Shown here: in pieces, positions 1 through 35,049 of the stretch
How the letters are laid out: every line of letters begins with the position of its first letter
Position numbering within the stretch: the first letter of the stretch is position 1
Source of the DNA: Bacteroidota bacterium
GTDB lineage: Bacteria; Bacteroidota; Bacteroidia; Bacteroidales; PUMT01
Assembly: GCA_003554865.1 (NCBI GenBank)
Contig: PWHJ01000208.1
Span: forward strand, 1 to 35,049
Reading direction: 5' to 3'
DNA: 35,049 nucleotides
The notes under the pieces: model-generated
What the model was told of the DNA's origin: nothing
The model's database searches: none
The model's input: the letters and a program-made list of their open reading frames with translations, nothing else
Translations under genes and position numbers: made by a program

Positions 1-26
1 AAAGCTTCAATAAACAATAAATAAAA

Positions 27-59
27 TTGTTAGCTAAAAATTAAAAAAAATTATCTTTG
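27..59 (+). promoter_or_regulatory. Putative promoter of the peptidyl-prolyl isomerase gene
   Basis: A TTG at 27-29 is followed after 22 nt by TATCTTTG at 52-59, which fits the Bacteroidota -7 element TAnnTTTG. The gene start is about 49 nt downstream. The spacing is slightly long, so the -33 half is the weaker part of the call. Confidence 0.5.
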
Positions 60-107
60 CATTACAGGCAGGAAAAAAGTTACTAATTACAAATTGCAAA
101 AGATAAA

Positions 108-740
108 ATGATACAAAAAATGCAGGCTTTGATGCTGCTTTTTATAATTAGTACATTATCGCTTAATTCACAGGAAAAAATCCCTGACAGTGAGCACGAT
201 TATCTTGTAACACTTGAAACCGCTTACGGCAACATGATGTTGTTGCTTTTCGATGAGACCCCCAGGCACAAGGAAAATTTTATAAAGCTTGCCAAAGCAG
301 GTGTATTTGACGGAAACACCTTCCACCGGGTTATAGAAAATTTTATGATCCAGTCAGGCGACCCCTCCACCAGCAATAAAACCCGCACATGGGAAAACGA
401 TATTATTCCACCCCATGTTCCTGCTGAAATAGACACTACATTCAGTCACAAAAGAGGAAGCGTAGGTGCTGCCAGGTACGGGGGGGAACGCAATCCCGAA
501 AAAAACTCCAGTCCGACCCAGTTCTACATAGTACAACATGACAGAGCAGCGCCGCACCTTGACGGGGAGTATACCATATTTGGACAGGTCATGAGCGGAC
601 TTGAGGTAATTGACAGCATTGCCGGAAAACCCACAGACGACAGAGATCGTCCGCTGGAGGATGTAAGAATCAAAAATGCAGAGGTTGAGGAGGTAAAAAG
701 AGAAGATGTGGAGAAATTCTACAATTTCAGTTACAATTAA
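108..740 (+). CDS. Secreted cyclophilin-type peptidyl-prolyl cis-trans isomerase
   Basis: This 210-residue protein is a single cyclophilin domain (about residues 30-190) behind an N-terminal hydrophobic segment (about residues 5-20) that looks like a signal peptide, so it probably works in the periplasm or outside the cell. Family hallmarks are visible: the FHRVIENFMIQSGDP catalytic stretch, a central GSVGAARYG segment followed by SSPTQFYIV, and LDGEYTIFGQV near the end. It should catalyse proline isomerisation during folding of exported proteins. A second Met at residue 5 is an alternative start. It is followed 74 nt later by a ferredoxin gene on the same strand, but nothing shows a functional link. 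The family assignment is firm; the location is inferred. Confidence 0.92.
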   Translation: MIQKMQALMLLFIISTLSLNSQEKIPDSEHDYLVTLETAYGNMMLLLFDETPRHKENFIKLAKAGVFDGNTFHRVIENFMIQSGDPSTSNKTRTWENDIIPPHVPAEIDTTFSHKRGSVGAARYGGERNPEKNSSPTQFYIVQHDRAAPHLDGEYTIFGQVMSGLEVIDSIAGKPTDDRDRPLEDVRIKNAEVEEVKREDVEKFYNFSYN

Positions 741-814
741 ATTCACTGTCAAAAATAGAGTATCACCCTTTCCAATACCTGTTTTATTGTCGAACAACTT
801 AAAAAAACAAAGCT

Positions 815-1003
815 ATGGCTATAACAAAAGTCTGGATCGAAGAAGGATGCACCGCATGCGGAATATGTGAAGACGAATGCCCTGAGGTATTTGAACTGCA
901 GGATGAAGCAATTGTAAAAGAAGGTGCCGATTTCAATGCAAATGAAGATTGCATCAAAGAATCAGCCGACGCCTGTCCGGTTGCTGTAATCAATTACGAA
1001 TAA
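815..1003 (+). CDS. Small ferredoxin, probably one [4Fe-4S] cluster
   Basis: This 62-residue acidic protein has Cys at 12, 15, 18 and 22 (C-x2-C-x2-C-x3-CP) and again at 46 and 54 (the latter followed by Pro). In single-cluster ferredoxins the first three Cys and the last CP Cys bind the cluster, and the other two can form a disulfide. The pattern CTACGICEDECPEVFEL is typical of that class. The second CxxCxxC motif of 2[4Fe-4S] ferredoxins is missing. It would carry electrons at low potential in the cytoplasm; no partner enzyme lies beside it. The flavodiiron protein far downstream could in principle use such a donor, but that is speculation. Confidence 0.9.
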   Translation: MAITKVWIEEGCTACGICEDECPEVFELQDEAIVKEGADFNANEDCIKESADACPVAVINYE

Positions 1004-1030
1004 AAAGTATCGGAATTAAAGCAGAATGTA

Positions 1031-1058
1031 ATGCCGCATTTCATAAGCGAAGATGCGG
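1031..1058. repeat. Short inverted repeat after the ferredoxin gene
   Basis: CCGCAT and ATGCGG arms flank a loop of about 13 nt just downstream of the ferredoxin stop codon. There is no clear T-run after it, so a terminator role is only a guess. Confidence 0.3.
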
Positions 1059-1114
1059 AAAAGGGTTTATATTGTCTTCACCGTAAAGGAAACGGCCGGA
1101 GTATATACTCAAAA

Positions 1115-1165
1115 GAACCCCCATCAGCCTATTGAATATTAGTTTAATTAACCATATTTGTACGG
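1115..1165 (+). repeat. Dispersed intergenic repeat, copy C (internally deleted)
   Basis: The sequence starts with GAACCCCCATCAGCCT like the full copies at 24149 and 27820, then jumps directly to the tail shared by those copies (ATTGAATATTAGTTTAATTA and onward to ATTTGTACG). About 85 nt of the middle is missing. The tail contains TTG, 18 nt, then CATATTTG, which resembles a Bacteroidota promoter one base off consensus, about 50 nt before the start of the PLP enzyme gene at 1209. Confidence 0.6.
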
Positions 1166-1208
1166 ATCAGGCAGGTTGAATGTGGCAAAATAATTTAAAC
1201 CGACAATT

Positions 1209-2159
1209 ATGAATCTAAAGATCCCCTCACCCAAAGAGATCGAGTCGGCACACGAAAGGATTAGACCTTACATTCACCGCACACCTGTTATGACTTCTTC
1301 AGCTATTAATGAGATAACAGGGGCCGATCTTCATTTCAAATGCGAAAATTTTCAAAAAGCAGGTGCTTTTAAGGCACGCGGCACAACCAATGCGGTCTTT
1401 TCACTTAGTGAAGAAGAGGCCGTTAAAGGTGTGGCCACCCACTCATCAGGCAATCATGCCGCCGCATTGTCTCTTACAGCCCGAAAAAGAGGGATAAAAG
1501 CTTATATAACAATGCCCCGTACAGCGCCAGATATCAAAAAAAAGGCCGTGGAAGGCTATGGCGGTGTAATCAGTTTTTGCGAGCCTACAGTAGAATCACG
1601 TGAAGAAACCTGCAGAGAGGTCATTGAAAAAACAGGGGCCACTTTTATTCACTCCTACAGTAATTCTCAAATCATTTCAGGTCACGGCACTGCGGCAAAA
1701 GAGCTCATGGAACAGATCAGCAAACTTGATGCAATTGTAACATGTGTAGGGGGCGGCGGCTTGCTCAGCGGGATATCAATTTGGGCAAAATATGAAAATC
1801 CCGGCATAAAAGTCATTGGAGGATGCCCTGAAAATGCCGACAATTCATACCGTTCATTTATATCAGGTAAGCTTCAGTCGCATAAAACGCCCAACACAAT
1901 TGCAGACGGACTGAAAATGCCGCTAAGTGAACTTACATTCAAAATAATTCAAAAATATGTCGATGACATAGTTAGCGTTAGCGAAGAGGATATAGTTGAA
2001 GCAATGCGACTTATTTGGGAGCGCATGAAGATAATCATCGAACCTTCTTCTGCCGTTGCCCTGGCAACGGTCTTTAAAAAAAGTGACATTTTAAAAAACA
2101 GAAAAGTTGGCGTGATACTCTCCGGAGGGAATGTGGATCTGAAAAACCTCCCTTTTTAG
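1209..2159 (+). CDS. Serine racemase / threonine dehydratase-type PLP enzyme
   Basis: This 316-residue fold-type II PLP enzyme has the lysine motif KAGAFKARG, with K55 as the expected Schiff-base lysine, the phosphate and substrate loop HSSGNHAAA near residues 80-88, and the glycine loop VGGGGLLSG that cradles the PLP phosphate. It ends with LSGGNVDL. It has no C-terminal ACT regulatory domain, unlike biosynthetic IlvA. The Ser before SGNH, the TAPD segment and the C-terminus match serine racemases closely, so serine racemase, serine dehydratase or threonine dehydratase activity are all possible. The gene is convergent with the MalY-type lyase. It is likely transcribed from a promoter in or near the repeat at 1115-1165. 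Confidence 0.88.
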   Translation: MNLKIPSPKEIESAHERIRPYIHRTPVMTSSAINEITGADLHFKCENFQKAGAFKARGTTNAVFSLSEEEAVKGVATHSSGNHAAALSLTARKRGIKAYITMPRTAPDIKKKAVEGYGGVISFCEPTVESREETCREVIEKTGATFIHSYSNSQIISGHGTAAKELMEQISKLDAIVTCVGGGGLLSGISIWAKYENPGIKVIGGCPENADNSYRSFISGKLQSHKTPNTIADGLKMPLSELTFKIIQKYVDDIVSVSEEDIVEAMRLIWERMKIIIEPSSAVALATVFKKSDILKNRKVGVILSGGNVDLKNLPF

Positions 2160-2196
2160 ATTTCAATCCGCTGCAAGTCAAAAAGTGTGCAAAATG

Positions 2197-3378
2197 TTAT
2201 ACTTTTCCATTCTGCAGGACAGAGACCATACGGTTTAACCCTTCGGCCAGCAGACTGCGCGGACAGGCGATATTCATACGAAAAAAGCCGTCGCTTTTTT
2301 CACCAAACTCCTTACCTTCATAAAGGGCTATACCCGCCTTGTAAACCATTAAATCTTTTATCTCCCCCGAACTCATACCCAGTCCCTTCATATTGATCCA
2401 CACAAGAAATGTTCCGTCAGGTCTGATAACATTGACCTCAGGCAAATGCTGCCCGAGATAAGAGGCAAGATATTCTGCGTTCCCCTCCAAATAAGCTATC
2501 AGCTGATCAAGCCATTCCCGGCAACCGGAATAGGCAGCCTCAATCGCCACCTCACTCAGAGTGTTTTCAAGATTGATTTGAGCTATGTCTCTTATATTTT
2601 CAAACCTCTCCCTTATCTGCCTGTTGGGAATAACAAGTGAAGCCTGCTGCAGTCCGGATATATTGAATGTCTTGCCTGCAGAAAAACAGGTAACAGAATT
2701 CATCGCTATCTCATCTGAAAGCGATCCCAACGGTATGTGCCTGTGACCATTAAAAACCAGATCGGCGTGTATTTCATCTGAGATGATCCTTATATTGTTC
2801 CTTAAACAAATGCCGGCCAGCTCATTCAGCTCTTCCCTGCTCCACACACGACCTGTCGGGTTATGCGGACTGCAAAGTATCAGCAGTCTTGTTGCGGGGG
2901 TTATCTTGTTGCGCAAATCCTCAAAATCGAAAGTATAACGGTTGTCTTGAAACTTCAGCTCATTTCTTACCAGTATGCGCTCATTGCCTGACACCAGATT
3001 TATTAACGGTTTGTAGGCAGGAGTTTGCAGGATAATCTCATCGCCCGGCTCTGAAAGAACGTTCAAAAGTAAGTTAATACCCTGTATCACACCGGGCGGG
3101 CAAAAAGTAAGCCACTCTCTTTTTATGTCCCAGTTATGTCTTACGGACAACCAGTTTATAATGGCCCGGAGATATGACTCTCTCCTCACAGAATAACCAA
3201 ATACAGGATGTTCAAGCCTTTTTCTAATTGCATCGATCACCGGAGGTGGAGTTGCAAAATCCATATCAGCAACCCAGAAAGGCAGCAAATCATCTCTGCC
3301 GAACTTCTCTTTGTTAGCAGTCCATTTATATGAACCGCTTCTTTTTCTGTCAATTACCTTATCAAAATCATACTGCAT
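2197..3378 (-). CDS. patB: MalY/PatB-type aminotransferase (cystathionine beta-lyase family)
   Basis: This 393-residue fold-type I PLP enzyme follows the MalY/PatB pattern: an N-terminal FDKVIDRKRSGSYKW segment, LPFWVADMDFATPPPV near residue 35, CSPHNPTGRVW in the middle, SDEIHADLV, and the PLP lysine K236 in SAGKTFNISGLQ. Relatives split C-S bonds in cystathionine or cysteine conjugates, giving homocysteine or a thiol plus pyruvate and ammonia. Its start lies 38 nt downstream of the nhaC stop on the same strand, so the two are probably cotranscribed. The exact substrate cannot be read from sequence. Confidence 0.9.
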   Translation of the reverse strand: MQYDFDKVIDRKRSGSYKWTANKEKFGRDDLLPFWVADMDFATPPPVIDAIRKRLEHPVFGYSVRRESYLRAIINWLSVRHNWDIKREWLTFCPPGVIQGINLLLNVLSEPGDEIILQTPAYKPLINLVSGNERILVRNELKFQDNRYTFDFEDLRNKITPATRLLILCSPHNPTGRVWSREELNELAGICLRNNIRIISDEIHADLVFNGHRHIPLGSLSDEIAMNSVTCFSAGKTFNISGLQQASLVIPNRQIRERFENIRDIAQINLENTLSEVAIEAAYSGCREWLDQLIAYLEGNAEYLASYLGQHLPEVNVIRPDGTFLVWINMKGLGMSSGEIKDLMVYKAGIALYEGKEFGEKSDGFFRMNIACPRSLLAEGLNRMVSVLQNGKV

Positions 3379-3416
3379 AATTCACTTCTCCCTGTTTTGA
3401 GAACCGGAAAGTATTT

Positions 3417-4820
3417 TTAAACTATCAGATACAAAATAATTGTCACCCCGCCCACCAGAAGGGCATAAGGAAGCTGGGTTATAACATGATCCATATGATC
3501 GCTCCCTGCCCCGGCTGAAGACAATACGCTGGTATCAGAAACCGGCGATGAATGGTCACCAAAAATGCCGCCTCCACCGACAGCCCCGACACATTTATAT
3601 ACAAGCGGATCAATCACCCCGCCTGTAAATGTGTAGGCAATCGGAACAGCCAGGGGAATCATTATGGCAAAAGCCCCCCATGATGAGCCTGTTGAAAAAG
3701 ATATTAAAGCAGTAAAGAAAAAAGTTGCTGCTACAAGGAGGCCCGGTGTAAGCCACTCTTCAGATATATCTGATATAAACACCGCTGTTCCCAGAGCCAA
3801 AGTGACCTCATTCAGGCAATAAGCCAGCGCTATTATAACTACTGCCGGCATCACATTTTTCAACCCCCTGTAGATAAGGCTCATAAGCTCGCCGATGCTG
3901 TGCAGGCGCTTTGTGATGAACATCAGCAAAGACATGTAAATAACAGCGGCCATGAATGCTTCTGCTATTCTGACACTTCCAAGGAAAATAATCGTTGATG
4001 TGGCAATACCTACTATTACAATCAAAGGTACAACCAGGTCGGTAAGCAGGTTAACCGGTTTACCGGTCTCAGCTTTTACACTTTCCGATTCCATTGTGAC
4101 AAGCGGGACACCTCCGTCCCTTATCACCTTCCCTGTCTCACGCGACCTCCTCTCGGCTTTTCTCATTGGGCCATAATCAGGTATGATTTTAAGAGCAATA
4201 CCAAGAGCAAAAAAAATCAAAATTATTGAATAGAAGTTATAAGGTATTGAGTTAAGAAAAATGGAAAAAGCAGTCGCGGGATCTCCTCCGGGACCGCCCT
4301 GTTCAGCTGTCAACCCCGCTATATAAGCACCCCAGGCAGAAAAGGGAAATATCACACACACTGCCGCAGTGGTCGAATCGAGTAAAAAAGCCAGCTTCTC
4401 CCGAGAGATACGCACCTTGTCCGTTAAAGGGCGCATAACCATCCCGCTCATAAGTGGACTGAAGTAATCATCAATAATAAAAAGTCCCATCAGCCATGCC
4501 GAGAAGCTGACGCCTTTCTCGGATTTAAACTTCCCTGAGACCCTTCTTGTAAATTCTGAAAAAACACCGGCAAACTTGTAAAACTCAAAGACAATACCTA
4601 TAGAAAATATAATAAGGCATATCCATATAAACTCCCCGTCGCCTAAAGCATCCTGCGCAAGCTGATTAAAACCGGTAGCGGGATCGAAACCCGCCATTAC
4701 CACACCTATAAGGCAACCTATCAAAAGGGCGAATGTTGCGGATTTAGTTCTGTAGGCAATTATCAATGCAAATGCCAGGGGGAGTAGTGACCAGATACCA
4801 AGTGTATAATCATTTTCCAT
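3417..4820 (-). CDS. nhaC: NhaC-family Na+/H+ antiporter
   Basis: This 467-residue membrane protein has about ten to twelve hydrophobic segments. It carries the NhaC-type C-terminal signature GGGGIFGDHSSPVSDTSVLSS followed by DHMDHVITQLPYAL, in which conserved acidic and His residues belong to the ion path. It should exchange Na+ (or a substrate such as malate or lactate in subfamily members) for protons at the inner membrane. The start follows a promoter-like TATATTTG by only 4 nt, suggesting a leaderless or very short-leader transcript. A long inverted repeat lies directly upstream. The MalY-type gene follows on the same strand. Confidence 0.9.
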   Translation of the reverse strand: MENDYTLGIWSLLPLAFALIIAYRTKSATFALLIGCLIGVVMAGFDPATGFNQLAQDALGDGEFIWICLIIFSIGIVFEFYKFAGVFSEFTRRVSGKFKSEKGVSFSAWLMGLFIIDDYFSPLMSGMVMRPLTDKVRISREKLAFLLDSTTAAVCVIFPFSAWGAYIAGLTAEQGGPGGDPATAFSIFLNSIPYNFYSIILIFFALGIALKIIPDYGPMRKAERRSRETGKVIRDGGVPLVTMESESVKAETGKPVNLLTDLVVPLIVIVGIATSTIIFLGSVRIAEAFMAAVIYMSLLMFITKRLHSIGELMSLIYRGLKNVMPAVVIIALAYCLNEVTLALGTAVFISDISEEWLTPGLLVAATFFFTALISFSTGSSWGAFAIMIPLAVPIAYTFTGGVIDPLVYKCVGAVGGGGIFGDHSSPVSDTSVLSSAGAGSDHMDHVITQLPYALLVGGVTIILYLIV

Positions 4821-4823
4821 CCT

Positions 4824-4854
4824 TCAAATATAATAAACCCGTCCAAATTTCAAA
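4824..4854 (-). promoter_or_regulatory. Putative nhaC promoter, very close to the start codon
   Basis: On the - strand TTTG (4854-4851) is followed after 18 nt by TATATTTG (4831-4824), a full match to the Bacteroidota promoter form. Only 4 nt separate it from the nhaC ATG, so the transcript would start at or within a few bases of the start codon. The -33 half lies inside one arm of the inverted repeat at 4835-4909. Confidence 0.45.
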
Positions 4855-4909
4855 CAATATCAACTCCGGGGGATTAATTCAGGTTGATTTTGAAATTTGG
4901 GGCGGGTTT
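4835..4909. repeat. Long imperfect inverted repeat between prfC and nhaC
   Basis: The arm 4835-4854 pairs with 4889-4909: a 7 bp outer stem (AAACCCG/CGGGTTT), one bulge (T opposite GG), and a 12 bp inner stem (CCAAATTTCAAA/TTTGAAATTTGG). A nested 6 bp stem ATCAAC/GTTGAT (4859-4864 with 4883-4888) continues it. The - strand side after it is not a clean T-run. It could end the prfC transcript, form a leader structure, or be an operator over the nhaC promoter. Confidence 0.7.
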
Positions 4910-4936
4910 AGCCATTTCAAAAATGCAGGACAGCTC

Positions 4937-6529
4937 TTAAACCGCATTTGAAAATTCTGAGGTGGTGTGAAATTCAACTTCCGGGTGCGCCTCCTTCACT
5001 ATCTTAAGCATCCACTCACTCTCGGCAAGGTACACGGGAATATCAGACTTATCAAATGCTATGGTACTTTCACGTCTTTTTATTATCTCATCCAGCTTTT
5101 GCTTGTTGGATGAAGTCAGCCAGCAGGCCTTCACATAAGGCAATGTTTTAAAATCACACCTGGCGCCGTATTCATGTTCCAGCCTGAATTTGATAACATC
5201 GAACTGGAGCTCGCCTACGGTGCCTATTATTTTTTTGTTGCCTTGTTGCTGTGTGAACAACTGTGCCAAACCTTCATCGGTAAGCTGTCTGACTCCTTTT
5301 TCAAGCTGCTTGGTTTTCAGCGGGTCTTTATTTATAACTTCTTTCAATATCTCCGGTGAAAAGCTTGGAATACCGGTAAATTGAATCTCTTTGCCTTCTG
5401 TGAGGGTATCGCCTATTTTCAGGGTGCCATTATCGTACAAACCAATAACATCACCGGGGAACGCTTCCTCCACGGTACTTTTGCTGTTGCCCATGAATGA
5501 GGCGGGGGCAGAAAACCTGATTTTTTTGCTCATCCTGGTATGGTAATACATTTTGTTCCTTTCAAACTTTCCGGAACAAACCCTTAAGAAAGCCATCCTG
5601 TTGCGGTGGTTCGGGTTAAGGTTGGCATGTATTTTAAACACAAAACCGCTGAATTCCGGGTCACCAGGCCTGACAAGTCCGTTATTGGTTTTTGTTTCCG
5701 AGGGATAAGGCGCTATATTTATAAAAGTCTCAAACAATTCAGGAATTCCGAAGTTGTTAAGAGCACTTCCAAAAAATACAGGAGCAAGATAACCTTCGCG
5801 GTAAAGATCTTTATTGAACGGCTCAAAAAGGTCTTTGGCAAGAGCAACCTCTTCCCAAAGTTTGGAAAGATTATCCTCTCCCACTATACTTTTCAGCCTC
5901 TGATCTTCTTTACTGGCAGTATCCAATATCGCCTCAGAGAGACCGGTTTTATTAGGCCGGTAAAGCTGAATATTCCCAGCCTCCAAATTATAGACACCCT
6001 TAAACCTGTCGCCACTTCCGACAGGCCATGTAAAAGGACAGGCGGCTATTTTAAGCTCATCCTCCAGCTCTTCCAGAAGATCTAAAGGATCTTTCCCTAC
6101 CCTGTCCATTTTGTTTATAAATATCATAACCGGCGTCGCCCTCATGCGGCAAACTTCCATAAGTTTGCGGGTTTGCTCCTCCACTCCTTTGGCGCTGTCA
6201 ACCACCAGTATAACACTGTCGACTGCCGTTAGGGTACGGTATGTGTCTTCTGCAAAATCCTTATGACCGGGAGTGTCCAGTATGTTTATCATAACTCCCT
6301 TATAATCAAGTGTCATAACAGATGTTGCAACTGAAATGCCTCTTTGTTTTTCTATTTCAATAAAATCGGAAGTGGCCGTTTTCCTTATCTTGTTGTTCTT
6401 TACAGCACCGGCCACCTGTATTGCCCCTCCAAGGAGCAGGAATTTCTCGGTAAGAGTGGTTTTCCCCGCATCCGGATGTGAAATGATCGCAAAGGTTCTT
6501 CTACGGTTTATTTCTTTTTTAATATCCAT
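4937..6529 (-). CDS. prfC: Peptide chain release factor 3
   Basis: This translational GTPase recycles class I release factors from the ribosome after stop-codon peptide release. From the chosen start it is 530 residues, the normal family length. Visible motifs are G1 [16 protein letters not shown] (near residues 17-32), the switch II segment [14 protein letters not shown] and G4 NKMDR, followed by the RF3-specific domains 2 and 3. The reading frame is open for 25 more codons upstream to 6604, but that stretch is not family-like, and [20 protein letters not shown] matches usual RF3 N-termini, so the start at 6529 was chosen. It stands alone on the - strand, with the nhaC leader inverted repeat downstream. 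Confidence 0.95.
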
Positions 6530-6797
6530 AATATCAACTTTCACTGCTCTTAAAAACAATATCACTTTTGCGACACTTTTAAAGTGTACCTTAAACATCA
6601 GCAATAATTTTATTAAGAATTGGCGGCAAAATGCTATAACGAGAGGAATATTTTCCCCGCTACACGGATGGGAAAAATCACGGTGGAGTAATTTCGCAGT
6701 ATTTCGAAATATTTGCCTGCATTTTGCGGTGCAAAAATAACAAAAATTTTAATCCAAAACACAAAACAACCGGCAACAATTGGATTAGAGGACTGGT

Positions 6798-7787
6798 TTA
6801 TGCATGCTCCCTTCCCTTCCCGGAATCTGTAACACTTATCAATTCCCTCGGAAAGGGGTTGAAAATTGATTGAGCTCTCAAATACTCCTGTGCGAATCTT
6901 ACAACCCAAACCTCAATTATTGATACCAGAACAGACAGGGGCAACATTTTGTTCCTGTACTTCTCGATCCTTTCAAGTAAAAAATCTTTTTCCCCTTTAG
7001 TAACCTTTTCGGAGAAAAACCCCATCAGGTGCATTATAACATTTATATTGGCGGTAACCCTTCTTGTCCTGTTCAATGCCAGCTGGAGCTCTTTACCGTA
7101 TTCCTCAAAAACAGCTTCAGCTTTTTCTTTGTTTCTGTTAGCAGCAATATTGCCAAGTTTTTTTAAATGGCTGCTGCTGTAGGACATTATTAAAAATTTA
7201 TTATTTGTGTGAAACTCAACAAGATCCCTCATTCTTTTTCCCTTGCTGATCTCCCGAAATTCAGACATCATAAATATTTTTGTGTAAAAATCTTCACGTA
7301 TATTAAAATTTGTAAGCCTGCCTTCAGTTTCAATAATTTTCCCTTTAAACTTATTCTCTATCACCTGAGTAAAAAAACCCGAGCTGTTCTTTCTCATAGG
7401 CGGGCCTTTGGAAATTGTTTTATAAACTTTGGCATCCTTATATCCGCAGGAAGGAGAAGATCTCTTCATCAAAAAAGCATCAATCTCCTCCATTTTTATC
7501 GAATCCAGATAATATTCAGCAAAGCTTCTCATTTTTTTTGAATAGTTCTTCCCTGTTCCGGTTTCAACCAAATTTAAGTTCTCATCCTCATCCTCCACTA
7601 TTCTGACGGCAGTCCTCGGCACCCCCAGTCCTATCTCAACCTCCGGGCAAACCGGAATGAAATCCACATATTTTTTCAGGTCAGCAACTGCAATACTGTG
7701 TATAAGATCTCCATTATACCTGCAATTACAAAACTCAATACATTTACTTATCAGAATTTGCGGTCTTGAAAAATCCTTCATTTTCAT
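6798..7787 (-). CDS. DUF523-DUF1722 protein (TudS-like desulfurase domain plus YbgA-like domain)
   Basis: The 329-residue protein has an N-terminal DUF523 domain (about 1-150) and a C-terminal DUF1722/YbgA-like domain (about 185-315). In DUF523, C16 (in ISKCIEFCNCRYNG), C47 (in PVCPEVEIGLG) and C114 (in SSPSCG) sit where the TudS thiouracil desulfidase family binds its [4Fe-4S] cluster. TudS removes sulfur from thiouracil; the activity of the fused form is not established. DUF1722 has no firm function. The gene lies at the edge of a sulfur-related cluster. Much of the coding sequence is A+T rich. The family call is firm and the activity is an inference. Confidence 0.85.
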   Translation of the reverse strand: MKMKDFSRPQILISKCIEFCNCRYNGDLIHSIAVADLKKYVDFIPVCPEVEIGLGVPRTAVRIVEDEDENLNLVETGTGKNYSKKMRSFAEYYLDSIKMEEIDAFLMKRSSPSCGYKDAKVYKTISKGPPMRKNSSGFFTQVIENKFKGKIIETEGRLTNFNIREDFYTKIFMMSEFREISKGKRMRDLVEFHTNNKFLIMSYSSSHLKKLGNIAANRNKEKAEAVFEEYGKELQLALNRTRRVTANINVIMHLMGFFSEKVTKGEKDFLLERIEKYRNKMLPLSVLVSIIEVWVVRFAQEYLRAQSIFNPFPRELISVTDSGKGREHA

Positions 7788-8111
7788 TTCTCCTTTAAAA
7801 AAATATCAAAAATTTTTATTAAAAATAACAACCTCAAAAAAAATTTAAATAAACTGACTTTTTCTGTTATCAAAAATACCAAAAAAAACTTAGCTTCTTT
7901 TTTTAAGAGATCAAATTTGGTTTTATCCCCTAAAAATATAACTTTTGGTTGTATCAACCCAAATTTTGCGCATCCGGGAAATGTACTTTTTAATAAATGA
8001 ACAAAAGGGTGTTGCAGGAAAATTACTTCTCTTTTGAACATTCTCAGGAGTCATATGTTTAAAATTACAGGAATTGATGATATATATTATTCACCTGAGA
8101 GATCAAAATAT
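7788..8111. other. A+T-rich divergent intergenic region
   Basis: About 320 nt between the DUF523 gene (- strand) and the permease gene (+ strand). It is rich in A and T runs. A Shine-Dalgarno-like AGGAG at 8046-8050 precedes an alternative permease start at 8055. An open frame on the - strand here encodes a low-complexity Phe/Leu/Lys-rich peptide that looks like chance. No clear promoter was identified. Confidence 0.5.
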
Positions 8112-9902
8112 ATGGATGCAGAGATCCTGACAGTACTTGTTATTCTGCTGCTTACGGTCATACTTCTCATTTTTGAATTGCTGCGTATTGATGTGGTTGC
8201 TATCCTTTGTATGCTGGCCCTTGCCTGGTCAGGCACACTTGAGCCTTTAGAAGCTCTTTCAGGTTTTTCAAGCAATGCTGTTATTGCCATGTTAGGAGTA
8301 ATGATAATGGGGCGGGGAATTGCCCGCACCGGGATAATGGATCGTTTTTCAGAATTTGTCGTCAGGAAAGCCGGTGAAAGCAAAAAGAAGATCATTGGGG
8401 TTATGTCTGTTCCGGTGGGGATAATGTCAGGTTTTATTCAAAATATTGGCGCAGCCACCCTGTTTTTACCCGGCATGCTTGATATTTCAAGGCGTTCGAA
8501 AATCCCTGCATCAGATCTGATCATGCCAATAGGCTTTGCTGCCATACTGGGAGGCACCCTGAGCATGGTGGGAAGCGGACCGCTTATCCTGGTAAACGAC
8601 CTGCTGCGTAATGCCGGGCTTGAACCCTACGGGCTTTTCAGTGTAACACCTGTGGGACTGCTTTTGCTTTTATCCGGCATAGTTTTTTTCTTCCTTTTCG
8701 GGAAAAAAGTGCTGCCCCGAAGCCGGAGCACAGAAGACCCCCTCAGTGAGCAGGAAAAACTCATTAAAGCCCTGGCTCTACCCTGCACAATATTACATTA
8801 CAATATTCCCGGTGACTCCCCCCTTTCAGGGAAAACACCTGAGGAAGCGGGTCTCTGGGAAAAATACCATATCAATGTTCTTGCCCTTACCCATGAAAAA
8901 GAGGTGAAATATGCCCCCTGGCGGGGAACCCGTTTTCAAACAGGACAAGTACTTGCCCTGCTGGGAAGGGAAGAGAAAATCATCTCTTTTGCTTCAGAAA
9001 ATAAATTAAAAAAAGTAACTGAAGCCGAGCACTTTGCGAGTCTGCACGACACTGATAAGTCCGGTTTTGCAGAGATTATAGTACCTCCCCGCTCAGAAAT
9101 CGCGGGAAAGAGCATAAGAGACTTCTCGTTTCGCAAACGCTTTGCAGTGGAACCAGTGATACTTTTCAGCAAAGGCGAAGAGATCCGGGGAGACTTCTCT
9201 GACCAGGAGATCAGACCTGGTGATACCATAGTAGTCTACGGGCTTTGGGAAAACATCGCCGGTATTAAAGAGGAACCCGGTTTTGTGGTCGTCACTCCCT
9301 TCAGTGCCGAAAAGAAGTATCGCTCGAAAGCGTGGACCGCCCTGGGGTGCTTTGTGTTTGCCATAGTACTTGCACTGGCAGGCTTCCCGCTTTCCATTGC
9401 CTTTTTTACCGGTTCCATTGCTATGGTCCTGCTGGGGGTGCTCTCAATAGAACAAGCCTACCAGGCTGTCGAGTGGAAGGTGGTGTTTTTGATAGCAGGT
9501 CTTATCCCCCTTGGAATAGCCATGGAGAAATCGGGCACGGCAGACTTCCTGGGGGAACAGGTAATGAATCTGGTGGTTGGCCATCACCCGATTTTTCTTG
9601 TGATAACCGTGGCTTTACTAACCACTGTCTTCTCACTGTTTATGTCGAATGTGGGTGCAATTGTGGTACTTGCCCCTCTGATAATCAGCATGGCAACCAT
9701 GGGTGAAATCGACCCCCGGCCCCTTACCCTAATGGCAGCTGTTTCCTCAGCCAATTCATTCATACTGCCGACCCACCAGGTCAATGCCCTGCTGATGAGC
9801 TCCGGAGGGTACAGGAATGCTGACTACCTGCGTGCCGGTAGTGGTATGACACTGGTTTTCCTGGTAATTGTAGTAACTTTTTTCTATCTGTTTATGATAT
9901 AG
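8112..9902 (+). CDS. SLC13-type permease with two RCK_C (TrkA-C) domains
   Basis: The protein is 596 residues from the chosen start. It has an N-terminal membrane half, then a soluble insert with two RCK_C-like domains (each ending in a TGQVLALLG or PGDTIVVYG strand), then a C-terminal membrane half. This is the divalent-anion:Na+ symporter/CitT-like layout seen in sulfate and dicarboxylate transporters. The repeated SNAVIAMLG and SNVGAIVVLAPL segments fit the substrate/sodium motifs. The frame is open further upstream, with Met codons at 8034 and 8055 (AGGAG precedes the latter); 8112 was preferred because the first helix starts right after it, as in relatives. The next genes handle sulfane sulfur, so sulfate or another sulfur anion is a plausible substrate, not proven. 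Confidence 0.85.
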   Translation: MDAEILTVLVILLLTVILLIFELLRIDVVAILCMLALAWSGTLEPLEALSGFSSNAVIAMLGVMIMGRGIARTGIMDRFSEFVVRKAGESKKKIIGVMSVPVGIMSGFIQNIGAATLFLPGMLDISRRSKIPASDLIMPIGFAAILGGTLSMVGSGPLILVNDLLRNAGLEPYGLFSVTPVGLLLLLSGIVFFFLFGKKVLPRSRSTEDPLSEQEKLIKALALPCTILHYNIPGDSPLSGKTPEEAGLWEKYHINVLALTHEKEVKYAPWRGTRFQTGQVLALLGREEKIISFASENKLKKVTEAEHFASLHDTDKSGFAEIIVPPRSEIAGKSIRDFSFRKRFAVEPVILFSKGEEIRGDFSDQEIRPGDTIVVYGLWENIAGIKEEPGFVVVTPFSAEKKYRSKAWTALGCFVFAIVLALAGFPLSIAFFTGSIAMVLLGVLSIEQAYQAVEWKVVFLIAGLIPLGIAMEKSGTADFLGEQVMNLVVGHHPIFLVITVALLTTVFSLFMSNVGAIVVLAPLIISMATMGEIDPRPLTLMAAVSSANSFILPTHQVNALLMSSGGYRNADYLRAGSGMTLVFLVIVVTFFYLFMI

Positions 9903-9946
9903 AAACTATATATTTAATTTAATAATTATCAACTAAAAAATACATT

Positions 9947-11404
9947 ATGTTAGTTAAACAGTTTTTTACCAAAAAGATTGCTCACAGCTCATATATACTT
10001 GCAGGTGATGATGTATGTGCTGTGATCGATCCGCAAAGAGACACAGACATTTACATAAAAGAAGCGCGGGAGATGGGTTTAGACATTATCCATATTTTTC
10101 AGACTCACTTGCATGCCGACTTTATTTCCGGGCATATGGACCTGGCAAAAAAAACAAATGCAAAAATTTACGCTCCCAAATCAGCCAACTGCACCTTCGA
10201 CCATGTACCTCTTGCCGAAGGGGATACCGTGAATATCGAAGACATGGAGATCAGCGTACTGGAAACTCCCGGTCACACGCCCGAACATTTATGCTACGTA
10301 GTTGCCGATAAGAGCCGCAGCGGCAGTCCCGTCGGCGTTTTTACAGGTGACACGCTCTTTGTCGGTGATGTGGGTCGCCCGGATCTGTTTCCAAATATGG
10401 CCGAAGAGCTGGCCGGGAAGCTATACGACAGTCTGCATGAAAAAGTGCTGAAGCTGCCTGATTACACAGAGGTGTATCCTGCACACGGTGCCGGTTCGCT
10501 CTGCGGAAGGGCCATGGGTGCCAAAAGAAGCAGCACCGTTGGCTACGAACGTAATTACAACCCGGCACTGCAGATAAAATACAAATCCGAATTCATCAAG
10601 TCACTCACTGAAAATATGCCTCCTGCACCTGACCATTTCGGACGTTGCACCGACATAAACCGCCAGGGCCCGGCAAGGATTGATGAGCTGCCGGTTATGC
10701 AGGAGCTAAATGCCAAAGATTTCTACAAACTAATGTATGACAACAACTACCAGGTGCTGGACACACGTAGTTACATGGCTTATGGGGGACAGCACTTAAA
10801 AGGAGCATGGCACCTCGATCTCAACGGCAATTTCCCTACCTTTGCAGGCTGGGTGCTGCCCCCAGATAAAAAAATCCTTTTAGTGGCCGAAGATTACAAA
10901 AAGGCAGTTGATGCGGCCATATGGGCACGGCGCGTTGGGGTTGACAACATAGTAGGATACCTCGACGGGGGGATGGTAAGCTGGGCCGTTTCAGGCTTAC
11001 CCGCCAGCCATATCACACAAATCTCAGCAGCCGGACTGCACGATATGGTCACAGGAAACGAAGACTTTGTCATGCTCGATGTACGTGCCCCAACTGAATT
11101 TGAGAACAATCATATCCGGGGTGCCATAAACATACCCGTGGCAGACCTCAGAGAGCGATACAATGAACTGAACCGTGAGAAGCCCACAGTGGTAGCCTGC
11201 AGCTCAGGAAACCGCTCCAGCCTTGGAACTAGCATTCTTGAACAGCATGGATTCACTAAACTTTTCAACCTGGCAGGAGGAATGACAGGATACAGTTCGG
11301 CAGGACACAGCAAGGAATGCAACATATGTAGCAATCCCCACGGCGCAAGGTTCTTCAAAAAGGTCACCAAGGTAAATAAACACTGGGATTCGGAAAACCA
11401 ATAA
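9947..11404 (+). CDS. Metallo-beta-lactamase fold / double rhodanese protein (persulfide dioxygenase-like)
   Basis: The 485-residue protein joins an ETHE1-like metallo-hydrolase domain (1-250) to two rhodanese domains (about 260-355 and 365-465). Metal ligands are visible in THLHADFISGH (H54, H56, D58, H63), then ETPGHTPEH and GDTLFVGDVGRPDL. ETHE1 relatives oxidise glutathione persulfide to sulfite with a single iron. Rhodanese domain 1 lacks the catalytic Cys (LLVAEDYKK), while domain 2 has C418 in ACSSGNRSS, so only the second should transfer sulfur. A CxxC pair (C458, C461) near the C-terminus is an unusual addition. The start lies 45 nt after the permease and 10 nt precede the next gene, so it is in one operon with the YeeE-like pair. 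Confidence 0.9.
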   Translation: MLVKQFFTKKIAHSSYILAGDDVCAVIDPQRDTDIYIKEAREMGLDIIHIFQTHLHADFISGHMDLAKKTNAKIYAPKSANCTFDHVPLAEGDTVNIEDMEISVLETPGHTPEHLCYVVADKSRSGSPVGVFTGDTLFVGDVGRPDLFPNMAEELAGKLYDSLHEKVLKLPDYTEVYPAHGAGSLCGRAMGAKRSSTVGYERNYNPALQIKYKSEFIKSLTENMPPAPDHFGRCTDINRQGPARIDELPVMQELNAKDFYKLMYDNNYQVLDTRSYMAYGGQHLKGAWHLDLNGNFPTFAGWVLPPDKKILLVAEDYKKAVDAAIWARRVGVDNIVGYLDGGMVSWAVSGLPASHITQISAAGLHDMVTGNEDFVMLDVRAPTEFENNHIRGAINIPVADLRERYNELNREKPTVVACSSGNRSSLGTSILEQHGFTKLFNLAGGMTGYSSAGHSKECNICSNPHGARFFKKVTKVNKHWDSENQ

Positions 11405-11414
11405 AACGAACAAT

Positions 11415-11933
11415 ATGGAAATCATTACACAAGTAAACTGGTCACCCTATGCTGCCGGCATTGGCATAGGTATACTAACCTGGTTCACCTTCCTCATTTC
11501 GGGGAAGCCTTTTGCTTGTTCCACTTCCTTTTCCCGCAGCAGCGGAATGATAGAAAAGTTAATACGTGGCAGCAAGGTTGAAAAAAAGGCCTATTACCAG
11601 AAAACCAAACCCCGTATAGACTGGCAGTGGATGCTGGTACTCGGAATAGTAATAGGGGCATTTATCTCGGCAATTATCTCAGGTGACCTCCGGGGGCAAT
11701 GGATACCGGTACTATGGGCCTCCGCCTTTGGCGATAATATCATTGTCCGGCTGGTGGTAGCCTTTATAGGAGGGATTTTTATAGGCTTCGGCGCCCGATG
11801 GGCGGGCGGCTGCACCAGCGGCCATGGTATAAGCGGCACCCTCCAGTTGGCCGTCTCAAGCTGGATAGCGGCAATATGCTTCTTCATTGGCGGTATTATC
11901 ACCGCCTGGTTTCTGTTTAACATTATAGCATAG
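11415..11933 (+). CDS. YeeE/YedE family sulfur transporter, N-terminal half
   Basis: This 172-residue membrane protein has about four to five hydrophobic segments. It has C35 in GKPFACSTSF and C133 in GGCTSGHG, both hallmarks of the YeeE/YedE (TsuA) thiosulfate-uptake family, where Cys residues relay thiosulfate through the membrane. It covers only half of a full-length YeeE; the other half is the next gene, 9 nt away. The two probably assemble into one transporter. It follows the metallo-hydrolase/rhodanese gene by 10 nt, so imported thiosulfate or sulfane sulfur would be passed to that enzyme; this is inferred from order. Confidence 0.88.
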   Translation: MEIITQVNWSPYAAGIGIGILTWFTFLISGKPFACSTSFSRSSGMIEKLIRGSKVEKKAYYQKTKPRIDWQWMLVLGIVIGAFISAIISGDLRGQWIPVLWASAFGDNIIVRLVVAFIGGIFIGFGARWAGGCTSGHGISGTLQLAVSSWIAAICFFIGGIITAWFLFNIIA

Positions 11934-11942
11934 GAGGCAATC

Positions 11943-12509
11943 ATGACAAAGAAAACAGTTTTTGCTAAAGCAGGCGATAAAGCCCCTCTTGCATGGGGTC
12001 TGGGCTTCGGAATATTATTCGGATTCCTGCTTCATAAAGGAGGTGTTACCAAATACGATGTAATAGTCTCACAACTGCTTCTTACCGACTTTACTGTGGT
12101 GAAGGTGATGCTGTCAGCAGTTGTTACGGGCATGCTCGGGATTTACCTGATGAAAAGCCTTGGCTGGGTGAAGCTTTCGCCCAAGTCAGGCTCTGTTGGA
12201 ATAAACGTGATCGGCGGTCTTATTTTCGGGGTCGGTTTTGCTTTGCTTGGCTATTGTCCGGGCACCATTGCAGGGGCCATAGGGAACGGCTTCCTGGATG
12301 CCCTTGTCGGAGGTCTGGCAGGCATATTGGCTGGAGCAGGCATTTATGCTGCAATATATACCAAAGTTAAAGACAGAATACTTAAGAAAGGTGATTTCGG
12401 AAACATAACCTTTCCCGAATTATTCAGGGTTAACGACTGGGCAGTTGTGATCCCCGCGGCCGCCGTCATTTTGCTGTTACTGATCTGGATCGAACGCGCA
12501 GGCCTTTAA
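11943..12509 (+). CDS. YeeE/YedE (DUF6691-type) sulfur transporter, C-terminal half
   Basis: This 188-residue membrane protein supplies the second half of a split YeeE/YedE transporter. The family motif LGYCPGT holds C105, which corresponds to the third conserved Cys of single-chain members. An AGGAGG-like ribosome site (TAGGAGGCAATC, 11932-11943) lies directly before the start, overlapping the end of the upstream gene. That is strong for Bacteroidota and suggests tight coupling. It is the last gene of the operon; the next gene converges from the - strand. About five hydrophobic helices are visible. Substrate, likely thiosulfate, is inferred from the family. Confidence 0.88.
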   Translation: MTKKTVFAKAGDKAPLAWGLGFGILFGFLLHKGGVTKYDVIVSQLLLTDFTVVKVMLSAVVTGMLGIYLMKSLGWVKLSPKSGSVGINVIGGLIFGVGFALLGYCPGTIAGAIGNGFLDALVGGLAGILAGAGIYAAIYTKVKDRILKKGDFGNITFPELFRVNDWAVVIPAAAVILLLLIWIERAGL

Positions 12510-12574
12510 CAATACAATCATTAGCAAGGGGGCTATATGATAAATGGCAGCCGGTTGAGGGTTTTTGGTGCTAT

Positions 12575-13273
12575 TTATTCGGCATAAAGAGCATCTTTTG
12601 CAGTATAATGAATATTGTACCCGTAACGGGAAAGTATATTTATGCAATTATCTTTTAGCTCCTCAGTATGGAAAGTGATCAAAAGTTTCGGTTTATATTT
12701 TGAAATACAATTCATCCCGCCAATCAATATTGATTGTTCGGCACCTTCTGCATTAATTTTAATAAAATCAGGAGGCTTTATATCCCCATTATTCAATAAA
12801 TTATCAAGAGTATTGACACTGACCTTAAGTTTCCCTTCAGGGGATAAATGACCAGTTGCACTGCCCTGCGTATTATCAAAAAATTCTTCACTTATACTGT
12901 CGGAAATACAGGTTTTGAATACCTTAATATTTTCACAGTTGTTTATTTTTATATGCTTCCTAAGAAACAAAAGATTCATCGGCAATGGCTCGAAAGAATA
13001 AACCCTTCCCTGTTTGCCGACAATATCGGAACACAAAACTGAAAAATACCCCACGTGTGCGCCTATATCATATACAGTCTCTCCCTTTTTAACATTTTCA
13101 GTTAACACATCGGTATCTCTTTTCACATATTTCCCCTTAATAAACTTTATACTGGTAGCCAAAGACCATTTTTTCCCCTTCAATGGTCCATCCTGAACCG
13201 GCAAAGTAACTCCTGAAAACAAAACCTTAAAAGCATGCTTTAACTTCATTCGTATATTATTTTGTGTGAACAC
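12575..13273 (-). CDS. FkbM-family methyltransferase
   Basis: This 232-residue protein has the SAM-binding signature YDIGAHVGYFSVLCSDIVG near residues 65-85 and the FkbM segment YSFEPLPMNLLFLRKHI. The later DFIKINAEGAEQSILIGG corresponds to the usual IKIDVEGAE with Asn in place of Asp. The family methylates hydroxyl groups of sugars or polyketides; no partner glycan genes are nearby. The first eight codons overlap one copy of a 15-bp direct repeat, so the Met at 13249 (MKLKHAFKVL) is an equally good start. It converges with the YeeE operon and follows the TlpA-like gene on the same strand, at a distance of 160 nt. Confidence 0.85.
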   Translation of the reverse strand: MFTQNNIRMKLKHAFKVLFSGVTLPVQDGPLKGKKWSLATSIKFIKGKYVKRDTDVLTENVKKGETVYDIGAHVGYFSVLCSDIVGKQGRVYSFEPLPMNLLFLRKHIKINNCENIKVFKTCISDSISEEFFDNTQGSATGHLSPEGKLKVSVNTLDNLLNNGDIKPPDFIKINAEGAEQSILIGGMNCISKYKPKLLITFHTEELKDNCINILSRYGYNIHYTAKDALYAE

Positions 13274-13328
13274 CTAAAATTTCTTTAAAATCTGGACCAC
13301 ATGGGCGTTCTTCCGTATATTATTTTGT
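13251..13328 (+). repeat. Direct repeat of 15 bp upstream of the FkbM gene
   Basis: CGTATATTATTTTGT occurs at 13251-13265 and again at 13314-13328, 48 nt apart, and the flanking bases to the left are partly similar. The first copy covers the first codons of the FkbM frame. Confidence 0.75.
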
Positions 13329-13365
13329 TAAAGTTTTATATTATTTATTGGGCTAAAACTCATGG

Positions 13366-13384
13366 GGGCATTTTGAAAATGCCC
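13366..13384. repeat. Perfect short hairpin between the FkbM and TlpA-like genes
   Basis: GGGCATTTTGAAAATGCCC forms an 8-bp stem with a three-base loop and can be extended by a G-T and a G-C pair. No T-run follows on either strand, so it is not a standard terminator. Confidence 0.6.
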
Positions 13385-13433
13385 TCACCGGCCGGATTTA
13401 ATGGCTCTTTAACCTTATCCCGGGAAAGAGTTT

Positions 13434-14567
13434 TTATTCAATCAATTCCAAGAGTATTTCTTCGATATTATCTGCAGCAGGATTGGGTGCGTTGGCATCT
13501 ATCAACTCACCCTCTCTATTTAAGGTAATATATTTGGGTACCCTTATTTCTTCCTCTTCAATTTCCTCATACAAACGTTCCGTCATTTCGGCGTTTAAAA
13601 GATAATGATACCCCTCAAGCTGTTCATCCTGGATCATCTCTTTCCACCCCTCCTGATTTGATTGTATGCAAACAAAAACAAAGCCGAGTTCTTGCTGTTC
13701 AAATTTTTCAAAAAGCTCGCGGGTATGCTGAAAATGATCTTTGCAAATACCGCACCAGGTTCCCCAGATAGTAATATAAAGGGGCTTCCCGGAATGAAAT
13801 CCGGCCAGTTCGGAAATTACAGGAGCCTCACCAAAATTGACTTCATCTATTTCAATCTCCTCTTTATAAGAGATGTACGGTACTGATTCTTTCAGCGCCA
13901 ACTGAGTTTCATGATAGCCTTCAATATTTCTGTAAATACGTGTTTGCTTTATTTCAGAGGAAAGACTCTCAAGAATATTCCCAAGTTGACCTACCTCTAT
14001 CATGCGGTACATTCCCGAGAGAATAAAAAGTGAAAGGGGAGATTCCGGATTGTTTTGCATATAATCAATCCGGAAAGCCCGGTCCTGTCGTGATAATTCA
14101 TCAATCCGTTCCTCAATTTTCTCCCTCTCCTTTTCATCTGCATCTTCTTTTTTTTCGTTCAGCTCCCAAATATCTGAAAGAAACTTTTCTGTACGCTGCT
14201 CACGAAATTCCATGTACTGCTCATTTACAGGCCCGCCAGATATTTCAGAACCCCTCTCCCAGTTATCCGGATCTATTTCAACTTTTAAGCCGGCAGGCTC
14301 CAAAAATATCGGAAAAACTTGCTGAGCAAGTGTCCAGTGATTACTTATAGCATAAACATCTAGAAAATCTGTTGTACCTTCAAAGAAGAATTCACCGTTT
14401 TCTATCCTCGCTGAATCAACTCCTGGCTCATCTGATGAAAATTCAACCAGGTACACCCATTCTTCATCCGGCTCATCGGAAAAAGTCCCCTTAATTGTAT
14501 ATTCATTATTATTGCCGCAACTAAGAATAAATGCAGCCGATAAAAAAACAACAAAATATCTTTTCAT
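13434..14567 (-). CDS. TlpA-like thioredoxin-fold lipoprotein with DUF4369-type N-terminus
   Basis: This 377-residue protein begins with a lipoprotein signal (hydrophobic residues 4-16, then C17 in ILSCGNNN). A DUF4369-like beta domain follows (about 22-120), then a charged helical middle, and a C-terminal thioredoxin fold (about 240-377) with active-site C272 and C275 in GTWCGICKDHF. It should be anchored to a membrane facing the periplasm and reduce or oxidise thiols. Bacteroidota use many such proteins. It lies 79 nt from the triple-rhodanese gene on the same strand and is downstream of it, which fits a sulfur or redox theme. The redox partner is unknown. Confidence 0.87.
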   Translation of the reverse strand: MKRYFVVFLSAAFILSCGNNNEYTIKGTFSDEPDEEWVYLVEFSSDEPGVDSARIENGEFFFEGTTDFLDVYAISNHWTLAQQVFPIFLEPAGLKVEIDPDNWERGSEISGGPVNEQYMEFREQRTEKFLSDIWELNEKKEDADEKEREKIEERIDELSRQDRAFRIDYMQNNPESPLSLFILSGMYRMIEVGQLGNILESLSSEIKQTRIYRNIEGYHETQLALKESVPYISYKEEIEIDEVNFGEAPVISELAGFHSGKPLYITIWGTWCGICKDHFQHTRELFEKFEQQELGFVFVCIQSNQEGWKEMIQDEQLEGYHYLLNAEMTERLYEEIEEEEIRVPKYITLNREGELIDANAPNPAADNIEEILLELIE

Positions 14568-14646
14568 AAAACCCTTTTTTATTATATCCGTTTCAACAAT
14601 TGTGAGGCTTTTATCTGTTTTTACCGGTTAAACTGTTTTAAAAAAG

Positions 14647-15936
14647 TTATTTCACACCAGCAGCGGTCTCATAAGGATTGGCCGGATCATTGCTCCACTC
14701 GAACCATCCACCGTCAAATACAGAAACTTTGGGCCAGCCCATCAGCCATGCATTGAACCACGCTTCGCTCCCGCGCCAGCCGGTTCCGCAATAAAATGCC
14801 AGATGTTTATCAGGGGTTATTCCCTGTTCTTTCCAAATTTGCTCTGTTTCTTGAAATTCGCGTATTGTGTGATCAAAATTGCGGTAATTTTCCATGTGAT
14901 AGGCATCGCTGCCGCAATCTGCAAAAATAGCGCCGGGTATTCTGCCTTTGGCTTCAATATAATTGTAACCGCTCACCTCGCCGATATACTCAGGATAGCT
15001 CCGCACACAAACCAGCTCGGAATCTCCGGCTTTCAGCATTTCCCTGGCTTTTTCCATATCTACAATAAATTCAGGATTTTGAGGTACTGAAACTCCGAAA
15101 TCTGAGACGGGCTGCCTGGCCACATCATCAACGTCAACCTGAAAGCCGGAATCTTTCCATGACTGGAAACCACCGTTCAAAACCCGCACATCTTTGACTC
15201 CGGCATACATCATAATCATGGCAAGGCGAACAGCTCCTAAATGGCCGGCTGCACTACCGGGGAATTCGTCGGCATTGTCGGGGAACATAAATTTACCGTA
15301 TAAGACAACTGTTGTTTCGGCTGTAATGCCGTGTTGTTCCAAAGCGTTCTTCAACTCTCCGGGCGAACGGCGGTTCCATGTTTCGGGATCCTCGAGTGCA
15401 AGGGTATCCATGTCAATGGCACCGGGAATGTGCCCGCTCAAATAAGCATCACGGTTTCGGTAATGAGCGTGTACCAAAACAAATTTGTCATTTTCATAAT
15501 GGGGCGGCTTACCCCCGGAAATCAACCGGTTTATCCATTCCGGCGAAACCAGATGCTTGTACCGTGGCAGGTATTCAACCGGCAAAGCGGAATTGAGTGA
15601 CCAGTCGCTGAGAAAATGATTGTAAACCGATATGTTTTGATAGCCCGACTTTTGGAACACCTCCGCCACTTTTTGGCTTTCTTCGGCATTATATCCATAA
15701 ATAACCAATGAATCAGAGGGCTGGATGTTTTTATACCTGACCATCTCTATCCAGTCCATATAGCCGGTCCATTTCAAAGGCAAAGACCTGGCCCCCTTAA
15801 TGTGTCCGCCCCGCCTTTCACCAAACAGCTCCCAACCATTGTAGGCGTCAGCAGGACGCACATCAATTATTTTTGACTTTCCGTCTGCAGTAAGATTTTT
15901 TATCTCCCCGGTAGAAATTTCTTTGAACTTCGCCAT
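14647..15936 (-). CDS. Triple-rhodanese sulfurtransferase
   Basis: The 429-residue protein contains three rhodanese-like domains: about 5-125 (DVRPADAYNGWELFGERRGG), 130-270 (SGHIPGAIDMD) and 295-425 (GRIPGAIFADCG). Only the third has the catalytic Cys, C383 in FYCGTGWRGSEAW. The equivalents in domain 1 (YGYNAEE) and domain 2 (YGKFMFPDN) lack it, so the first two are probably structural or regulatory. Thiosulfate or 3-mercaptopyruvate would be the likely sulfur donor. No signal peptide is seen, so it is likely cytoplasmic. The TlpA-like gene follows it on the same strand. Confidence 0.88.
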   Translation of the reverse strand: MAKFKEISTGEIKNLTADGKSKIIDVRPADAYNGWELFGERRGGHIKGARSLPLKWTGYMDWIEMVRYKNIQPSDSLVIYGYNAEESQKVAEVFQKSGYQNISVYNHFLSDWSLNSALPVEYLPRYKHLVSPEWINRLISGGKPPHYENDKFVLVHAHYRNRDAYLSGHIPGAIDMDTLALEDPETWNRRSPGELKNALEQHGITAETTVVLYGKFMFPDNADEFPGSAAGHLGAVRLAMIMMYAGVKDVRVLNGGFQSWKDSGFQVDVDDVARQPVSDFGVSVPQNPEFIVDMEKAREMLKAGDSELVCVRSYPEYIGEVSGYNYIEAKGRIPGAIFADCGSDAYHMENYRNFDHTIREFQETEQIWKEQGITPDKHLAFYCGTGWRGSEAWFNAWLMGWPKVSVFDGGWFEWSNDPANPYETAAGVK

Positions 15937-16148
15937 AAATTTTGGTTTTATAGATAATCTTAATAGATAAAGGTACTTTTATGCTGCAGAAAATCCAACC
16001 AGATATAACTTTTTTTTGTATTAACCCTTAACCATTGGATTAATTATCAAATACTGCTTTTAATACTTTTTTCTTATTTATTGTTGATTAAAAAATTCAG
16101 CTTCAAAGCCCGCTCAGATATTTCTTGAACCTCCTGAATCATCAGAAT
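15937..16148. other. Noncoding stretch upstream of the triple-rhodanese gene
   Basis: About 210 nt of A+T-rich DNA with no convincing frame on either strand. It presumably holds the promoter of the sulfurtransferase gene, but no full TTTG/TAnnTTTG pair was found. Confidence 0.5.
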
Positions 16149-16203
16149 AAACTCCCGTCAGTTTACGGTAAGACAAAACAAGATGAAAAAATCCTGGGGT
16201 TGG
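16149..16203 (+). repeat. Dispersed intergenic repeat, copy D (head only, degenerate)
   Basis: The stretch reads CTCCCGTCAG, then AGACAAAACAAGATGAA and GGGG, aligning with the first 50 nt of the full copies at 24149 and 27820. The tail portion is absent. A strong terminator hairpin begins 12 nt after it. Confidence 0.5.
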
Positions 16204-16211
16204 CCTGCGTT

Positions 16212-16243
16212 AAAAAGAGGCTGACTTAAAAAAGTCAGCCTCT
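16212..16243 (-). terminator. Rho-independent terminator
   Basis: A perfect 12-bp stem (AGAGGCTGACTT at 16216-16227 pairing with 16232-16243) has a four-base loop. On the - strand it is followed by five T residues, so it should end transcripts coming from the unknown secreted gene and the fasciclin remnant. Confidence 0.85.
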
Positions 16244-16304
16244 GCAGCAAAACATTTTGTTTAAGTTTTTTGCATTTTATCTTAACAGGGTTTTTTAAAA
16301 TCTT

Positions 16305-16484
16305 TTAATCCAAAGGCAATAAAACAGTATCGATAACATGGATAATACCGTTGGAAGCGGAGATATCAGAAGAAACGATATCCGCTACTTGTCCGGCAAT
16401 ATCTGTTATCACGGCATCCCGGGATTCCGGCTCCTTTTTAATATGCCAGGAATAGTTGAATAAGTATGAGTTGATAAACTTTTA
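16305..16484 (-). pseudogene. Fasciclin-domain gene remnant (3' end only)
   Basis: Reading the - strand from 16484 to the stop at 16307-16305 gives about 59 codons with no start Met. The last 27 residues, ending in ISASNGIIHVIDTVLLPLD, are the typical end of a fasciclin (FAS1) domain, a secreted adhesion or matrix module. The N-terminal three quarters of the domain is missing; the frame is closed upstream by a stop and the neighbouring gene begins at once. The frame has no internal stop and it retains a terminator downstream, so the loss may be recent. Intact FAS1 proteins of this type are common in Bacteroidota. Confidence 0.75.
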
Positions 16485-16498
16485 AGACTGATTGACAA

Positions 16499-17185
16499 TT
16501 AATTACCTGTTATGACCATATCATAAACCCGGTAGATGATGAGAGTCTCCTCTGAGAAAGAGCAGTCAACAAGATTCACAAAGGGATTTTCCACCTCCAC
16601 CTCTACAATAGCATACTCCAGGCCCGGCTCCACAGCCTCGTCCGGGAGAAATTGCAGCTGATCCATCTCAATTAAAAATCTGCTGCCGGCCCTTTCAGCT
16701 AACTGAGGGTATAACTCCCGCAGGCAGTCAAACAGGCCAGGCGGAGATTCTATGCCTGCACCGGCATACTGCTGCTCCATAACGTCAGGATCGCCATCGA
16801 TGACCGGCCCGGATTCAGTATCGCTGAACACCTGACGGTCAAGGAAATCGGCATACTGATCAAGGGCGGGCGGGGGGGCACCCTGTGCCTCCATCTGTTG
16901 CATTAAAAGCTCCATATACAACTGCCTGACCTCTGCAGGGGAGTGATCGGTAGTAAAAACACTGACCGTTACAGCGGCTGACTCATAACTAAGAGCCTGT
17001 CCACCTTCATAGCTCATACCCTCCCTGACTGCTTCCGGGGTAACATCCGGCCACTTCTCAGTAAGTTCAGGACAGTAATCAGCAAAATCAGGCAGGGGAA
17101 CCATCTCATGGGCCGTCTGCCCAAATCCTTTTGTGATACAACACAACAGGCATATCACTGCGGTAATGAACAAATAATTTTTCAT
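16499..17185 (-). CDS. Unknown secreted protein
   Basis: I do not recognise this family. From the chosen start it has 228 residues: a signal peptide (MKNYLFITAVICLLCCITKG, cleavage probably near FGQ), then an acidic mature part. It contains Cys pairs in YCPELTE, FDCLRE and VDCSFS, which could form disulfides, and a Pro-rich short stretch (GAPPPALDQY). The last third (EPGLEYAIVEVEVENPF) looks like beta strands. The frame opens five codons earlier at 17200, but the Met at 17185 gives a standard signal peptide. It is divergent from the pyruvate dehydrogenase operon and lies just upstream of the fasciclin remnant. Confidence 0.7.
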   Translation of the reverse strand: MKNYLFITAVICLLCCITKGFGQTAHEMVPLPDFADYCPELTEKWPDVTPEAVREGMSYEGGQALSYESAAVTVSVFTTDHSPAEVRQLYMELLMQQMEAQGAPPPALDQYADFLDRQVFSDTESGPVIDGDPDVMEQQYAGAGIESPPGLFDCLRELYPQLAERAGSRFLIEMDQLQFLPDEAVEPGLEYAIVEVEVENPFVNLVDCSFSEETLIIYRVYDMVITGN

Positions 17186-17285
17186 ATAAGTTTTTTCCAA
17201 AATTTACAAAATTTGTTTACCCTTTCAAAAAAAATCTTTAAAATAACAACCTGCTGATTGTACTTGTTTAATATGTGAAAAAAAA

Positions 17286-17324
17286 TTTTCAGGTCATACC
17301 GCAAAACCTGAAAAACCTTTTCAG
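17286..17324. repeat. Three-part palindrome upstream of the aceE promoter
   Basis: TTTTCAGGT (17286-17294) pairs perfectly with ACCTGAAAA (17306-17314) across 11 nt. The second arm can alternatively pair through CTGAAAA (17308-17314) with TTTTCAG (17318-17324). The site ends 20 nt before the -33 element, which fits an operator or activator site for a dimeric regulator. Confidence 0.6.
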
Positions 17325-17343
17325 TTCTATCAATGGATTGACA

Positions 17344-17372
17344 TTGCCTTTTCTTTGCAAGGGGTAACTTTG
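17344..17372 (+). promoter_or_regulatory. Putative promoter of the pyruvate dehydrogenase operon
   Basis: TTG at 17344-17346, 18 nt, then TAACTTTG at 17365-17372 matches the Bacteroidota promoter form. It implies a 5' leader of about 300 nt before the aceE start at 17686. Confidence 0.6.
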
Positions 17373-17685
17373 AACAACCAAAAAAGGTATATTTTTATGT
17401 CACATAACAAGTTAAGAAATTAAAAAGATTCTGGGAATAATAGAGTTTTTTTTATATATTTCTTAAAAAATCAAGGGTAATATCACTTCCCGGCCGGGCC
17501 CGTCTAAAAGTAAGATCAGAGTTTGCCGGCCTGATAGTTAAATATTTATTGTATTCTCAGGGAATTTTTATAGACCCCGGGAGTATTAAACACAAAAAGA
17601 TCTTATTCAACTTTTTTGCTCTTTTTTCATTTATATCTGAAGGGACCGGAAAGTTGGGAATTTCAAAATACAAACTGCATGATCG

Positions 17686-20343
17686 ATGAATAAAAAAGAT
17701 TATCACCAAATTGAAAACCAGGAATGGCTGGACTCACTTGAGTATGTCATTCAAAACAACGATCCTGAACGCGTAAGCGAAATCCTGAGCCTGCTCCAGA
17801 CCAAAGCCCATAAAGCGGGCATCCCATTCCGCTGCCCGGGTAATACCCCATATATAAATACCATTCCTGCCGAAAAGGAATCGCCTTATCCGGGCAGCAC
17901 TGAAATAGAAAGAAGGATAAAGAGCATTATACGATGGAACGCCATGGCAATGGTTGTAAGGGCCAACCTTGAATCGGAAGGCATCGGCGGCCATATTTCA
18001 ACATACGCATCCTTAGCTACCCTTTTGGAAGTGGGATTCAACCACTTTTTCAGGGGCGGTGACAGCGACACCCCTCCCGATCTGATTTATTTCCAGGGTC
18101 ACGGTTCACCGGGAGTATATGCCCGCTCATTTGTTGAAGGCAGGTTGTCTGAAAAAGATTTACACAATTTCAGAAGGGAACTGGACAAGAAAGGAGGCCT
18201 GCCCTCCTACCCCCATCCCAGGCTAATGTCAGATTACTGGAAGTTTCCGACTGTTTCAATGGGACTCGGCCCCCTTATGGCCATATACCAGGCAAGATTC
18301 CACAAGTACTTGGAGGATCGAGGTCTGAAGGAAAAAAACGGGGAAAAAATCTGGGCTTTCATAGGTGACGGTGAAATGGATGAGCCGGAAGCACTTGGAG
18401 CTATTACTGTTGCCAGTCGCGAAAAGCTCAATAATCTTATTTTTGTCGTTAATTGTAATCTGCAGCGTCTTGATGGTCCGGTAAGGGGTACGGGGAAAAT
18501 AATCCAGGAACTGGAAGCTGCGTTCAAAGGGGCCCGCTGGGAAGTAATTAAAGTTATCTGGGGAAAGGACTGGGACCCGCTGATAGCACAGGACGATACA
18601 GGCGAGCTGGTTAAAGCGATGGATGAAATCCCTGACGGACAGGTCCAAAGATATACAACAGAATCCGGGGATTATATCAGGAAAAACTTTTTCGGCAAAA
18701 GCGAAAAATTGCTGAAAATGGTCGAGAATTATTCTGACGAACAGCTTGAAAAGTTAAACAGGGGCGGACACGATCCTCAAAAGGTCTTCAATGCATACAA
18801 GGCTGCAGTTAGCCATGATGAGGGTCCGGTTGTTATCCTTGCACAGACCATCAAAGGATACGGACTCGGGGAGGCAGGAGAAGGAAGAAACATAACCCAC
18901 CAGCAGAAAAAGCTTAATGAGCAGGAACTGCTTCATTTCAGAAGCAGATTCGGCATCCCCCTCTCGGATGAAGAGGCTAAAAAGGCTCCTTTCTTCAAGC
19001 CACCTGAAGAGAGCGAAGAGATGCAGTATCTTAAAAAACGAAGGGAAGAGCTTGGAGGCTACCTGCCCAGAAGAAATTCAGAAGCCAAACCCGTTACCTT
19101 GCCCGAAAATAATATATACGATGAACTCCTTGAAGGGTCGGGAGACAGGGAAGTGGCCACCACAATGTCTGTTGTCGGGCTGATGGGTAAATTGATGGGG
19201 GACAAGAACATTGGCAAAAGAATTGTCCCTATTGTTCCCGACGAATCCAGAACCTTTGGCATGGATGCACTTTTCCGCAAATTCGGCATCTATTCGCATT
19301 TCGGGCAGAATTATGAGCCGGTTGACAAGGAGTCGCTTCTTTATTACAGGGAGGCAACCGATGGCGCCATACTGGAGGAAGGTATAACAGAAGCAGGATG
19401 CATTTCCTCTTTCATTGCGGCCGGAACTTCCTATTCTGTTCACAAGATAAACATGATTCCCATGTTTATCTTTTATTCAATGTTCGGTTTCCAGCGGATC
19501 GGAGATTTGATCTGGGCTGCTGCAGATGCCAGAACAAGAGGATTTCTTATCGGGGGAACGTCCGGTAGAACGACACTGCCCGGAGAAGGTCTTCAGCACC
19601 AGGACGGACAATCACATCTTTTTGCTATGTCAATTCCTTCGGTTAAAGCATATGATCCTGCCTATGCATATGAACTTGCAGTAATTGTAAGGGAAGGGAT
19701 AAAAAAGATGTTCGTCGAACAGGAAGACCTGATATACTATATCACCGTACTGAACGAAAAGTACAAGATGCCGAAAATGCCTGAAGGTGTTGAAGATGGT
19801 ATTCTAAAAGGGATGTACAGGTTAAAAAAGAGCAGAAAAAGAAAAGGTGAAAAGGTACACCTTTTTGGCAGCGGTGCTATATTGAACGAAAGCCTGAAAG
19901 CGGCAGAAATGCTTGAAAAGGATTACGGTGTAATTGTTGATGTATGGAGTGTGACCAGCTATAAAGAGCTATATGACAATGCCAGGGAGACCGACAGGTG
20001 GAACCGCCTCAACCCGGAAAAAAAAGCACGAAAAACTTATATTGAAGAATGTATGGAGGGTGAGGAAGGATTATGCCTGGCAGCGCATGATTATGTGAAA
20101 GCTATTCCAATGACAGTATGCCGGTGGTTCCCAGGAATACTTACAGTGCTCGGCACAGACGGTTTTGGAAGAAGCGATAACAGGAAGGAGCTGAGGAATT
20201 ATTTCGAGATTGACGACCGCCATATAGCCTGGGCCGCTCTCTACAGCCTTTATACTGAAGGCAAAATTGACAAAAACACTCTTATTAAAGCAAAAAAGGA
20301 CTTTAAAATTGACCATAACAAACCGAACCCCACAGAAATATAA
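17686..20343 (+). CDS. aceE: Pyruvate dehydrogenase E1, homodimeric type
   Basis: This 885-residue thiamine diphosphate enzyme is the single-chain AceE type, close to the E. coli length of 887. The cofactor motif GDGEMDEPEALG (from about residue 227) runs into FVVNCNLQRLDGPVRG, a hallmark of AceE. GHGSPGVYARSF near residue 143 and TSGRTTLPGEGLQHQDGQSH near residue 630 also match. It decarboxylates pyruvate and acetylates the lipoyl group of E2. The E2 gene follows 15 nt later, so the two form an operon; no E3 (lipoamide dehydrogenase) gene is in the window. The start is set by the conserved N-terminal ENQEWLDSLEYV. Confidence 0.96.
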   Translation: MNKKDYHQIENQEWLDSLEYVIQNNDPERVSEILSLLQTKAHKAGIPFRCPGNTPYINTIPAEKESPYPGSTEIERRIKSIIRWNAMAMVVRANLESEGIGGHISTYASLATLLEVGFNHFFRGGDSDTPPDLIYFQGHGSPGVYARSFVEGRLSEKDLHNFRRELDKKGGLPSYPHPRLMSDYWKFPTVSMGLGPLMAIYQARFHKYLEDRGLKEKNGEKIWAFIGDGEMDEPEALGAITVASREKLNNLIFVVNCNLQRLDGPVRGTGKIIQELEAAFKGARWEVIKVIWGKDWDPLIAQDDTGELVKAMDEIPDGQVQRYTTESGDYIRKNFFGKSEKLLKMVENYSDEQLEKLNRGGHDPQKVFNAYKAAVSHDEGPVVILAQTIKGYGLGEAGEGRNITHQQKKLNEQELLHFRSRFGIPLSDEEAKKAPFFKPPEESEEMQYLKKRREELGGYLPRRNSEAKPVTLPENNIYDELLEGSGDREVATTMSVVGLMGKLMGDKNIGKRIVPIVPDESRTFGMDALFRKFGIYSHFGQNYEPVDKESLLYYREATDGAILEEGITEAGCISSFIAAGTSYSVHKINMIPMFIFYSMFGFQRIGDLIWAAADARTRGFLIGGTSGRTTLPGEGLQHQDGQSHLFAMSIPSVKAYDPAYAYELAVIVREGIKKMFVEQEDLIYYITVLNEKYKMPKMPEGVEDGILKGMYRLKKSRKRKGEKVHLFGSGAILNESLKAAEMLEKDYGVIVDVWSVTSYKELYDNARETDRWNRLNPEKKARKTYIEECMEGEEGLCLAAHDYVKAIPMTVCRWFPGILTVLGTDGFGRSDNRKELRNYFEIDDRHIAWAALYSLYTEGKIDKNTLIKAKKDFKIDHNKPNPTEI

Positions 20344-20358
20344 ATAATAACCAAGCCT

Positions 20359-21684
20359 ATGATAAAAGAAATTAAGCTGCCCGAAATTGCCGAGAACATA
20401 GACACTGCAGTGGTAGTGGAAATACTGGTATCGGTGGGCGATAAAGTTGAAAAAGACGACCCCCTGGCGGAGCTGGAAAGCGACAAGGCTGTTTTTGACC
20501 TCCCTTCCGAAGCCTCAGGCACAGTAAAAGAAATCAAAGTAAAAAAGGGTGATAAAGTTGAATCGGGACAGGTTTTGTTTACAATTGATACCACTTCAGG
20601 TGAAGGTGAAGAAAAAGAGGAAATAGAGACAAAAACGGAAAAAACAGAAGAAGCAAAAGAAAAAAAGGCAGAAGAGAAAAAGGAAGAAAAAAAGGAAGAG
20701 AAAAAAGAAGCACCTGCAGATGAAAAGAAGGAAGTAGCAGAAAAAACAGAAGAGGAAGCTGCAATAAAGGCAGAAGAAGATACTGAACTGGCTGGCGAAA
20801 TCCCCGCATCACCCTCGGTAAGACGTATTGCCCGTGAAATAGGAGTAAATATTAAAAAAGTAAGTGGCAGCGGACCAGAGGGGCGAATTACGGCCGATGA
20901 CGTAAAAGATTTTGCCAAAAGACAGCTTGAGGACAGCAAAAAAGCTGTTGCTGCCGACGACTACCAGTTGCCCGATTTTTCCAAATGGGGAAGTATAAAA
21001 CGGGAAAAAATGGATACTATCAGGAAACTCACTGCAAAAGAAATGACAGGATCCTGGCAATCCATTCCTCATGTATTTCAGTTTGACAAGGCAGATGCTA
21101 CCGGACTGGAAAACTTCCGCAGGAAATATTCCAAAATGGTTGAAAAAGAGGGGGCCAAACTGACCGTAACTGCAATACTTCTCAAACTTACCGCCGAAGC
21201 TCTCAGGGTATTCCCAAGGTTCAACACCAGCATTGACATGAATAGCGAGGAGATTATATTCAAGGAATATATAAATGTAGGAGTGGCGGTTGATACAGAC
21301 AGGGGATTGCTGGTGCCGGTGATACGCAATACCGATAAAAAATCTATAACCGAACTCTCTGTTGAGCTTAAAGAGGTGGCCGAGAAGGCCCGCAATAAAA
21401 AGATAATGCCTGAGGAACTTCAGGGCGGCAATTTTGCCATCTCCAACCTTGGCGGGATTGGCGGGACCAGTTTTACCCCGATAGTTTACCGTCCAAATGT
21501 GGCAATACTGGGTGTATCAAGATCACAAACCGAGGCGGTATATATTGATGGAGAGTTCAAGCCAAGGATGATGCTGCCGCTATCACTCTCGTACGACCAC
21601 AGGGTAATAGACGGGGCTGAAGGAGCAAGATTCCTAAGATGGATGTGCGAGGCAATAGAGAATCCGATGCTTACAATGTTTTAG
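20359..21684 (+). CDS. aceF: Dihydrolipoamide acetyltransferase (E2 of pyruvate dehydrogenase)
   Basis: This 441-residue protein has one lipoyl domain (1-78; lipoylated K43 in ESDKAVFDLP), a very charged Lys/Glu linker (about 85-145), a peripheral subunit-binding domain (about 152-187, SPSVRRIAREIGV) and the catalytic acyltransferase domain (about 205-441) with the active-site motif DHRVIDG (His414, Asp418). It transfers acetyl groups from the lipoyl arm to CoA. The linker is made of EEKK-like repeats, not the Ala/Pro-rich flexible linker common in proteobacteria. It is second in the operon behind aceE; a terminator-like hairpin follows. Confidence 0.95.
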   Translation: MIKEIKLPEIAENIDTAVVVEILVSVGDKVEKDDPLAELESDKAVFDLPSEASGTVKEIKVKKGDKVESGQVLFTIDTTSGEGEEKEEIETKTEKTEEAKEKKAEEKKEEKKEEKKEAPADEKKEVAEKTEEEAAIKAEEDTELAGEIPASPSVRRIAREIGVNIKKVSGSGPEGRITADDVKDFAKRQLEDSKKAVAADDYQLPDFSKWGSIKREKMDTIRKLTAKEMTGSWQSIPHVFQFDKADATGLENFRRKYSKMVEKEGAKLTVTAILLKLTAEALRVFPRFNTSIDMNSEEIIFKEYINVGVAVDTDRGLLVPVIRNTDKKSITELSVELKEVAEKARNKKIMPEELQGGNFAISNLGGIGGTSFTPIVYRPNVAILGVSRSQTEAVYIDGEFKPRMMLPLSLSYDHRVIDGAEGARFLRWMCEAIENPMLTMF

Positions 21685-21693
21685 AAAGTTGAG

Positions 21694-21729
21694 CCGGCCG
21701 GGGAAAATAATACAATATTGCCGGTTTTT
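21694..21729 (+). terminator. Putative terminator of the aceE-aceF operon
   Basis: CCGGC at 21694-21698 pairs with GCCGG at 21720-21724, followed by five T residues. An inner AATA/TATT pairing could lengthen the stem. The stem is interrupted, so strength is uncertain. Confidence 0.45.
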
Positions 21730-21756
21730 CGTTTATAAAAACCCTGCAACAAGAGT

Positions 21757-23235
21757 TTAGGTGCCACAAAAGGTTTGATATGTTTTTTCAAATTCCGGAT
21801 CAGTGAAGAGTAATTCTCTGCTTTCTTCTTTGAATTCATAAGGTGTTCGAAGTGCATCCAACATATTATGCAGTTTAGACAAATTACCTTCATCAGCTAA
21901 ATCAATTGCTTGTTCAACATGAAAATTCCTTGGTATGAGAACAGGGTTGTTTTTTTTCATTAAGGATACTGCATATTCAAAACCCTTTTTGCTTCTGCCC
22001 AGCCTCTCTGTCCACTTTTTTTTCCAGGGGTGAAACGCTTCTTTGAAATTTGAATTTTCATCGATCAAATCATCCATGTAAAGGCCGGAAAAGGTATTTG
22101 TATAATCTGCTCCATACTTCAGCATAATATTCATCAATTCATCTATCAGTGCATTGTCCTCTTCTTCCGGTTCTTCAATCCCTATCTTGGAGGACATCAT
22201 TTTAAACCATTTCTCTGAATAGATGCTGTCAAACTGGTTGATTATTTTAATTGCCAGGGATATTGCTTTATTTTCATCGGAATGAATAACCGGCAATAAC
22301 GCCTCTGCCAGTTTAGATATATTCCATTTAAGTATTTTGGGTTGATTTCCGAAAGAATATCTTCCGAACCTGTCAATTGAACTAAATACCGTTTCAGGAT
22401 TGTAGCTGTTCATAAATGCACAGGGGCCATAGTCAAAAGTTTCACCGGATATGGAAATGTTGTCTGTATTCATTACTCCATGAATAAATCCAACACGCAT
22501 CCATTCAACTATCAGTTCAATCTGCAAACGCATTACCCTGTCCAGAAGGCTTAAGGCAGGATTTTCAGCCTCTGATATCTCCTGGAAGTGTCTATGTATG
22601 GTATAATTCACAAGGGCTGTTAAATCTGCTTTTGTGCCGAAATATCCTGCATATTCAAAGGTCCCCACCCTGATATGGCTTTTCATAACCCTAGTAAGGA
22701 CAGCACCTTTATGAATAACTTCCCTGTAAACCGGTTCATCTGTTTTTACTACTGCCAGGCTTCTGGATGTAGGTATTCCAAGGTGGTGAATTGCCTCGCT
22801 TACTATATATTCTCTAAGCATAGATTTTAAAGTGGCTTTACCGTCGCCGTTTCTGGAATATGGCGTTCGGCCGCTACCTTTTAGCTGAATATCAAGGCGA
22901 CTACCTGACGGTGTGATATGTTCACCCAGTAATATCGCCCTTCCATCGCCTAACATGGTAAAATGACCGAATTGATGTCCCGCGTATGCCTGTGCCAGAG
23001 GCGTTGAATTTTTAGTTAATTTGTTACCCGACAGGATCAGGGAAAAAGTTTCATCCTGGTTAATATTAACACCCAATTCTTCTCTTAAAGTATCATTAAA
23101 CAAAAAAGTTCGCGGATTCCGGGCAGCGGCGGGATTTACCCTGCTGTAAAATAAAGGCGGCAACAACAGATAAGTATTGTCAAAGTTGAAAGTACTATTA
23201 GAGTTACCGGTATTCATGAGCAATAAATTCGTCAA
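21757..23235 (-). CDS. selO: SelO/YdiU family protein adenylyltransferase (AMPylase)
   Basis: This 492-residue pseudokinase-fold protein shows the SelO signatures: QAYAGHQFGHF, LKGSGRTPYSRNGDGKATLKSMLREYIVSEA and MNTDNISISGETFDYGPCAFM. SelO relatives transfer AMP to Ser, Thr or Tyr of target proteins and help in oxidative stress. Its C-terminus ends QTFCGT, with Cys where some relatives carry selenocysteine. The N-terminal residues before FDNTYLLLPP are variable and the exact start (this Met or the one at residue 7) is uncertain. It converges with the pyruvate dehydrogenase operon and is upstream of nothing else on its strand for about 70 nt. Confidence 0.92.
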   Translation of the reverse strand: MTNLLLMNTGNSNSTFNFDNTYLLLPPLFYSRVNPAAARNPRTFLFNDTLREELGVNINQDETFSLILSGNKLTKNSTPLAQAYAGHQFGHFTMLGDGRAILLGEHITPSGSRLDIQLKGSGRTPYSRNGDGKATLKSMLREYIVSEAIHHLGIPTSRSLAVVKTDEPVYREVIHKGAVLTRVMKSHIRVGTFEYAGYFGTKADLTALVNYTIHRHFQEISEAENPALSLLDRVMRLQIELIVEWMRVGFIHGVMNTDNISISGETFDYGPCAFMNSYNPETVFSSIDRFGRYSFGNQPKILKWNISKLAEALLPVIHSDENKAISLAIKIINQFDSIYSEKWFKMMSSKIGIEEPEEEDNALIDELMNIMLKYGADYTNTFSGLYMDDLIDENSNFKEAFHPWKKKWTERLGRSKKGFEYAVSLMKKNNPVLIPRNFHVEQAIDLADEGNLSKLHNMLDALRTPYEFKEESRELLFTDPEFEKTYQTFCGT

Positions 23236-23408
23236 CCATGGAAAGTTAAATTCACTTCAGTGGATGCTTCTATTTAATGGCTGACACACCTTCAAAAAAA
23301 ATCATTCTTCTGTTGTATCTGCCGTTATTAATTTAACAATTTTGTCAGGTTCTTGTTCAGGTCAACCGTTAAAAAACAGGTCAATACATAACCTTTGCCT
23401 AAATACCG

Positions 23409-24139
23409 TTACGCCTTATGCTTTCTTCCCGTGAACAACCCCGCAATCCCGCCCAGGAAAAGCTGTGAGGTGACTTCCCTGAAGCCTGCCTCCCTCAACA
23501 GCTCTTTCAGGGCATCACGATCATAAAAGTACCTTGCAGAATGAGCAAGATATTTGTAAGCGCCTTTATGACCTGAAAGTACTCCACCTACAGGAACTGT
23601 AGCGTATCTGAGATAGAAATAAAATAAAGACCTTACTACCGGGTTTGGCGGCTGACTGGTTTCTATAATAACCAGGCGACCGCCGGGCTTCAGCACCCTG
23701 AGGATTTCAGACAGAAACCTGTCACGGTCTGGATTGTGAAAAGTAAGGTTGCGAAACGCAAAGGCAATACCCACCAAATCAAAATGATCAGAAGGAAAAG
23801 GCATGTATGCCGCATCACCATTTATGAATTCAATTTCAAGTTTTTTCCCCCGGCTTTCTTTCTTGCAAGCTCCAGCATCGGGTAACTGTAATCCAATGCT
23901 GTTAGACTGGTGTTTTCAGGGGCCATCCGGGCAAGGTGTATTGAAAGGTCGCCGGTGCCGCAACAAAGGTCAAGCACCTTATCCGGACTGTTCTTCAGGC
24001 AGCCTGCAGCCGCCCTTTTCCTCCATATCTGATCAAACCCGAATGTGAGTATCCTGTTGAGAAGATCATAAGAGGGGGGTACGGCAGTAAACATTTTTTG
24101 CAACGGTCTCCCTTCCTCAGCTTTATTATCCATAGTCAT
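23409..24139 (-). pseudogene. menG: menG/ubiE-type methyltransferase, split by a -1 frameshift
   Basis: Together the two halves make a complete class I methyltransferase that adds the last methyl group in menaquinone (or ubiquinone) synthesis. The upstream half (start at 24139, MTMDNKAEEG) holds the family motif FTAVPPSYDLLNRILTFG and the SAM loop VLDLCCGTGDLSIHL, and then stops after AGGKN. The downstream half resumes in the -1 frame as LEIEFINGDAAYMPFPSDHFDLV, then AFAFRNLTF and LRVLKPGGRLVIIE, as in intact family members. The switch lies at GGGGGAAAAAAC, whose last seven bases (AAAAAAC, 23846-23840 on the - strand) are in the exact phase of a slippery A_AAA_AAC. A sequencing or assembly indel in this homopolymer, a real inactivating mutation, and programmed frameshifting are all possible. 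Confidence 0.85.
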
Positions 24140-24148
24140 TTTTATATA

Positions 24149-24282
24149 AACCCCCATCAGCCTTTGGCAGACAAAATAAGATGAACAAACATGGGGGTCC
24201 ATGCGACCAAAAGAGATGAACTTAATTGACATACTATAATAACTTATTGAAAATTAGCTTAATTAACTTTGTTTGTACGCAT
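24149..24282 (+). repeat. Dispersed intergenic repeat, copy B (full)
   Basis: The head (24149-24200) begins AACCCCCATCAGCCTTTGG, contains AGACAAAATAAGATGAACAA and closes with ATGGGGGT, which pairs perfectly with ACCCCCAT at 24150-24157 (8 bp, 33-nt loop). After a variable middle, the shared tail (from TTATTGAAAATTAGCTTAAT to TTTGTACGCATGAA) follows. The repeat aligns along its whole length with the reverse complement of 27681-27820. It lies just upstream of menG, in the opposite direction. Confidence 0.75.
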
Positions 24283-24469
24283 GAATTCCCCATGATTCTG
24301 AAGACTCACAAAAAGACATGTATAAATTTGGGGAATCCATGGGATTGAAAAGCTAAAGTTCAAAGTCTTGATTTGGCAAAATATTGAAAAACAGCTTGCT
24401 AACAATAATTTATACGAATGAACCCGGGGGTGGTAAACCGGCAATATTTTTGCTTCTTGCCCTAAAGAA
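24283..24469. other. Noncoding stretch after repeat copy B
   Basis: It holds an inverted pair ATTCCCC/GGGGAAT (24285-24291 with 24330-24336) and a second TTTATACGAATGAAC segment resembling the repeat's end. A possible frame on the - strand has no family features and is considered chance. Confidence 0.45.
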
Positions 24470-24694
24470 TCAAAGATATATTGAAACAGCAAGGATTAGA
24501 TGAAGTGTGGCCACGGAAATTGTAATATAGGCGAGTGTTTTATGATACTTTACATGAATTATGACAATACGCCTCCTTGTTAAAAACATCGTAGTAGCGG
24601 TTGCAAGGAGAAACACAAAAGTGATAATCCCAAAATAACCTGCCACCGGCAAGCCCCAAATCATATAATAACCTATATTCTGTATCCACTCCAT
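24470..24694 (-). CDS. Small two-helix membrane protein with His-x13-His, partner of the DOMON lipoprotein
   Basis: I know no name for this 74-residue protein. It has two membrane helices (about 11-38 and 52-73) joined by a basic turn (TRRRIVIIHVKYHK). H51 and H65 are 14 residues apart on the second helix, and H47 lies just before. In cytochrome b and ferric-reductase type proteins His residues with this spacing on one helix bind two stacked b-type hemes. Here one chain gives only half of a four-helix bundle, so a dimer would be needed. It starts 22 nt after the DOMON lipoprotein stop, on the same strand, so the two are likely cotranscribed. Function is inferred only. Confidence 0.7.
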   Translation of the reverse strand: MEWIQNIGYYMIWGLPVAGYFGIITFVFLLATATTMFLTRRRIVIIHVKYHKTLAYITISVATLHLILAVSIYL

Positions 24695-24716
24695 AATTCA
24701 CTAACAAATAAAATTT

Positions 24717-25292
24717 TTAAAGCTCCACTTCAACTTTTGTTCGCTGGGTATGACGCTGAAAAAAATTATCTGAACTATTATGATAACTTAAAATAACAGT
24801 ATGTGTCTCTCCTTTTCTTAGATCATAACGGGATTCTTCATCCAGTGGAATAACAAATTCTGTACGTGAAAGTTCATCATCTCTCTCTCCCTTTGAATTT
24901 TTTATATAAGTTTCTTCAATTTTATCGTGAGAGGTTTGCCCTGTACCATAATGCTCCTCAATTAAGAAATTTTCATTTTCAAAGCCTGCTATTATAATCT
25001 TGGCATCAGCCATTCTTCTGGTTGGGTCAAAGCCTATTGCCAGCCAACCACTGCCGGGACTTTCCAAAACTATATTCAATTCCTGTTCATCCTGAGAAAA
25101 CTCCCAGAAAAGTTCCATATCAATATCAGAAATAAAATGGTTAGTATACACCAATCCGTCAGTCAACTCACTTTCAAGTGATGCATTCCGATCAACTTTT
25201 ACATCCTCATTTTCCACTTCCCCGCAACCATTTATAAGGGAAAAAACCAAAAACAAGGATAATACTAAGCTAAAACTTTTTTTATATATCAT
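24717..25292 (-). CDS. DOMON-domain lipoprotein, probably heme b binding
   Basis: This 191-residue protein has a lipoprotein signal (hydrophobic residues 8-19, C23 in LINGCGEV) followed by a DOMON domain (about 47-191). The core GWLAIGFDPTRRMADAKIIIAG is typical, and M94 lies where DOMON cytochromes use Met as a heme ligand. H171 or H181 in SYHNSSDNFFQRHTQR is a candidate for the second ligand. It should be held at a membrane outside the cytoplasm and carry electrons. The next gene encodes a two-helix His-rich membrane protein, which parallels the fused DOMON-cytochrome b561 proteins. The heme role is inferred from family features, not shown. Confidence 0.82.
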   Translation of the reverse strand: MIYKKSFSLVLSLFLVFSLINGCGEVENEDVKVDRNASLESELTDGLVYTNHFISDIDMELFWEFSQDEQELNIVLESPGSGWLAIGFDPTRRMADAKIIIAGFENENFLIEEHYGTGQTSHDKIEETYIKNSKGERDDELSRTEFVIPLDEESRYDLRKGETHTVILSYHNSSDNFFQRHTQRTKVEVEL

Positions 25293-25430
25293 TTTTATTC
25301 CCTCCCTTTTATATTTTAATTTTCCAAGGTTATCTTAAAAATTTCCTCCATTTTAATATTTATTTTGGTTAGATCATGGAAAGAGCCGGAGTTTAGGTTT
25401 TTTTGTTTAAAATTACCACAAATAAAAAAG

Positions 25431-25781
25431 CTACTTCTCTACATTAAATCTTTCAATTTCCCTCTCTAAAAAGAAACTGATCACCGTCCTGATGGCCACG
25501 ATGCTCGCCAGGATGGCGATTTCGGTAAAAGTGGGATGCATGACCGTGGCAATAATATCTGCTGCTATCAAAAACTCCAGTGCCATTAACAAATAAGATG
25601 CAAACAGATGGCGAACCGATTCCCTTTCCCTGTAAACAGACTTTTTTTTTAGTCTTTTAAACTCCAGCTTCAAGAGCCTGATCACTGTTAATATCACACC
25701 CCATACTATAACTGCCACACCAATAGTGCCTATGACGATATACAGAAAATCAAAGATTTCGGTTAACTTTAGTTCAATCAT
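25431..25781 (-). CDS. DUF1622-family membrane protein
   Basis: This 116-residue protein has about three hydrophobic segments (roughly 11-35, 60-78 and 83-105), and the middle reads SYLLMALEFLIAADIIATVMHPT, typical of DUF1622. Its C-terminus is FFLEREIERFN. The family is widespread and uncharacterised. It lies alone on the - strand, 140 nt upstream of the DOMON gene, with no obvious operon partner. Its neighbours on both sides are small membrane proteins, which hints at envelope or stress functions, but this is only context. Confidence 0.8.
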   Translation of the reverse strand: MIELKLTEIFDFLYIVIGTIGVAVIVWGVILTVIRLLKLEFKRLKKKSVYRERESVRHLFASYLLMALEFLIAADIIATVMHPTFTEIAILASIVAIRTVISFFLEREIERFNVEK

Positions 25782-25943
25782 ACAGACACGTTTTGACTGG
25801 GCGCTGTATTACAGCAATTAGCAATATATAAAAAATTATGGATTTGGCTGTCTTAAAAACCACACTTTATTACTTTGTAATTGCCAGTACTGCAAACGAA
25901 GTCCAATGCTCAGGATTAATACTGCTCCGAAAGAATATCTTAA

Positions 25944-26186
25944 TTATCCTCTGAAAATCAAGTGAAAAAGGAAGAGGATAACTACTGCGCCGATTGCCCC
26001 GGTAAGGATCGCACCAAGCCAGCCTCCCAAAAAAATTCCAATTTTTCCAAGCAGCCAGTATCCCACAAAACCGCCGGCTATCCCGACAATAATGTTACCA
26101 ACCAATCCATAACCGCGTCCCCTGAAGACAACGCTCCCGAGCCAGCCGGCCAGAGCACCGATAAGAATTGTCACAACTATTTCCAT
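25944..26186 (-). CDS. GlsB/YeaQ/YmgE family stress membrane protein
   Basis: This 80-residue protein is very rich in Gly and hydrophobic residues, with three short membrane helices and the family features LIGALAGWLGS near the N-terminus and GNIIVGIAGGFVGYWL in the middle. The family (transglycosylase-associated proteins) is linked to envelope and general stress responses; the molecular role is unknown. It is a monocistronic gene. The 161 nt downstream to the DUF1622 gene contain nothing recognised. Confidence 0.9.
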   Translation of the reverse strand: MEIVVTILIGALAGWLGSVVFRGRGYGLVGNIIVGIAGGFVGYWLLGKIGIFLGGWLGAILTGAIGAVVILFLFHLIFRG

Positions 26187-26351
26187 ATCTTATTATTTTA
26201 GCTTATCAATAAAAGATTCCGTCAATATGGCTTTAATCAAAACCAAAACACTTATGCCAATATCCGGCCTTAAAAAATCGGGGGTAGTTTACAAAATCCA
26301 CATAACAAATGTAAAAAAATTATAGTAAACAATTCTGTCTCATATTTTTTT

Positions 26352-26359
26352 TATCTTTG
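26352..26359 (+). promoter_or_regulatory. -7 promoter element before the small membrane protein gene
   Basis: TATCTTTG matches the Bacteroidota -7 consensus, 64 nt before the start at 26423. No good TTTG is seen at the proper distance upstream, so the promoter is only half supported. Confidence 0.4.
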
Positions 26360-26422
26360 AAATGGTACACTTTTTAATATCGAAAACGGCATCCTTTAAA
26401 ATATCATTAAATTTTTCAGAAT

Positions 26423-26635
26423 ATGAAGAAGCTTGGCATCTTATTAATTATCGTTGGTATCGCAATTACCATCTTTAGCGGGATAAGCTTTAAAACTGAA
26501 GAGAGTGTCGTTGAGATAGGCGAATATGAAGTTACAAGAGAAGAGGAGAAGGAGGTTACATGGCCACGCTGGGCAGGGATTGGTGTGATTGGCGGCGGGG
26601 GGCTTGTATTTCTGCTTGGGAGCAGGAAAAAATAA
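26423..26635 (+). CDS. Small membrane protein, unknown function
   Basis: The 70-residue protein has two hydrophobic segments (about 4-22 and 49-66) around an acidic loop (KTEESVVEIGEYEVTREEEKEV), ending in a Lys-rich tail (GSRKK). Such two-helix proteins with a DUF3185-like look are common in Bacteroidota genomes. It has its own promoter-like element upstream and lies between the GlsB-type gene and the AlbA_2 gene. No function can be assigned. Confidence 0.75.
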   Translation: MKKLGILLIIVGIAITIFSGISFKTEESVVEIGEYEVTREEEKEVTWPRWAGIGVIGGGGLVFLLGSRKK

Positions 26636-26682
26636 ACGTCACTGGAAGGTAATTTAAACCTCCGCCATTTGCAATATTTGAG

Positions 26683-27657
26683 TTATAAGGTATTTTTGTC
26701 TATTTCTTCAAAGATCTGCATCAGATCCTGATATTCCATATCCTTGTTGTCACCGGTCTTAAAGCCGTCAATTAAACAATTGTTTACAGGGTCCCAAATA
26801 AAACAATCTTCATATAGTCCAAAATCTTTTCCCCAAACCATTATTGATAAAATAAAAGGAGCATAATAGTGAATAATGCGGAAGGTTATTGGCAATGTGA
26901 GTCTTTTAATCAAGACTTGTTTTGAGGTTTCATTAAGTTCATATACCCCCTCTTTCAGCTTTCTGAACTTTTCAGAATTAGAGTGATCTGATTCAGATAT
27001 TAAGTTTTCAATATTGTAAATATTTATTATATAGGAAATATTATCAGCAGGACACTCTGATTCATTTTTAATTGAAACTTCAATTTCCAGTTCATTATCA
27101 AGTGCATTTCTAAATTTATATAATTCGGTATTTGTCTTAATCAAAGGCTTTTGCCTGTTTAAAAAAAGTGATTGGACTATCCCGTGAGGAGCGGGTTTAG
27201 CCTGTTCATCAACTCTTATATAGTACCTGCCTTCATTTAAGCACTGATGTGGGGGATTTTTACTTTGAGGAACTTCTATAATAAAATAATTACCAATATC
27301 AGTAAATATTTCCTGTATCTTAATAGTTTGAGGTAAAGGAGCAATATTTGCCGAAAGCCTCTGAATTATCCAGTTTTTATTTCTGAATGATGACGGAACC
27401 GGCTCTCCGGCACATACTCTTTTATGGGTTTTATTATTCACCTTTTTCTTCGTCTCTCTCGGTGAACCGATTATCAAGATCCCGCCATCAGTATTCAAAA
27501 AGGCACATATTTCACTGTAAATTTCATCAATTTTAACTTCTCCGCTCTTAAATTCCAGACTTGAAGATTCCTCCCTTTCTTCCTTGAAAAAATTGAAAAA
27601 ATCTTCTTTGGTAATTTCTTCTAACGGCTTCCCAAATATTTTACTTGTCAGCTCCAT
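26683..27657 (-). CDS. AlbA_2 / Schlafen-type ATP-binding domain protein
   Basis: This 324-residue protein has an N-terminal AlbA_2 (Schlafen AAA_4-like) domain, about 25-165. Its hallmarks are LEFKSG (residues 34-39) and FLNTDGGILIIG (53-64), followed by EGRYYIRVDEQAKPAP near residue 155. These domains occur in transcription regulators, defence proteins and RNA-processing proteins. The C-terminal half (about 175-324) is beta-rich and not recognised; it lacks the helicase or HTH domains of larger relatives. A copy of the dispersed repeat sits directly upstream and may supply the promoter. Confidence 0.82.
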   Translation of the reverse strand: MELTSKIFGKPLEEITKEDFFNFFKEEREESSSLEFKSGEVKIDEIYSEICAFLNTDGGILIIGSPRETKKKVNNKTHKRVCAGEPVPSSFRNKNWIIQRLSANIAPLPQTIKIQEIFTDIGNYFIIEVPQSKNPPHQCLNEGRYYIRVDEQAKPAPHGIVQSLFLNRQKPLIKTNTELYKFRNALDNELEIEVSIKNESECPADNISYIINIYNIENLISESDHSNSEKFRKLKEGVYELNETSKQVLIKRLTLPITFRIIHYYAPFILSIMVWGKDFGLYEDCFIWDPVNNCLIDGFKTGDNKDMEYQDLMQIFEEIDKNTL

Positions 27658-27680
27658 AAAATGCCTTATAACGATTGGTG

Positions 27681-27820
27681 TTCATTCGCACAAATATGGC
27701 TAAATAAACTAATATTCTATAAGTTAACACAATATGTCAATTAAATACATTTCTTTTTTCTGAATGGACCCTCCATATTTTGTTCATCTTGTTTTGTCTG
27801 CCAAAGACTGATGGGGGTTC
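27681..27820 (-). repeat. Dispersed intergenic repeat, copy A (full)
   Basis: On the - strand it starts GAACCCCCATCAGTCTTTGG and contains AGACAAAACAAGATGAACAA, then ATGGAGGGT, which nearly pairs with ACCCCCAT. The tail (AGAATATTAGTTTATTTAGC then CATATTTGTGCGAATGAAC) ends about 24 nt before the AlbA_2 start. It aligns from end to end with copy B at 24149-24282. Confidence 0.75.
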
Positions 27821-27831
27821 ATATTTATTTT

Positions 27832-29001
27832 TTAAGTTATTGTTTTATGTTTTTTATATATTTCGTTAGCCAGTTTATCAATAGAATTGAAGTCATCCTC
27901 TTTTGGATATCCTTTTACAAGAACGGGATCTATCACTTCTGCTTTAATGTTAGGAATCATTTCTGCAACTTTTTCAATTACGTTGCTACCCCATCCGTAA
28001 GAAGCTATTACCGAGGCGAATTTCGTTTTTGGTTTAAGTAAATTAGCTAATTTTGCAGCATATGTAACCGCCGGATGTGGTTCTCCCAGTACTGTTGGTG
28101 TTCCAATGACTATGGTTGCTGCATCTACAAGGGTAATAGCAAGTTTCCCTATGTCTGTTACAGTCAGATCAAATTTATAGACCTTAACTCCTTTTTCTTC
28201 AAGCTCATCAACAAGATGTTGCACCATCTTTTCAACACTGCCATGCATTGATATGTATGGTATTACAACAATATTCTTAACATTGTCAGAAATCCAATCT
28301 TTATATGCATTTATTATGAATTCAGGTTTATCGTACATCGGACCATGACTTGGTGCGATAATATCTATATCGTACTCATCAAATTTGGAAATATTCTTTT
28401 TAATAATTTTTTTAAAAGGCATCATTATTTCTGCATAATACCTTTTAGCAGCTTCATATACCTCGCATTCGTCGGTAGCATACATATCTGTAGTTGCTAA
28501 ATGTGACCCGAACAAATCACAGGTAAAAAGGATTTTATCTTCTTTTAAATAAGCTAACATTGTTTCCGGCCAGTGTACCCAGGGATAATATATGAATTTT
28601 AAAGTCTTATTACCTAATGATAATTCCTCACCATCTTCAACAGTTACAATTTTTTCTTCAGGTACGGATAAATGATCTATGATCATATCTTTTCCTTTAG
28701 TAGATGTTAATACTTTAGCATTTGGGTATTTTTCCAAAACATCAGGTATAGCACCTGAATGATCTTGCTCTGAATGAAATGAGATAATAAAATCGAGTTT
28801 CTCCACATTCTTTAAATGATCAAATAAAACATTGACCATTGATGGGTCGACCGTATCAAGCAATGCCGTTTTTTCACTTCCGTTAATCAAATATGCATTA
28901 TAGCTTGTGCCGTCAGGTAAAGGAATAAGTGAATCAAATAACCGCCTGTTCCAGTCTGTGGCGTTCAGTAAAAATACATTTTCTTTTATTTTTCTTGACA
29001 T
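27832..29001 (-). CDS. fprA: Flavodiiron protein (FprA family A-type flavoprotein)
   Basis: This 389-residue protein joins a metallo-beta-lactamase-like diiron domain (1-245) to a flavodoxin-like FMN domain (250-389). The diiron ligands appear as H76, E78, D80 and H81 in FHSEQDHSG, then a His in YPWVHWPETM, an Asp in TCDLFGSH and a His in PSHGP. The FMN-binding start is YISMHGSVEKM. Family members reduce oxygen to water or nitric oxide to nitrous oxide in anaerobes, taking electrons from rubredoxin or a reductase. No such donor is adjacent; the small ferredoxin at 815 is far away. A GGAGG-like site lies 6 nt before the start. Strong A+T codon use is shared with its neighbours. Confidence 0.93.
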   Translation of the reverse strand: MSRKIKENVFLLNATDWNRRLFDSLIPLPDGTSYNAYLINGSEKTALLDTVDPSMVNVLFDHLKNVEKLDFIISFHSEQDHSGAIPDVLEKYPNAKVLTSTKGKDMIIDHLSVPEEKIVTVEDGEELSLGNKTLKFIYYPWVHWPETMLAYLKEDKILFTCDLFGSHLATTDMYATDECEVYEAAKRYYAEIMMPFKKIIKKNISKFDEYDIDIIAPSHGPMYDKPEFIINAYKDWISDNVKNIVVIPYISMHGSVEKMVQHLVDELEEKGVKVYKFDLTVTDIGKLAITLVDAATIVIGTPTVLGEPHPAVTYAAKLANLLKPKTKFASVIASYGWGSNVIEKVAEMIPNIKAEVIDPVLVKGYPKEDDFNSIDKLANEIYKKHKTIT

Positions 29002-29048
29002 AATAACCTCCAGTTTTTAAATATTATAAGTCGAATGGCTATCCCCTT

Positions 29049-29723
29049 TTAGTTATCAACATTATAAACAAGATTTAGTTCATTTATGAATTTGTTCGTG
29101 GGATATTCGCCATATTCAAATGATTTATTTATTTCATTATTGATGTAGTCAAATTCACTTCTTGAAAGTACTAATCCTGAATGTGTCGTTCCGTCTGTCA
29201 AAGCAAATCCATGTCTTCTCAATTTCAAATAAGCATTCATTGTATGGGTAAGCATACTTAATGTGGCCCGGTTTTTTCCATACATTTTTCCCGTGTACAT
29301 AAATAAATTCGGGCGGATTATTCTGCCTTTCAAAACTCTTTCGCCGTATCTCTTTACTTTCTTTGGTCTGTGGTAATTGGAACGCATCATCACTATTTCT
29401 CCATCAGGTGAAATAAAAAAATACCTCGGAGCATCCATAATTGCCAGTAGTGCTATAAACTCACGTTCATTAAAACTGTCTGCAAGAATTACATTGATGA
29501 AATTTTCATTCATATAATCACTTATCGTACTATCGGTCATTAACTCATTATAAGATTTTCTTGCATATCCGCACTGGTTTATTCCATAAAGCAAGAATAC
29601 ATATTTATTCTCATTTTTTGCCTTATTTATTATTGAATCAATTGACATTTCATTGAAAATTACCCCTTGTCCAAAAGTTTCAAAAGAGAATAAAATCAAT
29701 AATATAAAAGTTACTTTTTTCAT
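29049..29723 (-). CDS. Secreted thioredoxin-fold protein with one active-site Cys
   Basis: The 224-residue protein has a signal peptide (MKKVTFILLILFSFETFGQG) and a thioredoxin-like fold up to about residue 130. The active-site region YGINQCGYARKS keeps C51, but the second Cys of the CxxC is Ala54, so it cannot cycle like a normal thioredoxin and might act as an isomerase-like or glutaredoxin-like thiol protein. A cis-Pro position may be in DAPRYFF. The C-terminal part (130-224) is not recognised. It lies 47 nt downstream... more exactly its start is 78 nt past the end of the serine hydrolase gene and it ends 47 nt before the flavodiiron gene region, all on the - strand. Confidence 0.72.
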   Translation of the reverse strand: MKKVTFILLILFSFETFGQGVIFNEMSIDSIINKAKNENKYVFLLYGINQCGYARKSYNELMTDSTISDYMNENFINVILADSFNEREFIALLAIMDAPRYFFISPDGEIVMMRSNYHRPKKVKRYGERVLKGRIIRPNLFMYTGKMYGKNRATLSMLTHTMNAYLKLRRHGFALTDGTTHSGLVLSRSEFDYINNEINKSFEYGEYPTNKFINELNLVYNVDN

Positions 29724-29801
29724 TTAGTTAAAATTATATATTTATATTTTAAGTCCGATTATTCCGGGGGTTGAAACACATACAAATGTAGCAAGTTTAG
29801 T

Positions 29802-30887
29802 TTATTTTATTTCCATTAAAGGTTTAATAACTTTCATAAGCATAAATCTTAATGCTTTAGAGGCATAGGATTTGTCATTGAATGTACCTGTAATATAAGC
29901 TTCAGTTTGTGGGTGAAAGAACATAAAAGCACCGGTAATACCCACACACCCCCAGCAAAAATACTTTTCGGGCATTAACAATGGGATGGCTCTGGGCTTC
30001 CAGACGGAATAGCCATAATTAAATCCTACGGCAGGGAAACCCATTTTCACATCATCATAAATCATTTTATTCAAAGTGGTTTCCTTCACCAATTTGCCGT
30101 TAACTAAAGCTTTCATAAAAACCAGGTATTCGCTTAAAGGCGCCACAATACCTCCTCCTGCATAATCAATTTTTGCTATTCTTTTATTTTCAATGAAATC
30201 GGTGTTGAAAAGATATATATGCGCCGGAGGATAATGGGGTTTGTTTTTGGGCTCGGAATAACCGTTTATATAAGCATTATCCATTTTCAAAGGATCCAGA
30301 ATCATTCCATGCACAGCTTCATGAAAAGGTTTTTTTGTAATACTTTCAATTATTAAACCAAGTAAATAATAATTTGTATCTGTATAAAAATGCTTTTGAC
30401 CAGGCTTTCCAACAGGATTAAGATTTGTTTTTCCCCATTCCAGTGCTTCTCTTACTGTCATTTCAAGGTTCGGATTATTCATCATCTTTTTTAATAATGG
30501 GAAAAAGACATCATTTAATCCCGATGTTTGCTTCAGTAAGTGTTTGACGCTGATATCACCGGAGTAATCTTTCCCCTTATAGACATGTAAACCATGCATC
30601 AGGTCTGTATCAAGGTATTTTACAATTACGTCATCAAAATGCAGCAAACCTTTGTCATGCAGCATACCTATGACAGTTGCCGTAAACAATTTGCCTACCG
30701 AAGCGAGATGATTGGCTTGCTTGGGATCTGCCTGAATTTCTCCTGTTTTACCTTCGGCAATATTGATGTTAACACCTAGCTTTTCGGAATGAACAAGCAG
30801 ATAAGCATTCTTTACTTTTTTATCGTGTTGTACTTGTTGCCTGAATTTTGATTCAATTTTTTCTTGTACCGTAACTATCTTTTTCAT
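29802..30887 (-). CDS. Serine hydrolase of the class C beta-lactamase family
   Basis: The 361-residue protein has S63 and K66 in SVGKLF (the SxxK active site) and a YTDTNYYLLG segment that replaces the usual YSN-type motif. A later GYNYGYSVW and CWGCVGITGAF region fits the third motif area. There is no signal peptide, so it may be cytoplasmic, which is unusual for penicillin-binding relatives; esterase or peptidase activity is also seen in this family. It starts the - strand run that includes the thioredoxin-fold gene and the flavodiiron gene. Upstream lies a hairpin-rich intergenic region and the divergent PadR operon. Confidence 0.85.
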   Translation of the reverse strand: MKKIVTVQEKIESKFRQQVQHDKKVKNAYLLVHSEKLGVNINIAEGKTGEIQADPKQANHLASVGKLFTATVIGMLHDKGLLHFDDVIVKYLDTDLMHGLHVYKGKDYSGDISVKHLLKQTSGLNDVFFPLLKKMMNNPNLEMTVREALEWGKTNLNPVGKPGQKHFYTDTNYYLLGLIIESITKKPFHEAVHGMILDPLKMDNAYINGYSEPKNKPHYPPAHIYLFNTDFIENKRIAKIDYAGGGIVAPLSEYLVFMKALVNGKLVKETTLNKMIYDDVKMGFPAVGFNYGYSVWKPRAIPLLMPEKYFCWGCVGITGAFMFFHPQTEAYITGTFNDKSYASKALRFMLMKVIKPLMEIK

Positions 30888-30946
30888 TCTTTAATATTTG
30901 ATTTATAATTGTTGATATGCAGGTTATTTTTAAAATGTCCTTGTAA

Positions 30947-31078
30947 CGGCCGCGTGAATAATCTGCAAGAGAGTTCAAAACTCACTATTATTAGCCGTAT
31001 TTATATATAATTTCGGCTGCCAGGCTGCCCTCTCCTACCAGCACCCTTATGGATTATACACTATGTTTAGGCACATTT
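30947..31078. repeat. Hairpin-rich, cassette-like intergenic region
   Basis: A nested stem is visible: CGGC/GCCG (30947-30950 with 30994-30997), AATAAT/ATTATT (30957-30962 with 30987-30992) and GAGTT/AACTC with a three-base loop (30971-30983). On the - strand the region runs from GTGCCTAAACATAGTGTATA to GGCCGTTACAAGGAC, which resembles the start and end of an integron-type attC, but no arm match is perfect. Confidence 0.4.
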
Positions 31079-31107
31079 GTTTTTAAATTTATTTATTATT
31101 ACCTTTG
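31076..31107 (+). promoter_or_regulatory. Promoter of the padR operon
   Basis: TTTG at 31076-31079, 20 nt, then TACCTTTG at 31100-31107 is a full match to the Bacteroidota promoter form, 36 nt before the padR start. The -7 element overlaps the palindrome below. Confidence 0.7.
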
Positions 31108-31132
31108 TATTATACAAGTTGATTAATACAAA
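31104..31132. promoter_or_regulatory. Palindromic operator over the padR promoter
   Basis: TTTGTATTA (31104-31112) and TAATACAAA (31124-31132) form a perfect 9-bp inverted repeat across 11 nt. It contains a perfect 13-bp palindrome TTGTATTATACAA (31105-31117) and a related TTGATTAATACAA (31119-31131), 14 nt apart. The position, from the -7 element to just past the expected transcript start, fits autorepression by a dimeric PadR regulator. Confidence 0.65.
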
Positions 31133-31143
31133 TAGATTTAATC

Positions 31144-31521
31144 ATGAATAAAAATAATCAATTATCAGAATTATTATCAGCATGGGAAGAAACATATAAA
31201 AAAGGTCAGTTGACGTTATGGATTTTTTTGGCATTGAAAGATGGGAAAAAATATGTTGATGAAATAAAAACCTTTGTTGAAGAACAATCTAAACATACGA
31301 TGACATGTGAAAGCCAAAGCCTCTATCGCAACCTTAGAAAATATCAGCATGTCGGAGTTGTTGATTATGAAACAGGTGTGGGCAACAAAGGACCTGAGCG
31401 CAAATATTATTTCTTAACAAAATTAGGTCACAAACTACTCGACAATTTTATTAATAGGAATATCAATCTGTTTTTTAACAAAAGAATTAAAAACTTGATT
31501 AAAAAGGAGGATTCAAAATGA
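31144..31521 (+). CDS. PadR-family transcriptional regulator
   Basis: This 125-residue winged-helix protein has a PadR core: QLTLWIFLALKDGKKYVDEI (about 19-40), the recognition part SQSLYRNLRKYQHVGVVDYE and the wing with KGPERKYYFLTKLGHKLLDNF. A C-terminal helix is short. PadR proteins are usually dimeric repressors of their own operon that respond to a ligand. The gene overlaps the next one by four bases (ATGA), so both are cotranscribed from the promoter at 31076-31107, and the palindrome there is the expected binding site. Confidence 0.88.
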   Translation: MNKNNQLSELLSAWEETYKKGQLTLWIFLALKDGKKYVDEIKTFVEEQSKHTMTCESQSLYRNLRKYQHVGVVDYETGVGNKGPERKYYFLTKLGHKLLDNFINRNINLFFNKRIKNLIKKEDSK

Positions 31522-31937
31522 AAACATTAACAAAAAACCTTACGTATTTTGCGGTTTTCTTTTTCCTGGGCGCTATAGTTTTTCGCTATGGTTTGAGTCA
31601 CTTTTTAGAAAATCGCTCTTATAATCTGGTATGGATTATTGCTGCAATCTACTTTATTTTCAATTTTTTAATAGGTTGGTTCTTTGGAAAAAGAGATTAT
31701 GAATCTCTACCACTTTATGATGTCGGATTCCGTTTTCATTTTGCAACATATTTTCTTTTCAATATCGTATCAGTGTTATGGTTTTCGCTTGGCTTTCATT
31801 CAAATTTTGAGAGCATTAGAATTGTTTATGTCATAGCTCTTTTTTGGGGTATTGGATTATTGATTCATCTCATATTCTATTTGATTGTGCGAAAGAATTC
31901 GATTTATGGTCTCAATAAAGAAGAAATATTCGAATAA
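31518..31937 (+). CDS. Four-helix membrane protein coexpressed with PadR
   Basis: This 139-residue protein has four hydrophobic helices (about 8-28, 36-56, 72-93 and 101-124) and ends with YGLNKEEIFE. I do not recognise a characterised family, but PadR genes in Bacteroidota are often followed by small membrane proteins of this sort, so it may be the regulated target, for example a transporter or lipid-sensing protein. The start codon overlaps the padR stop, and a strong AAGGAGG ribosome site lies 10 nt upstream inside padR, showing coupled translation. Confidence 0.8.
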   Translation: MKTLTKNLTYFAVFFFLGAIVFRYGLSHFLENRSYNLVWIIAAIYFIFNFLIGWFFGKRDYESLPLYDVGFRFHFATYFLFNIVSVLWFSLGFHSNFESIRIVYVIALFWGIGLLIHLIFYLIVRKNSIYGLNKEEIFE

Positions 31938-32020
31938 ATCACTAACATTATGAAATGGTTTAATGTTTCAGCCCCTTAATTCATCGGGCAGGATTATAGA
32001 TTAAAAACTGTAATTTTGCG

Positions 32021-32194
32021 ATGATGAAAAGAAAGTTCACAAAAGAAGAGAAGCCTCATATTATCAAAGAGGCTTCTGAGCAAAGCGTTGCACCTACACT
32101 TGAAAGGCATGGCATCTATCCTGCTTCATGTTATTCATGGAAGAGGAAACTCGAACTTATGGATAAAGAAGGCTGTATCTTCTTCTTGTCATAA
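32021..32194 (+). pseudogene. IS3-type transposase OrfA remnant
   Basis: The frame gives 57 residues, MMKRKFTKEEKPHIIKEASE and so on, with RHGIYPASCYSWKRKLELM: an HTH of the IS3-family OrfA (transposase_8) type. It is cut after MDKEG; the leucine-zipper half and all of OrfB are absent. TAATTTTG just before the start resembles a -7 element. It marks an old insertion between the PadR operon and the S9 peptidase gene. IS ends could not be located. Confidence 0.75.
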
Positions 32195-32239
32195 AGTCTT
32201 TGAGTTGTTCATAGTTTAATTCCCGCTTTATAACTACTG

Positions 32240-34528
32240 TTATCTACTGATTCTGTACTCATCAGGTGGTGTTTGCCCGGCAAGGTGTCGAACAAAATGA
32301 TCCCATGTTCGCCGTATGTGATACGATTCGTTGGAGTAGCCATGACCCCGGTTTGGCATTACAATCAGGTCGAAATCTTTGTTATGGCGAATCAGTTCAT
32401 CAACAAGCAACAACGTCATGGAGGGATGTACATTGGTGTCCATAGTGCCGTAGCTTATGAGGAGTTCTCCTTCAAGATTTTCGGCCATAAGGTGTACGGC
32501 CTGATTTTCATAATTGTCACCTTCAAGCAGCCCCTGGTATTTTTCACCCCAGTAGTATGTGTACCCCCTGTTATCGTGGTTGCCGGCACTGGATACACCT
32601 ACTTTAAAAAATTCAGGGTGTTGCAACAGTGCTGCTGCAGTAGCATATCCACCCCCGGAATGACCATAAATTCCTGCCCGATCGATATCGATAAAGGAGT
32701 ATCGTTCAGCCAGCTCTTTCATTCCAGCAATTTGATCAGGCAGCCCATTATCAGCCATGTTGCCGTGATAGTATGTATGAAATTCCCGTGAGCGGAGGGG
32801 GCTGCTTCCCAGTGCATCAATAGCAACAACCACAAAGCCAAGCTCAGCAAGGGCGTATGCCTGTTGACGCTTGGTGGTGGAAAAGCTGCGCGAGCCCAGG
32901 CTGCCACCTTGTGGGCCGGGGTAGATGGCGTTCACAATCGGGTAGGACTTGTTTTCGTCGAAATCCCTTGGCAGAATCATAACGCCGTACAAATCCGTCT
33001 CGCCATAGCGGTCTTTTACACTGAACGGGACAGGTTTTCGCCAGCCGGTTGCCAGAAGGTCTTCAATGTCGGCCTCTTCAAGCTCCATAATCAGATTACC
33101 ATTACGATCGCGCACCACAGTTTTTTGCGGCTCTGTAAACGTGGAGTAGGTATCCACAAACCAGGATGCATCGCTGCTGAGAGTTACTCTATGATTGGCA
33201 TCTTCCGGTGTGAGAAGTGTAAGATCGGAGCCATCAAAATTTACTCTGTAAAGATGATAAAAGTAGGGATCACGGCCTTCTTCGCGTCCCACTCCGGTGA
33301 AGAAAATTTCGCGCGAATCTTGATCAATGTGCAGAATATCAACCACATTCCAGTCGCCATCGGTTATTTGATTGATCAGCTCACCGGTTTCCAGATCGTG
33401 CAGATAGAGGTGACCCCAGTTGCTCTTTCGGGTGAACCATATGAATTCGTTCGAATCGTGCAACACCCTCCAGTTTGGAATACCGCGGGATCTAAGGTTC
33501 GATTCAAAGAAAATGTCATCATGCTCGTGATATACTTCCCGAACATCGCCGCTGGCCGGATCAGCAACGCGAAGGCGAACATCCTTGTAATCGCGCGAGG
33601 TGGAGACGAAAGCCAGTTTACCGGAATTGCTGCTCCACTCATTATCCACCCATGCTCCATTACGAATCAACCCGCAGCAGTTTGAACTGCGGTGGTGATC
33701 GGGATCGATATCAAGGAAAGTTTTTGATTGCTGCTCCACATCAATAATAACACGCTCCAGCATTGGCACAATAGAATCGCCCGGCAGCGCGTATGGCCAG
33801 ATATCGGCTTCAGGGCGGCCTTCGCGGGTTTCCCAGAGAGTCATGGTTCCCACCTCCCGCTCATCTTGCCGAAACGTGCTGATTTTTTTTGAATTGGGCG
33901 ACCATTTCATCAGCGGACGATCAGACCGGCGCCAGCCGTGGTTATCCGTGGCGTATCCGTAATTGTGCTCGCCATCGGTAGTGAGCTGTATGCGTTCGTC
34001 TGTTTCAATCACTTGCACCCAAAGGTTGTTCTCTTCAATGTATGCGGCGAGTTTACCATCGGGCGAGGTTACCGAATTTTGTACCGGGGAATGTACAGTT
34101 TCATATAAAGAGCATTCATAGTCTTGCAACGAGCAACTCCAGACCTCTTCTTCGCGCTCAAAACGGATGGTGGTTGCATCATCATAAAACCTGAGATTTT
34201 GAAGCTGGAGATTTTCCGGGTCAGCTTCTGAGTCTGTTGCTTCTTCAATCGCATCGGCAAGGCGTCCATGATCAAAAGCAAGTTCTCGTGTTTGATCGTC
34301 TACATCAACCAACATGTAGAGGTTGCCTTCACGGGAGTTCTGAATATACCAAAAACGGTTCTCATCAATCTGGTTTGGATTAACATTGCTGTAAAAAACT
34401 TTGTCTGCAAGGTTCCATGAGAGCATGTCTTCGGCTCGTTCGTAAGCTTCCTCCATATCCTGGGCAGCAACAGAAAAGGTTGTTCCAAGTAAAAGCAGGA
34501 AAGCGACTGGTATTATCCGTTTTTTCAT
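32240..34528 (-). CDS. S9-family peptidase (dipeptidyl peptidase IV-like), secreted
   Basis: The 762-residue protein has a signal peptide (MKKRIIPVAFLLLLGTTFSV), a DPP IV N-terminal beta-propeller (about 90-470) and a C-terminal alpha/beta hydrolase peptidase S9 domain (about 510-752). The catalytic triad is visible: Ser624 in GIYGHSGGGYATAA, Asp697 in YGTMDTNVHPS and His729 in NRGHGYS. It should cut dipeptides, typically after Pro or Ala, outside the cytoplasm. Its codons look more G+C rich at third positions than those of the neighbouring A+T-rich genes. It lies between an IS3 remnant and a hairpin-rich region, which suggests acquisition by transfer, an inference from context. Confidence 0.93.
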   Translation of the reverse strand: MKKRIIPVAFLLLLGTTFSVAAQDMEEAYERAEDMLSWNLADKVFYSNVNPNQIDENRFWYIQNSREGNLYMLVDVDDQTRELAFDHGRLADAIEEATDSEADPENLQLQNLRFYDDATTIRFEREEEVWSCSLQDYECSLYETVHSPVQNSVTSPDGKLAAYIEENNLWVQVIETDERIQLTTDGEHNYGYATDNHGWRRSDRPLMKWSPNSKKISTFRQDEREVGTMTLWETREGRPEADIWPYALPGDSIVPMLERVIIDVEQQSKTFLDIDPDHHRSSNCCGLIRNGAWVDNEWSSNSGKLAFVSTSRDYKDVRLRVADPASGDVREVYHEHDDIFFESNLRSRGIPNWRVLHDSNEFIWFTRKSNWGHLYLHDLETGELINQITDGDWNVVDILHIDQDSREIFFTGVGREEGRDPYFYHLYRVNFDGSDLTLLTPEDANHRVTLSSDASWFVDTYSTFTEPQKTVVRDRNGNLIMELEEADIEDLLATGWRKPVPFSVKDRYGETDLYGVMILPRDFDENKSYPIVNAIYPGPQGGSLGSRSFSTTKRQQAYALAELGFVVVAIDALGSSPLRSREFHTYYHGNMADNGLPDQIAGMKELAERYSFIDIDRAGIYGHSGGGYATAAALLQHPEFFKVGVSSAGNHDNRGYTYYWGEKYQGLLEGDNYENQAVHLMAENLEGELLISYGTMDTNVHPSMTLLLVDELIRHNKDFDLIVMPNRGHGYSNESYHIRRTWDHFVRHLAGQTPPDEYRISR

Positions 34529-34718
34529 AAATAGAGCGGTGTGTTTTTTTTATTTATCAATCGGTTTAAATAACCGGCTTTGGGTTATAAAAATAAAAAA
34601 AAAATCAAAGAAGCAGTACAGAATTGAAACTTTTAACAGAGTTTACGCGAATACAATCCATTTTCAGGTTGCAAAGAGCATTGTTTGTATAGTTTCTCTG
34701 CAATTTGGCTTAGCGCTG
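34529..34718. other. Intergenic stretch upstream of the S9 peptidase gene
   Basis: About 190 nt without a convincing gene, with long A/T runs near the peptidase start that probably contain its promoter on the - strand. Confidence 0.45.
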
Positions 34719-34839
34719 CGTTAAGGCACATTTTTTTTGGATGCAAAAGTTGCGAAGCAACGGGCAGACAAAAGTTCAGCTTTAGCTGAATTGAGGGCAA
34801 CTTGTTGCCTGAGATCGGCGAAGCCAATGTGCCTGAACG
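34719..34839. repeat. Hairpin array bounded by a 14-bp inverted repeat
   Basis: CGTTAAGGCACATT (34719-34732) and AATGTGCCTGAACG (34826-34839) pair at 13 of 14 positions. Between them are four small hairpins: GTTGCgaaGCAAC (34749-34761), TTCAGCtttaGCTGAA (34775-34790), GGCAACttGTTGCC (34796-34809) and GGCgaaGCC (34817-34825). Confidence 0.75.
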
Positions 34840-34970
34840 TTTCTGATATAGCCACAGTAGCTGATTTGCGGGCTTCGTCACTGTCCACCGCTACAAAAGA
34901 TTATGCGGGAGACAAAGGTTAAATACAATAATCGTCCTGCATTGTATATGCGATGTTAGGCTTTCGTGCA

Positions 34971-35049
34971 TTATTGTTTCAGTATTTCAATCAGTTCTTT
35001 GTTTATATATATAGTCTCTCGTCCAACTTTCTGAGATTCCAGCATCCCA
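34971..35049 (-). CDS. C-terminal end of a possible winged-helix regulator, cut by the window edge
   Basis: On the - strand the frame from 35049 reads GMLESQKVGRETIYINKELI followed by EILKQ and a stop at 34973-34971. The pattern (a leucine-rich helix end, then QKVGRETIYIN like a beta wing) resembles the end of ArsR-type or similar small winged-helix regulators. Only 25 residues are visible, so the family call is tentative. Eleven bases after the stop comes GCCTAAC (34959-34953), an attC-like core. Confidence 0.5.
   Translation of the reverse strand, partial: GMLESQKVGRETIYINKELIEILKQ

Follow-up and report, generated by a model that had tools for sequence, protein, structure and literature searches.

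The window, that is the whole stretch of 35,049 nucleotides that was analysed, carries a gene for a DOMON lipoprotein followed by a gene for a membrane protein of only two helices which, judged by profile alignment, resembles one half of the ferric-reductase core (TM2, basic loop and TM3). We consider it about 70% probable that the small protein is a homodimeric two-heme half-ferric-reductase that passes electrons to interchangeable extracytoplasmic partners, and that it forms with the DOMON protein a minimal transmembrane electron-transfer pair.

Both genes lie on the minus strand, the DOMON lipoprotein gene (191 aa) at 24717..25292 and the two-helix gene (74 aa) at 24470..24694, and they are separated by a 22-nt intergenic gap (24695..24716), as the earlier note had read them. 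A second genome of the genus holds the same pair with a gap of identical length, where the DOMON protein is 72% and the small protein 82% identical to that of the window. The dN/dS values against this sister genome were 0.17 for the DOMON gene and 0.13 for the small gene, and both are under purifying selection. The unchanged gap in the sister genome, the low dN/dS and the outcome of the HMM-free scan given below demonstrate that the pair is more than chance. Neither gene was found in a third genome of the genus, and none of the other ∼150 relatives had a DOMON match above the cut-off. A Halanaerobiia genome also carries the pair, and the identities to the window proteins, 82% for the small protein and 65% for the DOMON, suggest that both genes were transferred together. 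As for the surroundings, a UbiE/MenG-type methyltransferase is found just downstream of the small gene in two ORFs of different frames (23409-24232, minus strand), which is a frameshift or an assembly error. Upstream of the pair are four minus-strand genes (25431-25781, 25944-26186, 26683-27657 and 27832-29001) for a DUF1622 membrane protein, a Transgly_assoc protein, a Schlafen/AlbA_2 protein and a probable flavodiiron protein, the last assigned by eye; the gene upstream of the pair in the sister genome is a different one.

The lipoprotein has a lipobox-like INGC and matched the Pfam DOMON model (PF03351) at 50.6 bits, above the gathering cut-off of 32.7. Its AlphaFold2 model (pLDDT 92) was used in a fold search, which retrieved the cytochrome domains of pyranose and cellobiose dehydrogenase (PDH and CDH) at Z 13.3-14.2, with an rmsd of 2.7-3.0 Å over 149-152 residues, and ethylbenzene dehydrogenase gamma at Z 12.3; carbohydrate-binding modules reached Z 7.8, well below the cytochrome matches. 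A sequence-profile search of the PDB found nothing, whereas the fold search did match. The predicted fold of the lipoprotein is that of the cellobiose dehydrogenase cytochrome, a CDH-cytochrome-like β-sandwich. Residues M94 (codon 25011..25013, minus strand), H122 and H181 (codon 24750..24752, minus strand) were invariant in 42 DOMON sequences, many of which were fetched by a DNA pattern that itself required M94; the DOMONs reached via the small protein also retain this residue. Aligning residues 31..191 of the DOMON with 1..173 of 1d7b places M94 near Met65 and H181 near His163, an equivalence taken from the aligned ranges alone; Met65 and His163 are the heme ligands of the 1d7b cytochrome. 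M94 and H181 are therefore read as the probable ligands of a putative DOMON heme. The earlier note had named M94 together with either H171 or H181; M94 and H181 stood, and H171 fell, being missing from three loci (L102, L110 and L142). Other DOMON genes of the phylum occur mostly in other contexts, either in T9SS-tailed proteins or in a set of MarR, DOMON and small secreted protein.

The two-helix protein has histidines at positions 47, 51 and 65, the last two of which are spaced 14 apart, and the presence of H51-x13-H65 on its second helix was borne out from the sequence. AlphaFold2 predicted helices at residues 2-9, 17-40 and 48-73 with a mean pLDDT of 96.6. No Pfam or NCBIfam model was reached at cut-off by the 74-residue protein. 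Iterated profile searches started from it recovered relatives of which most are two-helix proteins of 56-91 aa, distributed over the host's order, Halanaerobiia (12 of 59 genomes), Spirochaetia (14 of 178, after the removal of one false genome), the WOR-3 phylum (14 of 120) and Acetothermia; in a sample of 395 genomes from the host's phylum the host was the sole match. The T9SS-type sorting tails present in this sample make Bacteroidota the probable phylum. Long ORFs of another kind (L220, L221) were excluded, most of the weak matches that the single sequence gave within the order were RnfA-like chance hits, and a search of viral contigs gave nothing.

An alignment of 52 members displayed only three invariant columns, G22, H51 (codon 24542..24544, minus strand) and H65 (codon 24500..24502, minus strand), with a constant spacing of 14 residues between the histidines. 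The invariance of H51 and H65, which the earlier note had put forward as a check, held in these 52 homologues, and all three residues were kept in 38 of 38 members after filtering at 80% identity; some ascertainment bias is contained in these counts, as the search profile itself includes the histidines. H47 was considered as a third conserved histidine and is not conserved. Set against this bias are the strong profile matches, which span the whole protein, and an HMM-free scan of 613 kb. The scan turned up 40 small two-TM ORFs; 11 of these had H-x13-H on the last helix, six belonging to this family and five to the DUF4405 type.

The resemblance to ferric reductases was seen in several comparisons. 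Ferric_reduct (PF01794) was by far the commonest Pfam match, found in 20 of the 52 members at E up to 0.01 (best E 1.3e-5, below cut-off), and the gathering cut-off of 28 bits was not reached by any member (L066 21.5 bits; window protein 11.6 bits). When the family profile was run against ten ferric-reductase-type proteins, a small set, it aligned to TM2-loop-TM3, H51 and H65 falling on the two histidines of the heme-ligating H-x13-H (E 6e-7 to 4e-5), and in one of the proteins also to the second half (TM4-TM5). An hhalign comparison of the family with the ferric reductase domain (FRD) gave P 1.2e-4 and a probability of 55%. In 80 DOMON loci, the best non-family profile match was a six-TM FRD-like protein adjoining a DOMON gene (L141, Desulfuromonadaceae); it was not selected for, and its four histidines align with those of ferric reductases. 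When the hairpin was used as the query of a structure search, no FRD was among the matches, a result that is uninformative for two helices.

The charge pattern of the family points in the same direction, as the H-x13-H helix follows a basic loop, as it does in the FRD. The loop between the helices has a mean net charge of +4.9 and both ends are near zero, and two members (L230 and L231) have a signal-peptide-like segment at the start. From the basic loop and these signal peptides we infer that both termini are outside, with H51 towards the inner and H65 towards the outer side, which is the orientation that TM2-TM3 of the FRD has in NOX proteins. Small residues occupy positions 55, 58 and 62 on the histidine face; the other conserved TM2 residues were not significantly directed towards this face (shuffle fraction 0.19).

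The neighbourhoods of the family showed more than one kind of partner. Among the 38 non-redundant members, a DOMON gene was located within 300 nt of nine, a desulfoferrodoxin-like secreted protein was encoded beside 15 and a cytochrome b5 beside one, while about 13 had no recognised partner; the constant DOMON neighbour envisaged at the outset was not borne out. In the DOMON pairs the two genes may share a strand or lie on opposite ones, so that co-transcription alone does not account for their proximity. Within Halanaerobiia the DOMON-type small protein was present in seven genomes and a DOMON in 12, and the four shared genomes (Fisher p 0.026) hold the four best DOMON scores. The other three of the seven had no DOMON match at E 1e-4, and the pairing in this class is therefore common but not obligatory.

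For the desulfoferrodoxin-like neighbours, 19 of 23 matched Desulfoferrodox at E 0.1; two histidines and the cysteine that are iron ligands in superoxide reductase (SOR) were invariant, and one or both of the other histidine ligands were missing. Most of these SOR-like proteins (L190 1125-1487, minus strand; L191; L201-L205; L222-L229) present AxA-HPP or a similar motif at the signal-peptide end, from which the mature protein may begin with histidine, as in histidine-brace copper proteins. Five WOR-3 genomes hold the small gene, an SOR-like gene and a DOMON gene together, and the two of these loci that were read beyond this point continue with another DOMON gene and a cupredoxin-like one. The resulting run (L110 365-3571 and L142 1020-4218, both minus strand) encodes the two-helix protein, an SOR-like secreted protein, a possible outer-membrane protein, two DOMON lipoproteins and a cupredoxin-like protein, and has the look of a complete redox chain outside the cytoplasm. 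In one Spirochaetia member the neighbour, recognised by eye, is a secreted protein with a cytochrome b5 domain (L215 1498-2125, minus strand). DOMON clusters of another composition were seen in Desulfobacterota and SAR324 (L077, L084, L086, L087, L092, L093, L103, L127 and L137), with a multi-TM protein of ∼141 aa bearing HPLHPxxTHI, a protein of ∼300 aa with about two TM segments and a many-TM protein of ∼540 aa which, by eye, looks like a heme-copper oxidase subunit.

In the proposed mechanism, two chains of the small protein would form a parallel homodimer in which an inner heme b is held by H51 of both chains and an outer heme b by H65 of both, restoring the four-histidine core which in FRD proteins is contained in a single chain. 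On the inner side the dimer would be reduced, probably by menaquinol or a cytoplasmic reductant, and the electrons would move over both hemes to the putative DOMON heme (M94/H181) outside and then to an acceptor. The small protein would act as a general wire and not as a DOMON-specific part, a suggestion drawn from the relatives in which the membrane half is accompanied by a desulfoferrodoxin-like protein or, in one case, by a cytochrome b5 domain. The homodimer model is favoured by the invariant histidines and their FRD alignment, the loop charge, the DOMON fold, the redox-type neighbours and the precedent of FezC. Against it we counted the unreached Ferric_reduct cut-off, the hhalign probability of 55%, the roughly one third of members that lack a recognised partner and the three Halanaerobiia genomes without a DOMON, as well as the TM2 conservation that is not significantly on the histidine face and the hairpin structure search that returned no FRD.

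Other explanations of the small protein were weighed against the homodimer. It might bind one heme only, or be joined to another membrane cytochrome subunit encoded elsewhere; this is conceivable given that the FRD set carries four histidines on two different helices of one chain, whereas the small family has two invariant histidines on one helix, so that another partner helix could complete the site. We nevertheless regard it as unlikely. The pairs seen have no conserved neighbouring gene for a second membrane subunit, a search of the host genome for a full Ferric_reduct match at E 1e-5 came back empty, and FezC provides a precedent for a homodimer (PMC11334425). The absence of that full match in the host also bears on the idea that the small gene is what remains of a decayed full-length ferric reductase, to which its coverage of only half of the FRD core would lend itself. 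Short intact ORFs at 52 loci of several phyla, dN/dS values of 0.04-0.17 and the conserved 22-nt spacing to the DOMON gene leave this reading a negligible probability, and we consider it ruled out by the conservation data.

It is quite improbable that the protein belongs to the DUF4405/FezC cytochromes and does not constitute a separate half-FRD family. Two helices, H-x13-H and a DOMON neighbourhood are held in common, and one of the 52 members matches PF14358 (DUF4405) at E 0.006; however, the window protein has no such match, and the profile comparison with a set of DUF4405 proteins other than FezC (P 0.0032, probability 10%) was weaker than that with the FRD. The charge is also opposite, with a basic loop in the family and basic ends in the small DUF4405 examples. 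That the two histidines bind no heme at all, forming a structural, metal-binding or regulatory pair, could be argued from the members that have no redox neighbour, but is very improbable, given histidines that are invariant at the exact spacing of the FRD heme ligands and aligned on them, and recognised neighbours that are redox-type domains. The homodimeric two-heme half thus remains the preferred reading. We further entertain, with considerable doubt, that a stand-alone, self-dimerising two-heme half with interchangeable partners may resemble the ancestral unit that was duplicated and fused into full ferric reductases.

Purified preparations of FezC and of a DUF4405 protein contained bound heme b, and a homodimer model was given for FezC (PMC11334425). 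In Fermentibacteria and Cloacimonadota, single-domain DUF4405-type proteins encoded near DOMON genes form another two-helix family with H-x13-H, in which the ends and not the loop are basic (L090 3841-4083, minus; L091 2769-3008, plus; L112 408-653, plus; L120 4211-4468, minus; L147 7633-7941, minus), and from their position the combination of a two-helix cytochrome with a DOMON may have arisen twice. The earlier note had called the split arrangement new; the separate DOMON gene and minimal membrane gene stand, whereas newness was too strong a word in view of the FezC homodimer and the DUF4405 two-helix proteins near DOMON genes. In the open-access literature on bacterial DOMON operons, on SOR with membrane cytochromes and on two-helix homodimers, no description of the pair was found.

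If the preferred reading is true, the family would count among the smallest transmembrane two-heme cytochromes, spread over several lineages of anaerobes and not captured by the domain libraries that were searched, and it would be a source of electrons for secreted proteins of the DOMON and desulfoferrodoxin-like kinds. It would also make the origin of ferric reductases by duplication of a two-helix unit testable, and a length of 74 residues brings synthesis, spectroscopy and structure determination within reach.

Compared with known systems, the SOR-like neighbours, which belong to the relatives and not to the window, share with desulfoferrodoxin/superoxide reductase the two histidines and the cysteine of the iron site, and differ from it in being secreted and in the absence of one to two other histidine ligands. 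The DOMON lipoprotein is like the cytochrome domains of cellobiose and pyranose dehydrogenases and ethylbenzene dehydrogenase gamma in its fold (Z 12.3-14.2) and probably in the CDH-type Met/His positions, and unlike them is a stand-alone bacterial lipoprotein with ∼10% sequence identity. With the ferric reductase domain (PF01794; YedZ/MsrQ, bFRE, NOX), the two-helix family has in common the hairpin of TM2, basic loop and TM3 and the H-x13-H in which both histidines are aligned; however, it has two helices and two histidines per chain in place of about six helices and four histidines, carries no dehydrogenase domain and stays under the Pfam cut-off. FezC and the DUF4405 cytochromes (PF14358) are membrane b-type cytochromes, as the present family would be, and the two groups are separated by Pfam, by the profile comparison and by the opposite charge pattern of the small DUF4405 examples. 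Among eukaryotes, Naegleria and oomycetes are reported to have fusions of DOMON with FRD (PMC3591440). In these, as in DOMON-cytochrome b561 fusions, a DOMON domain is supplied by a transmembrane cytochrome, as it would be in the pair described here; the pair, in the window and in the other cases seen, differs from such fusions in consisting of two separate genes and in the half size of its membrane part.
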